Position numbers and translations under genes: made by a program. The notes under the pieces were generated by a model. That model was not told the DNA's origin and ran no database searches. It saw only the letters and a list, made by a program, of their open reading frames with translations. Below are positions 1-64,000 of a stretch of 64,000 bases of DNA, one piece after another. The DNA is from Haliscomenobacter hydrossis DSM 1100 (GTDB lineage: Bacteria > Bacteroidota > Bacteroidia > Chitinophagales > Saprospiraceae), in contig NC_015510.1 of assembly GCF_000212735.1 (NCBI RefSeq), forward strand, positions 7,937,001 through 8,001,000. The letters are read 5' to 3'. Positions within the stretch are counted from its first letter, which is position 1. Every line of letters starts with the position of its first letter.

Positions 1-157
1 CGCTCAAATGATGGGTATCAACCCCGGAAAGACTGTACAAGGTCCAGCACAATACGCCAGTAATGATCGCCGTAGCGGCTTTGTCGATGTGTACATTGTG
101 TTCGAGGGCGATGAGTAGATAGCCCACCACGAAGACAATAATGGTCAGTAGTTCCAT
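1..157 (-). CDS. nhaD: NhaD-type sodium/proton antiporter, N-terminal 52 residues only
   Basis: The gene runs off the left edge of the window, so only the N-terminus is visible. Reading the minus strand from an ATG at 157 gives a first hydrophobic helix (MELLTIIVFVVGYLLIALEH) followed by VHIDKAATAIITGVLCWTLY. The pattern of a helix, then EH, then a DKAATA turn and a second helix is typical of the start of NhaD antiporters (ArsB/NhaD superfamily), which exchange Na+ or Li+ for H+ across the inner membrane. A 38-codon membrane peptide gene lies about 100 bp upstream on the same strand. The family call rests on a short N-terminal match, so another member of the ion-transporter superfamily is possible. 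Confidence 0.65.
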   Translation of the reverse strand, partial: MELLTIIVFVVGYLLIALEHNVHIDKAATAIITGVLCWTLYSLSGVDTHHLS

Positions 158-260
158 GTGTTTATTTTGTAAAACAAAAGAGGGCAGCTTTATAATGAGC
201 TACCCTTGATGGCTGTAAACTTAAGTCGTGGACATTAAAAAACGAAAAAACCCTGGTTAT

Positions 261-377
261 TTATTCTTTGTCATGAGGCTGTTGTTTGGTTGTAACGACC
301 TTGTAGAAAAAATATCCACAAGCGCTTGCTACCACAATCTGGGTAGAAATCATCATAATCAGCGCGTCCGTATTCAT
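261..377 (-). CDS. Small single-helix membrane peptide (38 aa)
   Basis: A short minus-strand frame opens with ATG at 377 and stops at TAA 261-263. It encodes MNTDALIMMISTQIVVASAC followed by GYFFYKVVTTKQQPHDKE, that is, one membrane helix and a short charged C-terminal tail. This is the architecture of the small accessory subunits that accompany some bacterial secondary transporters. Its position, reading toward the antiporter gene that starts at 157, fits a transporter-associated peptide or a translated leader. There is no Shine-Dalgarno sequence, which is normal in Bacteroidota. Function is inferred only from size, topology and neighbourhood. Confidence 0.5.
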   Translation of the reverse strand: MNTDALIMMISTQIVVASACGYFFYKVVTTKQQPHDKE

Positions 378-394
378 AGATTCAATTTTAAAGC

Positions 395-425
395 AAAAGG
401 GAATCACTGGAAAGTGATCCCTTTC
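395..425 (-). terminator. Hairpin terminator after the hydroxyacid dehydrogenase gene
   Basis: AAAGGGAATCACT and AGTGATCCCTTT form a stem with a single bulge around a GGAA loop. On the minus strand the stem is followed by TTTTGCTTTAAAATT. It lies about 120 bp past the stop codon at 544 and before the start of the small membrane peptide at 377, so it most likely ends the dehydrogenase transcript. Confidence 0.55.
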
Positions 426-543
426 AATCAATGTGGTAATAACTATTGCCTTACTAGAAAATAAATAGACTACAATGATAAACGCATTGACAGCAAACAG
501 CCCTTAAAATGAGATTAAAAATGCCTTAAAATTCTAGCAATGG

Positions 544-1512
544 CTAAGCATTCACCACGTTCTGGGGTTTCCCCCGCAAATAAGAAGCGACGTTGCCCAC
601 CGTAATGTCGAGTAGGCGTTGGCGGGCCTCTTTGCTGGCCCAGGCTTGGTGAGGAGTGATGATGCAATTGGGCAGGTCAAACAGGGGATGATCGGCACGG
701 GGAGGCTCCCCGTCCAGTACATCCAGTCCGGCTCCGGCTAGTTTTTCTTCCACAAGTGCCTGATAAAGATCACTTTCGTTGATCAATTCTCCACGCCCCG
801 TATTGATCAAAAATGCAGAAGGTTTCATGCGCTGTAGCATCTTGGCGTTGACAATTTGGCGGGTTTTATCGTTTAGCGGCACGGTTAGACTAACGACATC
901 ACTTGCGGCAAACAAATCTTCGATGCGCACAAAAGTCACCCCCACCAAAGCGTCTCGTTCTGGATGCCGGTGGGTGGCCAAAACCCGCATGCCCATCGCC
1001 ATGGCAATAGAAGCAACTTTTTGTCCAATTCGGCCAAAGCCCAAAATGCCCATGGTTTTGCCATTGAGTTCAATAAGGGGTTTTTTCCAATAACTAAAAT
1101 CCGGTTGATGGCTCCAATCCCCGTTGAGTACACTTTGGTGGTGTAGCGCTACGTGGTTGCTCAGTTCGAGCAGCAGGGCAAATACATGTTGTGCCACGGA
1201 ATGGGTGCCGTAACCCACCGCGTTGGATACACCAATCTCACGTTCGCGGGCAGCTGCCAGATCTACGTTGTTGTACCCGGTAGCGCTTACACAAATGCAA
1301 CGCAGCCTGGGCAATTGCTCAATGTGCTCACGAGTAAGCACCAACTTGTTGACAATGAGAATAGTGGCGTCTTTGGCCCGAGGTATGATTTCGTCGGAGG
1401 TGGATCGATCGTAAAAATCAACTTCGCCCAGGCTTTTTAATTCATTCCAGCTCAAATCACCGGGATTGAGGGTATGTCCATCCAATACTACAATTTTGGG
1501 TTGCTCGCTCAT
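544..1512 (-). CDS. D-2-hydroxyacid dehydrogenase (glycerate dehydrogenase type)
   Basis: The 322-residue product has the usual length and layout of NAD-dependent D-2-hydroxyacid dehydrogenases. A split catalytic domain surrounds a Rossmann fold with the nucleotide motif GFGRIG at residues 158-163. The family signature segment contains LINTGRGELINESDL. The catalytic histidine is in PHQAWAS (His288), and this H-x-A-W form is typical of glycerate/hydroxypyruvate reductases. It should interconvert D-glycerate or a related 2-hydroxyacid with the 2-keto acid in the cytoplasm; the exact substrate cannot be read from the sequence. It stands alone, with a terminator-like hairpin downstream and a divergent small membrane protein gene upstream. 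Confidence 0.88.
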   Translation of the reverse strand: MSEQPKIVVLDGHTLNPGDLSWNELKSLGEVDFYDRSTSDEIIPRAKDATILIVNKLVLTREHIEQLPRLRCICVSATGYNNVDLAAAREREIGVSNAVGYGTHSVAQHVFALLLELSNHVALHHQSVLNGDWSHQPDFSYWKKPLIELNGKTMGILGFGRIGQKVASIAMAMGMRVLATHRHPERDALVGVTFVRIEDLFAASDVVSLTVPLNDKTRQIVNAKMLQRMKPSAFLINTGRGELINESDLYQALVEEKLAGAGLDVLDGEPPRADHPLFDLPNCIITPHQAWASKEARQRLLDITVGNVASYLRGKPQNVVNA

Positions 1513-1652
1513 CTTGATGTTCAGGTTTAAAGCGCTTTGTGTTGATCAAGTCTGGAGTAAAAAAAGTGATTTTTGTGGAAAAAGACGTAATTTAAAGTCT
1601 GGATTTATCCACAGCCTGTGTTTTTAGTGGATTTCTCCCAAAAATCGATTTC

Positions 1653-1898
1653 ATGAAGAAAGCCATTGATGATTGGAAATTTGTGGTTTTGGCATGTTTG
1701 ACCCTTGGCTTGGCTCCTTTTTCTCCTCAGCCGCACATCATCAGCAAACTCATTTGGTTGCGGGATGGTGCTAAGGGGCAAGATTGGCTGGATTGGGCCG
1801 ACCTGGGTATGCATGGATTGCCCTGGTTGTTGCTTTCCCGCTGGGTGCTGTTGTTTTTTTTTCGTCAACTGAAAAAAGAAAAACCCTCAGGTATGTAA
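1653..1898 (+). CDS. Small conserved membrane protein (81 aa)
   Basis: The product starts MKKAIDDWKFVVLACLTLGL, which forms a hydrophobic helix. A second hydrophobic stretch follows at about residues 52-72, ending in a basic tail (RQLKKEKPSG). The block LGLAPFSPQPHI and the later W-D-DLGMHG region resemble a small family of unknown function that I recall from Bacteroidota, which favours this strand over the overlapping minus-strand frame. It is divergent from the hydroxyacid dehydrogenase. No function can be assigned. Confidence 0.6.
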   Translation: MKKAIDDWKFVVLACLTLGLAPFSPQPHIISKLIWLRDGAKGQDWLDWADLGMHGLPWLLLSRWVLLFFFRQLKKEKPSGM

Positions 1899-1966
1899 CT
1901 TTTCCCTATTGAAGCGTTTAGTGGTTGGTGCAAATAAGTGCTTATTGGCTCAAAATGTAAACATCG

Positions 1967-3961
1967 ATGTTTGGTAAAGTATTTTTTCCAGCTGACAATG
2001 GGGCATACCGCGCCCCGTTCGCCTTACAAATTCTATCAACAGCATCTTTATTGCTGTTTATTTCTCAAGGGGTTAACGCACAGTTTTCCATTACTGCTTC
2101 GGAAGTAGAAACCTGGACGACCACAACTCCGGTGTCTTCTGATTACAACCTGAATTCAGCGTACGTCTACCTGCTCAATCCGACGGCCTTGCAGGCTGTT
2201 TTTGAAGGAGATGGCCTCAACAAAGGGGAGAAAAAAGACGTGGGACTCAAAAAAGGGGATTATCCGCAGTACATGTACCTGGCGGTTAACATCAAAGACC
2301 CCCTCAATGAGGCCAACACCCTGACCATTCCGCTGATGATCCACGATGTGCGCAACCCCGCCATCTCCCAGCGTTTGGTGGAGTACGGGGGCCGTTTTTT
2401 GGAAAACATCCCCGATGACAACCTGAAAAACGACATCGTCGCCAAGGTCAAATTTGAAGCGTTTAAAGGCAACAATTCCAATGAATTTTGGAAAAAAACC
2501 GCCGAAATCTCCCTGAATCTGGGGCGTACCGCTACGAGCATCCTGAAAAACCCCATCACGGGTACTTTTTCGGCGCTTTCAGACCAGATCATTCCTCAGG
2601 TGGACAAGGGGATTAAATCCATGGGCAATCTGGAAGACCCTCAAAAAATTGTCAGCGAATTTTACATCAAACTTCTGAACAAGGAATTGAGCGGCTTGTA
2701 CGAAGAAAAGGTCATTTCCGCAATTTTATACCGCATTCATTGGGATGTTGAAAAACCAGTTCGTTCCAAGTTTTTTAACAATGCTCGTCCAGGCCGGGTT
2801 GATGATTTGAAAAGAATGATCAACACCACCACAGCCCCCTTTATTTTGGTGGTGAACACCAAAGCCGAATACAATACGGACCATTCACAAATGGCCTATA
2901 ACCAGCAGTACATTGACCGGAAAGCCAAAGATTTTCGGAAAATTCAAAATGCTGAAAAAAGAGAGGTCGAAAAATCTTTTTTAGAAATCCTGAAATTGGC
3001 GGTGGAACTCAACAAACAAATGGATGTTTTCCAAAACAGCCTGAATACCAAATACCCGGATTGGCTGGCCTATTCCAAGGTGGTCGAGTTGTATTTTCAT
3101 GTCCATGAAATGCGCCAGGAAGAGTTGGCCAAACTCTCTAAACAAGACTTAATTACCCGCGAAAAATACACCCGCTTGTACGGCAACATCCACAATGATG
3201 TCGACTTGTGGTTTGGTACCGAACTGCTGCAAAAAGCCCGGGGGGTATCCGCCTATTTGCTCAACAATATGGGGCCTTACAACTATGGCAATCGCTCACC
3301 TCGCCAAATCTATGAAGACATTGAACTGTTGGAATACTACCGCGACCGGGTGAAACAAATTGAAATTCAGGGGAAATTGCCCCGAGAAATCCAGGCTTTG
3401 GAAACGTACGACCTGACTTTGCGCAAGCTCAAAGAAATGGAAACGGCTTTGTTTGAAGCAGATTTTACTCCTGATCCAAGGCTTGATCTGGAATCCAAAA
3501 AGGCCTGGTTGCTGGCCCGGGCCAGTCAGGTGTATCCCTTGTGCCAGATTTGTGGGCAAAGGGTAGGGGAGAAGATCACCGCCATCGAGAATGCTACGTA
3601 CGAACAAAACATCAAGCAGTACAAAGACATTTCGGCAGGGTATTACAGTAAACTTGAGTGTTTTGAAAACATCACCAACAACCTGACTACTTTTGTCAAA
3701 GCCAATAAGGATTCAGCCACGGTATCACCCATGATTTTTGCCTCGGTAAAACAAGACCGGGAGGATTTCATCAAAATGGTCAATACCTACAGCGAAATTG
3801 CTGGTAAAGACCATACCGCCTTAAGTTCAAAAGATTTGGCCGACCTGATCCGGCGCTTTCAAATCAACCGCGAAAAAATGCTGGTCATCATTCAACGACT
3901 GCGCGGCTTGGCCCTCGCTAACGGAGGAATGAGTTGTCTGATGGAAGAAGCGAAACCTTGA
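1967..3961 (+). CDS. Secreted protein of unknown function (664 aa)
   Basis: A long polar N-region precedes a hydrophobic signal segment (LQILSTASLLLFISQGVNAQ), so the protein is probably exported. The mature part is highly charged and largely helical in character, with many KAEKREVEKS-type stretches. One CxxC pair (PLCQICGQ) sits near residue 527. No T9SS sorting domain is visible at the C-terminus, which ends in MSCLMEEAKP. I do not recognise the family. The gene is followed immediately by a long inverted repeat that may terminate it before the potassium transporter gene. Confidence 0.75.
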   Translation: MFGKVFFPADNGAYRAPFALQILSTASLLLFISQGVNAQFSITASEVETWTTTTPVSSDYNLNSAYVYLLNPTALQAVFEGDGLNKGEKKDVGLKKGDYPQYMYLAVNIKDPLNEANTLTIPLMIHDVRNPAISQRLVEYGGRFLENIPDDNLKNDIVAKVKFEAFKGNNSNEFWKKTAEISLNLGRTATSILKNPITGTFSALSDQIIPQVDKGIKSMGNLEDPQKIVSEFYIKLLNKELSGLYEEKVISAILYRIHWDVEKPVRSKFFNNARPGRVDDLKRMINTTTAPFILVVNTKAEYNTDHSQMAYNQQYIDRKAKDFRKIQNAEKREVEKSFLEILKLAVELNKQMDVFQNSLNTKYPDWLAYSKVVELYFHVHEMRQEELAKLSKQDLITREKYTRLYGNIHNDVDLWFGTELLQKARGVSAYLLNNMGPYNYGNRSPRQIYEDIELLEYYRDRVKQIEIQGKLPREIQALETYDLTLRKLKEMETALFEADFTPDPRLDLESKKAWLLARASQVYPLCQICGQRVGEKITAIENATYEQNIKQYKDISAGYYSKLECFENITNNLTTFVKANKDSATVSPMIFASVKQDREDFIKMVNTYSEIAGKDHTALSSKDLADLIRRFQINREKMLVIIQRLRGLALANGGMSCLMEEAKP

Positions 3962-3964
3962 TCG

Positions 3965-4050
3965 AGTGACGAATTTTTCGAATGACGAATGACGAATAAT
4001 CTCCAGTGCGGGCGGCTATTCGTCATTCGTCATTCGAATCATTCGTCACT
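3965..4050. repeat. Long inverted repeat built from GACGAAT units
   Basis: Arms of 34 nt (3965-3998 and 4017-4050) match at 32 of 34 positions around an 18-nt loop. Each arm carries repeated GAATGAC/GACGAAT units. The structure begins 4 nt after the stop codon of the secreted protein gene. It could fold into a very stable RNA hairpin and act as a terminator between that gene and the potassium transporter. Confidence 0.85.
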
Positions 4051-4093
4051 TTAATTATATTTACCGCTCATTTGCTTACTAAAGCGGTAAAAC

Positions 4094-5836
4094 GTGTGGA
4101 CTAGACGTGTTATTCAGTTGTTTACTTTATCGGCCCTGGGCTTGGTCATCTATGATTTTGGGTTTACCCAGGATCCAATCAAGGAGATTTTTCTATTGAA
4201 TGCTTATTTTTTTTTGACCCTTGCTTTTACTGTTTTAGAATCCTACCGCCTTTACAAAAAGCAAATTCCTTTCACCTTCTTTTATTTTGTTCGACTCATT
4301 CTGCCATTTACCGCTTTTACCGTTATTGCCATTGACTGGATCGTTCAGCAGGAGAGTTTCCGTGCAGCAGTGATGCGCAACGAAGGGTGGTTTTTTGCCA
4401 ATATCCTTTTATTGGTGTTGTATGGCATGTCTAATATCGCCAGTAGGTTGTATCGACGTAGCTTTTCACCAGCGGTGATTTTTGTAAGCAGTTTCATGAT
4501 TGTGATTTTTTTTGGGACCCTTTTTTTAATGCTTCCCAATGCAACAAACAATGGCATCCGTTTTATTGATGCTATTTTTACGATCACCAGCGCAGTAAGT
4601 GTAACTGGTCTTGCGGTAGTAGATACACGGGCGGCTTTTACCACCATGGGACAGACGATTATTTTGGTTTGTATCCAATTGGGAGGGCTGGGCATGCTTA
4701 CACTAACTGCTTTTTTTGCTTATTTCTTCAAAGGGAAATCATCCTATGTCGAGGGCTTGTTCATCCGCGATTTTTTGAGCTCAGATCAATTTGAAGGCCT
4801 TTTGGGACTGGCCATGAAGATAGTGTTTTTGACTTTTGGGATCGAGCTGACGGGTGCTTTTCTCATCTATATTAACTTGCCACAACAAGAATTTCGGTCG
4901 TTTTTCGATATGGTTTTTTTCTGTGTTTTCCATTCCGTTTCCGCCTTTTGTAATGCTGGCTTTTCGACCTTGACCAATGGATTGTACGAAGCTCCTTTTC
5001 GTTTCAACTACAACATTCACCTGACCATTGCTTTTTTGATCATCATTGGTGGGCTGGGATTCAGCATCATGTTCAATCTGTTTATTCTGATGAAACATAC
5101 GCTGACCAGTTGGTATAAACATTTCATCGTTCACCTTGTGTTTTATCGCCAGGCGGTACGGGTAGCTACGCTTAATACCCGGGTGGTCATTTTTACAACG
5201 GTTGTTTTGTTAATCGTGGGGACGATTGCGTTCGCATTTTTTGAATGGAACGGGGTAATGCAGGAGCATAAAACCCTCTGGGGTAAATTCGTCACTGCTT
5301 TTTTTGGCTCGGTCACGCCACGTACTGCGGGCTTCAACACCGTAAATATGACGGAATTGTCGAGGCCCACCATACTGGTGACCATTTTATTCATGTGGAT
5401 AGGTGCTTCACCGGCTTCTACCGGTGGTGGGATCAAAACCAGCACTTTTGCCATTGCCATCATGAATATTTTTGCGGTGGTGCGCAGCAAGCCGCGGATT
5501 GAATACGCTGGCCGGGAGATCCCCCAAGACTCGGTGAATCGGGCTTTTGCCATCATTGTATTGTCCTGGTTTGTCATTGGAATCGGCTTCACGGTCATTG
5601 CCCAGTTTGAAAGAAACATTCCGTTTTTATCCATTCTTTTTGAATGTGTTTCGGCGTATGCCACCGTGGGATTGAGTTTGGGTATTACGCCTCAACTGTC
5701 CGATATTAGCAAAATCACATTAATTGTAGTCATGTTCGTAGGAAGGGTGGGCGCAATTACTATCTTGATAGGCCTAATTAAAGATGTCGATTGTAAAAAC
5801 TATCGCTACCCCCGAGAATCGGTATTGATTAACTAA
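4094..5836 (+). CDS. TrkH/KtrB-family potassium uptake protein
   Basis: The 580-residue polytopic protein carries the four pore-loop signatures of the Trk/Ktr superfamily: TSAVSVTGLAVVDT, SAFCNAGFST, TPRTAGFNT with SPASTGGGIKTSTF, and SAYATVGLSLGIT. Each supplies a selectivity-filter glycine for K+. The N-terminal extension of about 120 residues holds extra hydrophobic helices. The start used is GTG at 4094; an inner start cannot be excluded. The channel normally needs a cytoplasmic RCK subunit (TrkA/KtrA), and none is encoded in this window. The TonB receptor gene follows 27 bp later, so they may be co-transcribed by proximity. Confidence 0.9.
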   Translation: MWTRRVIQLFTLSALGLVIYDFGFTQDPIKEIFLLNAYFFLTLAFTVLESYRLYKKQIPFTFFYFVRLILPFTAFTVIAIDWIVQQESFRAAVMRNEGWFFANILLLVLYGMSNIASRLYRRSFSPAVIFVSSFMIVIFFGTLFLMLPNATNNGIRFIDAIFTITSAVSVTGLAVVDTRAAFTTMGQTIILVCIQLGGLGMLTLTAFFAYFFKGKSSYVEGLFIRDFLSSDQFEGLLGLAMKIVFLTFGIELTGAFLIYINLPQQEFRSFFDMVFFCVFHSVSAFCNAGFSTLTNGLYEAPFRFNYNIHLTIAFLIIIGGLGFSIMFNLFILMKHTLTSWYKHFIVHLVFYRQAVRVATLNTRVVIFTTVVLLIVGTIAFAFFEWNGVMQEHKTLWGKFVTAFFGSVTPRTAGFNTVNMTELSRPTILVTILFMWIGASPASTGGGIKTSTFAIAIMNIFAVVRSKPRIEYAGREIPQDSVNRAFAIIVLSWFVIGIGFTVIAQFERNIPFLSILFECVSAYATVGLSLGITPQLSDISKITLIVVMFVGRVGAITILIGLIKDVDCKNYRYPRESVLIN

Positions 5837-5863
5837 TGGGTCAGTTTGGCCAGATGATAATGT

Positions 5864-8611
5864 ATGAAACTTAAATTATTGCCACTTTTGTGGACGGGCA
5901 TGTTATGCCTGTACCTGTCCGCTCTACAAGCCCAACAACCCAGTGCCTTTGACCTAAAAATAACCGGATCTTATCGGGAGAAACCACTACCTGAAATCCT
6001 CAGCGATTTCGAATCGCGTTATCCGGTTAAGTTTTATTACATCCCTGAAAAAGTACCTTTTTATCCCATTACGGTAGAATTCAGCGGGCAGCCTTTTTTT
6101 CAGGTGATGAAAAAACTGCTGGAGGGGAGTTTGTTGACCTTTAGCAAATGGTCGGCCAATGAAATTGTACTGGTTCCTGACGACAACCGCAACCGGATCT
6201 TTGTAGAAAATATGATCAGCAAATGGAAATCTGGCGAATGGCAGGCACCGGTTTTGACCAGTGTTGCCGAGAAGAGTTTTACATTTGGCGATCCCAACAC
6301 TCCGGCTTCGGCGGGAAAACACACCCTGAAAGGTCAAATCAGGGACGATGAAACCAATGAAGCCATCCTGGGCGCAACGATCTTGGTACGGGAAACGGGG
6401 CAAGGGCAGGCAAGTGATGCACAAGGTGAATTTCAACTCAAATTGTCGCCTGGGCGTTACACCCTGCAAATCAATTACATCAGTTACCAATCACAACTCA
6501 ATTACGTCAGTTTATACACCGATGCCGATTTGCCCGTTCGCCTGATCAGTATGCCCCAACAATTGAATGAAGTACTGATCAAAGCCCAATCGTTGGAAAA
6601 AGGCGCGCAAAGTACCAACATGGGCATCGAGCGCCTGAGTGCAAAATCCATTAGTGAACTGCCTACCCTGATGGGTGAAGCCGATGTCATCAAAAGTTTA
6701 CAAACCCTGCCCGGCGTAACCAATGCCGGAGAAGGGGTAGCCGGGTTTAATGTACGGGGAGGAAACATTGACCAAAACCTGATTCTGCAAGACGATGCAC
6801 CTTTATTCAATTCCGCGCACGCGCTGGGATTTTTTTCCATTTTTAATGCGGATGCGGTAGAGCAGATCAATTTGTACAAAGGCCATATTCCGGCGCAATT
6901 TGGGGGCCGGCTCTCTTCAGTACTGGACGTCCAACTCAAGGATGGCAACATGCGCAAATGGGTAGGCAAGGGCAGTATTGGCTTCATTTCCAGTCGGATG
7001 TTGCTCGAAGGGCCAATCAAAAAAGACAAATTATCCATCCTGATTGGGGGTCGACAATCTTACCTTGGCCCTACGCTGCAACAAAGCACCAGCATCACCA
7101 TCAAAGACAGTAAAGCAGCGTTCAACGATGCGATACTGAAGTTGGTGTGGCGGGTCGATGCCAAAAACACCTTCCGCTTGACGGGCTTTACCAGTAGCGA
7201 CGATTTTAGGTACGCCCAGGATTTTGGCTACAACTGGCAAAATTACCAATTGACGGGCCTCTGGAGCAGGGTGCATACGGATCGTTTTTCTACAAAAATT
7301 CATGCCTCTTACGGCGCTTACCGCGCCGAACAAATCGACCCGGAAGGCAATGACGCTTTCGCCTTGCGCAACGGCCTCGATAACCTGAAACTGAAGTTGG
7401 ACAACGTCCTCTCGGTTGGGAAAACCCATGCCTTGCGTTTTGGCGCGGAAGGCAGTCAATATTTTGCCGAACCAGAATCCATTCGCCCTTTAAGCGATAT
7501 TTCGGTGGTTTTACCCGAACAGGTCCAAAAAGACAATGGACGGGAGTTTGCGCTGTACGCGCAAGATGAAATTACGTTCTCAGATCGCATTGCCTTGTCC
7601 ATCGGTTCCCGCTGGAGTCATTATCAAAATCTGGGGCCGCGCACGGTCTGGTATTATGAAGAAGGATTGCCGCGAGAAAACCTGACCGTACGCGATTCAG
7701 CCATTTTTGGTGCTGGAGAAGTCATTACCTCCTACGGTGGCCTGGAGCCGCGGGCCTCCTTGAAGTTGGGGATCAGCGACAATACTTCCATCAAAATGAG
7801 TTACAACCGCCTGCGGCAGTACATCCACCTCACTTCCAATACGGTTGCACCTACTCCGGTGGATGTTTGGCAGGCCTCCAATTTGTACATCCCGCCACAA
7901 ATTGCCGATCAATACTCGGTAGGTTGGTTTTTGGATGGCAAAGAAAAAAAATGGGAGACCTCCGTGGAGTTTTATTACAAGTCGATCAAAAACGTGTTGG
8001 ATTACAAAGATTTGCCCGAGTTGATCCTCAATCAACGCCTGGAAACCGAAATTTTGGCGGGTACTGGCCGGGCATATGGCGGGGAATTTTCGATTCGGCG
8101 CACCCAGGGGAAACTGACGGGCTGGTTTAGTTATGCGTACGCCCGCTCATTGGTCAAGGTGATTGGCCCTTCGGCAGCAGAAACGGTCAATGCCGGGCGT
8201 TGGTTTCCGGCCAATTTTGACAAACCCCATCAAGTCAACCTCATTGGGCGTTTACAAGTCAATCCCACCAATAGTTTCACCTTCAATTTTACGTACAGTA
8301 CTGGTCGACCCATTTCGATCCCGATTTCCAGTTACCGCCTGGGCAGCTCGGTCATTGCCAATTATTCAGAGCGCAACCAGTTCCGCATTCCGGATTACCA
8401 CCGCCTGGACATTGCTTATACGGTAGACAATCGCCAAACCCGACTCAAAGGCATCCGGGGCAGCGTTACCGCATCCTTGTACAATGTGTATGGCCGGGCC
8501 AACCCCTTTTCCATCTTTTTCCGCAGGAATGAAAAGGGTCGACCTTCGGCTTATCAGCTTGCGGTAGTCGGGTCGGTTATTCCAGCGGTATCGTACAATT
8601 TTACTTTTTAA
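5864..8611 (+). CDS. TonB-dependent outer-membrane receptor with STN and carboxypeptidase-like domains
   Basis: A signal peptide ending near ALQAQQ is followed by a secretin/TonB short N-terminal (STN) domain (about residues 27-105). A carboxypeptidase-regulatory-like beta-sandwich comes next (about 150-235, HTLKGQIRDDETNEAILGAT). The plug follows (about 255-360, including GFNVRGGNIDQNLILQDDAP) and then a beta barrel ending in an aromatic residue (YNFTF). STN-containing receptors are often signal-transducing, but no sigma/anti-sigma pair is present here. It should import a large or scarce substrate using TonB energy. The downstream DUF4249 lipoprotein is its usual partner; the gap is only 12 bp. 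The substrate is unknown. Confidence 0.93.
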   Translation: MKLKLLPLLWTGMLCLYLSALQAQQPSAFDLKITGSYREKPLPEILSDFESRYPVKFYYIPEKVPFYPITVEFSGQPFFQVMKKLLEGSLLTFSKWSANEIVLVPDDNRNRIFVENMISKWKSGEWQAPVLTSVAEKSFTFGDPNTPASAGKHTLKGQIRDDETNEAILGATILVRETGQGQASDAQGEFQLKLSPGRYTLQINYISYQSQLNYVSLYTDADLPVRLISMPQQLNEVLIKAQSLEKGAQSTNMGIERLSAKSISELPTLMGEADVIKSLQTLPGVTNAGEGVAGFNVRGGNIDQNLILQDDAPLFNSAHALGFFSIFNADAVEQINLYKGHIPAQFGGRLSSVLDVQLKDGNMRKWVGKGSIGFISSRMLLEGPIKKDKLSILIGGRQSYLGPTLQQSTSITIKDSKAAFNDAILKLVWRVDAKNTFRLTGFTSSDDFRYAQDFGYNWQNYQLTGLWSRVHTDRFSTKIHASYGAYRAEQIDPEGNDAFALRNGLDNLKLKLDNVLSVGKTHALRFGAEGSQYFAEPESIRPLSDISVVLPEQVQKDNGREFALYAQDEITFSDRIALSIGSRWSHYQNLGPRTVWYYEEGLPRENLTVRDSAIFGAGEVITSYGGLEPRASLKLGISDNTSIKMSYNRLRQYIHLTSNTVAPTPVDVWQASNLYIPPQIADQYSVGWFLDGKEKKWETSVEFYYKSIKNVLDYKDLPELILNQRLETEILAGTGRAYGGEFSIRRTQGKLTGWFSYAYARSLVKVIGPSAAETVNAGRWFPANFDKPHQVNLIGRLQVNPTNSFTFNFTYSTGRPISIPISSYRLGSSVIANYSERNQFRIPDYHRLDIAYTVDNRQTRLKGIRGSVTASLYNVYGRANPFSIFFRRNEKGRPSAYQLAVVGSVIPAVSYNFTF

Positions 8612-8623
8612 AAACAGCCAAGG

Positions 8624-9688
8624 ATGAATTCATATAAAAAATATACCTGGTTTTTACTGCTGTTGTTGTGCAGCGGATGCATCAAAGAACTCAATTTTGA
8701 ATTGGGAAAACAGGACGATTTATTGGTCGTTTATGGCATTTTGACGGATCAACCAGGGAAACACATTTTTCGGGTAACCCGTACCAACGCCTTTGAACGT
8801 CAGGTGGACTCGGAACCCATCACTGGGGCTACCCTGATGGTCGTAGACTCCAAAACGCAACAATATCCTTTTATCGAATTGTCACCGGGGTCTTATCTGT
8901 TTAAGGATACCCTCTTTCGGGCAAGTGCAGGTGAACAGTATTACCTTGAAATTGATGTTCCGAATCAGGGCAAATACCGCTCAGATATAGAGGTTATGCC
9001 TACTCCAGTGCCGATGGATAGTGCCTATCCAAGAGTCAAAGTGAAAGATTTTGATCAAATCTTGCAGGTGATGGCCGATGTAAAAATTCCCAGCGACCCC
9101 GCAGGTGTGTATTTGCGTTGGGATGTAACCCGGGTTTGGCGGCGTACCTCGGTCAATTTTCAACTCTTGTTTAATGATTTTTTTCGCTTTCGACCTCCAC
9201 CTACTTGTTACATGACGGAATCCATACAGCCCAATTCAGTGCAAATTTTTGGTTCCAGGCGTCGGGATGCTTTCAACTTGCGTGAACAAGTCGTAGCGAA
9301 TATAGAACCGGATTATAAATTTTTTGAGCGCAACGCCTTTGCCGTGGTGCAATACCGCATCTCGGCTAAAGCCTACGAATATTGGAACAATTTGAATAAA
9401 ATTGGGAACCCCGCTGGAACCATTTTTGATGTACCCCCCGCAAGTGTGAGAGGAAACATCTACAGCGTAGACAATCCCAAAGAGCGGATTTTGGGCTATT
9501 TCGAAGTGGCTGCAGTAGATACATCGTACACCTACACCAACCTTTCGGATTTTCGTTATTACATCCCTGATCCTTGCTCGCGTGATTTCAGCAAGCAAAT
9601 CTGGGCGAGCACTTATTATTTTGACCCTGAATGCGCCTATTGTACAAATATCAAAGGGCATTCCCTCAAGGTGCCAAAATTCTGGTAG
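8624..9688 (+). CDS. DUF4249 lipoprotein, partner of the TonB receptor
   Basis: The N-terminus has a lipobox (LLLLLCSGC, lipidated Cys19), so the mature protein should be membrane-anchored. The following sequence, with DDLLVVYGILTDQPGKHIFR, matches the DUF4249 family, which is routinely encoded directly after carboxypeptidase-like TonB receptors in Bacteroidota. A surface accessory role in substrate capture is inferred from this pairing; the family has no defined biochemical activity that I know of. It is translationally close to the receptor (12 bp) and to the CDF transporter (24 bp), suggesting one transcript. Confidence 0.88.
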   Translation: MNSYKKYTWFLLLLLCSGCIKELNFELGKQDDLLVVYGILTDQPGKHIFRVTRTNAFERQVDSEPITGATLMVVDSKTQQYPFIELSPGSYLFKDTLFRASAGEQYYLEIDVPNQGKYRSDIEVMPTPVPMDSAYPRVKVKDFDQILQVMADVKIPSDPAGVYLRWDVTRVWRRTSVNFQLLFNDFFRFRPPPTCYMTESIQPNSVQIFGSRRRDAFNLREQVVANIEPDYKFFERNAFAVVQYRISAKAYEYWNNLNKIGNPAGTIFDVPPASVRGNIYSVDNPKERILGYFEVAAVDTSYTYTNLSDFRYYIPDPCSRDFSKQIWASTYYFDPECAYCTNIKGHSLKVPKFW

Positions 9689-9712
9689 TTTTGCCCCATA
9701 ATTCAAACCTGC

Positions 9713-10705
9713 ATGTCAACTACTGCGGCTCGGAGCAATTACCAATTGCAACTATGGGCACTTCTTATGGGCATTGCCCTGATGGCCATCAAATTCGTAG
9801 CCTGGTGGTTTACCAATTCCAACGCTATCCTATCGGATGCTTTGGAGAGCATTATCAATGTAGTAGCGGGAGCTTTTGCACTGTTTAGTTTGGTGATTGC
9901 GGCCCAACCCCGCGACCACAACCACCCCTACGGCCACGGAAAAATTGAGTTCGTTTCCGCAGGTTTTGAGGGTGCACTCATCTTTTTGGCGGGTATCTTG
10001 ATCATTGGCAAAGCCATTTACAATTTGCGTTTTCCCCAACCACTGGGTTCGCTTGATCTTGGGGTGATTCTGACCGTGTTTACGGGAGGACTCAATTACT
10101 TTATGGGCATTTATTTGGAAAAAAGAGGTCGAAAAGTAGAATCAGCCATCATGGTGGCCAGTGGCAAACACCTGCAAAGTGATGCCTGGTCCTCGATTGG
10201 TTTGATTGTGGGTTTGGGTTTGGTCTGGATTACGGGCTGGGTTGTTTTAGACAGCGTAATGGCCATCGTTTTTGCCTTGTTGATCATCTACACGGGTTAT
10301 GGTCTGGTTCGTTCGGCCATGGCGGGCATCATGGATGAAACGGATACGGCACTGGTAGCTGAAATTGTAGAAAAGTTACAAGCGCAGCGCTCGCCACATT
10401 GGATCGACATCCACAACCTGCGGGTGATCAAATACGGTGCCAATTTGCACATCGATTGCCACATGACCGTGCCCTGGTATTTTACGACCCGTGAAGCGCA
10501 TCAAGAAGTAGAGCATTTATCACATGTGGCCAACGACAATCGGGAAAACCCCGTAGAGTTGTTTATTCACGTCGACCCCTGCCTGCCCGATTCCTGCCCA
10601 TTGTGTATGAAATTCGACTGTTCGTATCGGAAGCACGCTTTTGAAAAGCGGGTGGAGTGGAAGTTGGAAAATGTGGTGGTGAATCAAAAGCATGAGGTAG
10701 GTTAG
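9713..10705 (+). CDS. Cation diffusion facilitator (CDF) family metal exporter
   Basis: The 330-residue protein has the CDF arrangement of about six transmembrane helices followed by a cytoplasmic domain. Metal-site residues are visible: the helix-2 region NAILSDALESIINV, the loop RDHNHPYGHGKIEF, and a later GKHLQSDAWSSIG (the HxxxD-type pair). The C-terminal domain carries several possible metal ligands (HIDCHMTVPW) and a Cys-rich tail (DPCLPDSCPLCMKFDC). It should export a divalent metal such as Zn2+, Fe2+ or Mn2+ in exchange for protons. Its position behind the TonB receptor and DUF4249 genes hints at metal or metallophore traffic, but this is inference. Confidence 0.92.
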   Translation: MSTTAARSNYQLQLWALLMGIALMAIKFVAWWFTNSNAILSDALESIINVVAGAFALFSLVIAAQPRDHNHPYGHGKIEFVSAGFEGALIFLAGILIIGKAIYNLRFPQPLGSLDLGVILTVFTGGLNYFMGIYLEKRGRKVESAIMVASGKHLQSDAWSSIGLIVGLGLVWITGWVVLDSVMAIVFALLIIYTGYGLVRSAMAGIMDETDTALVAEIVEKLQAQRSPHWIDIHNLRVIKYGANLHIDCHMTVPWYFTTREAHQEVEHLSHVANDNRENPVELFIHVDPCLPDSCPLCMKFDCSYRKHAFEKRVEWKLENVVVNQKHEVG

Positions 10706-10831
10706 GGGGTGGCATGAAATGTCTTGTTTGCAAAAAGGCTTAACTAAAATCCCTTGCCACTCCTTCCAAAATAAATACCGCCATTCTTTTGCATTTTTTA
10801 AGATTATTCCGTTCTTGCACCCAAACAGCAA

Positions 10832-11410
10832 ATGCTGTATGTCTCGTTCATAAAACAAGGTGTATTGAACCAATTTAGGCAGACATTGCGGCCCTTTGGA
10901 GCATGGCTTCTAGTACTACTGATCTTTACGCAGTGGGTAGGTGGTCATGTGTTCATCAACGTGGTCTATACTGCCCGAATTGAGTCCATCATGAACGAAA
11001 AAGAATCTGCAATCGCCCAAAAGTTGAAGGCGGAGATTGGGGTTACTGCCCACATTACCATCCAAAAAAAGGAAGATTTAAACGTAATTCAGGGTATGGG
11101 CTACGGTGCGCCTTTCCTTTTTTCAGAGGAAGAAAACGGTGAAACCAGCTACTACACCGTAGACCCCAAATCGCCTCACGGAATTCGGCAAGAATACAAA
11201 GTTGATCAGCAACCCAACCAGGAAGACCGTTCTGCACCTAAAACCTTTACGGAGCGATTTTTCTCCGATTTTTGCTTTGAAGAACATGCTCTTTTGGAGG
11301 TTAACCCACTTCATTTTGACTACACAAAGACTGCTCAACCGCTTACATTTGAGGATTTAATCGACTTGTCTAACCTGTCTACGCCAAAGCCGCCCCCTCA
11401 GGGCGCATAA
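10832..11410 (+). CDS. Single-helix membrane-anchored protein of unknown function (192 aa)
   Basis: One hydrophobic helix (about residues 22-44, WLLVLLIFTQWVGGHVFINV) separates a basic N-terminus from a polar domain of about 145 residues. That domain includes IGVTAHITIQKKEDLNVI and a proline-rich end (TPKPPPQGA). The topology suggests a domain outside the cytoplasm. I do not recognise the family. It lies between the metal exporter and a barrel protein gene, on the same strand as both. It is not obviously co-transcribed with either, since the gaps are 126 and 163 bp. Confidence 0.65.
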   Translation: MLYVSFIKQGVLNQFRQTLRPFGAWLLVLLIFTQWVGGHVFINVVYTARIESIMNEKESAIAQKLKAEIGVTAHITIQKKEDLNVIQGMGYGAPFLFSEEENGETSYYTVDPKSPHGIRQEYKVDQQPNQEDRSAPKTFTERFFSDFCFEEHALLEVNPLHFDYTKTAQPLTFEDLIDLSNLSTPKPPPQGA

Positions 11411-11513
11411 TTGTTCTTTTGGCAACAATCATTCCATTTTTTTATCGAATGGGTTAATACCCTTTTGTTGCACTCACTAGGCTGGCCATGTGCTTACGCT
11501 TAGGATAATTTCT

Positions 11514-11544
11514 GCTATAGTACTGCTTCGGGCAGCGCTATAGC
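11514..11544 (+). promoter_or_regulatory. Hairpin in the leader of the outer-membrane protein gene
   Basis: GCTATAGTACTGC, a TTCG loop and GGCAGCGCTATAGC form a stem with a small internal mismatch. The hairpin ends 30 nt before the ATG at 11574, which is too close for a separate gene. It could be a leader structure or a terminator of upstream transcription; no U-tract follows directly. Confidence 0.35.
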
Positions 11545-11573
11545 CATATTCTAATGCTATAATTTTTTTTCTG

Positions 11574-12524
11574 ATGAAAAATCACTTCACTAGGTTATAC
11601 CTGGCCATTTTGATCTGTGGTGCTGGAGCCTTGCGGGCCCAGACACCATCCGATGATCTGATGATGCCCAAACAGGATATTTGTATTGCATTGGCTTATG
11701 AAAACGGAACTTGGGACGAGTATTGGGAAGGTGCCAAACTCCGCAGCAATGCCAATATTGGTACGTTCACCAGAACCGCGATCATGCCTATGCTGGCTTA
11801 TGGGATTACTGATAAAATCAATTTTTTCGCAGGTTTACCTTATATCCAAACGGAAGCCACTGGCGGCCAGTTGGAGGGGATAAGCGGTATCCAGGACCTG
11901 AGCCTGGCCCTCAAAGCAGAGCTGCTCAACCAACAAGTTGGCCCGGGTAAGGTGGCATTTTTGACCACGGCTGGTTTTTCCACACCTGCCGCCAATTACC
12001 TTTCCGACTACATGCCGTTTAGCATAGGTTTTGGTGCCAGGGAATTGAGCTTGCGCGGTATTTTACAGTACCGCCTCGACAATGGCATTTATGCGCGGGG
12101 TGCAGTTGCCCAGTTGTGGCGGGGGCAGACCAAAGTGGAACGCGATTATTATTACAACAACGGCAGTTATTACTCCGAATGGATGGATGTGCCCAATGCG
12201 CTGAACTACAACGCCGCAGTTGGTGTATGGTTGTTCAATAACGCCCTCAAACTTGAGGCCAATTACATGGGATTAAAGTCATCAAGTGGCGACGACATTC
12301 GCATTTACAATTCGCCGCAACCGACCAATAAGGTGGAAGTGGATCAAGTTGGGTTTTTCGCTCAGTACTACTTCAAATCGATCGAACCGATCAAAGGCCT
12401 AGGGATTTTGGCCTATTATTCAAAAATGACCAATGGTCGGAACATGGGTCAATTTGAAACTTTCGGTTTTGGGGCAACCTATCAATTCGGCGTATTTAAA
12501 AAACAATCCACCAATGAAAACTAA
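11574..12524 (+). CDS. Outer-membrane beta-barrel protein, COG4313-like
   Basis: The signal peptide ends near GALRAQ. The mature 295 residues alternate polar and hydrophobic positions and end in a strand with FGFGATYQFGVF, as expected for an outer-membrane barrel. Segments such as YGITDKINFFAGLPYI and GFSTPAANYLSDYMPFSIG resemble the transporter family annotated as MetA-pathway-of-phenol-degradation (COG4313). Its stop codon overlaps the start of the haloperoxidase-like lipoprotein gene by 11 bp, so the two are translationally coupled. The substrate is unknown. Confidence 0.7.
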   Translation: MKNHFTRLYLAILICGAGALRAQTPSDDLMMPKQDICIALAYENGTWDEYWEGAKLRSNANIGTFTRTAIMPMLAYGITDKINFFAGLPYIQTEATGGQLEGISGIQDLSLALKAELLNQQVGPGKVAFLTTAGFSTPAANYLSDYMPFSIGFGARELSLRGILQYRLDNGIYARGAVAQLWRGQTKVERDYYYNNGSYYSEWMDVPNALNYNAAVGVWLFNNALKLEANYMGLKSSSGDDIRIYNSPQPTNKVEVDQVGFFAQYYFKSIEPIKGLGILAYYSKMTNGRNMGQFETFGFGATYQFGVFKKQSTNEN

Positions 12525-14055
12525 TATCATCACCCGCTTCATCATCTGTATCGGCTTATTGTGTGTGCTATCTTGCGAAAAAGAATTGCTCACCCAAGCC
12601 GATTATTCGGACTACACCTTTTCGAGTTTGGATGAAAAAGGAGGCAACTGGAAAACGGTACTCCTATCAACTGCTAACCAAATTGCCATCCCGGTACCCA
12701 AGGACGTGAGTTCCGATGATTACAAAGCTGAATTGGCGGCTTTAAAAACCATGATGGCCAGTTTGAGCGATGCTCAACGGGAAGCGGTAGACTATTGGAC
12801 CAATAACCCCGTCTTGCGCTGGAATGAAATTGCATTGGATATGGCCGCCAAATACAACCTCATTCCACAACCCAATCCAGATGGGACTTATACACTGCCG
12901 GATGCTGCGAATCCGGGAAAATATCCCAATTTTCCTTTTGCACACCCGCCTTACACTTGTCGGGCATTGGCATATTTGAGTGTAGCGCAGTTTGACGGAT
13001 TGATTTCGGCCTGGCATTACAAGTACAGCTACAATCGCAAAGCGCCTTATGAGGTAGATAATTCCATTGTGCCTGCTTACACCAAAACCGGGTTACCTGC
13101 TTATCCTGCCGATGGAGCGGTGGTGGCTACTGCTTCGAGAGACATTCTGACCGCCATGTTCCCCTTGGAAAAAGAATTTCTGGCGGCAAAGGCTGCCGAA
13201 CATTTGTCCAGTTTGACCTGGGCGGGCGTAAATGTCAAGAGCGATGTTGATGCCGGTGCGACTATCGGAGTTGAGGTCGCCAAAATCGCGCTGCAAAGAG
13301 CGGGAAATGATGGCATGAAAAAAGCTCAGACCCCAAAACCGGTATCTGACTCCATTAAAGCCGCTGCTTTTAAACGTTTTGGCTGGCAATGGGACAATAT
13401 GGAATCGCCAGTTCGCCCCGTAGGATTGGCGCCGCTGTTTGGCAAAGTTAAAATGTGGAACGTTCCCACGGTAGAAGAAGTACGGCCACCTGCACCCCCC
13501 GTGCCAGGATCGGCGGAATTTCAGGTAGCAGCCAGAGAATTGCAAGATTATGCCAAAAAACTCACGACCGAGCAACGCAAAATTGCCAATTGGTGGTCGG
13601 ATGGTTTGGGGACTTATACCCCACCCGGGCATTGGAACCGCTTTGCTAAAGATTTTATGATCGAATATAAATTCAATCCATTGCGCTCGGCGCGGGCTTT
13701 TGCCTACATGAATATGGCCATTATGGATGCGGGCATCAGTTGTTGGGATGCCAAATACTATTACCATTATCCAAGGCCCATTCAGGCAATTCCTGGATTT
13801 AAAACCATTTTAGGCACACCAAACTTTCCTGCTTACACCTCCGGGCACAGCACATTTTCTGCTGCTGCCGCGGAGGTTTTGTCTTATGTTTTTCCTAGCG
13901 AGGCTCAGCAATGTCAAGTCTGGGCCCGTGAGGCCGCTGAATCCAGAATTTATGGCGGTATTCATTACCGCTTTGATGCGGAAGTAGGGTTAACTCAGGG
14001 GAAAAACGTGGCGGTTTACACCGTCAATAAAGCAAAACAGGACGGTGCAGAATAA
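12514..14055 (+). CDS. PAP2 / vanadium-haloperoxidase-like lipoprotein
   Basis: ATG 12514 is chosen over an in-frame start at 12433 because it begins directly with a lipoprotein signal (IGLLCVLSC, lipidated Cys21) and avoids a long overlap. The C-terminal third carries all three phosphatase/haloperoxidase motifs: K-x6-RP in KYYYHYPRP, SGH in YTSGHST, and SR-x5-H in SRIYGGIHY. These residues hold vanadate or phosphate in PAP2-superfamily enzymes. Vanadium-dependent haloperoxidases of this size (513 aa) oxidise halides with peroxide, but an acid phosphatase role is equally possible from the motifs. It probably acts in the periplasm, made together with the upstream barrel protein. Confidence 0.87.
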   Translation: MKTNIITRFIICIGLLCVLSCEKELLTQADYSDYTFSSLDEKGGNWKTVLLSTANQIAIPVPKDVSSDDYKAELAALKTMMASLSDAQREAVDYWTNNPVLRWNEIALDMAAKYNLIPQPNPDGTYTLPDAANPGKYPNFPFAHPPYTCRALAYLSVAQFDGLISAWHYKYSYNRKAPYEVDNSIVPAYTKTGLPAYPADGAVVATASRDILTAMFPLEKEFLAAKAAEHLSSLTWAGVNVKSDVDAGATIGVEVAKIALQRAGNDGMKKAQTPKPVSDSIKAAAFKRFGWQWDNMESPVRPVGLAPLFGKVKMWNVPTVEEVRPPAPPVPGSAEFQVAARELQDYAKKLTTEQRKIANWWSDGLGTYTPPGHWNRFAKDFMIEYKFNPLRSARAFAYMNMAIMDAGISCWDAKYYYHYPRPIQAIPGFKTILGTPNFPAYTSGHSTFSAAAAEVLSYVFPSEAQQCQVWAREAAESRIYGGIHYRFDAEVGLTQGKNVAVYTVNKAKQDGAE

Positions 14056-14099
14056 ACCAGCCTCCAAAACACTTTAAGAATAGGGTAAGCATTATCTAT

Positions 14100-14142
14100 T
14101 GGCCACTTTTCCAGCTCATTTGGGAAAGTGGCCATTTTTTTT
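14100..14142 (+). terminator. Rho-independent terminator after the PAP2 lipoprotein gene
   Basis: TGGCCACTTTTCC and GGGAAAGTGGCCA form a strong stem around a short loop, followed by eight T residues. It lies 45 bp past the stop codon at 14055 and closes the barrel/PAP2 transcript. Confidence 0.9.
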
Positions 14143-14244
14143 GAAAAAAATGAAAACAGTTGGAACGACTCAATCGACTGCTTACACATAAGGGAGTACA
14201 AGAACAATATTCAAAACATCTTTTAACCTTTAACACATATCCCT

Positions 14245-15285
14245 ATGAAAAAGCTAAGCATCAATACATTGTTGACCCTTGTTGCATTGCTTCCCATGAT
14301 TTCAGCTTTTGCGCAGAATCCTTCCTTGAACCCCGCAGTACGGAACCCTGGAGTACTTACAGCAGCTGCGCCCAACCTGGTCATCACCAATATCGTAACC
14401 GATAAATTGGTTTATGCACCAGGTGAAACAGTAAACTGTAAGGTTACCATCAAAAACATTGGCTCGGCCAAAGCCGTCGGGACCAATGACGACCCCGCCA
14501 AAGGCTATATGGTTGACGTCGTGTTGTCCACCGATGCCATTGCCCCCATTGTTTATGCAGTCGTTCCGAATCCTTATGAGTATCAGGAGGACATGCTGGT
14601 GATTGGCGGCCGTCACAGCAACACGGTTACCTTGGCTCCCGGCGCTGAAGACACCTATCTTGAAAGTTTCCCCCTACCCAAAGTAATGGCCAAACCTTGT
14701 CAATTGGGTTATGTAGCAGTAGGTGCCGTGGCAGACCCCGGCAAAAAAGTAGCAGAAACCAACGAAAACGACAACACGCGCTTTACCCGCTTCAAACTCA
14801 ATTGCAGTGGCCCAACTACGGCTCCGCGCCCAGATTTGGTCATCACTTATATGGCCTTGGCTAACCCGGTAGGTGGCCCTGGATTGGCATTCTCTGACCT
14901 GAAAGTTGAAGTGAAAAACGTTGGTGGTGCTCCAGCCGTAGGTACGGACACCGACCCTGCCAATGGCTACATGGTGGACATCATCACTTCTTCCAACACC
15001 GCTGCCCCCATGGCCTATGCTCCCCTGGCTGCTGCTGGTCAATTTCCGGAAGACAAACTGGTGATCGGTGGACGCATCTCCAATACCAAAACCCTGGCTC
15101 CAGGTGCTTCACACATCTACTACCTGAGTGACCTGAAACTACCCATGGTGGATTTGCACAACTACTGCGGACGGGCCTTTTATCTGGGCGGCATTGTTGA
15201 CCCTGGTTTAAAAATCGCTGAGATCCTTGAAACCAACAACCAACGTTTCATTGAGTTCAAGGTAGATTGTAAGATGTATAAGTAA
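14245..15285 (+). CDS. Secreted protein with two CARDB-type domains
   Basis: A signal peptide (ALLPMISAFAQ) is followed by two related domains of about 140 residues. The first starts near APNLVITNIVTDKLVYAPGE and the second near RPDLVITYMALANPVGGPG. Each repeats the blocks NIGSAKAVGTNDDPAKGYMV / NVGGAPAVGTDTDPANGYMV and DPGKKVAETNENDNTRF / DPGLKIAEILETNNQRF. This is the CARDB (cell-adhesion-related, Ig-like) fold. The internal duplication is obvious at the protein level. No sorting domain is present, so it is probably a free periplasmic or extracellular protein. The 14-bp tandem array starts at its stop codon. Confidence 0.85.
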   Translation: MKKLSINTLLTLVALLPMISAFAQNPSLNPAVRNPGVLTAAAPNLVITNIVTDKLVYAPGETVNCKVTIKNIGSAKAVGTNDDPAKGYMVDVVLSTDAIAPIVYAVVPNPYEYQEDMLVIGGRHSNTVTLAPGAEDTYLESFPLPKVMAKPCQLGYVAVGAVADPGKKVAETNENDNTRFTRFKLNCSGPTTAPRPDLVITYMALANPVGGPGLAFSDLKVEVKNVGGAPAVGTDTDPANGYMVDIITSSNTAAPMAYAPLAAAGQFPEDKLVIGGRISNTKTLAPGASHIYYLSDLKLPMVDLHNYCGRAFYLGGIVDPGLKIAEILETNNQRFIEFKVDCKMYK

Positions 15286-15457
15286 AGCTAAAAGCTAAAA
15301 GCGAATAGCGAATAGTAACAAAGGTACTATTCGCTATTCGCTTTTAGCTATTCGCTTTTAGCTATTCGCTTTTAGCTATTCGCTTTTAGCTATTCGCTTT
15401 TAGCTATTCGCTTTTAGCTATTCGCTTTTAGCTATTCGCTTTTAGCTATTCGCTTCT
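15286..15457. repeat. 14-bp tandem array (AGCTATTCGCTTTT) with a 21-bp perfect hairpin
   Basis: Seven exact 14-bp units run from 15346 to 15443. A variant eighth unit (15444-15457) overlaps the stop codon of the cytochrome gene. A perfect 21-bp inverted repeat (15297-15317 and 15325-15345) with a 7-nt loop precedes the units and uses the same sequence. The array fills the whole gap between two convergent genes. Confidence 0.95.
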
Positions 15458-17444
15458 ATGGGTTTTCTTTCACCAGAGAATTGATCCACGCCGCCATTTT
15501 CAGCGCATCTGCTTTCGGTACTTGAGGCATCGCTGCCATTTCCGTAGCATACTCGGGCCAGTTTTTGGGCTCAGGCTTGTGAATCAAAGCAACAATACGT
15601 TCGTTGCTGTACTTGCGTTTGGCAATATCGGTAAAAGAAGGCCCAACCTGCCGGGTCGTGGTATTGTGGCAACCCAAACAAGTCCATTTGGCCAGGAGGG
15701 GTTGCACTTTGTCGTAAGTGGGCGCGGCGGTTTTGGCGGCACTTACTTCTTTACCTTTGGTAGCGGCAGGAACTTTTACTTTTACCGCGTCGGCGGTTTT
15801 AGTCGGCGTTGCAGTGGCTCGCTTGGTGCTCACTTCGCTTAGCGCAAGTTTGGTACCATCGGGAATGTTGTTGAGGGTATAATACGCCGTAGGGTGCAAA
15901 ACGGGCAGCCCATCGCGAGACTTTACCCCCTCCACTTTGATTTCGTGCAGGTAGTATTGTTTGATGTTGTCGATGAGCAACCGTACTTTCAGACCATCGT
16001 CCGACACCTTCGCGCCTTTGATGTTCAGCGGAGCATCATTAATGGGAGGACTGCCGTACACCGGGTGAAATTTGTAAATGAAGTTTTTGCCACTGTACGA
16101 AGCCAGGTTTTCGGCGCTGGCTTTGTCAACCGGATGGGTAAATTCAATCTCAAATCCGTCGGGCATGGCGCGTACGGTTTTCATTTCCATCGGCACTTTG
16201 CCCGTCCAGAACAAACGCTGCAAACCGGAGGTAGTATTACCTGCCGAACCCCAGCCACGGTTGGTTTCCCCCACGTACAAAGAGCCATCGTGCCCCCAGG
16301 TCATGCGCAAAACGCCCGACTGGAAACCACTGCGAAAATCAAAAGCCACGCCCTGAAATTCACCTTTCACCTTTTCCATCACTACCCGCATGATGCGGCT
16401 TTGACCCTGGTCACCCACAAATACCTGTCCGGCAAAAGGCCCAAAAGCGCCATTGGTTTGATCGGGTACAATTTCGGAATTGGAAATGCCGAGGATGCCG
16501 TGGGGCAACCAAACTGCTGGAAGAGTAACTTCGGGTAATTTACTTTTTACGGCAAAAAGGGTATTCGGATTGGCTTCGTTTTCCTTGTTTTCTGGCTTCA
16601 GGTATCCTCCTGTTCCATTTTTATCCTTGCGTGGATCGACCACCGCGTTGAACTGCTCATCCGTCAGTTTCACCGGAGAATTGGGAATTTTATCCGTCCA
16701 CACCAAACCCGCCGGGTGCCCGGTAAAGGCGCCTTTTTTGAGGTGAAAAATAGCGCCTGAACCCATGTAGTCACCTTGGTTGTCGTCGTAAAACAACTCA
16801 CCGTCAATCATGCCCAAGCCACAAGGTGAGCGCATGCCCGTTGCCCAAGGCTCCATTTTGCCATCGGGGGTAATGCGCATGGTCCATCCACGGCCAAATA
16901 CGCGGCTTTCACCCCGCCACCATTCCTGGTCGCCAAAAGCTACATTGCCGGTCACAAACATGCTGCCGTCGGGTGCAAATTTGGGGCCGTAGGAATATTC
17001 GTGGTAGTGACCAGAAACTGGCCAGGCATAAACGGTTTCGTACACATCGGCTACGTCGTCGCCGTTGGTATCTTTCAGTTTGGTCAATTCACCCCGTTGA
17101 GCGGCGAAAAGTGCATTGTCTTTGTAGGCCAAGCCCAATGGTTCGTGCAGCCCCGAAGCAAACAACTTGAACCGGGGTGGCGCATCGTTGGCCATATCCG
17201 GATTTTCCACGAGGTATACGTCGCCGCGGCGGGTACATATAGCAATGCGACCGTCCTGTAGCGTGGTCATGCCGCCTACTTCCAACAACATCCCTTCGGG
17301 CGTGGGCAAGGTGACGATTTTGTAATAATCGTCTTCAGTAGGGGTCTTGGCCGGTGGATTGGGTGCCGCCCAGCTGAAACTGGCCAACATTTGTATGATG
17401 CATAGACCGGAGAGAATGAGTCCGGTTTGAATAAAATATTTCAT
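15456..17444 (-). CDS. Secreted membrane-bound-dehydrogenase-type protein with C-terminal cytochrome c domain
   Basis: An N-terminal signal segment (LCIIQMLASFSWAA) leads into a six-bladed-propeller-like domain (about residues 40-420) of the type found in L-sorbosone/glucose dehydrogenase-like proteins. Blocks include GMTTLQDGRIAICTRRGDVY and GHDGSLYVGETNRGWGS. An Ala/Lys/Thr-rich linker joins it to a single class I cytochrome c domain. That domain has heme motif CLGCH at residues 589-593 and a likely distal Met in EMAAMPQVP. It probably oxidises a sugar or ketosugar in the periplasm and passes electrons to the respiratory chain. It is the last gene of a likely three-gene minus-strand operon, 52 bp after the DUF1080 gene. 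Confidence 0.82.
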   Translation of the reverse strand: MKYFIQTGLILSGLCIIQMLASFSWAAPNPPAKTPTEDDYYKIVTLPTPEGMLLEVGGMTTLQDGRIAICTRRGDVYLVENPDMANDAPPRFKLFASGLHEPLGLAYKDNALFAAQRGELTKLKDTNGDDVADVYETVYAWPVSGHYHEYSYGPKFAPDGSMFVTGNVAFGDQEWWRGESRVFGRGWTMRITPDGKMEPWATGMRSPCGLGMIDGELFYDDNQGDYMGSGAIFHLKKGAFTGHPAGLVWTDKIPNSPVKLTDEQFNAVVDPRKDKNGTGGYLKPENKENEANPNTLFAVKSKLPEVTLPAVWLPHGILGISNSEIVPDQTNGAFGPFAGQVFVGDQGQSRIMRVVMEKVKGEFQGVAFDFRSGFQSGVLRMTWGHDGSLYVGETNRGWGSAGNTTSGLQRLFWTGKVPMEMKTVRAMPDGFEIEFTHPVDKASAENLASYSGKNFIYKFHPVYGSPPINDAPLNIKGAKVSDDGLKVRLLIDNIKQYYLHEIKVEGVKSRDGLPVLHPTAYYTLNNIPDGTKLALSEVSTKRATATPTKTADAVKVKVPAATKGKEVSAAKTAAPTYDKVQPLLAKWTCLGCHNTTTRQVGPSFTDIAKRKYSNERIVALIHKPEPKNWPEYATEMAAMPQVPKADALKMAAWINSLVKENP

Positions 17445-17496
17445 GTTTCTTAATGTTTTGTGCTGGGATAACCCCAGCGCTGAGACTTGAATCAGC

Positions 17497-19380
17497 TTAC
17501 CAAATGATCGAATACTTCACGATGCCAGCGGATACCGGTAGTACCAGTTCTTTTTTGCCATTGAAATCGCGGATGCTGGCTTTGGCATCAGCCGCCAGGG
17601 CAATGTAGTACTTGCGCTCGTCGATGGCAAAGGAGCCGTCGGGCATGGCGATGATGTCTTTGCCTTCACCCAATTTCAGGTGTGTCCCGGCGGGGATCGT
17701 GCCATTCAGGGCAATCTCGCGCACCAGACTGTTTTGATCCAGGCTGGGATAGCAGCGCTCTTCCACCTCGATGCCTTTGTAGGAATAACGGAAGATAGGA
17801 CGACCGGTAGCTTCTTCGATCGCATAGCCTTTGGTTTTGAAATCTTCTTCCTTGTAGTCTGCCGGAAATCCATCGCTGGCACTGTTGATGATGCCCAGGG
17901 TTTGGCCCATGTAAGTAAATTGAGTCACGCCCATCGGACGGAAACTGCCATCACCACGGTCATCCCACATGGGGGTCGCATCTACAAAATCGCCGCGCCA
18001 GGCACAGGCCACGTTGCCCGCCTTCAGGTCGTAGATGTAATGCAAACCTCCGGGATCACCTACACCAATGGTGTGGGTCAGGCGGCGACTGCGGTCTCTG
18101 TTAAAATCGAGGAAGGCCCGCAACAACCGTGTTTTGCTACCTACGGGTACATAGATGGAAGAAGAAGGATTGGGATTGGGTGGATAAGACCCAAATGCCG
18201 TCAAGGTGGAGCGCTGGATGGCCGAACCTTCAATGATCCAGGCCAGTCGTGGCGGCATGTACCCGGCGTCTTTGTAGTAATAGATGGTAAAAGGATGCGC
18301 TCCGGCTTTGAGTTGGAGGTTGCTTTGTTTGGAATCCCACCAACTATCCGGGCGTTCATTGTTCATCAATTCCTGGTTGTCGATCAGCAATTTTACGCCT
18401 CCAGTGGAGTTGAGGGTCATGAGGTACTCCCCATCCTCGGGAACGTTCAACATGCCATCGAAACGCGCGCCTGAAACGTCTTCCAGTTCAAGGACTTCAG
18501 TCGTTACCGCCGCAATTTTACCACTTGCTTTAGGCGTTTTGCCATCCAGCTCTTTGGCCTCTTTGAATTTTCCTTCAAAGTATTTGTAGCTGATCTCACT
18601 GGTCGTGGCCGTTTTAGCCCCCAGGGAACGGTACTTGATGTTGCGGAAAGCCACGGCTCCGTGGTCTCCCTGAATGAAAATAGGGCCAAGCGGCACTTCT
18701 TTTTGATCGAGCGGGCCACCGGTTGGCAAGGGAATTTCCAGGTTTTGGTGTACCGTAACGCCGTTGATGATCACGTAGTGGAGCCGGGCATTTTCGGTTT
18801 TTTTGCCCTGCGCATCAAAACGGGGTGCCTGGAAGGAAATGCGCATGTGTTGCCAAAGACCAGGTGCTTTGGCGGCATTGGCAATGGGTGCCTTGCCCAT
18901 GTAAATTTTCCCGGGAGCGCTTTCCCAATTGCGGTAAATACCGCCCAAATCGCCATATTTGGGGGATTTTACGCCCCAACTATCGAACAATTGTACTTCG
19001 TAACGGCCTTGCAGGTAGATGCCAGAGTTGGATCCTTTGGGCATCATGAATTCGAGTTCGAGTTCCAAATCACCGTGTTCCCAGGCGGTCAATACTTTGT
19101 ACCCTTCGATGGTAGCCTGGTCTTTGTCTTTCCCGGCTTTTTCCAGAATGTCGTGGTCTTTGTCGCCTACATTGTTGAGCAGAATCCCTTTACCCGCAGT
19201 CGTTTTCATGCCGCCAGTGCGGTCCATGACCACATCACCAACAATTTGCCAATTGCTGCCTGTAGTTTTGAAATTGCTCATGTCCTCAAGTGGGAGGGGT
19301 TTGAGTGGGAATTTTTGTGCCCAGCCCGTCACAACACTCAGGATGGCAATAGAAAGTAGTAGTGGTTTTAATGACTTCAT
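17497..19380 (-). CDS. DUF1080 (3-keto-disaccharide hydrolase family) protein with PA14-like domain
   Basis: After the signal peptide (SVVTGWAQ), residues of about 35-250 match the DUF1080 jelly-roll family with the typical segment GDLELELEFMMPKGSNSGIY and the block GPIFIQGDHGAVAFRNIKYR. Residues of about 300-400 (GRMLNVPEDGEYLMTL-like, here beginning FDGMLNVPEDGEY) look like a PA14 carbohydrate-binding domain. The last 220 residues form a further beta-rich domain. DUF1080 proteins include enzymes that split 3-ketoglycosides. Being between a sugar-type MFS gene and a dehydrogenase-type cytochrome, it fits a periplasmic glycoside-oxidation pathway. The substrate is not known. Confidence 0.83.
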   Translation of the reverse strand: MKSLKPLLLSIAILSVVTGWAQKFPLKPLPLEDMSNFKTTGSNWQIVGDVVMDRTGGMKTTAGKGILLNNVGDKDHDILEKAGKDKDQATIEGYKVLTAWEHGDLELELEFMMPKGSNSGIYLQGRYEVQLFDSWGVKSPKYGDLGGIYRNWESAPGKIYMGKAPIANAAKAPGLWQHMRISFQAPRFDAQGKKTENARLHYVIINGVTVHQNLEIPLPTGGPLDQKEVPLGPIFIQGDHGAVAFRNIKYRSLGAKTATTSEISYKYFEGKFKEAKELDGKTPKASGKIAAVTTEVLELEDVSGARFDGMLNVPEDGEYLMTLNSTGGVKLLIDNQELMNNERPDSWWDSKQSNLQLKAGAHPFTIYYYKDAGYMPPRLAWIIEGSAIQRSTLTAFGSYPPNPNPSSSIYVPVGSKTRLLRAFLDFNRDRSRRLTHTIGVGDPGGLHYIYDLKAGNVACAWRGDFVDATPMWDDRGDGSFRPMGVTQFTYMGQTLGIINSASDGFPADYKEEDFKTKGYAIEEATGRPIFRYSYKGIEVEERCYPSLDQNSLVREIALNGTIPAGTHLKLGEGKDIIAMPDGSFAIDERKYYIALAADAKASIRDFNGKKELVLPVSAGIVKYSIIW

Positions 19381-19461
19381 TGAAAAGAAGTTGAAAAGTT
19401 TATGTTTGAAGAGTTGAAAGTCCGGACACCTCGAATTCGTTTGGCGACCGGGTTTTCAAGT

Positions 19462-20922
19462 TTAATGTCCGACAGGCGTAACGCCTTTAGTATCGACTTC
19501 GGCCTGACTGTCTTTAATAAACAGCCACAAGATGGCAGAAATTGCCAAACTTATGGCACAAATGATGAAAATTAAACCCTTGTCCTGTGCCGCACTCACT
19601 GCTTCTCCAACGCCAAGGCTGGCCACCAATTGTGGCAATACCACCGATAAATTGAACAAACCCATGAACATGCCCATCCGCGATTGATCAATGGTTTGAG
19701 ACATGATGGCAAATGGCAAACTTACGGTAGCTGCCCAGCCAATGCCAACCACACACATCAGCAGGTAGATAAGATTGACGGAGTGTCCGAACAACCAAAT
19801 GCCTGTGTACCCGATGGCCATGATGCCTAAGCATAACAAGTGTGTTTTGACCCGACCAATTTTGAGGGCGAGTGGTTGCAGCACAGTTGCTGGTAAAATG
19901 GCAGCTATCGCGTTGAACAACAAAAACGAAATGGAAACCACCTGCCCCATCTGGTTGTCGCTCAAACCTTCAATTTTTTGCTGCACGTACGCAAACATGT
20001 ACACAAACATGGTTTGAATGCCCAGCCAGGTAAAGGAATGTGCGGCAAGAATTTTTTGGAAGGGGATCAAGGGGGCAAATCGGACTCCAAAGGCCGATCT
20101 TTTCATGATAAAAATGAGCAGAATACTGGCAACCGTCAAACCCATGCAGAGACCTGCCCAAAAACTGTTCATCGTCCAGCCCATCAATCTACAGACCATG
20201 CCGGAAATGGCATAGGTCAGGTATCCCCAGAGTGGACTAATGGCCATCAGGATTTGTACTAAAGAAGTTTTTTGTTGGGGCGTATCTGCATCGGTATTTT
20301 CACTTTGTAAAATTTGGGGCTCTTCGATAAAAAATGGCGGAATCACCGAGATAAGCAAAACCAGAACCGCCCCAAAATAAATCAAGGCATAATTGCCCCA
20401 AATCGCTCCAATGGCATAAGCGGCAACGCCGAAAGTTCCAGAAATGGTTTGCATCCAAGTGTAGCCTTTGGTGCGTTCATCCCCGGGAGGGGTCACGTCG
20501 GCAATGATGGAGCGGGTAGGGTTGAAGCTAATGTTGATGGCCAAATCCAGGGTTAAGGCGATGGTGATGGCGACCCCCAATATTGCGTCCCTGCCCAAAG
20601 CCGAGGATATCACCCCGATATTGGGTAAGGCCAAAAGCATCAACGCGGCCAGCGTCCCACCAACGAGGATAAAAGGCCGCCGTCGACCGCCCCAAAACCA
20701 GACGTTATCGCTGATGAGGCCAATGATCACCTGCCCAAAAATACCGGCAATGGGCCCCGCTGCCCAGACCAGCCCAATTTCGTGGATGGCCAGCCCGTAC
20801 TTGGTGCTCAAAATCCAGCTGAGTGCCGAGATTTGAACAGATAACGCAAAACCCATCGCAGTGGAGGGCAAGCTGAGCAGCGCATAGAAGGAAGGCGCCA
20901 ACCTTTTTTGAATGTTCAACAT
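19462..20922 (-). CDS. MFS sugar transporter, SLC45/GPH-like
   Basis: The 486-residue protein has about twelve hydrophobic helices. The loop after helix 2/3 reads DNVWFWGGRRRPFILVGG; the RRRP form is characteristic of the SLC45 / sucrose-type branch of the major facilitator superfamily. A second-half signature occurs near GRVKTHLLCLGIMA. It should carry a sugar or disaccharide across the inner membrane with protons. The gene is 81 bp upstream of the DUF1080 gene on the same strand and is probably the first gene of the sugar operon. Confidence 0.88.
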   Translation of the reverse strand: MLNIQKRLAPSFYALLSLPSTAMGFALSVQISALSWILSTKYGLAIHEIGLVWAAGPIAGIFGQVIIGLISDNVWFWGGRRRPFILVGGTLAALMLLALPNIGVISSALGRDAILGVAITIALTLDLAINISFNPTRSIIADVTPPGDERTKGYTWMQTISGTFGVAAYAIGAIWGNYALIYFGAVLVLLISVIPPFFIEEPQILQSENTDADTPQQKTSLVQILMAISPLWGYLTYAISGMVCRLMGWTMNSFWAGLCMGLTVASILLIFIMKRSAFGVRFAPLIPFQKILAAHSFTWLGIQTMFVYMFAYVQQKIEGLSDNQMGQVVSISFLLFNAIAAILPATVLQPLALKIGRVKTHLLCLGIMAIGYTGIWLFGHSVNLIYLLMCVVGIGWAATVSLPFAIMSQTIDQSRMGMFMGLFNLSVVLPQLVASLGVGEAVSAAQDKGLIFIICAISLAISAILWLFIKDSQAEVDTKGVTPVGH

Positions 20923-21002
20923 TCCAAATTATTTTTTGCGAAGTGTAGCTCAAAAATTGGAATGTTTTGCGGAAAAGAGAAGGGAATGGGGAAAAAATTT
21001 TG

Positions 21003-21062
21003 GGTTCGGGGGGGTGAGGGTTCGGGAGTTCGAAGGTTCGAAGGTTCGGGAGTTCGAGGGTG
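21003..21062. repeat. GGTTCG-type short repeats, 5' side of a small lipoprotein gene
   Basis: Eight to nine imperfect units of the form GGTTCGGGA/GTTCGAAG run from about 21003 to 21062. They are the reverse complement of the GAACCCYC array at 21811-21914. The two arrays therefore flank the small lipoprotein gene as an inverted pair. Confidence 0.75.
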
Positions 21063-21139
21063 GGGGAGGAGATGCCTTGATCTAGAAGGGGTAAAACAGT
21101 ATATTTGGGGGGACTGATGGATTCAATTTAATCAAAAAC

Positions 21140-21646
21140 ATGATGAAATTTAAGATAAATCAGAAGATAGTAGCGGTAATCCAAATTCGAATAAAGTTCT
21201 TTATCCTGCTTTTTACCCTAACCTTGTGCATGTTTGCATGCAAATCAGATTGTGGTGGATTGCTTGAATTCAAAGTAATTCAGAAACCCTTTTCGATTGA
21301 CAAATGGCGTGGAGATGATTTGAAGCGTCGTTTTCTGGACGATCAAGTTGAGTTTGAGGCCAGATTTCTTGAACTTAGGGAACAAATGGTATGCGATCTC
21401 GTCAACAATCACTTGAGAATTGGCCACCGGTTTGGGCAACTGGATGAGTTGGGTGAACGCGTAGATAGTATATATCCTGCATATGATGTATTGCCCCCCA
21501 ACTTTAGCAATGAGAAAATAACGAATAAGGAGTACACCCAATTCATTTATCGAGTTGGCTTTAATGCATCAGGAACTTGTTACCTGATTCTATTATTTGA
21601 TCAGCAGAAAAGGTATGTGGGTTGCTACCGGGCCATAGCCATATGA
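21140..21646 (+). CDS. Small lipoprotein of unknown function (168 aa)
   Basis: The N-terminus has a hydrophobic stretch ending in a lipobox (LCMFAC, lipidated Cys34), so the mature protein of about 135 residues is probably anchored in a membrane. An alternative ATG one codon later is equally good. The mature part contains LLEFKVIQKPFSIDKWRGDD near the start and GTCYLILLFDQQKRYVGCYR at the end. No family is recognised. The gene is AT-richer than its neighbours and sits between two inverted arrays of GAACCC-type repeats, so it may be a recently gained or isolated gene. Confidence 0.6.
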   Translation: MMKFKINQKIVAVIQIRIKFFILLFTLTLCMFACKSDCGGLLEFKVIQKPFSIDKWRGDDLKRRFLDDQVEFEARFLELREQMVCDLVNNHLRIGHRFGQLDELGERVDSIYPAYDVLPPNFSNEKITNKEYTQFIYRVGFNASGTCYLILLFDQQKRYVGCYRAIAI

Positions 21647-21660
21647 ATCAATCCACAGCG

Positions 21661-21770
21661 ACATTTTTTTAACACAAAGGACACCAAGAAAGCACAAGGG
21701 GCACAAAGCGAGACCATGTGATGTCCTGGTGCACTTTGTGCTTTCCCTAGTATCCTTTGTGCTAAAGAGT
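21661..21770. repeat. CACAAAGGA-type inverted repeat (dispersed family, copy 1)
   Basis: After GCGACATTTTTTTAA comes an arm made of CACAAAGGACACCAAG-like units (21671-21708). Its imperfect reverse complement (about 21732-21767) contains CTTTGTGCTTTCC and ATCCTTTGTGC. The same leader and unit sequence occurs again at 36562-36681, so this is a dispersed intergenic family. Confidence 0.8.
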
Positions 21771-21810
21771 AACGTCCTTGGATTTTTCAAGATTCAGGAA
21801 ATTTCTGTGG

Positions 21811-21914
21811 GAACCCCCGAACCCCCGAACCCCCGAACCCTCGAACCCTCGAACCCCCGAACCCTCGAACCCCCGAACCCCCGAACCCTCGAACCCCCGA
21901 ACTCCCGAACCCTT
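21811..21914. repeat. 8-bp tandem array GAACCCYC, 13 copies
   Basis: Thirteen consecutive octamers (GAACCCCC or GAACCCTC, the last two slightly changed) run from 21811 to 21914. The array stops 2 nt before the stop codon of the minus-strand lipoprotein gene. Related units occur near 21003, 30489 and 30606. Confidence 0.95.
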
Positions 21915-21916
21915 TT

Positions 21917-22375
21917 TCAAATCCTCCGCAACCTAAAATAATACACCCCTCCCCGCACATTGGCCCGTAAATTCATTCGTTCCCAAGTCAGGTTGTTGAC
22001 GCCGCAGAGGTAAGTCATCACCGGACGGCCTCGGTCGAAGAAGTCCATGTCCAGGAAAAATTCGTTGTCATTTTCACCGTCAAAAGTAGCTCGATCGAGG
22101 ATCAGTTCCCAGTTGCCGGGATAGATGATTCGATCGCGGCGATCGTCAAAAGAAGCAGAATAATCACGGTAAAACTCAATGATGTCGCCGACAAACTCTG
22201 AGTCGCGGTTCTCGCGAAACAGATCGCCATTTTCTTTAAAAGCCGCACTTTCAAAAATCCAGGCCCCGTAGAGCCGATCTTCTTTGCGTTCGAGGCGGTA
22301 CTCGTCGGTACAAGCAGAGCACAGTACCATCATTGTGGAAAAAAACAGGAGCTTGAATGTGTATTTCATGACCAT
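21917..22375 (-). CDS. Small lipocalin-like lipoprotein (152 aa)
   Basis: The signal segment ends in a lipobox (VLCSAC, lipidated Cys22). An alternative start two codons in (22369) gives the same mature protein. The mature part begins with a tryptophan-containing block (RLYGAWIFESAAFKENGD) and runs as beta strands to YYFRLRRI. This resembles small lipocalin-like domains in Bacteroidota lipoproteins but is not a firm match. The GAACCCYC array reaches its 3' end. Confidence 0.65.
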   Translation of the reverse strand: MVMKYTFKLLFFSTMMVLCSACTDEYRLERKEDRLYGAWIFESAAFKENGDLFRENRDSEFVGDIIEFYRDYSASFDDRRDRIIYPGNWELILDRATFDGENDNEFFLDMDFFDRGRPVMTYLCGVNNLTWERMNLRANVRGGVYYFRLRRI

Positions 22376-22452
22376 TTTTTAGCAGTTTTCTTTGTAAAAC
22401 CATACTCCAATGATAAGCATTTCAGGCGTTCACCCCTATCACCTGGAATCAC

Positions 22453-22502
22453 TTTAACCCTCTGGCCAAAAACTTTAACAAGCGTTAATTTCGTGTTAAT
22501 TG
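22453..22502. promoter_or_regulatory. Phased TTAA(C/T) repeats, possible response-regulator operator
   Basis: TTTAAC, TTTAACA, GTTAATT and GTTAATT occur with TTAA cores at 22454, 22475, 22485 and 22496, that is, spaced 21, 10 and 11 bp. The phasing resembles the three exact 11-bp repeats at 29941-29973. It lies in the divergent gap between a lipoprotein gene and a SprB-repeat protein gene. Confidence 0.35.
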
Positions 22503-22568
22503 AATCCTGGTACTTCTTTTTCCCAAAATTTTCTATTTTTACTCCAACGACGGCCTAAAAGCGAAACC

Positions 22569-22738
22569 TCCAGAGTGTATTTGGGGTTCTACTTCGCGCT
22601 CCAAATGGCTAGAAATTACTCCAACTTCGTTCCGAAAATGCTCATTTAGCGCTGCTAAACTCCGCTTTTCGTGCCTCTTTGGAGTAATTTCTAGCTCCTT
22701 TTCGCTTGCGAAGTAGAATCCCAAATACACTCTCAAAC
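22569..22738. repeat. 170-bp palindromic hairpin element
   Basis: Arms at 22573-22624 and 22679-22732 are near-perfect reverse complements. They share GAGTGTATTTGGG / CCCAAATACACTC, TTCTACTTCGC / GCGAAGTAGAA and CTAGAAATTACTCCAA / TTGGAGTAATTTCTAG. The inner part folds again through CGAAAA / TTTTCG. It ends just before the ATG at 22753. It contains a 75-codon minus-strand frame that I regard as a by-product of the palindrome. Confidence 0.9.
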
Positions 22739-22752
22739 CGCTACGATCTACT

Positions 22753-25101
22753 ATGAGACTTAACATCTACGTAATCCGCAACACGGCGGCCGTTGTATTT
22801 ATTGGTTTCCTATCCAACTTGTTTGCACAGCAGACACCCCTCAACGATTGTTCCAACCTTGGCTTTGAAAAAGGGACTTTTGAAGGCTGGCGTGGGGAGT
22901 ATGGCCTGGTCAAAGATCCAACCTTTGGCAATAGGCCAAAGGAAGAGGACGTCAAAACCGGACTGATACCCCAGCGCCACACCATTATGCGCAAAACAAT
23001 GGGCAATGACTTTTTGGTCAAAATAGAAACCCTGCCCTTTGTTTCGATCGGCAATTATGCAGCCCGACTGGGTAATTCCCGCAATGGAAAAGAGTTTGAT
23101 CGCCTCATCACTTCTTTTCGTGTTACCCAGGAGAACTCCCTTTTTTTATACAAGTTTGCGGTGGTCATGGAAGACCCCGACCACAAACCGAAACAACAAC
23201 CTCGCTTTACGGTAGAAGTGCTCAACCAACGCAACGTGCGGACTCCTTGTGGGCTTTACGAAGTAGCTGCTGCGGAGAATATCCCAGGATTTAAAAACCA
23301 GAGTCAGTTGCGCGTCCGCAATTGGACGGCTGCGGCCATCGATCTGCGCGATTACATCGGTCAGGTCATTACCTTGCGATTTACCGTGAATGATTGTACC
23401 GAAGGGTTGCATTTCGGTTATGCTTATCTGGATGCGGAGTGTTTGAGCGCCAAAATTTATCCTTCCTATTTTTGTCCCGGGTTGGACTCGGCCATTACTT
23501 TAAGTGCACCAGATGGTTTTTCCTCTTATCGTTGGAGCACCGGTCAAACCACCCGCAGCATCACCCTGAACAAACCCCAGGCGGGCAGTAAGGTTTTTTT
23601 AACGGTTACTCCCTTCAACAGTTTGGCCGAAGATTGCCGTTTTACCTTTGAATTTGAGATCCCGGAACGGTTTACCCGCGAATTATTAGCCGAGGACTCG
23701 GTCAAATTTTGTGGCAACAACCCGCAAATTGTAACCCCCATTGACGATAATTTTGAAAGCTTTGTCTGGCGCCTGGGCAAAAATGGCCCCATTGTGTCCA
23801 ACGAAAAACAGGTCAACCTCACCCAGGCGGGCATGTATTACCTGGAGGCTCGTGATCGCGCTTGTGTTTTTCAGGATTCGGTGCTTTCCCGAACTTTCCC
23901 TGAACCACAATTGACGGTCCAGTTGGATGCACCCAAATGTGATGGAACGCCCAGTGGCCGCATTGCGCTGCAAGGTTCGCCCAACTTGCAATACGTCTGG
24001 AGTACCGGAGATTCAGCGGCCAGCATTTCTCAACTTTCAGGGGGAAAATATTTCGTAACCGTAACCGAGCCGAACCTGGGCTGCCGCTTTGAGCGTAGTT
24101 TTGATCTACCTACTGCGCCAGCCTTTCAAGCATCGGCACAAACCCTCGCCCAACCTTGTGGTGAGCTACAATTGGGCCGTGCCCAAATCAACATTCAAGG
24201 GGGAACTGCCCCGTATGCGGTGCGTTGGAGCAATGGGGATACCAGCCGAATCATCCAAATGGCTCAGGCTGGGCGCTTCCGTGTGAGTATTACCGATGCC
24301 CAAGGTTGTCGTCGTTTGGACAGTGTGGAGGTACAAAAAATGGAAATTGTCACTTCGGCCATACCCAGCAAATGTTTTGGGGATAAAAATGGCTTGATCA
24401 GCGTACGGGCAATTGGTGGTAGTCCCGAATACCAGTACCAATTGGGCAACCGGCCAATGGGCCGGGATTCGGTATTTAGAAACCTGCCTCCAGGTCAGTA
24501 CATGCTGTTGGCCGCTGATCAAAGTGGTTGTAAAATTGCCCGCACCATAGAATTACCGGAGCCTACCCTGTTTCGAGTGAGTTTGCCCAAAGACACCACT
24601 GTTGATCTTGGGGCCGCCTTGTTTTTGCGCCCCAACGGTAGTGCCCCGATCGCCAACTACCTTTGGAAAAGCACTTACCCCGATCTTTGCCCGGCCTGTA
24701 CCGAACTGGACATTCCACGCGTAACCGCCAACGGTACGGTAAGCCTGGAGGCCAAAGACGAAAATGGCTGTTTGGCTACGGCCATGATGCGGATTTTGGT
24801 GCAAAAAAACTACAAGGTTTACATCCCCAATGCCTTCAGCCCCAATGGCGATAAATCGAATGACTTTTTTGAAATTTTCCCGGGCACGAGTACCCTGCGC
24901 ATTAAATCTTTGGAAATATACACGCGTTGGGGGGAAATCGCTTTTGCCTACAATGCCGATGAAAGTCAGGATTCTCCAAGGTGGGACGGTAGTTTCCGCG
25001 GTAAAACCCTGATGAACGAGGTGGTGGTGTACAAGGCGGTGATCGAGTTTATCGATGGGGAGACGAAGATGTTTACGGGGAGTGTGACCATCGTTAAATA
25101 G
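22753..25101 (+). CDS. Secreted SprB-repeat protein with T9SS type B sorting domain
   Basis: The signal peptide ends near LSNLFAQQ. Residues of about 30-230 form a lectin/jelly-roll-like N-terminal domain. They are followed by Ig-like and SprB-type repeats, for example around VWSTGDSAASISQLSGGKYF, VRWSNGDTSRIIQMAQAGRF and FRNLPPGQYMLLAADQSGC. The C-terminus carries the gliding-motility-associated (CHU_C, type B) signature VYIPNAFSPNGDKSNDFFEI with ending VVYKAVIEFIDGETKMFTGS. It should be exported by the type IX secretion system and displayed at the cell surface, probably in adhesion or gliding. The gene is preceded by a palindromic element and followed by a CCCTAAA array. Confidence 0.9.
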   Translation: MRLNIYVIRNTAAVVFIGFLSNLFAQQTPLNDCSNLGFEKGTFEGWRGEYGLVKDPTFGNRPKEEDVKTGLIPQRHTIMRKTMGNDFLVKIETLPFVSIGNYAARLGNSRNGKEFDRLITSFRVTQENSLFLYKFAVVMEDPDHKPKQQPRFTVEVLNQRNVRTPCGLYEVAAAENIPGFKNQSQLRVRNWTAAAIDLRDYIGQVITLRFTVNDCTEGLHFGYAYLDAECLSAKIYPSYFCPGLDSAITLSAPDGFSSYRWSTGQTTRSITLNKPQAGSKVFLTVTPFNSLAEDCRFTFEFEIPERFTRELLAEDSVKFCGNNPQIVTPIDDNFESFVWRLGKNGPIVSNEKQVNLTQAGMYYLEARDRACVFQDSVLSRTFPEPQLTVQLDAPKCDGTPSGRIALQGSPNLQYVWSTGDSAASISQLSGGKYFVTVTEPNLGCRFERSFDLPTAPAFQASAQTLAQPCGELQLGRAQINIQGGTAPYAVRWSNGDTSRIIQMAQAGRFRVSITDAQGCRRLDSVEVQKMEIVTSAIPSKCFGDKNGLISVRAIGGSPEYQYQLGNRPMGRDSVFRNLPPGQYMLLAADQSGCKIARTIELPEPTLFRVSLPKDTTVDLGAALFLRPNGSAPIANYLWKSTYPDLCPACTELDIPRVTANGTVSLEAKDENGCLATAMMRILVQKNYKVYIPNAFSPNGDKSNDFFEIFPGTSTLRIKSLEIYTRWGEIAFAYNADESQDSPRWDGSFRGKTLMNEVVVYKAVIEFIDGETKMFTGSVTIVK

Positions 25102-25197
25102 GGTTTTAGGGTTGTTCGATGCCCATGAGATTTTCGAGAACCCTAAGACCCCAAGACCCTAAAACCCTAAGACCCTAAAACCTAAAAACCCTAAAAA
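25099..25197. repeat. CCCTAAA heptamer-like array spanning a gene end
   Basis: GGGTTTTAGGGTT at 25101-25113 is followed after about 27 nt by an array of ACCCTAAGA / CCCTAAAA units from 25140 to 25197. The two parts are inverted, so they can pair. The right end overlaps the last codons of the DUF1295 gene, whose C-terminal residues FRVFRF are encoded by the repeat. Confidence 0.9.
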
Positions 25198-26098
25198 TAA
25201 ACCGCGGCGTCTTTTTCTGATATTCCCGATAACCAGGATATTTCTCGCTGGAAATTTTCTCGCTAAAATCTGAACTGCCCAAAAAGAGCAGAACCAAAAG
25301 AATGCCTCCGGTTAGGGACCAGTTGAGCCAACGCCCCGTAGCCGCCACACTAAACAGATAATAACTCAGCCAAATGCCCTGTTCGGCAGCGTAATTGGGA
25401 TGCCGCACCAAGCGCCAGAGACCAGTGCTGCAAAAGCCTTGGGCATATTCACCGTCCAAAGGTTCTCCGGCATGGATGCGGCGGTATTTCTCGGTTTGAA
25501 AATCATACTGTTGTTGATCAGCGATGAACTCAATGACCAAAAAGGCCAAAAACAACCCAATGGCCAGGTAGTCGATACCATTTAACGCTTGGTTTGCACC
25601 TTCCCAGGCTACCACAATGGGCAGATTGAACAGCCAAATGAGCGTGTTTTGGTACAGGGAAATGAAAAATAGTCCAAACAGCACCCAATTGATGCGACGT
25701 TGGAAAAGTGGATTTTGACGCAAAACACCCCAACGATAATCTTCTTCTCCTTTCCAGGGAATCCAGTGGTAGCCACCCCGCCGGGCAAAATTGTAGGTAA
25801 GGCGTATGGCCCAGAGACTGACCAAAATGGCCATGATGACCATGCGCAGGTTCCAGGCACTTTGTTGTGCAAAAAAACAGGCATAAGCCATGGGCACTAT
25901 GCTCCAGATTTTGTCAACCTGGCTGTAATTTTTGGTCAATTCACTCACTACAAAGCAAGTGAGCGCGACTCCTAACATAAGGTAAAAAGAACTTTGCAAG
26001 GCGGCCCACTGCGCTTCGTTGAGTGGCGTGTCATATTTGAAAGCAATAATGGGCAATGCAATGAGGGTGAGGATCAACAGGATGATGGTGCGTAACAT
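25175..26098 (-). CDS. DUF1295 membrane protein (steroid 5-alpha-reductase / isoprenylcysteine-methyltransferase-like)
   Basis: ATG 26098 is chosen because it begins directly with the first helix (MLRTIILLILTLIALPIIAF); an in-frame start exists at 26128. The 307-residue protein has about seven helices and the family's C-terminal block FCSTGLWRLVRHPNYAAEQG. In it, the RHPNY motif marks the cofactor-binding end of the steroid-reductase/isoprenylcysteine-methyltransferase-like fold. The likely role is lipid or quinone-type substrate modification in the inner membrane; the substrate is unknown. The extreme C-terminus is encoded by a CCCTAAA-type repeat, which suggests that the original stop was overwritten. 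Confidence 0.85.
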   Translation of the reverse strand: MLRTIILLILTLIALPIIAFKYDTPLNEAQWAALQSSFYLMLGVALTCFVVSELTKNYSQVDKIWSIVPMAYACFFAQQSAWNLRMVIMAILVSLWAIRLTYNFARRGGYHWIPWKGEEDYRWGVLRQNPLFQRRINWVLFGLFFISLYQNTLIWLFNLPIVVAWEGANQALNGIDYLAIGLFLAFLVIEFIADQQQYDFQTEKYRRIHAGEPLDGEYAQGFCSTGLWRLVRHPNYAAEQGIWLSYYLFSVAATGRWLNWSLTGGILLVLLFLGSSDFSEKISSEKYPGYREYQKKTPRFIFRVFRF

Positions 26099-26124
26099 AA
26101 ATGATCGAGTCAAATGGACAAAAA

Positions 26125-26160
26125 ACAAAAGGCATCAAGTGTACACTCAATGCCTTTTGA
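26125..26160 (-). terminator. Hairpin terminator after the DUF2853 gene
   Basis: AAAAGGCAT and ATGCCTTTT (26127-26135 and 26150-26158), with an inner AGTG/CACT stem, form a hairpin. On the minus strand it is followed by GTTTTTTGTCC. It lies 17 bp past the stop codon of the DUF2853 gene. Confidence 0.75.
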
Positions 26161-26176
26161 TGCATGAACAATGGAC

Positions 26177-26521
26177 TTAGGCAAACTTGGATTCCAGTCC
26201 TAGTTTTTTAACCAACAAATAGTGAAAAACAGCCCGGTATTTGTTGCGGTTGCTACTTCCCATTTGTTCGCATACCTCTTGTAATGCAGCGTCGAGGTTG
26301 GGGCCATCCTTAAGTCCCATTTTTCCAATCAGGAAATTGTTTTTTACACGATCCAGCTCGGTTTTGTCAGAGCATGAAACTCTGGAGGAATCATCATTGT
26401 AGATTGATGGACCCAAAGCTTTGGTTACGGCAGTCAGTAAGGTTTCATCAATACCGCTTATATCGCGGGTTCCACCTAGTTCTTGCTTGTATTTTACCAG
26501 CAAGTCATCGAATTGGCTCAT
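26177..26521 (-). CDS. DUF2853 family protein (114 aa)
   Basis: The product has the length and pattern of DUF2853, a small helical cytoplasmic family: an N-terminal LLVKYKQELGG segment, a middle LGPSIYNDDSSRVSCSD block and a C-terminal RNKYRAVFHYLLVKKLG. The biochemical role of the family is not known. It has its own downstream terminator and is divergent from a Dabb-domain gene, so it is likely transcribed alone. Confidence 0.85.
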   Translation of the reverse strand: MSQFDDLLVKYKQELGGTRDISGIDETLLTAVTKALGPSIYNDDSSRVSCSDKTELDRVKNNFLIGKMGLKDGPNLDAALQEVCEQMGSSNRNKYRAVFHYLLVKKLGLESKFA

Positions 26522-26636
26522 TGTTATTTTTTTTGGGTTCTGAATACGGCAGTAAAATAGAGATTTTCTCCAAATAGGGATAATTTTTTACCTTGTTTCC
26601 CAATAAATTTGCAAACAAACATTAAAATCTAATCCA

Positions 26637-27029
26637 ATGAAATTTCTTTTGCTTTTATTGTTTCTGGTAATTGGGTTCGTAGGCGGTTACGCTCAGGCCT
26701 CTTCCAAGAAACTCAAGGCGGGTGTGGTGGTACATACCGTTTATTTTTGGCTCAAAAACAAGGGCAACCAGCAAGACCTGGAAGCGCTCTATCGGGGCGT
26801 AAAAACCCTGATTCCCATCAAGGAAATCCAAACTGCCTACGTTGGTACACCGGCTGATACCAAAGATCGTCCGGTAATCGACGGCTCTTATGACTTATCC
26901 ATCACCTGGGTGTTCAAAAATACAAAGGACCAGGATGCGTATCAAATCCATCCCATTCACCTGAAGTTTGTGGAAGAGAATAGTCATCTTTGGGAGCGGG
27001 TGATTGTGTACGATGCGCTTTCTAAGTGA
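26637..27029 (+). CDS. Secreted Dabb-family (stress-responsive A/B barrel) protein
   Basis: A signal peptide (LLLFLVIGFVGGYAQA) precedes one Dabb domain. It is recognisable from VVHTVYFWLKNKGNQQDLEA at its start, the central YVGTPADTKDRPVIDGSYD and the final HLKFVEENSHLWERVIVYD. Dabb proteins form dimeric ferredoxin-like barrels; the enzymatic role here is unknown. Export of a Dabb protein is common in Bacteroidota. TAAATTTG at 26604-26611 matches the -7 consensus upstream, but no good -33 box was found. A GAAAAG-type short repeat begins at its stop codon. Confidence 0.82.
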   Translation: MKFLLLLLFLVIGFVGGYAQASSKKLKAGVVVHTVYFWLKNKGNQQDLEALYRGVKTLIPIKEIQTAYVGTPADTKDRPVIDGSYDLSITWVFKNTKDQDAYQIHPIHLKFVEENSHLWERVIVYDALSK

Positions 27030-27224
27030 AAAGCGAAAAGTGAAAGGAGTAAAGCTTAATGGCTTGTCACTTAGAAATTACAAAAACCGGAATTTGGGGT
27101 AGTCAATCTTTGGCCTTTGTGCCTCGCTTACCAGCGATAAACTGTCCATTTTTACAACATCAAACAGCAGCAATGCTGATCGAATTGGGAAATGGAAATT
27201 GTAATAAAGGTTTAGCAATCATTT

Positions 27225-27250
27225 GGCCCGGCTTCGGCCGGGTCTTTTTC
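27225..27250 (+). terminator. GC-rich terminator in a 380-bp intergenic gap
   Basis: GCCCGGC, a TTCG loop and GCCGGGT form a compact stem followed by CTTTTTC. It lies 196 bp after the stop codon of the Dabb-family gene. The rest of the gap (27030-27409) has a short GTGAAAAGCGAAAAGTGAAAGG stretch at 27027-27048 and no convincing coding frame. The terminator may end either the Dabb transcript or a small RNA. Confidence 0.6.
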
Positions 27251-27409
27251 AAAGCCATTAATAGGGGTTGTTTTTCATACTGGTTTGATCGATAGTGCCA
27301 GAGGTATCGTCCTTTGGCACTTATTCTTAATGCTCACCGAAACAACACATTCAAGCGCCCATAATTTTTTCTCACTTTTCAGCGTATAGACATTCAAACA
27401 TCTTACGCA

Positions 27410-27937
27410 ATGAGAAGCTGGCTTGTCTTTTGGAGGTTCGCAGCCATTTCCACCTTCATTTTATTGCTTTTTGTGACATTTTGGCGTTTTGGGGGTAAGC
27501 CGGAAGCTCCTCGAAATCCGCCAGTTCCTGCGGTCAACGATCAAGCCATTCCAGATCAGGACAACACGACCATGCAGATAGATACCGTGGATGAAGTTGA
27601 AAAACGAAAGGAGTATTTGCGCGAATTTTGGGATAAAATGGTGCGGATAGACCTGCTGAGTTACAAGCCCCGTGATTTTGGTGGTATAAACAACGTGGTG
27701 ATCAAAGTACGCAACCACATGGAGTTTGATGCCGAATTAATTTTGGTGGAAGTGAAGTACATTTTGGCAAATGGCAAAGTTTGGAAAACCCTGACGGTTC
27801 CGGTACACAACATTCCAGCAAACGGTCAAAGCCCCAGGATACAAATAGCCGATAGTCCCAGGGGAAAGACCCTGCAAATGAAACCCATTGGTATTGTTTG
27901 TAAAGGCATCGGTATTGAGCAGGAGCTACGGAAATGA
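27410..27937 (+). CDS. Membrane-anchored protein of unknown function (175 aa)
   Basis: One N-terminal helix (AAISTFILLLFVTFWRF) is followed by a proline-rich polar linker. A beta-rich domain of about 90 residues then contains NNVVIKVRNHMEFDAELILV and VKYILANGKVWKTLTVPV. The domain resembles FxLYD-like or other small beta-sandwich folds outside the cytoplasm, but this is not certain. It is convergent with the response regulator gene, with only 5 bp between the stops. Confidence 0.65.
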   Translation: MRSWLVFWRFAAISTFILLLFVTFWRFGGKPEAPRNPPVPAVNDQAIPDQDNTTMQIDTVDEVEKRKEYLREFWDKMVRIDLLSYKPRDFGGINNVVIKVRNHMEFDAELILVEVKYILANGKVWKTLTVPVHNIPANGQSPRIQIADSPRGKTLQMKPIGIVCKGIGIEQELRK

Positions 27938-27942
27938 TGATT

Positions 27943-28638
27943 CTATTCTTTGATCTTCAAAATAAAGCCCACCTTAAACACATTTTCAATGCTAATCCTG
28001 GGGTCATTGCGCAGCATTTTGCGCAAGCGCGAAATAAATACGTCAAAACTCCGCCCCAGGAAATAGTCTTTTTCGCCGTAAATCCGCTCTACAGCGTCAT
28101 CGCGGCGCAGGATGTTGTTTTGGTGTAAACACAGTAGACGGAGCACTTCATTTTCTTTTTCGGTAATGCGTTCGATCTGATTTTGGTACACCAGTTCTTG
28201 TTTGGTGTAATCGAAGTAATAATCTCCGATGCTGAACTGAGCTTGGGGTTCTTCTACCGTCTGGTGCAGACTACGCCGCAAAATTACCGCAATTTTGCAC
28301 AGCAATTCTTCTTCCTCAAAGGGTTTGGTGATGTAATCTTCTGCTCCCAGTGCATATCCTTTGAGGCGATCTTCCTTCAAGACCCGGGCGGTGAGGAATA
28401 AAAAAGGAATCTGGGTATTTTCCAATCGAATTTGTTTGGCCACTTGAAAACCATCGGTGTCGCCCAACATCACATCCAGAATACACAAATCGAAGGCTTG
28501 TTTTTTGAATTGTTCCAGGCCCGTTTGTCCATTGCGGGCCAATTTGACGCTGTAACCTTCTGATTCCAGCAATTCCATGAGCAAAAAACCCAAACTCAGG
28601 TCATCTTCTACTATCAGTACATTTCCTTTATGGGCCAT
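27943..28638 (-). CDS. OmpR-family response regulator
   Basis: The receiver domain occupies residues 1-120, with acidic residues EDD at 11-13, phospho-acceptor Asp55 in CILDVMLGD, a conserved TAR and KPF. It is followed by a winged-helix effector domain of the OmpR/PhoB type (block ITEKENEVLRLLCLHQN and the recognition region SFDVFISRLRKMLR). It is encoded 6 bp after its partner histidine kinase, so the two are co-transcribed. OmpR-type regulators bind direct repeats of about 11 bp. Three such repeats lie upstream of the kinase gene at 29941-29973. Confidence 0.93.
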   Translation of the reverse strand: MAHKGNVLIVEDDLSLGFLLMELLESEGYSVKLARNGQTGLEQFKKQAFDLCILDVMLGDTDGFQVAKQIRLENTQIPFLFLTARVLKEDRLKGYALGAEDYITKPFEEEELLCKIAVILRRSLHQTVEEPQAQFSIGDYYFDYTKQELVYQNQIERITEKENEVLRLLCLHQNNILRRDDAVERIYGEKDYFLGRSFDVFISRLRKMLRNDPRISIENVFKVGFILKIKE

Positions 28639-28644
28639 CGGTGC

Positions 28645-29883
28645 TTATTTTAAAGGAAAACTCAGGGAAAAACAGGTTCCGTGTTTGTGTTCACTGGCTA
28701 CTGCAATGTTGCCCTTGTGCAAATCCACAATTTTTTTGACATAAGCCAGCCCCAAACCAAACCCACTAAAACGTTTGGCCGTTGCTTCTTCACCCCGGTT
28801 GAACTCTTTAAAAACGCTGGACAATTCATGTTCACAAATGCCCACACCATTGTCGCGGATAGCCACCTGGATTTGATTGTCTCTACTTGTCTCCAGCAAA
28901 ATATGGATATTGGGGGTCGTATCGCAATACTTCAAGGCATTGTCGATGAGGTTGCGGAACGCGTTGCGCAGGTGCAGTACATCGCCGTACATAGGGGGTA
29001 AACTGCCCCGCACTTCCAGGTCCACCACTGCTTCTTTTTCGCGAATGGAGGGCGTGAGGTCTTCGATGATTTCACGGATCAAATTTTCCAAATCCAGACT
29101 TTGGCGTTGTAAGGGGTTTTTATTGAACTCCAAACTGGCCATTTGTAAAAACCGCTCAATCTGTTGAATCAACTGATTGCTTTCCTTGGTGATGACTTGT
29201 AAAACCTGATCGTCTTTTAATTCCGGTTTTTTGCGGCCCAATAATCCGGCAGCCAATTTAATGTTTGTCAGTGGCGTTTTGAATTCATGCGCCATGTGGT
29301 TGAAAAAATCGAGATTTTGATCCGCCAGGCGCTTTTGCTTCAAGAGGTAATAACTGGCCGCAAAAAAGACCAGCAAGATGGCACCCAATATCAATGCCGA
29401 ACTCCCGATCATCACATTCATGCGCTGCAGGATGTAATTTTGTTTGGTCGGAAAATTGAGGGTCAGGCGGCGGGTATCATCGGTTACCAGTGGATCTAGG
29501 GCACAGGAGAATGCAGTAGCCTCTTCTGCTGTGCCAAATGGACTTGGTTTGACCACATTGACCGAATAAGGCAAGTTGATGTTGTAAAAAGCCAGGGAGC
29601 GATCCAAGTTTTTGCGCAACTGAGAATCGCTCAGGATCATACTTTCGGGCACCATTTCTGCACAACAAGCCCCTTGGTTGTTGGCGCAAGTCATGACCAC
29701 CGTGCTTTGGGGTTCTTCCGCAGTGGTTTGCACGGCGTCACAAAGGGCCATGTCGACACGGTGCTCAAATTGCTCATCCAGCAATTCTCGCGAGTAGTTC
29801 ATCCAACGCACCTGGATGGCGATCAAACCTAGCAAAGCCAGGCATGCGGCGGCGATTACAATTTTTATTCGATTCGTTCTCAT
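28645..29883 (-). CDS. Membrane sensor histidine kinase with Cys-containing periplasmic domain
   Basis: Two helices (about residues 7-24 and 158-181) bracket a periplasmic domain of about 130 residues. The HisKA segment FFNHMAHEFKTPLTNIKLA contains phospho-acceptor His199. The ATPase domain shows the N box (LRNAFRNLIDNALKY), G1 box (IRDNGVGI) and G2 box (GFGLGLAYVKKIV). The periplasmic domain has cysteines at 66, 73, 74 and 127 (TCANNQGACCAEM), unusual for a sensor domain and suggestive of metal or redox sensing. It is upstream of the OmpR-type regulator by 6 bp and divergent from a Cys-rich secreted protein, the likely target. Confidence 0.93.
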   Translation of the reverse strand: MRTNRIKIVIAAACLALLGLIAIQVRWMNYSRELLDEQFEHRVDMALCDAVQTTAEEPQSTVVMTCANNQGACCAEMVPESMILSDSQLRKNLDRSLAFYNINLPYSVNVVKPSPFGTAEEATAFSCALDPLVTDDTRRLTLNFPTKQNYILQRMNVMIGSSALILGAILLVFFAASYYLLKQKRLADQNLDFFNHMAHEFKTPLTNIKLAAGLLGRKKPELKDDQVLQVITKESNQLIQQIERFLQMASLEFNKNPLQRQSLDLENLIREIIEDLTPSIREKEAVVDLEVRGSLPPMYGDVLHLRNAFRNLIDNALKYCDTTPNIHILLETSRDNQIQVAIRDNGVGICEHELSSVFKEFNRGEEATAKRFSGFGLGLAYVKKIVDLHKGNIAVASEHKHGTCFSLSFPLK

Positions 29884-29940
29884 ATCGTTGAAGCAAAAAT
29901 CTTTTGCAAAAAAACACCAAAAACTTCAGCAAAAGGGTAT

Positions 29941-29973
29941 TTTAACAGCCGTTTAACAAGTGAATAACAGCCG
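29941..29973. promoter_or_regulatory. Three exactly phased 11-bp direct repeats, likely OmpR-type operator
   Basis: TTTAACAGCCG, TTTAACAAGTG and AATAACAGCCG follow each other without a gap. The TAACA core is at 29943, 29954 and 29965. An 11-bp repeat period is the standard layout for OmpR/PhoB-type dimers. The site ends 28 bp before a -7 element (TACCTTTG, 30002-30009) for the Cys-rich gene and replaces the missing -33 box, as expected for an activator site. Confidence 0.7.
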
Positions 29974-30001
29974 AGAAACACCTCGGAGGCACTTGCCATG
30001 C

Positions 30002-30009
30002 TACCTTTG
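30002..30009 (+). promoter_or_regulatory. -7 promoter element of the Cys-rich gene
   Basis: TACCTTTG matches the Bacteroidota TAnnTTTG consensus and lies 68 bp before the ATG at 30078. There is no TTG at the usual -33 distance; the 11-bp operator repeats lie upstream instead. This suggests an activator-dependent promoter. Confidence 0.55.
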
Positions 30010-30077
30010 CATTGTTGAATAACCACAACACCGGTAGCTCAGCGGAACTGAGTGAATCTATTTAACCAATTAATCTC

Positions 30078-30488
30078 ATGCGTTACACATTCCTATTGCT
30101 GTTTGGCCTGATGTGCTTAGGCTTAAACACCATGAACGCCCAATCTTGTTGCTCCAAGGCCAGTACTGCTGCTGCCAATGTTTCTGAAAAGAAATGCGAC
30201 ATGAGCAAATCTACGGCCAGCGTTGCTAGCACCAATTGCCACGAGAAGGCAAGCACTGCCAGCACTGCCCAGGCCGCTGCATCTCCAGTTGGGGTATTTG
30301 TAAGTGGAGGTGTAACTTCTACTTCAACCAAGGCTTGTGACCCAAGTACTTGTGACCTCACCAACTGTGATCTGACCAAATGCGATCCAAGCAAGTGTGA
30401 TCCCAGCAAATGCCCAAAATCTGGCGCGATGAAGGCTTCTACAGCCAAAGCACCAGCTAAAACGGCAAAAGCAGTAACCTCGCTTTAA
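30078..30488 (+). CDS. Secreted Cys-rich protein with Cys-Asp pentad repeats (136 aa)
   Basis: The signal peptide ends near LNTMNAQ. The mature protein is rich in Ala, Ser, Thr and Lys and contains CC at 24-25, C40 and C54. A block follows in which cysteine recurs every five residues (87, 92, 97, 102, 107, 112), mostly as CD[PL][ST]x. Regular Cys spacing of this kind could bind several metal ions or form a disulfide ladder. The gene is divergent from the histidine kinase/response regulator operon and preceded by the phased operator, so it is probably that system's output. No known family is recognised. Confidence 0.75.
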
Positions 30489-30640
30489 CGAATTCGAGGG
30501 TTCGGGAGTTCGATGGTTCGAGGGTCTGGGAAAGTCTATATTTTATAGATGGGTTTAAGGATTTATTTTGGCTAAATCAAGTCAGATGTATTACTTTTGA
30601 CCCGACCCCAAACATTCGAACCCTCGAACCTTCGAACTTT
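30489..30640. repeat. Inverted TTCGAGGG/CCCTCGAA arms around the purC promoter
   Basis: AATTCGAGGGTTCGGGAGTTCG-type units at 30489-30530 are mirrored by CATTCGAACCCTCGAACCTTCG-type units at about 30611-30640. About 75 bp, including the predicted purC promoter, lie between the arms. The left arm begins at the stop codon of the Cys-rich gene and the right arm ends 3 bp before purC. The units are related to the GAACCCYC array at 21811. Confidence 0.8.
30567..30599 (+). promoter_or_regulatory. Predicted purC promoter
   Basis: TTTG at 30567-30570 and TACTTTTG at 30592-30599 fit the Bacteroidota -33 and -7 elements with 21 bp between them. The start of purC is 45 bp downstream of the -7 element. 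Confidence 0.55.
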
Positions 30641-30643
30641 CAA

Positions 30644-31597
30644 ATGATGCTTCCTGAACAACACGCCATACGCGAAAGCAATTTTCAACTGCCCGGGCAA
30701 ACCGCTTTTTATCGCGGCAAAGTACGCGATGTATACACCCTGGGCGAGCAACTCCTGATGGTTGCTTCCGACCGCATTTCGGCTTTTGATTACGTCCTGC
30801 CGCGCCCCATCCCTTACAAAGGACAAGTGTTGAATCAAATAGCCGCCCACTTTTTAAAAGCTACCGCCGACATTGTCCCCAACTGGTTGCAGGCTACTCC
30901 TGACCCGAATGTGGCCATCGGGCACGCTTGTGAACCTTTTCGGGTCGAAATGGTCATTCGGGCTTATCTGGTTGGGCATTCCGCCCGCGTATACGCCATC
31001 GGTGAACGTAGTCTTTGTGGCATTTCCTTACCGGAGGGCTTACGTGAAAACGACCCGTTTCCAACCCCCATCATCACTCCCGCTACCAAGGCCGAAGAAG
31101 GACACGATGAAGGCATCAGTCGGGAAGACATTATCGCCAAAGGCATTGTTGCTGAAGCTGATTATATTCAACTGGAGACTTACACCCGCGCCCTCTTTCA
31201 ACGGGGGACCGAAATGGCGGCAAAACAAGGCCTGATTCTGGTGGATACCAAGTACGAATTTGGCAAAAAAGACGGCCAAATTTACGTCATTGACGAAATC
31301 CATACGCCCGACAGTTCACGTTATTTTTACCTGGAAGGCTACGCCGAACGCCAGGCCAAAGGAGAACGCCAGAAACAACTTTCCAAAGAATTTGTGCGCG
31401 AATGGCTGATTGAAAATGGATTTCAAGGCAAACCTGGGCAGACCATTCCCGCGATGTCAGATGAATTTGTGTGGGAAATCTCCAATCGCTACATCGAGTT
31501 GTACGAGCGCATCACCGGGACGGCTTTTGTGAAGGCGGATACGGCGAATATTGCGGAGCGGATTTATCAGAATGTCTTGGCGTGGATGGAAAAATGA
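30644..31597 (+). CDS. purC: Phosphoribosylaminoimidazole-succinocarboxamide synthase (SAICAR synthetase)
   Basis: The 317-residue protein begins with the substrate/nucleotide loop [20 protein letters not shown] and contains [12 protein letters not shown]. Later blocks are [40 protein letters not shown] and [13 protein letters not shown], all diagnostic of SAICAR synthetase. The enzyme joins aspartate to CAIR using ATP in de novo purine synthesis. The length matches the longer eukaryote-like/Bacteroidota PurC type. Two adjacent ATG codons (30644 and 30647) could start it. It stands apart from other purine genes in this window and has its own predicted promoter. Confidence 0.96.
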
Positions 31598-31672
31598 GCC
31601 TCCCCGAATTCTACCGTAATGCCGATTACTCCTTTGATGCAAAATCTGAGGTGACGCTAAGGTTTCTAAAGT

Positions 31673-32005
31673 TTCTTAGGTCTGTCGATTACCCACAAAT
31701 CCAAAAATAAGATTCGTGGTTGATATTGAGCATTTTACCGTGGCCTCAGAACCCCCGACCCCTAAAGGGGAGTACATTTTCGGGTAATAACCAATCGTAC
31801 AGCACCTTCAAAGGGCGTATTTTTAGGCTAACGTAAGCTGTACTCCCCTTTAGGGGTCGGGGGTTCTGAGACAAAAGCACAATCTCGGATTCAATATGCG
31901 GATTTGTGGGTAATCGACAGGTCTTAGGTGGTAAAAAAAACTGCTTAGTAGGATATTCTTTCAGCACCTAAGAAACCTGAGACACTCAAGGAACCACCTA
32001 AGAAA
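31673..32005. repeat. Nested perfect inverted repeats in a 400-bp gap
   Basis: An outer 21-bp perfect pair (31682-31702 and 31900-31920, CTGTCGATTACCCACAAATC) encloses a perfect 32-bp pair (31745-31776 and 31839-31870). CTTAGGT flanks both ends (31675-31681 and 31923-31929), like a target duplication. Further copies of CACCTAAGAAA follow at 31964-32003. The structure resembles a small non-coding mobile element (MITE-like), with no gene inside. The whole gap between purC and the dehydrogenase is occupied by it. Confidence 0.85.
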
Positions 32006-33209
32006 TGTTCCCTTCCACATACCCCTGCAAATATGCATACCTCGCTGTCAAATGCCCCTCCTCCGCAATCGTGGCGCGCTCCAAAACATGGCTTTCGGCA
32101 TTAAAAAACTCCGGCAGAATGCGGTGAATAAACATCGATCCAAACGCCGTAGAGGCATCCCGGGGTAGTTCATTGGGCAAGTTATCGATGCTCATCATGT
32201 CGATGCAATGCTCCTGATAGGGCGCACATTCAGCTTCTGTAAATGGATCGTACCCAAATACTGGATCGGCGATAGTAGACGCTTTAAGTGTAGAGGGAAT
32301 CGAAGAAATGGGTGCCAGGTCACAAGTAATGTCGGCAATGACCCGAATGTGAAAATCGGAGCGCCGCATGTCCGCCTTGCTGAAAAAAGCGGGCGCACGA
32401 TTGTCCCAAAAAATGCCGTTGATCAGAATGTCCGCAGTTTGAAAATAAGGCTCAAAAATGCTGCGGTATTCCTCCGGGTGGCTGCGGTAACGTTGCACAT
32501 CAAAATGATGCCGGTCTTTTCTACCCGCATAATCCTGCGAGTGGAGAATGGTAAAAACGGGTTCTTTAAAATCCTCCATCAAAAATTCAATGGGATCAAC
32601 CTCGCGGATGCCCATATCTTGAAGTACCGCCGCTGCGCCAACTCCAACTCTGCCGCCACCGGTAAGCACAATTTTGATGGCAGGAAAAGGTGTTTTTTTA
32701 TACATTTCAAAGGCTTCCGCGTAGTCTTTGCAGTCTTTCATCCTTTTCATCGAAAATGCTCCAGTGCGTTGAGCGTATGTCCAGAGGGCATTGTGTGCCC
32801 CCACCATTCCGGCAAATTTGCCGAAAGCAATCAAGCGTTGGCCCTGCTCATCGGTGAGCACCTCATAGTCGATCATGCGGATTTTTTTGGCCAAAATCGT
32901 TTGCAAGAGTTTGCGGTTGTAAGTTTGTTCCTTGATGGTGTGGGAGAAAAAAAAGTAGGTCTTTTCAGGGATGAGCATTTCAGTGGGAACCTCTTTGACC
33001 CCCATCAGTATGTCACAATCACTCAGGTCTTCGGATAGCTCAATGCCCACCTCCAGGTATTCTTCATCCGCAAAACAACGCCCGGGAGCTGGTTGTACCC
33101 GAATTTTCACAGGGAACTCCTTCTGTGCCAATACACAGTGATTGGGGTTGAGCGGAACCCGAGCGTCCGGAGGAACCTTGCCTTCCCGGATGATGCCAAT
33201 TTTTAACAT
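31998..33209 (-). CDS. NAD(P)-dependent dehydrogenase of the alanine/saccharopine dehydrogenase family
   Basis: The N-terminus (MLKIGIIREGKVPPDARVPL) is the substrate-domain opening of the alanine dehydrogenase / transhydrogenase / saccharopine dehydrogenase family. A glycine-rich nucleotide segment occurs near residue 183 (IVLTGGGRVGVGAA). The C-terminal half has ADITCDLAPISSIPSTLKAS, which fits saccharopine dehydrogenase (lysine-forming, LYS1-like). It likely catalyses an NAD-linked reductive amination; lysine metabolism is the best guess. The stop codon lies at the edge of a repeat-filled gap, and it has no co-oriented close neighbour. Confidence 0.8.
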   Translation of the reverse strand: MLKIGIIREGKVPPDARVPLNPNHCVLAQKEFPVKIRVQPAPGRCFADEEYLEVGIELSEDLSDCDILMGVKEVPTEMLIPEKTYFFFSHTIKEQTYNRKLLQTILAKKIRMIDYEVLTDEQGQRLIAFGKFAGMVGAHNALWTYAQRTGAFSMKRMKDCKDYAEAFEMYKKTPFPAIKIVLTGGGRVGVGAAAVLQDMGIREVDPIEFLMEDFKEPVFTILHSQDYAGRKDRHHFDVQRYRSHPEEYRSIFEPYFQTADILINGIFWDNRAPAFFSKADMRRSDFHIRVIADITCDLAPISSIPSTLKASTIADPVFGYDPFTEAECAPYQEHCIDMMSIDNLPNELPRDASTAFGSMFIHRILPEFFNAESHVLERATIAEEGHLTARYAYLQGYVEGNIS

Positions 33210-33562
33210 AAATAAGGTCTGGTTAGGGATATTACAAGTGCAATATTACGCTAAAAAAATGTTACCCGTCTTCTTTGGTCATGACGAATCGGGAGCTGAA
33301 AAATAAAAATCAAAAATATTTTTTCCATATAAGTGACTTTTAAATAACCTCCCGTCTTAAAGAATGTAAAACGAATTGAACGACCAGCTACTGACAAATT
33401 ATCCCAAAAACAACCCAACCGATTATTTTTTTGCATAATCCCATGCTACTTATTCTCCACGTAATGAGCTGGAGAACATAACTATGAGAAAACACAAACA
33501 ATGGCCTTTTGGCCTGGCTTACCATTGCGTGATCGTTCTAACCCAGCGGTCGCGCAATTTTT

Positions 33563-33595
33563 TATTGTGGACTATTGGAACTTTTAATACATTTG
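33563..33595 (+). promoter_or_regulatory. Predicted tmRNA promoter
   Basis: ATTG at 33564-33567 and TACATTTG at 33588-33595 fit the -33 and -7 consensus with 20 bp between. Transcription would start near 33602, about 88 nt before the mature tmRNA 5' end. The 480-bp gap before tmRNA (33210-33689) otherwise holds only the hairpin below and a spurious 61-codon frame. Confidence 0.5.
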
Positions 33596-33610
33596 TCGGG
33601 TTCTATGAAT

Positions 33611-33671
33611 GGTTGAAACGTCCTGATCGCTCGCCGAGCGAAGCCGAGGCGCGGATTAGGACGTTTTAACC
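33611..33671 (+). other. Long hairpin in the 5' leader of pre-tmRNA
   Basis: GGTTGAAACGTCCTGATC pairs with GGATTAGGACGTTTTAACC (two G-U type mismatches), and the loop contains a second palindrome (GCTCGCCGAGC). It ends about 19 nt before the mature tmRNA. It may guide 5' processing or be a separate structured element. Confidence 0.5.
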
Positions 33672-33689
33672 ACACTGTTCATTGAAAAT

Positions 33690-34079
33690 GGGGGCGTAAT
33701 GGTATCGACAGGATTGTCGACTGATTGGTAAGCATGTCGGAGAATGATGGTTCACTCCGTATAAAATGATCATTAACCATAAATGGCGAATCTAACTACG
33801 CCATGGCTGCTTAATTCTAGGAATTAAATAGTCATTGTACGACGGTGCACGGCTCTTCGGAGTCTAGGTCTATGCCTAACCGACCCGCACCCGTACATCA
33901 CCAATGCTAGGCTGGAATAATTGAGTGGCCCGCTCAATTGTTTGAGATCATGGGCTGGGTGCAAGACCGGTGCGTTGCTGGACCTATCCTTGTACTAAGA
34001 CCAAAACAAGTAACTAAACATGTAGAAGCCCAATGAGTGCTTTCTCTGGACGCGAGTTCGACTCTCGCCGCCTCCACCA
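33690..34079 (+). ncRNA. ssrA: Transfer-messenger RNA (tmRNA)
   Basis: The tRNA-like ends pair GGGGGCG (33690-33696) with CGCCTCC (about 34069-34075) as a 7-bp acceptor stem. The 3' end is followed by A and an encoded CCA (34077-34079). GAGTTCGACTCTC forms the T arm. The reading frame at 33785-33814 encodes GESNYAMAA then TAA; the AMAA ending is like the tag known from Cytophaga. Several pseudoknot-like stems follow, for example GAGTGGCCCGCTC. It rescues stalled ribosomes and tags products for proteolysis. Confidence 0.97.
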
Positions 34080-34080
34080 A

Positions 34081-34125
34081 AACCGGGAACCCCTGTAAAC
34101 ACTAGGGTTCCCGGTTGTCTTTTGT
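34081..34125 (+). terminator. Terminator of ssrA
   Basis: AACCGGGAACCC (34081-34092) and GGGTTCCCGGTT (34105-34116) form a perfect 12-bp stem, followed by GTCTTTTGT. It starts 1 nt after the mature tmRNA 3' end. Confidence 0.9.
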
Positions 34126-34142
34126 CTACGACGCTTTTCCGC

Positions 34143-34595
34143 TTACTTGCCCACGATGTCCGTTTGCATGGGACCAAGGATCGCCAGCAAATCGTCCTTT
34201 TCTTTTTGTGGTACTTTGAATTTGTCAAGAGCAGCCACCAAGTCACCAACCAGTGCGTTGAATTCAGCTTGGGTGATGTTCATCCCTTTGTGGGATTCAA
34301 GCATGGTTTTGCCTTTGTACTGGCAAGGACCACCTGCACCCGCACAAATTTGATCGATCAGGTTGTTGCGCAACAATTGGGTGCGTGATGGACTGGCAAC
34401 GGTTGCTGCAAAACGGGCATTGATCACGTTGTCGCCTACCACATTGGTGAGGAATTGATCAACTACCGCAGAAATGGCAGCTACACCGCCCAAACGGTCG
34501 TAGAGGGTGGGGGTTGCCTCATCATCTTTATCACAAGATACAAGCGCAAACGAGGCCAAAAACAGGATGGCCAACAATCGGATTGAGTTTTTCAT
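34143..34595 (-). CDS. Group I truncated hemoglobin, lipoprotein form
   Basis: A lipoprotein signal (ASFALVSC, lipidated Cys21) precedes a globin domain of about 120 residues that opens with TLYDRLGGVAAISAVVDQFL. It contains the heme-ligand histidine His102 in LESHKGMNI, equivalent to the proximal (F8) His of TrHbN proteins. Group I truncated globins bind O2 or NO. A lipid-anchored copy would act in the periplasm or at the cell surface, which is less usual but seen in Bacteroidota. It follows a membrane protein gene by 40 bp on the same strand. Confidence 0.9.
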   Translation of the reverse strand: MKNSIRLLAILFLASFALVSCDKDDEATPTLYDRLGGVAAISAVVDQFLTNVVGDNVINARFAATVASPSRTQLLRNNLIDQICAGAGGPCQYKGKTMLESHKGMNITQAEFNALVGDLVAALDKFKVPQKEKDDLLAILGPMQTDIVGK

Positions 34596-34635
34596 AAATG
34601 AATAGAATTGAATTGATGAATTAAGTTTGAGTGGA

Positions 34636-35103
34636 TCAACCGAAGTTCAAGCGTTTTTGCATCGGCAGCATGAAGAGGGAAAGCACAAGGCTCCCCATAA
34701 ACAACAAGCCCGCCCAGAACAAGTACCCCGGGAAAGCCGCGATTAAGCTCATGGGAACTGGACAAGCGGGCCCCGCAGGTTTTTCGAATACTTTTTTGTT
34801 GATCGGGGTGCTGGTGTTGGCCTGAAGTTTGGCCAATAAAGCATTTTCGGTAAGTGCATTGGTGTAACTCAATACCAGCAAACCAGAAGCCGGATTGAAG
34901 GTGGTTGCGGTGATGCCGGGCCATTGCCGGGTACGCTGTGCCAAGGTTTCTCCTTCTGCTGTACTGATGCCCTTTACATCAAAAGCAGTGTAAGTCACCA
35001 GGGGCAAATCATCACTTGGTGAATAAGGTTTGCGCAGGCCGATCCAGGCAGCGAGACATACAACTGCCAGGACGAGCAAAAGAACTTGAATCTTTCTCAT
35101 CAT
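34636..35103 (-). CDS. Two-helix membrane protein of unknown function (155 aa)
   Basis: An N-terminal helix (VLLLVLAVVCLAAWIGL) and a C-terminal helix (YLFWAGLLFMGSLVLSLFML) enclose about 90 residues. Its part TYTAFDVKGISTAEGETLAQ followed by LVLSYTNALTENALLAKL resembles a heavy-metal-associated (ferredoxin-like) fold without the CxxC metal motif. It is 40 bp upstream of the globin lipoprotein and probably co-transcribed, so it may serve the same pathway. No family is assigned. Confidence 0.65.
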   Translation of the reverse strand: MMRKIQVLLLVLAVVCLAAWIGLRKPYSPSDDLPLVTYTAFDVKGISTAEGETLAQRTRQWPGITATTFNPASGLLVLSYTNALTENALLAKLQANTSTPINKKVFEKPAGPACPVPMSLIAAFPGYLFWAGLLFMGSLVLSLFMLPMQKRLNFG

Positions 35104-35322
35104 CGGATAAATTTAGTAATGTATTTTAGCTGAAGTGACGCTGATGCAATGGCTACAAGGAATTTTTAAAGGGATACTTTCAACAATTGGAATAATTTGA
35201 GGTGTTATTTAGGTGTTAAAATATCTTACGAAGACCGGATTGATTTTGGATTTACAACCCATGACATTTTTGCAAAAAAAGAGCATCTTTACAACAAGTC
35301 TATTTTAAAATCCCGATCATCC

Positions 35323-36522
35323 ATGCGATTAAGCAGCCATATATTTTTGACGTTATGCCTTTTTACTTTGCCTTCCTGTTATTTGTTGACAGCCTACAAA
35401 TACCGTCAGTTCAAGCTGGAGTCTTTGTCTTCACTGCGTTCGACGCCCTTAAAAAAAAGTGACGAACCTTTTGCCTTTATGGATGGGACGCGTAGTAAAA
35501 TGCGCTTGCAACAAGTGCTGGACTCCATGCTGGCACCTACCCACACCTATTCCTTTCTGGTGATTCGGAATGATTCTATTCTGTATGAAAATTATTTTGG
35601 GGAAATTACCCCCGAAACCCAATTGCCCTCTTTTTCCGTGGCAAAATCCTTTGTTTCTACCCTAGTGGGTATTGCCCTGGATGAAGGAAAAATCAAAAGC
35701 CTGGATGACCCCATCACTACTTACCTGCCTGAGTTGAAAAAACGCGATCCCAACCTGGAAAAAGTGACCATCCAACACTTACTGGATATGCGCAGTGGTA
35801 TCAAAAGCTTGGAAACCCTCAAAAGCCCTTTCAGCAATGCGATCAAATTGGGTTTTGGGCGCAACATCACCAGAATCGCGCTGAAATCCAGAACAGAAAA
35901 AACGCCCGGTGAAAAAGACTATAAAAACCTGAACACCCAATTGTTGGGGCTAATTGTCGAAAGGGCAACCCAGCAAAAACTGCAAAATTACCTGCAAACC
36001 AAAATTTGGACACCGCTGCAAATGGAGAGTGATGCGAGCTGGAATACCGATGCCCGCAAAACCGTACGGGCCTTTTGTTGCATCAATGCCACCACGCGTG
36101 ATTTTGCCAAATTTGGAAGGCTGTATTTAAACCAGGGGAATTGGAACGGCCAACAGATCGTTTCGGAAGATTGGGTGAGGGGTTGCTCCGATCCTGAAAT
36201 TATGGAGCGATACAACGGGTACAAAAACCAGTGGTGGAGCCGCCAGTCTTTCCGCTCGTTTCGAGATTCAACGGAAGCACTGAAATTTCAACAACAAAGC
36301 CCGTATCCCAGTGTGGTAAGTGGTCGTTCTTCGCGCGACGGCCGGAGTAGAATGTACCGCGTCGCTTACCGTTCTCCCGCATTTTATGCAGCGGGTGTAC
36401 TGAATCAGTTTGTGTATGTCCATCCGGCCAAAAAACTGGTCATTGTACGATTGGGACGTACTTGGGGAAACTCTTCTTTTGGCCCCGATGCGTTTTTGTA
36501 TTGGGTAGGGGATCAGTTGTGA
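35323..36522 (+). CDS. Serine hydrolase of the class C beta-lactamase family, lipoprotein
   Basis: ATG 35323 begins a lipoprotein signal with lipobox LPSC (Cys19); an upstream TTG at 35197 would only add a non-signal extension. The nucleophile motif SVAK (Ser105-Lys108) and a YKN triad (in GEKDYKNLNTQLLG) are present. These define the beta-lactamase/transpeptidase-like (serine hydrolase) fold. Such lipoproteins are more often esterases or D-aminopeptidases than true beta-lactamases. It is probably anchored in the periplasm. It stands alone, divergent from the globin operon, and is followed by a CACAAAGGA repeat. Confidence 0.88.
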   Translation: MRLSSHIFLTLCLFTLPSCYLLTAYKYRQFKLESLSSLRSTPLKKSDEPFAFMDGTRSKMRLQQVLDSMLAPTHTYSFLVIRNDSILYENYFGEITPETQLPSFSVAKSFVSTLVGIALDEGKIKSLDDPITTYLPELKKRDPNLEKVTIQHLLDMRSGIKSLETLKSPFSNAIKLGFGRNITRIALKSRTEKTPGEKDYKNLNTQLLGLIVERATQQKLQNYLQTKIWTPLQMESDASWNTDARKTVRAFCCINATTRDFAKFGRLYLNQGNWNGQQIVSEDWVRGCSDPEIMERYNGYKNQWWSRQSFRSFRDSTEALKFQQQSPYPSVVSGRSSRDGRSRMYRVAYRSPAFYAAGVLNQFVYVHPAKKLVIVRLGRTWGNSSFGPDAFLYWVGDQL

Positions 36523-36561
36523 AGTTTAAGCATGAGCATCCCGAATTTTTGAAAATCACCA

Positions 36562-36681
36562 AAGCGACATTTTTAAACACAAGGGACACAAAGGCAGCAC
36601 AAAGGACACCAAGCAAAGCGTCGTCAACGCCTAATCTTTGTGTTCTTTGTGCTTTTCTTTGTGGCCTTTGTGCTACTTTTT
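36562..36681. repeat. CACAAAGGA-type inverted repeat (dispersed family, copy 2)
   Basis: AGCGACATTTTTAAACACAAGGG leads into CACAAAGG and ACACCAAG units on the left. Reverse-complement units (CTTTGTGTTCTTTGTGC and TGTGGCCTTTGTGC) follow on the right to 36674. The opening sequence matches copy 1 at 21661. It fills the gap between two convergent genes. Confidence 0.85.
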
Positions 36682-36729
36682 TGAACCGCTTTGGTCTTTT
36701 TTAAAATTCGAGACGACTAACTGTTTGCA

Positions 36730-38079
36730 CTACTGTTTGATCAATTTGCCAGTGTACAAAATCCGCTCGTGTTGCGCAACGACATAATAAACGCCTCTGG
36801 ATAAATGCATGACGTCCAAGGATTGTCCTGCGGCCAGTCGACGCGACAATAGCTGTTGTCCCAGCGCATTGTACACCCAAACCTGGGCATCTTCTTCGAG
36901 GGACAACTGAATTTTCTCCTGTGCTGGATTCGGGAATATCAGCAGCGATTTTGCCTTGACTTCCAGGTCGGGCAAGTCGGTACTGATGCCGCGATAGTGA
37001 TAAAACTTGCGATCGCTCAGGTTGTATTCTCCAGTGGCTTTGTCCCACTGAAGGACTTGTTCAAGGGCTAGATGCTGATAATTGGGTTGATCACCATTCA
37101 CAACATAGCTGTATACACTCAATTCACGAGCTTCTGGATTGCCATCGAATCCCATGAAGGTTTTTTCCAAGGATGCGGTGCGGTTCCAGACATCAAGGTT
37201 GTACAGCAGACTTTGGGTTTTGTTCCAGACCCCAGTGGTTTCATCCCGCAGGTAAGTATCCTGCTTATAAGCATCAGGTTTGTAGGCAAATACTTCCCGC
37301 TCACTGAGTACAAATTCTCCTTGCAAGTACAAGGATACCATCACTTCTTTCAACTTACCATCAGGATTATAGGTCATGGCCGTACGTGAAACTGGCGAAA
37401 CAATGCCGAAGAAAAGATTAACTTCTTCGATCAGGGTGTTTTTACCTGTTTCATTGTAGGTATAGGTCACCATGGATTGGTATTTCAATCCCTCAACGGT
37501 AATTTCAGCTAATTCCCTGGCCAGGCGGTTTTGGGCGTTATAGGAATTGGTTTGGAGCAAAGTTTTTTCCCAATTGTTGGTATCCTCATTCCAGATGTAG
37601 ATGGCCACGGAGTCGATCAAAGTAGAGAAGTTACCACGAGGGTACAACAATAGTTTGGATTCGGGTTGGTACTTTTTTTCATCAGGAGAATAACTGTCGC
37701 CAGCAAGTTCTACTACCCGCCCCAGTTGATCGCGGGTTTCCGTAAAACGCCCGGTGGTTACCCAATTCCCTTGCTGGTAGATGGCATTAATTTCCACTTG
37801 GACATTGGGCTTGGGGTACTGAAATCGGGAACGTACCGTGGGTAAACTATCCTTTGCAGTTAAATCATAACCAGAAAAATTACGCGTAGAATCCAATTTT
37901 AAAGGCTCGACACGCAGGGTTGGATGATTTGCTTCTGTTGCACCAAAATTTACTTTTTGTAGTAGGGCAACAGCGGGCTGCGGCAAGTGCTGATACCGTT
38001 CGGTTCGGGATAGAGATTGGGCGAAAATGAGGCTACCCGTCAGGAATGTAACGAGCGCGGTAAAAAGTAACTTTTTCAT
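36730..38079 (-). CDS. Secreted protein with T9SS type A sorting domain
   Basis: ATG 38079 begins the signal peptide directly (ALVTFLTGSLIFAQ); a longer frame to 38133 adds no signal feature. The 449-residue protein has a repetitive beta-rich body of YTYNE/WNKTQSLLYNLD-type segments. The C-terminus is a type A sorting domain with LLIFPNPAQEKIQLSL, WVYNALGQQL and LSRGVYYVVA. It should pass the outer membrane through the type IX system. The function of the body is unknown. Confidence 0.85.
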   Translation of the reverse strand: MKKLLFTALVTFLTGSLIFAQSLSRTERYQHLPQPAVALLQKVNFGATEANHPTLRVEPLKLDSTRNFSGYDLTAKDSLPTVRSRFQYPKPNVQVEINAIYQQGNWVTTGRFTETRDQLGRVVELAGDSYSPDEKKYQPESKLLLYPRGNFSTLIDSVAIYIWNEDTNNWEKTLLQTNSYNAQNRLARELAEITVEGLKYQSMVTYTYNETGKNTLIEEVNLFFGIVSPVSRTAMTYNPDGKLKEVMVSLYLQGEFVLSEREVFAYKPDAYKQDTYLRDETTGVWNKTQSLLYNLDVWNRTASLEKTFMGFDGNPEARELSVYSYVVNGDQPNYQHLALEQVLQWDKATGEYNLSDRKFYHYRGISTDLPDLEVKAKSLLIFPNPAQEKIQLSLEEDAQVWVYNALGQQLLSRRLAAGQSLDVMHLSRGVYYVVAQHERILYTGKLIKQ

Positions 38080-38212
38080 GTCAGTCGGGTTAAAATATTT
38101 GAATAAACCGGGGATACCCACACTGGACAGCAAAGAAAAAAATGGGGTTGCTGTTTTATGGAAAAAACTGCAACCCCTGCCTTGGATTTAACATTGTTGT
38201 AACAAAAGTCAA

Positions 38213-40318
38213 TTATCTAAACTGGTAAATCCGTACCAACTCTTTAATTTCTTCCAGCGTCCGACTCGGAGGTGTAAACGGCGCCGGAATCGGCATTTTT
38301 GAATACTGCTGAAAATACAACACACAGGCATCGCGCCACCAAAGTGCTTCCCGCTGTTGCGCCCCCAAACGCCCCAAAACATCGGCATGAATTTCAGCAT
38401 CCATTTTCCCTTTCAGACCAGCCCATTCCCGTTGCATGGTGCCTACCGCTGTAGATCCGGTGTAGTAGCGGGTACAGAGCTCATCCCATAGGCTTCTGCC
38501 CGTATTCAGTTTTTTGCCCCAAGGCACGTGGTGAAACCAGAGCAAGTAGGGGAGTGGGCATGCATCAACCTGGCTCCACTGCTTGATGGCTTCAGGATGA
38601 TACAAACCCAAGGCGTTACTGCCATTGATGCCACGATCAAAGCCCAAGCCAATCGAATCGGCGCGGTGGTAATAAATGGAAGTCCAATCGGGTCGGGCAC
38701 TGCGTTCCAACCAGGGTTCGGGACCAAAATGGATGCCTTGCCCCATGATGTGGTGCAGTCCAAGCGGCGTGGTAAAATCGACGTATACCTCACGCGAACG
38801 TTCCATCATAGCCAGGATGGTTTTTACCGCGCCGGCATCCTGGGTCAGGGTCATTTTGATCCACTCATCGGCGATGGCACTGCTACTGAGCTGGTGATCC
38901 CAAGCCAATCGGCCAAAAGCGTACCAATTGGATTGCGACATCAAATGCCCGCACCAGTTGCGGTCAGAGCCAGTATTGGCCACCCCCGCCATCACACTGA
39001 TCGGGTATTGGTGCAAACTACCATCGATGACCTTCGCCACCGTAGAACCTGCACCCTTGACGTAGGTGTCGCTATCCAGGCATTCTTTAAACAAAGGCGC
39101 TAGGTAGACCAGGTTGGTGGAAAAGCCCAGGTATTCCTGGGTGATTTGGAACTCCATCGCCAGGGGTGTTTTGGGCATGGCTCCGAAGAGTGGAGAAAAA
39201 GGCTCGCGGGGCTGGAAATCAATGGGCCCGTTTTTTACCTGCACCACCACGTTGGGCAAAAACGTGCCGTCGAGGGATTTGAATTCTTCATAAGCGGCTT
39301 TGAAACGGTCACCTTTGGGGTCGGCTTTGTACACAAAAGCCCGCCAGATCACGATGCCTTTGAAAGGCGCGAGCGCTTCGGCAAGCATGTTAGCCCCATC
39401 AGCGTGGGTACGCCCAAAGTCTTGTGGGCCAGGCTCACCTTCCGAGTTGGCTTTGACCAAAAAGCCACCAAAATCGGGCATGATGCCGTAAATTTCACTG
39501 GCTTTGTCTACCCACCATTGGCGCACAGCGGGTTCAAGTGGGTCGGAGTTTTTGAGTTTGCCCAAAATCCGTGGAGCGGCAAAATTGACCGAAAGGTACA
39601 CTTTGATGCCGTAGGGTTTGAACACATCCGCAATGGCTTTGACCTTGAGTAGGTATTCCCGGCTCATAAAACGGGCGCTGGCGTTGACGTTGTTCAGTAC
39701 CACGGCGTTGATGCCAATGGAGGCGTTGGCACGGGCATAATCGCGATAACGCGGGTCAACGGTTTCGGGCAATTCGTACCATTTCCACAACGAGGCTCCG
39801 GCGTAGCCGCGCTCGATGGAGCCATTGGTATTGTCCCAGTGGTTCAGCATGCGCAATTGAACCCGGGGTACGCTGGTTTCTGGGATTTTACTGAGGGGGG
39901 TGGCGGTTTGGATTTTGCGCAGCAAGGCAAAAGCACCGTACAATAAGCCGGATGGGGTATTGGCGCTGATTTTTACCCGAGTATTTTGGGTGGTAATGCT
40001 ATACCCTTCGGTGCCAAGGTTGGGCTGAGGGGTTGTTGTAAGTTCCAAACTGATGCCCCCGGGGGCTGTGCTGGCAGTGCTCTGCAGGCGGATGCTTTTA
40101 CCCAACAAACCTTGTAAGCCAGTTTGTAATTCTTTGGCCGCAGTTGAGGTCACTGGATCGGTTGCGGCATGGGCAATGTACAGCGTGAAGGGCTGGTATT
40201 GGGCGCGAACATTGGCATTTTTGAGCAGGTCGTATTTTAACCAAAGGCGGTAGCCATCGTCGGCAGAGGCGTAAAAACTACCAATGAGGAAAGTGAAGAG
40301 GAAAAAAAGACGTGTCAT
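38213..40318 (-). CDS. Alpha-glucuronidase, glycoside hydrolase family 67
   Basis: ATG 40318 starts the signal peptide (FFLFTFLIGSFYASA). The 701-residue protein has the GH67 layout: an N-terminal beta-sandwich to about residue 130, a barrel, and a helical C-terminal domain. Diagnostic blocks are LRMLNHWDNTNGSIERGYAG, DFGGFLVKANSEGEPGP (active-site region with acidic residues) and GLHHIMGQGIHFGPEPW. It removes 4-O-methyl-glucuronic acid from xylan-derived oligosaccharides. Its neighbours (mannonate dehydratase, remnant GH115) point to a xylan-glucuronate locus. The export signal implies periplasmic action. Confidence 0.95.
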   Translation of the reverse strand: MTRLFFLFTFLIGSFYASADDGYRLWLKYDLLKNANVRAQYQPFTLYIAHAATDPVTSTAAKELQTGLQGLLGKSIRLQSTASTAPGGISLELTTTPQPNLGTEGYSITTQNTRVKISANTPSGLLYGAFALLRKIQTATPLSKIPETSVPRVQLRMLNHWDNTNGSIERGYAGASLWKWYELPETVDPRYRDYARANASIGINAVVLNNVNASARFMSREYLLKVKAIADVFKPYGIKVYLSVNFAAPRILGKLKNSDPLEPAVRQWWVDKASEIYGIMPDFGGFLVKANSEGEPGPQDFGRTHADGANMLAEALAPFKGIVIWRAFVYKADPKGDRFKAAYEEFKSLDGTFLPNVVVQVKNGPIDFQPREPFSPLFGAMPKTPLAMEFQITQEYLGFSTNLVYLAPLFKECLDSDTYVKGAGSTVAKVIDGSLHQYPISVMAGVANTGSDRNWCGHLMSQSNWYAFGRLAWDHQLSSSAIADEWIKMTLTQDAGAVKTILAMMERSREVYVDFTTPLGLHHIMGQGIHFGPEPWLERSARPDWTSIYYHRADSIGLGFDRGINGSNALGLYHPEAIKQWSQVDACPLPYLLWFHHVPWGKKLNTGRSLWDELCTRYYTGSTAVGTMQREWAGLKGKMDAEIHADVLGRLGAQQREALWWRDACVLYFQQYSKMPIPAPFTPPSRTLEEIKELVRIYQFR

Positions 40319-40434
40319 GTTGTTGTGTTGTTTATAGTTGTAATGGCAAAAGTTAAAATTAGTCAATCATATGTAAATGGGAGCGCGGATGTAACGGATT
40401 TACGCGGATCTTATTTACGAACGCACATTACGCA

Positions 40435-40690
40435 TTTTTTTACCGCGGAGTAAAGGAGGACACGCGGAGTTCCGCAGAGTTTTTAGTTTTAAGGAGTTTG
40501 CCACCTGCGGTGGCTGGAGTTCGGGTTCCAAGAATATATTGCTTAAGATCAAGTCAAGAATGATAGGACTTGCTAATGGGTAGCGAACCAACCTTCAGCA
40601 ATAGCGATCTCCGTGGCCTCTCCGCACCGCAGGTGCCCCTAAAAAACTCCGCGGAACTCCGCGTAACCTCCTTCACTCTGCGGTAAAAAA
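40435..40690. repeat. CGCGGAGTT-type long inverted repeat
   Basis: The left arm (40435-40484, TTTTTTACCGCGGAGTAAAG then CACGCGGAGTTCCGCAGAG) is mirrored on the right (40639-40690) with few mismatches. Each arm contains several CGCGGAGTT/CCGCAGAGTT units. Inner CCACCTGCGGTGG and CACCGCAGGTG segments can also pair. It fills most of the 485-bp gap between the alpha-glucuronidase and mannonate dehydratase genes, where no coding frame is convincing. Confidence 0.9.
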
Positions 40691-40803
40691 AAGCTATAGA
40701 TAAATTGAAATCGCTTTGTACATCAGTAATACTCACTTTAACTTGCACCATAAGAGGACTAAGAGTAGGACTGCGTATGGCAGAAGTGAATGTTCAAATT
40801 ACC

Positions 40804-41985
40804 CTACAAACTGCGTCGAATGCCCAGTTCTAATCCCCGAATTTCCGCCAATCCCTTCAATCTCCCAATCGCCGAATAGCCCGGGTACGTTTTTTTACCC
40901 AAATCATCCAGCATCTGGTGCCCGTGATCGGGACGGAAAGGGATTTGGGCATCCTCAAGCCCTAAAGCGGCACGGCGCTTTTCTTCCAGCACGATCGCTT
41001 TCACCACGGCGTACATGTCCACATCACCCGTGAGGTGATCGGCTTCATGGAAATTGAGGGGATTCTCTTCCCTTTTGGTGGCCCGCAGGTGGATGAAATG
41101 AATGCGATCGGCAAAACGGGTGAATATGGCGGGCAAGTCGTTATCGGCACGAACACCCAAGGAACCTGTACAGAAGGTAATTCCATTGGCACGCAGGGGA
41201 CAAGCATCGAGCAACTGCTGCAAATCCCTGGCTGTGCTCACTACCCGAGGCAAACCCAACAATGGCCGGGGCGGATCATCGGGGTGGATGCACAAGTTGA
41301 TGCCACATTCCTCCGCTACTGGCGCAACTTGCTGGATGAAGTAGTACAAGTTTTGCCGCAATTCAGCGTCGCCGATCCCGGCATAGGCATCCAGCAAACC
41401 CTGGAAATTTTCCAGACTAAAGGCTTCTTCAGAACCCGGCAAACCCAATAAGGCCGTTTGTTGCAGCTTTTGTTTGGCGGCTTCGGACATACCCGCAAAC
41501 TGCGCAACGGCTGCTTTTTGTACTTCTGGCGCATAGTCTTTATCCGCACCAGGTCGCTTTAAAATGCAGAGGTCAAATACGGCGAAATCCTGCCAGACAA
41601 AACGCAGGGTTTTGGCGCCATTGGGCAATTGGTACTCCAGGTTGGTGCGTGACCAGTCCAGAACGGGCATGAAGTTGTAACACACCGTCCGGATGCCACA
41701 AGCGGCCAGGTTGCGCAAAGAGCTTTGATAATTGGCGATGTATTGCTCCCGGCTGGGTAGCCCTTTTTTGATGGCCTCGTGCACGGGTAAACTTTCTACT
41801 ACCGACCAATACAAGCCCTCTGTCTGAGCGATGGTGTTAATACGTTCCTGGACGGATTCCTGGAGCCACACGTCGCCAACCGGGATTTGGTGCAGGGCCG
41901 TGACTACTCCGGTGCAGCCAGCTTGCCGAATATGGGACAAGGCTACTGGGTCTTTGGGCCCAAACCAGCGCATGGTTTGAATCAT
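40804..41985 (-). CDS. uxuA: Mannonate dehydratase
   Basis: The 393-residue protein shows the UxuA pattern: start [20 protein letters not shown], then [17 protein letters not shown], and metal-site regions [24 protein letters not shown] and IHFIHLR. The C-terminus has [14 protein letters not shown]. It dehydrates D-mannonate to 2-keto-3-deoxygluconate, the last specific step of glucuronate breakdown. Being next to the alpha-glucuronidase it uses the released glucuronate. UxaC and UxuB, needed upstream, are not in the window. Confidence 0.96.
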
Positions 41986-42014
41986 AATGTTGTGTTTGAA
42001 GAAAAATAATCTCC

Positions 42015-42370
42015 CTATTTCCGTGGGCTTTCCGGAGGACCAAGATAACTCGTTTTTACACCACCCAGGTCAATGACCAATTTTTGTAACACTACACCCG
42101 GGTCAATGGCCCAATATTTCAGGGTGTGTTTGCCTTCCCGGGTTAAATGTAGCGTGCTGATTTGGTTTTGACCAGTACATTAGCCCACCAATTCCAGGGA
42201 GAATCGCCAATTTGAGAGGAGACATCGTAGGCACCGAAGATCGTGCCGCGTTTGTCGCTGTCTACGATCACCAGTGCCTTATCGATGTTCGAAAATGGTT
42301 TGTTTATAGTTTATATCAAAAAAGACTCCCATTTGCCGCTTAAATCGGCCAAAAGCACCAGCGGACTGAG
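42015..42370 (-). pseudogene. Remnant of a GH115 alpha-glucuronidase gene
   Basis: The minus strand encodes, in broken frames, pieces of a GH115 protein. The first is ADLSGKWESF (near 42335). The second is NKPFSNIDKALVIVDSDKRG up to [20 protein letters not shown], a region of the N-terminal part of the family. The last is [20 protein letters not shown] to [14 protein letters not shown] with stop at 42015, the extreme C-terminus. About 600-700 residues are missing between the second and third pieces, and the frame changes at 42145-42160. It is therefore a deletion remnant beside functional glucuronate genes. Confidence 0.75.
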
Positions 42371-42763
42371 ACACCAAACAAAAACCTCTGCATGGATAAA
42401 ACCTCTGGTTTGCATGTGTTGATGTAGGTGCATTGGTGAATGAAGCGCTAACGCGAGCAAATGTCGGAAAAGGATTTGAATTTATGAAATCGATTGCTAA
42501 AAATTTTTTGCAGCTTTTTTTATCATACCGCTAATAAATTAGCGGATTTTCGCTGAATGGGAAAATAATCGAGGGTTTTTCTGAAGCTAAAAATTGTAAT
42601 CGGTTGTGAGAAAGCCAAAAAAACGGGGTGAAGCTTGCGCGGCACCCCGAAAGTGGTTATGATTGATCCTAAATGATTGAACCTATATCCTGGCGGATAG
42701 CACAGGAATGCCTAAACAAATATCTTTTCCATTCCTAGAAGCAAATTTCGTTATTTAAACTCA

Positions 42764-42791
42764 TTTGAAAAAATAATAGTTTCTATCTTTG
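42764..42791 (+). promoter_or_regulatory. Predicted promoter of the OxyR gene
   Basis: TTTG at 42764-42767 and TATCTTTG at 42784-42791 resemble the -33 and -7 elements, with 16 bp between (slightly short). The GTG start at 42812 would leave a leader of about 14 nt. The preceding 400 bp (42371-42763) hold no gene or clear repeat. Confidence 0.4.
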
Positions 42792-42811
42792 GATAGGCAA
42801 AAACTATAAAA

Positions 42812-43753
42812 GTGACTTTACAACAACTGGAGTATGTCGTCGCGTTGGACAACCACCGCCGATTTTCAGCAGCAGCAGAGGAATGCCACGTGGCGCAACC
42901 TTCTCTGAGCGCCGCCTTACACAAACTGGAAGAAGAACTGGGGGTGAAACTTTTTGACCGCAGTCGGCAGCCGATTGTACCCACCGAGTTGGGCAAGCCC
43001 TTTATCCAACAAGCCCGCCGGGTACTTAGAGAGACTGATGCCCTCCGCTACCTGGTCAGTGATCATGTTGAGTCCCATAGCGGTGAGTTTCGCCTGGGCA
43101 TTATTCCTACCCTGGCCCCGTATTTATTGCCCTTGTTTTTAAAAGACTTTTCGGAAAAATCGCCCCAAATCAAGCTGCACATCCACGAACGTACCACCGA
43201 AAACCTGCTGGCCCTGCTCAAACGGGAGCAACTGGACGCGGTGTTGCTGGCCACTCCAGCAGAAGAGGATGTGTTTGTCAAAGACTGCCTGTTTTATGAG
43301 GAGTTTGTGGCTTATGCTCCACACGAGGCTTCGATTCTGGAAAAACGGTTTTTACTCACCGAGGACATCGACCCCCACCGTCTGGTACTCCTGGAAGAGG
43401 GACATTGCCTGCGCAACCAGGTGGTCAATCTTTGTGCTTTACAAAAATCCCAAAGTGGCTGGAGCAACATCGCCTACGAAGCGGGCAGCCTGGAAACCTT
43501 GCGGCGACTGGTGGAAAACCACTCGGGCATTACCATCCTGCCACAACTGGCTGTGCTGGATTTGGACGAGGATCAAATGCAGTACGTACGCTTTTTTCAA
43601 GCACCCGCGCCCGTGCGGGAGATCAGCTTGTTGACGCACCCACATTTTGCCAAGCGGAAGTTGTTGGCCGCGTTGAAGGAGTCGATCATGGCGAATTTGC
43701 CGGGGTTTTTGAGGGAGGAGAAGAAGGTGAAGCGGGTGTTGGAGATTGGGTGA
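42812..43753 (+). CDS. oxyR: LysR-type peroxide regulator, OxyR-like
   Basis: The 313-residue product has an N-terminal LysR helix-turn-helix (MTLQQLEYVVALDNHRRFSA with a GTG start at 42812). The effector domain carries cysteines at 199 and 208 (GHCLRNQVVNLC). Both position and spacing match the redox pair of E. coli OxyR, so it should sense hydrogen peroxide by disulfide formation and activate antioxidant genes. No katG, ahpC or dps is adjacent, so it probably acts in trans. It is convergent with the following gene, with 15 bp between stops. Confidence 0.9.
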   Translation: MTLQQLEYVVALDNHRRFSAAAEECHVAQPSLSAALHKLEEELGVKLFDRSRQPIVPTELGKPFIQQARRVLRETDALRYLVSDHVESHSGEFRLGIIPTLAPYLLPLFLKDFSEKSPQIKLHIHERTTENLLALLKREQLDAVLLATPAEEDVFVKDCLFYEEFVAYAPHEASILEKRFLLTEDIDPHRLVLLEEGHCLRNQVVNLCALQKSQSGWSNIAYEAGSLETLRRLVENHSGITILPQLAVLDLDEDQMQYVRFFQAPAPVREISLLTHPHFAKRKLLAALKESIMANLPGFLREEKKVKRVLEIG

Positions 43754-43768
43754 GGGGATTTAATTCAA

Positions 43769-45055
43769 TCACGTTTTCCTTTCTTTTTTCCTTGCTGCGG
43801 GAAAAAGGATGTTGTTTAAAATCAGGCGATAACCCGGAGAATCTGGGTGCAAACTCAGGTCGGTTTCCGGGTCTTCGACGCGGTGTAGGTAATCTTCGGG
43901 ATCGTGACCACCGTAAAAAGTCCAGAAGCCTTTACCAAAAATGCCGTGAATGTAACGGGCCTCGTTTTGAGCTTTGTGTTCACCCAAAATCAATACATTC
44001 GTTTTCAGGTATTGTTTTTTATATGCGGTGGTTTGCCCTATGAACCCTTTGATGGTTCGGGTATGGCATTGCGTAAGGATGGAAGGAACGGGATCCCATT
44101 TGGCTGAAAAATCAAACAGGGTGAAATAATCTTGCTGGGGTGCCACGTTTCGGGACCATCCACGACCTACATCAATTGTAGAAAAGTTATGCCCGTAAGG
44201 ACCATTGGCCAGGGTAAAGTTTTTAAAGGCAAAAGTTTTATTAAAATCCAGTTTGGACTGCGCATTCGGATCTTCAGGATCTCCGTCAAAAATTTCATTA
44301 CAAATATCTACCCCGTCTGCGGCTAATGCGATGTCGTAAGTTTCTGTTGCCGAACACATGGCAAACATGAAGCCACCTCCGGCTACCCATTCCCGGATTT
44401 TTTTGACGACGGCCAGTTTGGAATGCGAGATTTTTTTGTACCCCAGACTATAGGCTAAATCTTCAGATCTTTGCCTGTATTCTTCATACCAGGAGGCGTT
44501 TCTATAACCCCGGTTGCGGCCAAGCTGCCCCGTGAAATCTTCGTGGTGCAGGTGTAGCCAGTCGTATTGAGGGAGTTTATCCTGGAGCACTTCCCGATCA
44601 TACAACATATCAAAGGGAATTTCAGCATAGGTGAGTACGAGGGTGACTGCGTCCTCCCAAGGTTGGATGGCTTTGCCTTTTCCGTCCACTTCCGGGGTGT
44701 ATACCGCAATTTTGGGCGCCTTTTCCAGTTTCATGGCTTCCATATTTACCTCTGGGTTGGCGATTTGATCAAGTATATTTTTGAATTGTGCATCGGGGAT
44801 GATTTCGTAAGATACCCCTCTGGTCAGGCATTCTTTTTCAAAAAGTTTAGTGTGCTCAAAGGCAAAGCTCCCCCCTCGGTAATTGAGCAACCACCAGGCT
44901 TCAACTCCGTTGTTCAATACCCAATAAGTAACCCCATAAGCCTTGAGGTGCTGCTTCTGTTTGTCTGCATCCATTGGCAACAGCAAATAGGCCGCTTTAA
45001 GTGGTCCGATAACCGCAGCGATTAACCCCATAACCAACAAACCTTTTTTAATCAT
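43769..45055 (-). CDS. Secreted protein of the Bacteroidota 'asparagine synthetase B-like' family
   Basis: ATG 45055 starts a signal-like helix (GLLVMGLIAAVIGPLKAA); an in-frame start at 45136 adds 27 unlikely residues. The 428-residue protein contains YLLLPMDADKQKQHLKAYGV, LHLHHEDFTGQLGRNRGYRN and CSATETYDIALAADGVDIC, all typical of a conserved Bacteroidota family. Databases often name it asparagine synthetase B, but it lacks the AsnB amidotransferase and AMP-forming domains. The fold looks like a class I amidotransferase-like Rossmann protein. The function is unknown. Confidence 0.78.
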   Translation of the reverse strand: MIKKGLLVMGLIAAVIGPLKAAYLLLPMDADKQKQHLKAYGVTYWVLNNGVEAWWLLNYRGGSFAFEHTKLFEKECLTRGVSYEIIPDAQFKNILDQIANPEVNMEAMKLEKAPKIAVYTPEVDGKGKAIQPWEDAVTLVLTYAEIPFDMLYDREVLQDKLPQYDWLHLHHEDFTGQLGRNRGYRNASWYEEYRQRSEDLAYSLGYKKISHSKLAVVKKIREWVAGGGFMFAMCSATETYDIALAADGVDICNEIFDGDPEDPNAQSKLDFNKTFAFKNFTLANGPYGHNFSTIDVGRGWSRNVAPQQDYFTLFDFSAKWDPVPSILTQCHTRTIKGFIGQTTAYKKQYLKTNVLILGEHKAQNEARYIHGIFGKGFWTFYGGHDPEDYLHRVEDPETDLSLHPDSPGYRLILNNILFPAARKKERKT

Positions 45056-45181
45056 CTCTACTTGATTTAGATTAGTTAGCGAAAAGATAGTGAAAAGTTG
45101 GATCATTCTGGGGTGATTGGACTTTCGTTTCTCCAAGAAAAAGGCTTTTCATGATTCAAAACTGTTTTACTATTTTTAAGC

Positions 45182-46345
45182 ATGAAAAACCAGCGCCTAC
45201 CCTCCATCGATATCCTGCGGGCAGTGACCATGCTGCTCATGATTTTTGTCAACGACCTCTGGAGTTTGACCCATGTTCCCCACTGGCTACTGCATACCGC
45301 CGCCGAGGAGGATGGGATGGGTTTGTCGGATGTAGTGTTTCCCGCTTTTTTATTCATTGTAGGCCTGTCCATTCCACACGCATTGAAAGCGAGGTTGGAA
45401 AAAGGAGCCTCCAAAGGCTCGGTGATGCTGCACATCCTTAGCAGAACCTTCGCTTTGCTGGTCATGGGCCTGTTCATGGTCAATCTGGAAAACATTGATG
45501 GTGCTCAATTGCTCATCCGCAAGGAATATTGGCAAATTTTGATGGCCTTGGCCTTTATGCTGATTTGGAACAATTACCGTAGTCCAATGGTCTTTGGCGT
45601 CATTCCGACTGTGTTGCTCAAAATTTTGGGTTGGATCATTTTGACCTTCCTGGCTTTCATTTACCAGGGTGCATCGGGCAATTGGATGATGATCCATTGG
45701 TGGGGTATTTTGGGTTTAATCGGCTGGGCGTATTTGCTGGTTGCGCTGCTTTACCTGTGGATTGGGGATAAAGTGTGGTGGTTGGCCCTAGCATGCATTG
45801 TGCTGCTGCTGCTCAATGTCAACGAATTTGTTCGGCTGCTTGGTTTCGATTTCCAGTTGGTAATCAGCGCATCCACTCATGTCAGTGTGCTGCTGGGTGT
45901 ATTGACCACGGTGATTTATGGCCAGCTAGCGGCCAAAGATCAATTGAAGTGGCTGATTCCGAGTTTGATTGGATTATCCATCCTGCTGATTGTTTTTGGT
46001 TTCGCCACCCGTCTGGAATGGGGCATCTCAAAAATTCGCGCCACACCTTCCTGGACGACCATCTGCGCCGGAATCAGTATCCTGGCCTTTGTACTGCTGC
46101 ATTTCATTGCGGATGTAAAGGAGCAGACCAGATGGGCCGCTTTCATTGCTCCGGCGGGATCGAGTACTTTGACCTGTTATCTGATGCCTTATTTTGCTTA
46201 TGCTTTTGTGGCGCTCTTGGGCTGGAGTTTGCCAGCGGTAATGACGGATGGGGTGATTGGGCTACTGAAATCCACGCTCTTTGCCCTGCTGATTATTCAA
46301 GTTACGGGCATGCTGAATCGGGTTCAAATTGGATTGAAGATTTGA
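45182..46345 (+). CDS. Polytopic acyltransferase-like protein (HGSNAT / DUF5009 family)
   Basis: The start [20 protein letters not shown] followed by IFVNDLWSL is the first helix of the heparan-alpha-glucosaminide N-acetyltransferase-like family. [20 protein letters not shown], on helix 2, is its signature. The protein (387 residues) has about ten helices. Members are thought to move acetyl groups across the membrane onto sugars. It is preceded by a short gap and overlaps the convergent flavin oxidoreductase gene by 22 bp. Confidence 0.85.
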
Positions 46346-47337
46346 TTATTCATCACCTCGCTGACAATAAAAAACGATTTAAGCTTGGCCGCTTTATCGT
46401 AAATATGGCTGGTCATCATCAATTCATCTATACCTGTTTCGGCTACAAATGCAGATAATTTTCTTTGCAGGGCTTGTCCACTCCCGGTAAAAGTGTAATA
46501 CATCATGCTTTGTAGGGCCTGCTGTACCTCGGGGTTATGAAAAATAGTTGGCAATGGTGCTGGAGCTTGCAATGGTTTTCGCTCATTGGTAATAATGCCC
46601 AGGAACATTCGATACAGGCTGGTAGACAAAAACTCAGCTTCTTCATCCGTATCGGCAGCCAGCACATTTACACAAGCCATTACATAAGGCATATCTAGTT
46701 GTGCAGAAGGGCGGAAATTCTTGCGGTAAATCTCGATCGCCGTCTTGAACATTTTTGGTGCAAAATGGGCAGCGAAGGCATACGGCAATCCTAAAGCAGC
46801 AGCAAGGTATGCACTATCTGTACTGGAACCCAAGATCCACAAGGGCACCTCTACTCCTTCTCCCGGAAATGCCCTTACTTTGGAAAATTTGTTGTTGGTG
46901 CTGAAATATTTTTGCAATTGCAAAATCTCGGCTTGAAAATCATACTCAACGTACCCATTGTTTCTGCGCAAGGCCAGGGCAGTCTGTTGGTCGGTTCCGG
47001 GAGCTCTCCCGAGCCCTAAATCAATTTTGCCAGGATAAATACTGGCCAGGGTTCCAAACTGTTCCGCTACCGCCAAAGGGCTGTGATTGGGTAGCATGAT
47101 CCCGCCAGAACCTACCCGGATTTTCCCTGCTGTGGCTCCGGCTATGTGCCCAATCAACACCGCCGTAGCCGAACTGGCAATGTGTTCCATATTGTGGTGC
47201 TCGGCTAGCCAGATTCTTTTGTAACCCAGTGATTCCGTATGTCGAGCCACTTCAACGGTATTCCTGATTGCTGTAGCTGCATTGTCCCCTTCTGAAACCA
47301 CCGCTAATTCTAACACAGATACCGGAACATACTTCAT
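46324..47337 (-). CDS. LLM-class flavin-dependent oxidoreductase
   Basis: The 337-residue protein has the luciferase-like TIM-barrel pattern: [20 protein letters not shown] near the N-terminus, [20 protein letters not shown], then [19 protein letters not shown]. These are the blocks of the single-subunit MsnO8/YhbW-type enzymes. It uses reduced flavin, but the substrate cannot be predicted. It is convergent with the acyltransferase gene. Confidence 0.9.
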
Positions 47338-47486
47338 CGTATATTGTTTGTTGTGAAACTATCCAAATCAAAAGGAACAGCGCTTAAACCAGTGGCACAC
47401 GCCCATTTGATTTTGATAGAACCTGAGGTAGCCTGGAATAGTTTAACAAACGCGAAGCTTCTTTTCCTGTAAAGCAGTGAAGAACA

Positions 47487-48254
47487 TTATTCCGCTCTCT
47501 GGATATTTAAAAGGTTGATTACACAGCTTTCCATGTTTCCGACAGTTAGCACAAATTCCTGTTTTACTTTAGTTCCATCAGCGTATGCTGCTGGCTTCCA
47601 GGATGGCATATTTTGAATCGTTTCCAATAATAACTTATCTATTTTTTCATCTTTGGATGTTTGGTATTCAGAACCAAATATATGGGCATTGATTATTGCC
47701 CCTTCTTCACTAATGGTGAATTTTACGGTTAACAAATCATAATTCGTGAAACTGGTAGCGGGAATTTTATCAATTGCTTTTTCCTGTAAGTATTTTATCA
47801 ATTGTTGCTGCCCGCCGGGGTATTCAGCTTTATTTTCAGGATCAACCGTAAATGTAAAATCGAATTCTTTAGGATCATTCTGCGTTAATGTGTTCTCCGG
47901 TATGTATTTAACCTTAACCGAAATGCTCGTGCCTGCATCAGCCCTATTCATCCTATCTTTTTGTTCTTGGCTGAGGATGTCATTTTTACTGACAGATTTC
48001 AACATTTCTCCTTGATAAGTGGTCAAAATTTCCACTGAAATAAATTCTTTTATCCAGGATGGTTTATAATGCGGGTCGAGATCAGTTAAGCGATTGGCTT
48101 CATTCAACGCTTCTTTTGTAATCAAGACATAAGGAATGATTCTGTTCACTTCAAATCTCAACTGAGCAGGTGAATTGCCTTGTGCAGCGCCGAGATTAGG
48201 AAAGGTAAGAACAATGAAAAGAAGCGTAAATAGTTTATTTTGTAAATTTTTCAT
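47487..48254 (-). CDS. Secreted protein with TonB C-terminal-like domain
   Basis: A signal peptide (FIVLTFPNLGAAQ) precedes 230 residues. The last 100 (LLTVKFTISEEGAIINAHIF then LLETIQNMPSWKPAAYADGT and VKQEFVLTV) have the strand-helix pattern of energy-transducer TonB C-terminal domains. There is no N-terminal membrane anchor, so it is not a classical TonB. Such soluble TonB-like proteins are common in Bacteroidota with unclear roles. The 314-bp gap upstream (48255-48568) contains no clear element. Confidence 0.72.
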   Translation of the reverse strand: MKNLQNKLFTLLFIVLTFPNLGAAQGNSPAQLRFEVNRIIPYVLITKEALNEANRLTDLDPHYKPSWIKEFISVEILTTYQGEMLKSVSKNDILSQEQKDRMNRADAGTSISVKVKYIPENTLTQNDPKEFDFTFTVDPENKAEYPGGQQQLIKYLQEKAIDKIPATSFTNYDLLTVKFTISEEGAIINAHIFGSEYQTSKDEKIDKLLLETIQNMPSWKPAAYADGTKVKQEFVLTVGNMESCVINLLNIQRAE

Positions 48255-48568
48255 ACAGAAAATTAATGGTCAGTTTATCAATAAACCGCGCCAAAAAAAT
48301 AGCGCAGCATTTACAAAGTTAATTAAAAAAAATTTCCTCCTGCACATTTTTTGTTTAACAGGTACCCTGCTGGCACAAATCATCTGAGCGTAAAACCATT
48401 GACTCCACCCAAATATTTTTTATCTTTAAGCAGTACGGTGCTGATTCAGGTGTTATGGTCGAAACGTTTTAGCAGAGGGGCAAAAAATAATGTTTATTTT
48501 TCTGGCCAAAAAATTAGACAAAGCAATTGTGGAAAATTACTTCTGCATCTTTTTTATAAAAATAATCC

Positions 48569-50977
48569 ATGCTACAAAATCACCTCAAACTCGCCTACCG
48601 GAACATCCGCAAAAACGGGTTCTATTCCGCCCTCAACGTACTCGGACTGTGGGCAGGCATCCTCTTCTCCTTGCTCATTGGCGCCCATGTGTGGGGCGAG
48701 TTGCAAGTGAATCAACAATTGCGCCATGCCGAGCGGCAATATTTCCTGACCAGCATCTGGAAAAACCCCAACATCGGCATGGAGATCACCTCAGCAGGGC
48801 CGCTGGGCAAACGTTTGCAGGAGGTTTACCCCCAATTGGTGGCCAATTATTACCGTTGGGATGGCATCAAGTCGGGCGTTGCGAAGGGCGACAAGGTGTT
48901 TCGGGAAAACATCCAAATTGGGGACAGCACCTTGCTCACCATGTTTGGTTTTAGACTCCTGTATGGTGACCCAAACAGCGCCTTGAAGGCACCGTTTTCC
49001 GTGGTGATCACCGCAGAGAAGGCCCTCAAATATTTTGGCAAAACCGATGTACTTGGTCAAACCCTCAGCATCCAGAATTTTACGGGCGGCCATCATGAGT
49101 TCATGATCACTGGGGTACTGGGCGAAATTCCGGAAAACTCCGTCACCAATTTGCTTGGTACCACCGACCCGAACAGCCTCTTCATCTCGTTCACCACCGC
49201 ACGGTATTTTTTCGATCGGAATGTGAACGATTGGAACAACATCATTTACCCCACTTACCTCGAATTGCAGCCAGGTGTAACTGGCGCCGATTTGGAAAAA
49301 CCCATCCAACAACTCATCCAAAGGGAGGGCACCGATTTTGAAAAAGAAAACCTGACGGTGCGCCCCATCGCCCTGAAGGAGTATCACCTGCAAAAAAACA
49401 AAGCCTTGGTCAAGCGGATGTTGTTCACCTTGTCGTCGGTGGGGATCTTCATCCTGTTTATGGCCATCTTCAACTTCATCAACCTGGCCATCGGGCGCTC
49501 GGGTTCACGTATTCGCGAGATCGGGGTGCGTAAGGCACTCGGCGGATTGAAAAAACAATTGGCGATCCAGTTTCTGGCCGAATCCTTACTCTTGGTGACG
49601 GTGGCCACTGCGCTTGCCTTTTTGTCGTACCCACTTGCCCAAATGCCCTTTGAGCAGATTGTGGGCAAAAGCCTGCCCGTACTCACTTCTTTTCCGACGG
49701 TTTTTGCCCTCTTGCCCCTCGTTTTGGTGCTTGTAGTCGGCCTCTTGGCAGGTCTGTATCCGGCACTCTTCCTGTCCTCCATGAAAACGGTCGAGTCCTT
49801 GAAAGGAAAACTGGGGACGGCCAGTCAAAGCCTGCAACTGCGCAAATACCTGGTCGGGTTCCAATTTGGGATCGCCAATTTGGTCATCATCGCGGCGCTG
49901 GTTGTGGCGGCACAGGTCAATTATTTTTTTGGCAAAAACATCGGCTACAACCAGGAGTTTGTCGTGACCGCACAGGTGCCCCGCGATTGGAGCCCGGAGG
50001 GCCTGCGCAAAATGCTGACCGTACGCGATGAAATGGCCAAGCTGCCTGGGGTGCGCAACGCCTCCCTCTCCTTTGAAATTCCCAACGGCAACAACAATGG
50101 CCAGCCTTCCGTCTATCGAGCGGGCACAGATTCCACTACGGCTGTTATCTGCCAACAACTGACAACCGACGAGCATTACCTCGACACTTACCAGATTTCG
50201 TTGTTGGCTGGGGAATACTTCAATGCAAATGGCCGGAATTACACCAAAGTGGTATTGAACGAACGGGCCGCACTAGCCATCGGTTTCCCAGATGCTGAAT
50301 CGGCCATCGGCCAAACTGTGCGCATGCCTGGAGATCCAATGCTGCACACCATCAAAGGGGTACTTCGGGATTTCCACTTTGGCTCTATGGCTACTCCGAT
50401 CCAGCCAATGGTGGTGTTTCCTTTACAAAGTAGTGTGTTGTACCGCTATTTGTCTTTCAAAATCGAACCCGAAGGAATCGCTGAGCGCATGGCGGCATTA
50501 CAAAAAAAATGGGCCGAACTACTGCCCGGCAGCGCGTTCGAGTACACGTTTATGGATGATACTTTGGCGGAAATTTATGCCATGGAGTTGCAGATGAAAA
50601 GGTCGGCTTATGCGGCAAGTGCGTTAGCCTTGTTGATTGCTTTGCTGGGAGTACTCGGCCTGGTGTCGCTCAACCTGCAACGGCGGGAGAAAGAAGTAGG
50701 GGTGCGCAAGGTTTTGGGTGCCTCGGTCTTGGGCATCATCGGGCTGTTTTTACAGGAATTTCTGCTCATTTTATTGCTTGCAGGGATCGCGGCCTGTCCA
50801 ATCGCTTGGTATTTGCTACGTGGCTGGCTGGAAAACTATGCTTACCATATCGAATTGTCCCCTTTGGTTTTTGCAGCTTCTTTGCTGGGATTGGCCTTGG
50901 TCACGGCCCTCTTGATTGGTTTGCAGAGTGTGAAGGCCGCTTTGAGCAATCCGGTGAAGTCGCTGCGGAGTGAATAA
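48569..50977 (+). CDS. FtsX/MacB-type ABC transporter permease
   Basis: The 802-residue protein opens MLQNHLKLAYRNIRKNGFYS with the first helix, then a large periplasmic (MacB_PCD) domain. FtsX cores follow near IREIGVRKALGGLKKQLAIQ and REKEVGVRKVLGASVLGIIG. The duplicated FtsX arrangement with two periplasmic domains is the usual Bacteroidota form. It may export peptides, lipids or other small molecules. No ABC ATPase is nearby, so it would need an ATPase encoded elsewhere. Confidence 0.92.
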   Translation: MLQNHLKLAYRNIRKNGFYSALNVLGLWAGILFSLLIGAHVWGELQVNQQLRHAERQYFLTSIWKNPNIGMEITSAGPLGKRLQEVYPQLVANYYRWDGIKSGVAKGDKVFRENIQIGDSTLLTMFGFRLLYGDPNSALKAPFSVVITAEKALKYFGKTDVLGQTLSIQNFTGGHHEFMITGVLGEIPENSVTNLLGTTDPNSLFISFTTARYFFDRNVNDWNNIIYPTYLELQPGVTGADLEKPIQQLIQREGTDFEKENLTVRPIALKEYHLQKNKALVKRMLFTLSSVGIFILFMAIFNFINLAIGRSGSRIREIGVRKALGGLKKQLAIQFLAESLLLVTVATALAFLSYPLAQMPFEQIVGKSLPVLTSFPTVFALLPLVLVLVVGLLAGLYPALFLSSMKTVESLKGKLGTASQSLQLRKYLVGFQFGIANLVIIAALVVAAQVNYFFGKNIGYNQEFVVTAQVPRDWSPEGLRKMLTVRDEMAKLPGVRNASLSFEIPNGNNNGQPSVYRAGTDSTTAVICQQLTTDEHYLDTYQISLLAGEYFNANGRNYTKVVLNERAALAIGFPDAESAIGQTVRMPGDPMLHTIKGVLRDFHFGSMATPIQPMVVFPLQSSVLYRYLSFKIEPEGIAERMAALQKKWAELLPGSAFEYTFMDDTLAEIYAMELQMKRSAYAASALALLIALLGVLGLVSLNLQRREKEVGVRKVLGASVLGIIGLFLQEFLLILLLAGIAACPIAWYLLRGWLENYAYHIELSPLVFAASLLGLALVTALLIGLQSVKAALSNPVKSLRSE

Positions 50978-51009
50978 GGTACTTTGAAATGTGCCAAAAT
51001 CCACACGCA

Positions 51010-51846
51010 TCATTTCAAAACTTTAACCAAGCTCCTCGCAATCACCTCATATCCCTTATCCGAAGGATGAAGCCCGTCGTAAGTCATATCAACAGCTTCA
51101 AGTGGATAGGGATATTCGTCCGTCGCAGGATCAAAAGGTATGTCAATGAATGCCGGATATTTGTAATTTTTGTAAACGCCCGTTTGGGGGTCTTTTAATC
51201 GCTTAAATTTCACCAATTTTTCTAATTTTAAACTCGGGGTATTGTACAAATCCACAACCTCAATCTGTTCAAATTTGCCAATGGTATTGATGGCTTCGGC
51301 AAATTGAGTAAGCCGCTGTCCTTTTTTCTCCTTGTACGAGCCATAGGCATTGTTTTTCATATTGGCAATGTAGACAAAATCGACCCTTTGCATGGGGGTG
51401 ATCAAAACGATTTTTGCGTCCTTATTTAAGTCGCGCAACTTATTGATAATGATTCGAAAAGAGCCATACACCGTCTCATTGCCGGCATTGTTTTGATAAT
51501 CGGAAAAATTGCCCAGGGGCCTGCCTTGCCACCAATCATTTGTGCCCAAAAAAACGCTGTAGATATCGGCTTTGCTCAAACCGAGGGTTTCTATTTTTTG
51601 AGCGATCCCCCCCGAAGTCCAGCCATTGTACCCTTTGTTGACGTATTCAATCTGGGGCAATCGCTCCACCACCCGGGTCATGTAACCTTTGGTGATTCGA
51701 TTGCCCGTTTCATTGGGGTGCTCGTTTAGGTAAGTGATGGAATCACCAATGGCCACCCAAATGGTTTTTGGCGGGGTGGTGGTGCTGAGGGTGAGTATTA
51801 TCAGTAATAAAATGATTTTCAGTTTGATAGCTAGCTTAAGAGGCAT
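51010..51846 (-). CDS. SGNH/GDSL-type hydrolase
   Basis: The catalytic motifs are present: GDS in WVAIGDSITYL, N in FLGTNDWW, and D-x-x-H in DGLHPSDKGY. They define SGNH hydrolases acting on esters or acetylated carbohydrates. ATG 51846 starts a signal-like helix (LKIILLLIILTLS) and gives a 278-residue protein of normal size. The frame continues upstream to 52056 with 70 residues that look like part of another protein. The longer form would hide the signal inside, so I prefer 51846. Confidence 0.82.
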   Translation of the reverse strand: MPLKLAIKLKIILLLIILTLSTTTPPKTIWVAIGDSITYLNEHPNETGNRITKGYMTRVVERLPQIEYVNKGYNGWTSGGIAQKIETLGLSKADIYSVFLGTNDWWQGRPLGNFSDYQNNAGNETVYGSFRIIINKLRDLNKDAKIVLITPMQRVDFVYIANMKNNAYGSYKEKKGQRLTQFAEAINTIGKFEQIEVVDLYNTPSLKLEKLVKFKRLKDPQTGVYKNYKYPAFIDIPFDPATDEYPYPLEAVDMTYDGLHPSDKGYEVIARSLVKVLK

Positions 51847-52056
51847 TTTTATCCAGGAACAAGTTCTGAGTATTTCTACATCTTTGATTGTTGGTATATC
51901 TGGTTCTTTGTCGAAATAATTAAGAGATAAAACAATCGTCCGTTCTGGGTTTACCCAAACGATAACCGAACTATTTTCTTCTTCTTTTTTCCAACCCCAT
52001 TCAGGAATTTGAACAGAATTAATTTTTGAGCTCTTTTTTTTAAACATGTTTAGCAT
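51847..52056 (-). pseudogene. In-frame remnant of a separate small protein upstream of the hydrolase
   Basis: The 70 residues include KINSVQIPEWGWKKEEENSS, VWVNPERTIVLSLNYFDKEP and DIPTIKDVEIL. This reads as the complete N-terminal part of a soluble cytoplasmic protein and not as a leader. It enters the hydrolase frame directly at the signal start. A deletion that joined two genes is the simplest explanation. The 250 bp upstream (52057-52306) hold nothing recognisable. Confidence 0.45.
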
Positions 52057-52306
52057 TGGTCATTAAATTGTAGTTCAACAAGCGTATTACTGTACTCTCC
52101 TTTTTACTTAGTCAATTTAAGTTACGTGTATTCCCGATTAGCCGGTATCCTTTCCATAGCGCCTTTTGCTACGCTTAAGTTCTTCATCATAGCATGCGTA
52201 ATATTGCCAATAAGGTAAAAACAAACACCCAATATTGCAAACAAAGGTGGAGTTAGATTTTCAGATCACCAAGAGGGTTTATTTTGTTGAACAATCCCTA
52301 AACTGC

Positions 52307-53392
52307 TCAACCTCCCCCCGACACCCCCACCTCCAAAAATTCCAAATCATCCGAAAAACCCAGTACCTGACTCCCCAATCCCGGCGGCATCACCCAGGCA
52401 TCCCCTTGCTGCAACTCCTGCAATCCGTGGCCATCGACCTGTAAGTCAAGCGTACCTTTCAGTACAAAAGAGAATAGGATATCCGTATTGTGGCTAGACC
52501 ATTGCGGCGTTTCAGGGAATTGAACAGGGCGCACCACATGTACCGAAGCAACCCCTTTGGTGGCCACATTGATCCCCGTATCCCGATGTTCAAAACCCTT
52601 GATTCGCCAAGGCGACCAGCTGGCTTCGACCAATCGATGGTGGCAAAAAGTTTGCCCTTGAAATTTCCGATCGGGCAAAAACTGTGGTGTGGGCAATTCC
52701 ATTTCGTGGTCAATGGTGGTCATATGCATCGCTGGAACCCCAATTTCAATCACCTCCAGATTGTCCGATGCTTCCAAGACCTGATGCCTGATTTCGGGCG
52801 GTTGCGTCACACAATCTCCAGCGTGAAGGATAAAGGGTGGCCCCTGGTCTTCGTAAACCAACTTGACCCAACCCCTGTAACAAAAGATCAACTGAAACCC
52901 AATTGTATGGTAATGTACCATATCGGGCACCGGGCCACCGTTGGGAATGCGAATGTGGGAGGCAATGATGCTACCGCCCAAACGGTCGGGGATCAGATCG
53001 CGGTACAACATGCCCGCCCGGCCAATCACCCAGGGGTCTTGGTCTTGCAGTTGGCGCACTTCAAATTTATGTTGGGTAGCTGGGGTGTGGAGTTGGTAAG
53101 ACCTGGGGCGCAATTGGATGGTCGTTCCATTTGGAGCGATCAGGCTTCTTTCTCCTCCGGCTAGCGCTTCTGGATCGTCAGTCAGGAGGTGAATACTTGG
53201 CGCGGGACTCTCTGCTCCTTTGTCAATGCGGAGTTGCAGGCCGTATCCCGACATGATCGCCACGGCCGGATCATCGGCCGGGAAGATGTTGTCCAGCCGG
53301 AAACCCAGCTTGGTAAAGAAAGCCATATCCTCACTTAGCTCATTGCTGGGAAGCACAAGTTGAAGTAAAACGTCTGCTGCTTTGTTGCCCAT
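52307..53392 (-). CDS. VOC-domain and two-cupin fusion protein
   Basis: Residues 1-95 look like a vicinal-oxygen-chelate (glyoxalase-like) domain (LQLVLPSNELSEDMAFFTKL). Two cupin domains follow. The first has VHYHTIGFQLIFCYRGWVKL and GDCVTQPPEIRHQV; the second has HNTDILFSFVLKGTLDLQVD and GDAWVMPPGL. The first cupin keeps histidine ligands, while the second lacks some. It is probably a metal-dependent enzyme or binding protein; the substrate is unknown. It is probably transcribed alone. Confidence 0.75.
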   Translation of the reverse strand: MGNKAADVLLQLVLPSNELSEDMAFFTKLGFRLDNIFPADDPAVAIMSGYGLQLRIDKGAESPAPSIHLLTDDPEALAGGERSLIAPNGTTIQLRPRSYQLHTPATQHKFEVRQLQDQDPWVIGRAGMLYRDLIPDRLGGSIIASHIRIPNGGPVPDMVHYHTIGFQLIFCYRGWVKLVYEDQGPPFILHAGDCVTQPPEIRHQVLEASDNLEVIEIGVPAMHMTTIDHEMELPTPQFLPDRKFQGQTFCHHRLVEASWSPWRIKGFEHRDTGINVATKGVASVHVVRPVQFPETPQWSSHNTDILFSFVLKGTLDLQVDGHGLQELQQGDAWVMPPGLGSQVLGFSDDLEFLEVGVSGGG

Positions 53393-53603
53393 TTTTGAAT
53401 CCGGTTTTGTTGCCAGCTGTCCTAGGTGAAACTTTCAGACAAGTGCTAATGTATATCGATTACCTGAAAAATCGCATATTGAATGCGAGATCGTGCTGGT
53501 GGCAAAAATAGGAGACCGATCAAGATTATTAAAAAATGATCGCTTGAGTATTGAATTGATTTTCGGAGGGTTCCAGATTTTGGAGCTCTCCGAATCATTG
53601 AAA

Positions 53604-54278
53604 TCAATTTTTGTAGTCAGGATCAATGTACTTTTTCGTCAGTAAATAAGCAACAATCGTTACAATTTCATTGATGATGAACAACAAACCAATGCCAATA
53701 ATCTGCTGATCCAACACATGTTTGTTGACCATCAAATACTCCAGCAAACCAAAAACTGGTCCCCATAGCAAATAGGGAAAAAGAGTCAGGTAAAATACAA
53801 ACCACAACCATCGATAGCGGTTTTGAATAGCAAGAAATGCTTTGATCAATGGCGGAATACAGATCACCCAAATCAAGATGATCACCAGCCAGTAGTTCAG
53901 CGGTGTATCTCCGAACAAAGAGATGGTGGCAATGAATTCGTCATTCATGCGAAAAAACGGCGTAACCATCCTTTGCAAAGGTAGTTGGGCGAAGATTAGG
54001 GCAAAACCCAGGTGTTTTTTGTAATTCGAATCTCCTTTCAACATTGCTGCACCGATGTACATCATGATGTAGTTGAAAATCGGCCCGGTGTAGGTTGCGT
54101 ACCACGCTTTCTGGGCACCTTCGCAGGCGGTTGAAAAGTAGTTGAAACTTTTGTAGCCCCACTTGCCACAAATCAAATAGCCTGAAAAATGATGAATCAA
54201 TTCGTGCAGGGAGGAGTAGAGCATGGTAACGCAGTACAGGGCAAGACAATACCGGAAGGTGATTTTTAGGGTAAGCAT
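53604..54278 (-). CDS. Membrane protein with HExxH motif (putative intramembrane protease-like)
   Basis: About six hydrophobic helices are predicted in 224 residues. The motif HELIHHF (His25, Glu26, His29) is in or near the first helix, and YTGPIFNYIMMYIG follows in a later helix. HExxH with a downstream GP..N helix is reminiscent of site-2-type metalloproteases (M50) or DUF3267-like proteins, though the third ligand is not clear. The function is unknown. It is divergent from another HExxH gene. Confidence 0.6.
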   Translation of the reverse strand: MLTLKITFRYCLALYCVTMLYSSLHELIHHFSGYLICGKWGYKSFNYFSTACEGAQKAWYATYTGPIFNYIMMYIGAAMLKGDSNYKKHLGFALIFAQLPLQRMVTPFFRMNDEFIATISLFGDTPLNYWLVIILIWVICIPPLIKAFLAIQNRYRWLWFVFYLTLFPYLLWGPVFGLLEYLMVNKHVLDQQIIGIGLLFIINEIVTIVAYLLTKKYIDPDYKN

Positions 54279-54542
54279 GGCGTAATCAATGGGTGTTGGT
54301 GTGGTGTTTCTTTCAGGTTCTCAACTAATGGACGAGAAGTTTTGGAGGAAGGTTACAGTTCATTTCAAACGCGCCAACAACAACTTCCACCTTGTATCAT
54401 ACTCCATCGATTTAAGATCAGCGATATTTTGATAATCCGTTTTCAGGAGTAAATACAGGCAAGTCTAAATTATCTTCGTAAAACCAATTTATTAGCCATT
54501 TTTTACTTATTTAGCAGTCTATCCTTTAAAACACCAAATGAC

Positions 54543-55328
54543 ATGAAAATCCTGGGACGCCTATTAAAATGGTTTTTGCTAAGCCTGTTAGGGGTAGTGT
54601 TATTGGTGTTGTTATTTTTGGTTTTGGATCGGGATGCCCAACATATTGTGCTGAGCAAAGCAGATCGGGAATCCATCAAAGTGCTGAAAAAATATGTCCG
54701 CCCAGCGGATTCTAGTGAATATTACTCCTTGTTAAAAAACTGGGGAGAAAACAAACAACTGACACCAGGTTTTGAACTCCAATGCCTGTTGGCTTTGTCG
54801 CATTATCCAGAGCTTAAAAAAGTGCCCATTGATTTTTTGGTACAACCGGCCTTTATCCAATTGTCGGCCCGACCCGATCCCATCACCGTTTTATTGCCCT
54901 GGGTAAAACGCAAGTACCTGGTGGTGATCAGCAATGATACAGGCAGGGAGAACGACCCGATTCTTTTGTCAAAAACGCCGTTTAATGAACAAGTCGGGAT
55001 CATTGGACATGAACTGGGCCATGTGGTATTTTACCTGGACAAAAACTCCCTGTATTTGGCCAAATTGGCTTACCAATACCAATACGACGAAGCTTTTGCC
55101 ACGGTTTTTGAGCAGGAAACCGATAAAAGAGCCGTAGCGCATGGCCTGGGCTATCAGCTTTACGATTTTGCTTTTTTTGTGCGAAAAGCCTTTGGCAATA
55201 CGCTTGAAGAAATTCAGGCAGAAAAAGGGGATATGTATTTAAGTCCCGGGGAAATTGCAGCGGAGATGCAGAAGCACAGGTTTTATACCGATACATTGAA
55301 TCCGCCTAAAAGTTACTTTGAGGATTGA
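54543..55328 (+). CDS. Membrane-anchored zinc metallopeptidase-like protein
   Basis: One N-terminal helix (LLSLLGVVLLVLLFLVL) anchors a 230-residue domain. It contains HELGH at 156-160 (IIGHELGHVVFYLD), and E192/D194 lie in VFEQETDKRAVAHGLG. This is the gluzincin arrangement with two His ligands, catalytic Glu and a downstream Glu/Asp ligand. The substrate is unknown. The gene overlaps the convergent acetyltransferase gene by 16 bp. Confidence 0.75.
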   Translation: MKILGRLLKWFLLSLLGVVLLVLLFLVLDRDAQHIVLSKADRESIKVLKKYVRPADSSEYYSLLKNWGENKQLTPGFELQCLLALSHYPELKKVPIDFLVQPAFIQLSARPDPITVLLPWVKRKYLVVISNDTGRENDPILLSKTPFNEQVGIIGHELGHVVFYLDKNSLYLAKLAYQYQYDEAFATVFEQETDKRAVAHGLGYQLYDFAFFVRKAFGNTLEEIQAEKGDMYLSPGEIAAEMQKHRFYTDTLNPPKSYFED

Positions 55329-55852
55329 TGAATGCCCATTCTTTGTGTCCAAATTTCCCGCCGCATCCAATACACGGCACAATCATCCTCATCAAACATC
55401 CTTCTTTCCACAAACTCAAACCCCAGGCGCTCATAAAAACGGATCGCCCGAATATTGCTCGCCAAAGGATCAATCAACACTGCCGTCACTTCAGGCAGGG
55501 CAAAGCAGCGTTCCAGTGCCAGCTTCATCATCACCGTGCCATACCCCTTGCCTAAATCCTCTGCTTCGCCGATCCAGATGTCGATGGCCCGCAAATTGGC
55601 AGGCACGTCACCCCAATACTGGCTGTCTTCCAAAAATGGATCGATGATTTGTACAAAACCAATAGGGCGGCCATCCAATTCTGCAATCAATTGCTCCCGC
55701 CATTCGGGATCGTGGGTTAGTTCCTCAGGCCAATTCCAGGCATCGTCAGGATCGGAATTCCATACATGCGGTTGGGTATCCCAATGTTGGAGCAGTGCCA
55801 AATCTTGGAGGCCAGCGGGTCGGAGTTGGATATTGGATTGAAAGGTAGTCAT
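55313..55852 (-). CDS. GNAT-family N-acetyltransferase
   Basis: ATG 55852 gives a normal 179-residue GNAT protein (an upstream TTG at 55927 adds 25 residues of no clear value). The block IRPAGLQDLALLQHW-like start (here QLRPAGLQDLALLQHW), the acetyl-CoA loop LGKGYGTVMMKLAL and FYERLGFEFVERRMF are visible. The C-terminal block resembles aminoglycoside 6'-N-acetyltransferase-like and related members, but this cannot decide the substrate. Confidence 0.85.
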   Translation of the reverse strand: MTTFQSNIQLRPAGLQDLALLQHWDTQPHVWNSDPDDAWNWPEELTHDPEWREQLIAELDGRPIGFVQIIDPFLEDSQYWGDVPANLRAIDIWIGEAEDLGKGYGTVMMKLALERCFALPEVTAVLIDPLASNIRAIRFYERLGFEFVERRMFDEDDCAVYWMRREIWTQRMGIHQSSK

Positions 55853-55947
55853 AGCGCTTTGATTAAACTTTTTCAAAAAAAACGCCCAATAATTAATTGG
55901 TGAATTGGAACAAGCTCTAAGTTCCAACTCACCATTAAAATGTTATC

Positions 55948-56111
55948 AGAGCCTGTAAAAGATTATGATAATGGCGAATATGAGCGACTTTTGGCGGCAT
56001 GCTTTAGCTATTTTTCGGCCCGTACCCGCCGGGTACGCCCCTCAAAATAAGCTTCGCCTGCCACCAAAACTCATCTCATATTCACTCATCTCATAAATTT
56101 TTACAGGCTCT
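55948..56111. repeat. Long imperfect palindrome (160 bp)
   Basis: AGAGCCTGTAAAA (55948-55960) and TTTTACAGGCTCT (56099-56111) are a perfect 13-bp outer pair. Inside, AATATGAGCGACTTTTGGCG pairs imperfectly with the region CACCAAAACTCATCTCATATT. A compact CGTACCCGCCGGGTACG palindrome forms the tip. It fills the gap between two minus-strand genes. Confidence 0.8.
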
Positions 56112-56120
56112 CAGATTTCC

Positions 56121-56330
56121 CTATGCCCCAGGGACGTCTTTTTCAAAGTACAGATAAAAATAAACCGCAAATCCAAAATCTGTGGCATCCGTAGAAACCA
56201 AGCGATATCCTTTTTGCGCATATTCGTCCAGCTTGGCCTGAATGTCGCTGGTTGAATCTTTGAGAATGTGTTCTTTATCCAGTGACAATTTAGAATAATA
56301 AATGAGTGATTCCAGTTTGTACGTTTTCAT
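56121..56330 (-). CDS. Small protein of unknown function (69 aa)
   Basis: ATG 56330 gives MKTYKLESLIYYSKLSLDKE, then LDEYAQKGYRLVSTDATDFG and VYFYLYFEKD. The strand-helix-strand pattern with AQKGYRLVS resembles small DUF4177-like proteins. An in-frame start at 56387 would add a hydrophobic stretch with no clear function. It is probably cytoplasmic. The function is unknown. Confidence 0.6.
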   Translation of the reverse strand: MKTYKLESLIYYSKLSLDKEHILKDSTSDIQAKLDEYAQKGYRLVSTDATDFGFAVYFYLYFEKDVPGA

Positions 56331-56424
56331 GTTTGTTGTTTTGAGTGAGGTGCTCAAGATAACAACGGAGGATAAGCATACAAACAAGTACCTGTTGAAA
56401 TTTTAGCACGAAGGCATTTTCCCG

Positions 56425-57558
56425 TCACTCTTCACATCCCCACCGTTCCAAGTTCTCAACCTTGACTGGCTTACGGTACATCATAAACATCAGATCCGTT
56501 TCGGGAATATTGTACGTACAAAAAAACTTGCTGATGCTTTTAAAAACCCGGTATTCCGGATTCACCGGGACACTTAGCTCTTCGTACGACCATTTGTTTA
56601 CGTCTACGATGTAGCGTTCTTGCTGAACTTCTTTGTTGATCAGGGCACTTTCCAGGTGGGGTTGAAATTGTGGCCAGTGTTGTTTGGCAATGGATACGTA
56701 AAACAGCTTGTTTTTGGAAGAATACAAACTCCAGGAAAGGCAATCGCCCCAGGCATTGAGCAAGTTGAACATGGGCATGATGCCCACAAACCAAAACAAC
56801 GCCACGGTTTTCCAGGTGGGAAGGGTAATTTTTGAACGATTTTTGAAAAAAACGAGGTAACCCAGTAGAATCAAAGCCAGGTTCCAGGGAAGAATGATGT
56901 AGTTTTGTTTAAGTCCCAGTGGACCAAACAAAACGATGATGGACAGATGGGTCATTACGGCGATACCAAATCCCACCACTCTGGTTTTGCGGAAAAACAA
57001 CAGGATTGCGGCGAGGATCTCAAAGCTGGGAATGAGCCATGAAAATCGTTTGACGAGGCTGAGGGTCTGCGGGTCATTACCTTTCAAAAAATCCTGAATC
57101 ATCTGAGGGAATTCAATGCTCAAAAATGAGCTGTTGATTTTGTGCGCCCCACTCCAAAAGTACATGCAGATCATGATGATTTGGATAAAGCGAATGGTCC
57201 CCTCTTTGTCAAGGGTATTTTTAGGGTTGTAAAAACTGAGCAAGATCAAGCTATAAAAATAAACCCAGGCTTGCATGCGGTTTTGGTCCAGCAAAATGGC
57301 CAAGGTCAAAAGGCTAAAGAACAACAGCATGACGCGGTGTTCAAAACGGACAAAAAGTGCCAATAAGCTTAAAACCAGCAAGCCAAAAAGGAGATAACTC
57401 AAAGGAACAGGTAAGCTGAACCCTTCGATGAGTGGAGACAGTGGGAAGAACCGGTCACTGATCCATAGTTTGTAGGAGCCCAATAGTCCTATGGTAAATG
57501 CCGAAATCAGGATGATTTTGATCCACTTGATTTGAGGGTCAATGGGTTTGGTTTGCAT
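56425..57558 (-). CDS. Polytopic membrane protein, HTTM/DoxX-like (377 aa)
   Basis: About eight hydrophobic helices are followed by a C-terminal soluble part of about 100 residues (VDVNKWSYEELSVPVNPEYR). The block FIQIIMICMYFWSGAHKINS resembles the HTTM family (vitamin-K-dependent carboxylase-like fold) or DoxX-like proteins, without the full catalytic signature. The protein is probably in the inner membrane. Its function is unknown. Confidence 0.65.
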   Translation of the reverse strand: MQTKPIDPQIKWIKIILISAFTIGLLGSYKLWISDRFFPLSPLIEGFSLPVPLSYLLFGLLVLSLLALFVRFEHRVMLLFFSLLTLAILLDQNRMQAWVYFYSLILLSFYNPKNTLDKEGTIRFIQIIMICMYFWSGAHKINSSFLSIEFPQMIQDFLKGNDPQTLSLVKRFSWLIPSFEILAAILLFFRKTRVVGFGIAVMTHLSIIVLFGPLGLKQNYIILPWNLALILLGYLVFFKNRSKITLPTWKTVALFWFVGIMPMFNLLNAWGDCLSWSLYSSKNKLFYVSIAKQHWPQFQPHLESALINKEVQQERYIVDVNKWSYEELSVPVNPEYRVFKSISKFFCTYNIPETDLMFMMYRKPVKVENLERWGCEE

Positions 57559-57602
57559 ATGCGTTTTACTGTTTTGATTATACCATTTTTAGCTACACTG
57601 GA

Positions 57603-58328
57603 TTAGGATCCCTCCATCACATTCTTCTTCCCCACTTTTCTTAAAATCGCCTTTACCGCGATTACCGTCAACCAAACGACACCGGCCAAGCCGAGGATTA
57701 GGACTACCCAGGCCAGTCCTTCTTGTCCTGAGCAAGAAATATTACATGCCAGTGCAGCGACGAGCCAAGCCAAACCCAGTGCTACGACAAAGGTAAGTAT
57801 GAACAGTAAAGTTTTGGTTCCATTGGCTCCTGTTTTATCTCCGGCTGCTTTGAATTCATCACGGAGGGTTTTGAGCTGGCTTTTTAATTCCTGGATGGGC
57901 GTTTTCAGCGCACTGAATTTGCTTTTTTTGTGTCCTGCTGCTTCCTCAGTCGGTTTGAGTTTTTGGGCCATCAAAATTCCCTTTGCTTCTACGGGAATTG
58001 TGCCGGAAGTTGGCGCAAATGCCAATTGGTTCAATCCAGCGGCAATGGCCAGGATGTAGGTGATGGTCAGGACAAAATCGGTAGTTTTTTGTCGCAGGTA
58101 TGAATGCGCAAACAAGCCTTTTTTTGCCTGTTTATCAGGATAAAGCAAATAAGCTACAAAAAACAGATGGGCGAGCACAATGGGCAACCAGATGGGTAGC
58201 GCAAGGTCGTAAACAAAGGTCAGCAAGCCCAGTAAAAAGGCGCTGGCTACCAGCGCAACGTGACTCAACGCAATAATGATTCTAGCTTTGCCGGGGTTGT
58301 TTCTTCCCCAAATCGATAGCTTTTTCAT
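57603..58328 (-). CDS. Conserved membrane protein of unknown function (241 aa)
   Basis: Three helices in the N-terminal half and two in the C-terminal half (LLFILTFVVALGLAWLVAAL and WVVLILGLAGVVWLTVIAVK) surround a charged helical middle (ALKTPIQELKSQLKTLRDEF). The ALACNISCSGQ segment recalls a small family that I remember from other Bacteroidota. No function is known. It is transcribed toward the HTTM-like gene, with 44 bp between them. Confidence 0.6.
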   Translation of the reverse strand: MKKLSIWGRNNPGKARIIIALSHVALVASAFLLGLLTFVYDLALPIWLPIVLAHLFFVAYLLYPDKQAKKGLFAHSYLRQKTTDFVLTITYILAIAAGLNQLAFAPTSGTIPVEAKGILMAQKLKPTEEAAGHKKSKFSALKTPIQELKSQLKTLRDEFKAAGDKTGANGTKTLLFILTFVVALGLAWLVAALACNISCSGQEGLAWVVLILGLAGVVWLTVIAVKAILRKVGKKNVMEGS

Positions 58329-58394
58329 GATTTATGTTTTGTGTCTTGAAGGTATTTCATTACAATGTATTGATTGTTTGCTGAAATTCAATAT

Positions 58395-60635
58395 TTATTT
58401 CTTTTCGAACACCACTTTTTCTCCTTTTTTTAAGTTCAACTCAATCAAGTGAATGCTGCTTTTCATCCGCTTTGGCGGGAAATTCGACATCGTCCAACTT
58501 GAAAAAGGCAACTTGATCTTCAGGTGGCCACCCTGCTCAGCCACTACACTAACCGACCGAGCTACTCCATCCTTCTTCACTGCCGACAGCAAAAACGCCC
58601 CTTCCGTTCGTAAATCGGTAAAGGAAACATCCGTCCAACTATCCGGCACCGCCGGAAAAACTTCCACCACGCCATCATGGTACTGCAGCAACAACTCATG
58701 GATCCCCTGGGCAAAGGCAAAGTTTCCTTCCAAAGTAAAAGGATTGTACGTGAAATTGGAATATTGTCCCCCTTCTTGGTCGCCATTGACGTGAAAACTA
58801 TTGGTAGAACAAAAGTTGCTGGCGAATTTTTTCAACATATCAACCGCCTGATCACCGCGCTTGGCCTGGGCTTGCAGACAGGCTGCCCAAGCGAAGGAAT
58901 AACCTGTCCACTCGCGGGTGCCCACTTTTTCGAGCTGATCCAGGGATTTTTCCATAAGCACCCGATCGCTCTCTTTGGCATAATTGAGCACTTTCAAAGG
59001 GTAAATCGACATCAGGTGCGCGTGGTGGCGGTGGGTGTGTTCAAAAGGTAAACCGGGGGCAATGTCCAGCCCGGTTTGGGTTTGGGAAAAATTGGGCAAT
59101 TCGGCCTCGACTTGTTTCCATTGGTTTGCCTCGGCGGGTTTCAGTGTTTGTGCGGTCATGGCAAAGGCATTTTTCACCAGCGCTAAATCGTGGTTGCTAA
59201 AGTCCAAAAACCAGGCTTTGATGCTGTTGTTGAATACTTCCGGGCTGGAGCTCAGCGGGAGTTTGCGTGGACCATTGCCATTGCGGGTAATTTGCTCCAG
59301 GTGTTGTGCTACTTCCCGCAGGTAAGGCTGGGCTTTTTGTTTCAAAAACACCCGATCCATGCCGTAGCGCCATTGCCAATAGAAGTGTTGCGCCACCCAG
59401 GCGCTGGTGGTGGGGCTCATCGAATATTGAATCCAGCCACCCATGGGCTTGCCGCTGATGGTGTTTACGCCGGGTACGTTTAGTCCGTCGGTGCCAAAGT
59501 ATTGTTTGGTCCAACGTTTGTTTTCGGCCTTGGTTTGCCAAAGCCAGTTGGTGTAGGACGCGGTCAGGTCAAGGTGATTGGCGGCATAACCCGGCCAGTA
59601 GCTCAACTGGGTGTTGAGGTCGTGGTGGTAGTCTCCTTTCCAGGGCGGCAGGTTGCCATTGTCAGCCGTCCAGATGGCTTGTAGCGAAATGGGTGGGGTC
59701 GTGCTGCGCGCCACACTGCCGAATTTGTACATGTCGAGGTAATACTGCTTTTCGAGAGCCGTATCTGGCAAATGCACACTGGATTTGCTCCAATAGCGCT
59801 GCCACCATTCCAGGTGAGTGGGCCAACGGGTGGGTTCATCTGCGCTTGTGATGAGTGGAGGCATTCTCGCTGTACGATCCACGCTGATGGTCCATTGGCC
59901 AATCAACACATGCTTGATCTGTTTCCACTCTATCAGTACCTCGTAATAATGCCCATCCCAGGTGGGCTGGTGGTAACGAATTGCGTTGACTTTTTTTTCA
60001 ACAGTACCTTTGGCGTAGCCCAGGCGCTCCAGGCTTTGGCCTTCTACACTGTTACCTGTAGTGCCGGTTTTGCCCGTGTTGTAATTGGGAATCAGCAGTT
60101 CGGGGATAAAACTCGGGTCTTTGAGGTTTTCAAAACCAAAAAATCCAATTTGCTCAACGGCGTGTACGTAATTGTTCATGCGTACACCATTGCTGAATTC
60201 AATGGTAGCAAGGGCAAGGCTAATGTCTACTGTGGCCGATTTGACGGGACCAAAAGCCCGGCAGTCAAATTCCAGCGCAGCACCAGGAATTTTGGTGGGT
60301 GCGGCATATTTTTCGTAGGGCACATCGCCCAGGGCTTGCACCGTATCGTACTGGTTTTTTAGGACTTGTTCTTTCACCCAGGCAAAGCGCAGTTTGTCAA
60401 TTTCGGGCATCGGGCGGTCGTCCCAGAGGTCAACCCGATCGAGGCTAAGCCGGATGTTATCATTTTTTTGCCAAAGCAATACGCCTAGCCAGCCATTGCC
60501 GAGGGGAAGCGCTTCGTACCATTTGGTCGGCATGGAACTAAACTGTAGATTGTGCTGGATTTGGGGCTGAGCGTTCAGTGTTGAGCCCCATGCCATCAGG
60601 ATGAACAGTGAATTAAGTACGGCTGTTTTCATCAA
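58395..60635 (-). CDS. Glycoside hydrolase family 95 enzyme (alpha-L-fucosidase or alpha-galactosidase type)
   Basis: The signal peptide ends near [11 protein letters not shown]. The 746-residue protein shows the GH95 pattern: [20 protein letters not shown] near the start, [13 protein letters not shown], the barrel region [20 protein letters not shown] and [20 protein letters not shown]. The C-terminal beta-domain begins near [20 protein letters not shown]. It should act on alpha-L-fucosides or related alpha-L-galactosides in the periplasm. Confidence 0.88.
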
Positions 60636-60689
60636 ACCAAGGTATCAATTCATCCGTTTATTTTTAATGCTTTACTGAATTTTCAAATT

Positions 60690-61676
60690 ATGAAATTTCG
60701 AACCTTAGGCAATACCTCCATCCAGCTCTCCGCAATCGGCCTGGGCTGCATGGGCATGAACCACGGTTATGGCGAAGCCGACGACGTAGAATCAATCGCA
60801 ACGCTGGAAAAATCCATCGAACTGGGCATCAATTTTTGGGATACCGCCGATATTTACGCCAATGGCAAAAATGAGGAGCTGGTAGCCAAAGTGCTGAAAA
60901 CCAATCGCGATAAAATTTTCATTGCGACAAAATTTGGCTTCAAACCCTACGAAAATGGCAAATTCGCCGGGTTCGACGGCTCACCTGCGCGCATGCGTGT
61001 AGCCATTGAAGACAGCCTACGGCGTTTACAAACCGAGGTCATCGACCTGTACTATGCCCACCGCATCGACCCCAATGTGCCCGTGGAGGAGATGGTAGGG
61101 GCGATGGCGGAGTTGGTGCAGGAAGGTAAAGTGCGGTTTTTGGGTTTGTCCGAAGCCTCGGCCAATTCCATCCGCCGTGCGCATCAGGTTCACCCCATCA
61201 GCGCCTTACAAAGTGAATACTCCCTGTTGACACGGGATGTGGAAGCCGAAATTTTGCCACTCTGCAAAGAACTCCACATTTCACTCGTACCTTTTAGTCC
61301 CTTAGCTCGTGGCTTGATGACGAATACTTTGGATGTCAGTACCTTGGCCGACAACGATTTTCGCAAAAACTTGCCACGTTATCAAGAGGAATATGCTGAA
61401 AACAACCGGAATCTGGCCGCTGGTTTTGCCCAAATTGCTGCGGACAAAGGTTGTACCCCCGCCCAATTGGCCATTGCCTGGGTATTGGCGCAAGATAAAA
61501 GCATCATCCCGATTCCGGGTACCAAACGCCGAAAGTATTTGCTGGACAATGTGGGTGCGGTTGACGTGAAGCTTTCCGCAGCGGATTTGACTTTATTGGA
61601 GGATTTGCTGAAAAAATACCCGAACGTGGGGCCGCGGTATAATGCGGATAATTTGAAGTATGTGGATAAGAATTAG
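60690..61676 (+). CDS. Aldo/keto reductase
   Basis: The 328-residue protein has the AKR fold: [20 protein letters not shown], catalytic Asp/Tyr block [20 protein letters not shown], Lys in [11 protein letters not shown], and His in [15 protein letters not shown]. The C-terminal NADP-binding block is [15 protein letters not shown]. It belongs to the AKR13-like (perakine reductase/YakC-like) group. Substrate unknown; it should reduce aldehydes or ketones with NADPH. Confidence 0.93.
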
Positions 61677-61713
61677 AAGGCTAGATCAACTGATTTTCAA
61701 TATTAGGTATATT

Positions 61714-62826
61714 TTAGACATTGATAGAACTTGGGAGAGATTCAATAAATGATGAATCTATTTTCCCATAACTTATCAGAGCATTAGAAAATCTGTTTTC
61801 TAACCATGCTGCACCATCAAAAGAAAGTTTTACATAAGGTTTTCGGGCGTAAGATCGCCGAATGGAGATCTTTTGTTCACCATTTTTATGCTTTTCTATT
61901 GTGGATGCGAAAGAGTGAACATTAAGATCATTAATTAAATCCTCCATAAATGGACAATTTCTCATAATAGTGTCAATGAATTCTGAATCTCTCACTCTGA
62001 GATAAACTGGATAATCTTTTTTCCATGAGCGCTCTACTATTTCTTTATCTGTTGCTATATCCCTTTTGTCATTATGCTCGATCGCAATAGCTTTTCCAAA
62101 AATTGCGTAGTCATTTGGGTTTTTAGTCATCCTAGCCATATATATGATGTCACCACTTTTTATTTGCCGTGGCCTTTTATTGATAGAAAAGCCACATGCA
62201 TAATGACATAAGGCATCATCTACTTCTTGTTGAACCTGAAAATCTAAAGCAACCCTGTCGTTTGCAGCCCCAAAAAATTTAATATAATAATTTTTTGATT
62301 GATCGATTATTGGCTGTATACCTCCATAGTCATTGAAAATTGGAAAATTAAGTGAAGCTGGATTTGAGACTAATTCTTCCTTCCAAGTGGCATATTTTGA
62401 TGGATTAAACTCATTTGAAATCGTTTTTAAATTGTTGTAATATTGGAGTAAATTATCAATGGTGCAAAGGTCTCTAATTAAAATACCTGCTTCATGGTTT
62501 TTGACTAAACCATTTTCAGTAAAGTTCGAAGAACTAACTATGGCTTTTCTATTGTCGAAAATGTATACTTTTGAGTGAAGCCCTTTAACGCCAAATATTT
62601 TACCTCCATTTTGATAAATAAAATTAATAGCCTCTAAATCCGAAACACCCGTTGAAAAATCATTTAGATTGAATCTTGTGATCAATTCTAAGTTTTCTAA
62701 ACTGAATTTTTTACTTAAGTTTACTACAGTACTTTTTGATAGGAATGGAGAAATAATCCTAAGAGTAGATGTGACAGGTAATTCTGATTCAAATTCATTC
62801 AGCCAGTTATTAAAAAGCAGTTTCAT
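61714..62826 (-). CDS. PLD-family nuclease-like protein with PUA/EVE-like C-terminal domain
   Basis: The 370-residue protein has one HKD motif (H84-S-K86-x4-D91 in GLHSKVYIFDNRKAIVSSSN) with a following NFTENGLVKNHEAGI, as in NgoFVII-type PLD nucleases. Residues of about 165-300 (YIKFFGAANDRVALDF and KSGDIIYMARMTKNPNDYAI) look like a PUA/EVE-type domain that may read modified or RNA bases. The AT-rich base composition differs from neighbours, a sign of transfer. A role in defence is possible; no partner gene is visible. Confidence 0.75.
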   Translation of the reverse strand: MKLLFNNWLNEFESELPVTSTLRIISPFLSKSTVVNLSKKFSLENLELITRFNLNDFSTGVSDLEAINFIYQNGGKIFGVKGLHSKVYIFDNRKAIVSSSNFTENGLVKNHEAGILIRDLCTIDNLLQYYNNLKTISNEFNPSKYATWKEELVSNPASLNFPIFNDYGGIQPIIDQSKNYYIKFFGAANDRVALDFQVQQEVDDALCHYACGFSINKRPRQIKSGDIIYMARMTKNPNDYAIFGKAIAIEHNDKRDIATDKEIVERSWKKDYPVYLRVRDSEFIDTIMRNCPFMEDLINDLNVHSFASTIEKHKNGEQKISIRRSYARKPYVKLSFDGAAWLENRFSNALISYGKIDSSFIESLPSSINV

Positions 62827-62958
62827 CTTGAGAGAATATTTTGATCATTGGAATATCATTAATTACGTGATTATTGAAAATAGGTTTCAAATGTTGGTTT
62901 TTATTTTTTTTTTTTTAAAATCTGTATTAAGCGATGGATTTATAGGCATTTGCCATCT

Positions 62959-63204
62959 CTAAGATTCCTCAATAAGTTGATCAATGGTCAGAAATTCTCC
63001 TCTTTCAATGGCCGCTTCGCTAGCAAGGAGCTCTTCGATTAATTCATCTTGAGTAATTGATTGATTATTGGGGCGATAACCAACGATGATTTGATTTTCT
63101 TGAACATAAGTATTCAGCATTGAATGGACAACCTTCAAAAAGGTTTCATCTTTCACTGCATCAAGGTATTCGTGAATTTCTGTTTTTAGTTGTGCTGCGC
63201 TCAT
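62959..63204 (-). CDS. Antitoxin-like small protein (81 aa)
   Basis: Residues 1-40 (LKTEIHEYLDAVKDETFLKV) and the C-terminal ELLASEAAIERGEFLTIDQL resemble small Bacteroidota antitoxin-like proteins that accompany RelE-type toxins. No RelE toxin frame follows; only a 20-residue frame (MPINPSLNTDFKKKKIKTNI) overlapping a 13-nt T run lies downstream. It may be an orphan or remnant antitoxin. AT-rich like the adjacent PLD gene. Confidence 0.6.
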   Translation of the reverse strand: MSAAQLKTEIHEYLDAVKDETFLKVVHSMLNTYVQENQIIVGYRPNNQSITQDELIEELLASEAAIERGEFLTIDQLIEES

Positions 63205-63277
63205 TTAATTCTCTTAAGTTTAAATTCATGCCAATTTACTGGTTTTTTTTTATGGTAGCAAGAAGAATGAATACGCA

Positions 63278-63823
63278 TCAGCTCTTCGAAAAACCAGCCT
63301 TCCCCTTCAATTCCTGTATCTGCTTTTGGTGTCTCAGCATGTGTACCCGCAAAAAATCAAAACGCTGGCGAGCGTCCATTGGTCCGGAAATGGGGTGCGG
63401 ATAAAGCAGTGTTTCGAGGTCAAAACCCTCCAATTCAGCCGCTAGATCGGCGAGCATGGAGCTTTGCGCCTTCAGCATGGCCAACCAAAAGTTCAAAGCA
63501 CCACCCCACTGTGGCGCGGCAATTGGCGGCACACTTTCTTTGGGTTGCCAGGTACGCGCAATGATTTCATCAGCGGATAAGCCCCGGTGGATGGGATCAC
63601 CCGACCAAACGGGCTCACCTCGACGGAGTGCGTCATATGCTTTCCACAAACCACTGATGCCCGATTGCTCAGCGCGGACGATGTGTTCTTCGATTTCAAC
63701 AATGTTCCAGGATTCGGGATGGGGTTTGAATTTGGCTTGGGCATAGTTAAGCCCGGTTGCTTCGGCGATGAAAGCCTTTCTTGCCGATTCGACTTGGGCG
63801 AGTAACTGATTAACTTCGGTCAT
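63278..63823 (-). CDS. DinB-family protein
   Basis: ATG 63823 gives a 181-residue four-helix protein. The metal-binding histidines of DinB/YfiT-like proteins are visible: WNIVEIEEHIVRAE near the N-terminus and FDFLRVHMLRHQKQI near the C-terminus. The family includes metal-dependent transferases of small thiols and DNA-damage-induced proteins. Start 63859 is also possible. It is the last complete gene of the window. Confidence 0.85.
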   Translation of the reverse strand: MTEVNQLLAQVESARKAFIAEATGLNYAQAKFKPHPESWNIVEIEEHIVRAEQSGISGLWKAYDALRRGEPVWSGDPIHRGLSADEIIARTWQPKESVPPIAAPQWGGALNFWLAMLKAQSSMLADLAAELEGFDLETLLYPHPISGPMDARQRFDFLRVHMLRHQKQIQELKGKAGFSKS

Positions 63824-63921
63824 ATTTTGGGATGGGTTTTGATGAAGAACTTTTCCCAAATATAGCGGGATTGCGGCTTTATTGTAAATTTACCCAGCAT
63901 TTATCATCTACCATCAACGCA

Positions 63922-64000
63922 ATGAAAAATCAGGTCTTGTTTCCTTGGCTGTTGTTCAGCCTAATACTTTTATTGTCCTCATCCATAACTGGTCAAACCT
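63922..64000 (+). CDS. Secreted protein, N-terminal 26 residues only
   Basis: ATG 63922 begins MKNQVLFPWLLFSLILLLSS with ITGQT following, a typical signal peptide with a GQ cleavage site. The gene runs off the right edge; nothing more can be said. Confidence 0.6.
   Translation, partial: MKNQVLFPWLLFSLILLLSSSITGQT

Follow-up and report, generated by a model that had tools for sequence, protein, structure and literature searches.

A conserved two-component unit of Haliscomenobacter hydrossis and its family with a four-repeat operator, a divergent cysteine-rich output gene and a leader RNA element

Comparison of a 64,000-nucleotide stretch of the H. hydrossis DSM 1100 genome (hereafter, the window) with genomes of the same family indicates that a two-component system, its operator and a divergent gene for an exported Cys-rich protein form a real and well-conserved unit, which comprises an RNA element unmatched in Rfam. 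The preliminary description of this locus had proposed sensor, regulator, operator and output as a single unit, and conservation across the family genomes strongly supports this proposal. We consider it fairly probable that the unit works as a dedicated one-target signalling switch, consisting of the sensor, a PhoB-type regulator, a four-repeat operator, the Cys-rich output and a pseudoknot step. Some 90 genomes display the operator, the promoter geometry and the probable single target in their sequence, and the signal of this uncharacterised two-component system thereby becomes open to direct test.

The first gene of the locus (27943..28638, minus strand) encodes a response regulator of 231 aa, in which the receiver domain (Pfam Response_reg, 1.4e-27) and the winged-helix Trans_reg_C domain (3e-12) are both present, placing it in the OmpR/PhoB type. 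The gene of the sensor histidine kinase (412 aa; 28645..29883, minus strand; HisKA 1.1e-13, HATPase_c 9.9e-25) lies 6 bp from it. The pair is divergent from an ORF for an exported protein of 136 aa with 11 Cys (30078..30488, plus strand), and this layout was confirmed in all coordinates. The regulator was not recognised as CzcR/SilR/CopR by TIGR01387 (128.2 bits against a cut-off of 279.2), nor the kinase as CzcS/SilS/CopS by TIGR01386 (111.6 against 292.55 bits), and both proteins stayed under the cut-off for each of the best 25 NCBIfam models listed for either. In the flanks read, no gene for efflux, a reductase or metals was seen fixed next to the unit.

The operator was delimited by sequence and conservation to 29941..29984 (plus strand). 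Three 11-bp direct repeats had been described initially; their TAACA cores at 29943, 29954 and 29965 were confirmed, but the count is four, with an in-phase AAACA at 29976, and the ACA of this fourth repeat is conserved at 96-97% in 79 aligned loci. The 64-kb window contains a single exact match to the three-core pattern, and 8 sites with up to three mismatches against 1.83 expected. The exact pattern is likewise found just once in the whole 8.77-Mb genome (8,771,651 bases), in which the reversed control pattern has 0 exact sites; with up to one mismatch there were 3 sites for the real pattern, two of them overlapping at the operator, and 1 for the reversed control. Chance origin of the repeats was rejected given this rarity in window and genome and the conserved array upstream of orthologous kinases. 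Across 60 genomes we counted 18 exact three-core sites, 11 at the unit locus and 7 elsewhere, as compared with 5 for the reversed control. A broad regulon was likewise rejected on site counts, with the single exact site in the own genome and the 7 away from the locus in the 60 genomes. As the exact pattern is present once in 8.77 Mb, the unit is probably a one-target switch.

To follow the locus across the family, a sensor profile was built from 11 sensors and run at a threshold of E 1e-20 against 398 family genomes, which yielded 100 places in 97 of them, representing 48 of 112 genera. Upstream DNA was taken for all 100 kinases; one stretch was only 4 bp long, and array counts are thus given for 99. 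On the output strand of these regions, pairs of TAACA were spaced by 11 bp in 166 cases and by 22 bp in 68, any other spacing up to 45 bp was seen at most 8 times, and the opposite strand gave one pair. A four-repeat array, called at a score of at least 16 of 20 over four cores, was present in 91 of 99 regions and in none of 99 shuffles (one per region, the best scoring 15). Whether the repeats are conserved across orthologous loci had been set in advance as the test that could refute the unit, and with these counts the unit survived it. Of the eight regions scoring below 16, four are those of G020, G025, G104 and G097, and four belong to kinases that are paralogues or of unclear status (the second copies in G242, G088 and G285, and that of G077). 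The array is displaced in G020 and G025: intervening genes separate the kinase from the output, and the array is retained on the output side.

The search for the same gene triad together with the 11-bp repeats, which had been suggested at the outset, gave a divergent Cys-rich exported ORF beside 81 of the 91 arrays, using a filter for ORFs of 60-320 aa with a signal-like N-terminal part and a Cys content of 4.5% or more. Among the other ten, the output of G027 was seen by eye, G290, G181, G136 and G303 were cut by contig ends, and five belong to the genus g21. The same filter applied to 95 regions returned 80 outputs in the observed DNA, 1 after shuffling and 4 on the opposite strand. Loci were also read one by one. 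Within a set of 60 genomes (own included) a sequence search recovered the Cys-rich ORF in 7 and, at E 1e-40 and counting paralogues, the kinase in 51. A divergent Cys-rich exported ORF was read in the congeners G001, G002 and G004, and also in G003, G018, G026, G027, G033, G008, G032 and G035, the kinases of the latter eight being 32-44% identical to that of the window. In each of these eleven gaps, exact TAACA cores follow one another at 11 bp, mostly three of them and never fewer than two (two in G008 and G035). A scan of named genomes returned 21 loci with 12 good sensor matches, six of them new (L066, L067, L070, L071, L072 and L074) and all six with output and array; at L075-L083 (Flavobacteriales, Kapabacteria, Ignavibacteria and unplaced; 25-42% identity across the whole sensor or a part of it) no such output was found beside the kinase.

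The best NCBIfam model for the regulator was RprY, at 239.7 bits under the equivalog cut-off of 370 of NF051850, and several paralogous kinases carry two TTAACA copies upstream. Both facts would suit a generic RprXY-type site serving as operator, the unit then being an RprXY copy with an unrelated neighbour. We judge this very unlikely: the clade is marked out by its four fixed repeats, a constant distance to the promoter and a divergent output conserved along with them, all absent from the paralogues that were read.

The promoter geometry of the unit is also constrained. The third 11-bp repeat ends, as originally noted, 28 bp ahead of TACCTTTG (TAnnTTTG) at 30002-30009 on the plus strand, a -7 element of the Bacteroidetes sigma factor located 37 bp from the third core and lacking a -33 TTG. 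The promoter consensus of the phylum, TTTG/TANNTTTG, was taken from PMC6847099, and the Bacteroidetes -7 consensus also from PMC9723704. The distance from the start of the third core to TAnnTTTG is exactly 37 bp in 67 of the 91 loci, 38 bp in 2, and 26 and 48 bp in one each; the other 20 have no strict TAnnTTTG in the stretch read, many of them showing a near form, e.g. CACCTTTG, at about that place. In an alignment of 79 loci, allowing nAnnTTTG and a register shift by one repeat, TTG was absent from the -33 zone (17-25 bp upstream) in 79 of 79, so that the missing -33 box first noticed in the window is a general feature of the aligned loci. Their consensus reads TTTAACAgcTnnTTAACAAGTgnnTAACAgcTgnnaAACAGC-N19-TAnCTTTG. 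Judged from these sequences, the repeat-promoter spacing is that of an activator which takes the place of the -33 contact, and since the last repeat covers the site of the missing box, class II activation of the divergent promoter is suggested.

With its output, the unit adds a fast-changing family of Cys-rich export proteins. The claim that cysteines of the window protein recur every five residues holds exactly for six of its 11 (residues 87-112). By simple patterns, two output designs are common: the window protein exemplifies the first, Cys pentads of five residues, and the second is helical with C...GMT..EC. An origin of the pentads as a minisatellite product alone was rejected: tandem arrays reported by TRF have 15-bp units in 1.9 and 3.4 copies (85% and 75% matches), and dN/dS of 0.08-0.22 in five of six pairs of four congeners (two with dS >1) points to purifying selection. 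The plasmid search for the output protein gave no match. In the genus g21 the array is kept and the output is Cys-poor, so that Cys-richness of the output is not obligatory; of two g21 outputs scanned, that of G368 passes TonB_C (30.5 against 24.6 bits) and that of G271 stays under it (21.3).

Outputs are of low complexity, repeat-rich and variable in length, and these traits, along with the sheathed growth reported for H. hydrossis, would also fit a disulfide-cross-linked structural protein of envelope or sheath, controlled by the same regulatory unit in response to envelope assembly and not to metal or thiol stress. Pentapeptide repeats (PF00805) bear on this as well: the window protein had no match at E<=1, and among outputs of seven relatives scanned, that of G400 passes (24.1 against 20.2 bits) and that of G413 falls below (15.3). 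The output is nevertheless small, and the unit occurs in 48 genera of the family, beyond the sheath formers known to us, and we therefore hold the structural role to be unlikely.

The kinase also bears on the proposed thiol- or metal-linked signal. Two predicted membrane helices of its AlphaFold model flank a periplasmic domain of roughly 125 residues, in which the cysteines mentioned in the preliminary description were confirmed, five in number between the helices. The window sensor part had neither a Pfam nor a PDB sequence match at E 1, and its fold was uninformative (mean pLDDT 77; best Foldseek E 0.79). Periplasmic sensors have 3-8 Cys where the output is Cys-rich (n=67) and 1-2 in the five g21 genomes; within Cys-rich systems the sensor Cys count and the output Cys density correlate weakly (rho 0.21, p 0.08, n=67). 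The support for a possible thiol or metal link of the signal lies in the cysteines of sensor and output and in their shared scarcity in g21, which concerns one genus and so perhaps one event. Among 76 sensors, position 48 was Gly in 16 of 16 systems with helical-type outputs and Cys in 26 of 28 with pentad outputs (of the remaining, 23 had another design and 9 had none counted), an association which common descent may explain.

Between promoter and start codon, a leader RNA element of 31 nt was located at 30028..30058 (plus strand; R1 match, 42.7 bits). Comparison of leaders revealed a hairpin, CTCAG-CGGNN-CTGAG, with the stem changing in pairs, and a covariance model was made from 12 leader sequences, that of the window being one, leaving out the S1 pairs between loop and flank described below. 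In Rfam no match above the gathering score was obtained at 30028-30058, the sole overlapping one being snoR11 (21.3 against 50). The next match in the own genome (25.1 bits, 1.6e-4) was dropped as chance, being inside a long open frame.

Across the 398 family genomes, the element matched at E 1e-3 in 60 (62 places); places with E above 0.001 were set aside and enter none of the counts. Longer stretches were fetched for 52 places, 42 with E <=2e-5 (three from the training set) and 10 weaker. Array copies and kinase lie upstream in 41 of the 42 strong matches (exception, G022), and a Cys-rich ORF downstream in 39; two others are truncated at contig ends, and the ORF of G094 is further away. The weaker matches of G248 and G106 were kept as genuine. 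Eight weak places in seven genomes (E 1.7e-4 to 9.2e-4) were dropped, having no array, kinase or Cys-rich ORF, and seven of them overlie open frames (exception, G358). The element is present in 51 of the 97 kinase genomes, or 56 counting five weaker matches; in G003 and G022 the Cys gene next to it has no operator. Nine matches in 395 genomes outside the order were taken as chance, as all overlap an open frame of >120 codons (in L201 just one, of 159), and none of the nine was followed by a Cys-rich ORF within 180 bases. In a sample of 396 genomes of the order 18 had a match, one of them, G905, in another family. Among 20 genomes of the latter family, a strong match was found in G905 alone, the weak one of G892 being inside an open frame and discounted. 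The G905 locus has the 37-bp core-to-TAnnTTTG distance and a divergent kinase. It should be added that G905, which provides the one strong match outside the family, is a MAG with contamination of 6%, and a stray contig is possible.

The leader structure itself consists of two stems. S2 pairs CTCAG (30038..30042) with CTGAG (30048..30052), whilst S1 pairs CCG of the 5' flank (30031..30033) with CGG in the hairpin loop (30043..30045), all on the plus strand and all assigned by covariation. S1 has 3 bp and S2 5 bp, with a first loop of 4 nt and a last loop of 2 nt, sizes we take to fit the usual H-type pseudoknot geometry. In 52 element sequences, including those of G022 and G003 that are not beside the operator, S2 was paired in 260 of 260 cells and S1 (flank columns 4-6 with loop columns 16-18) in 95.5% of 156. 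Columns 4-18 showed CG33, UA8, GC3, AU1, UG1 and six others, and columns 5-17 CG40, UA7 and UG5. For S1, none of 500 shuffles reached the paired cells, the 19 cells changed on both sides or the covariation score; the count of base pairs with a double change (405 of 500) and that of pair types (26 of 500) were hardly or not special. Among five measures for the RNA, likewise, two did not exceed the shuffles, namely pairs changed on both sides (256 of 500) and further pair types (123 of 500). Slid versions of S1 paired 13-72% of cells with 0-6 double changes, slide -3 giving the 72%. On a tree of kinases (46 out of the 49 tried), concordant independent pairs numbered 2.5, 3.0, 2.9 and 3.0 for the four variable base pairs and discordant ones 0.0 for each, as against 0-0.5 concordant and 0-1.6 discordant for the control column pairs seen, although no RNA pair was significant singly. 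Covariation supports reading the element as an H-type pseudoknot, the hairpin loop of which would pair with the 5' flank.

CTCAG-N5-CTGAG is an inverted repeat in DNA too, and a palindromic site for a second transcription factor would likewise show paired changes. A palindrome leaves unexplained, however, the covarying asymmetric pairing of loop and flank, and the element lies downstream of the promoter, its position following the start codon more closely than the operator, all of which makes the DNA site highly improbable as compared with the RNA pseudoknot. The distance from element to ATG has a median of 46 (middle half 45-48, range 28-105, n=41) and that from operator to element one of 61 (56-76, 37-258, n=39). 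Since the former is steadier, the probable target of the pseudoknot is translation or the start-proximal part of the message. PMC6847099 describes this phylum as having no Shine-Dalgarno sites and its initiation as tuned by structure near the start codon. A conserved RNA structure in the leader, which is a criterion for riboswitches, was found, and the pseudoknot might represent a new minimal riboswitch class (~22-26 nt) for cytoplasmic metal, cysteine or thiol, the Cys-rich export protein then passing two gates, a thiol-based kinase in the periplasm and an RNA in the cytoplasm; we regard this extension as unlikely. The unit in any case contributes a sensor domain with no Pfam or PDB match and a compact leader pseudoknot with no Rfam match above threshold. 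No description of the unit or of the leader RNA was present among the literature matches listed, whose coverage leaves out most subscription journals and does not prove absence.

Taken as a one-target switch, the unit could operate as follows. The kinase would read the envelope state via its small Cys-rich periplasmic domain and, as expected from its family, phosphorylate the neighbouring PhoB-type regulator. Two dimers of the phosphorylated regulator would then occupy the four 11-bp direct repeats, activating the divergent promoter in class II mode and probably tuning the regulator's own operon too. The exported low-complexity output would most likely buffer thiols or soft metals in the periplasm and may also reset the sensor in a CpxP- or ZraP-like manner. 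In about half of the genomes, H. hydrossis included, the leader pseudoknot would add a second, post-transcriptional control step.

Several known systems resemble parts of the unit. PreQ1 class I elements are of the same size and topology class as the leader pseudoknot and lie shortly ahead of the start codon, but in the latter the 5' flank, and not a 3' tail, pairs with the loop. PhoB/OmpR sites share 11-bp direct repeats replacing an upstream promoter box; the unit differs in its TAACA sequence and Bacteroidetes -7 element. To our knowledge, neither a Cys-rich partner nor a four-repeat operator is known for RprXY. RprXY of Bacteroides and Porphyromonas (PMC3646045) includes the closest named regulator, and tandem TTAACA copies stand upstream of several paralogues; the score of our regulator (239.7 against 370) separates it from RprY. 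ZraP-ZraSR resembles the unit in having few targets and a divergent exported protein, metal-linked in that system. ZraR is an NtrC-type sigma-54 activator, whereas the regulator of the unit is PhoB-type and faces a housekeeping -7 box. In CpxP-CpxRA of E. coli, an OmpR-type regulator and a sensor are divergent from a small exported LTXXQ protein. This system is alike in the divergent small exported protein, the short direct-repeat boxes and the probable feedback; the unit departs from it in a Cys-rich and not LTXXQ output, the kinase gene standing first, apparently one target and the leader pseudoknot. The output may silence its sensor as CpxP does; the features seen on this side are the divergent layout and the joint scarcity of Cys. 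By the models tested the unit is a member of neither system, but by analogy it would work like CpxP-CpxRA or ZraP-ZraSR.

In the stretch that separates the Cys gene of the window from the SAICAR synthetase gene, tandem copies of TTCGAGGG and TCGAACCC (30493-30640) form together an imperfect inverted pair, possibly a terminator or a small repeat element. On the far side of the regulator gene, an exported-looking protein with a Dabb domain (stress-responsive A/B barrel) is encoded at 26637-27029; no gene for such a protein was seen within the flanks read in the congeners G001 and G002.

In two genomes of genus g17 (G020, locus L058; G149, locus L147), repeat-protein genes were found inserted in the unit, so that the operator and the leader element are more than 1 kb apart. 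Genome G003 possesses a second Cys-rich gene (L060:1976-2386) with the leader element present and the operator absent; it adjoins a SAICAR synthetase gene, the same neighbour as in the window, and is located on a different contig from the kinase unit of this genome.

The kinases of loci L077, L078 and L080 (a Kapabacterium, an Ignavibacterium and an unplaced MAG) have TTAACATGTGCTTAACA upstream and are divergent from a gene for a protein of about 300 aa whose SHxHGDH motif is metallo-hydrolase-like. Several paralogous RprX-type kinases are preceded by a TTAACA site (gaps of L023, L024, L028, L079 and L254-L256), which is shorter and often two-copy, with some of the copies altered. The occurrence of such sites upstream of paralogous kinases suggests that an autoregulatory operator was ancestral to the RprY-type regulators.
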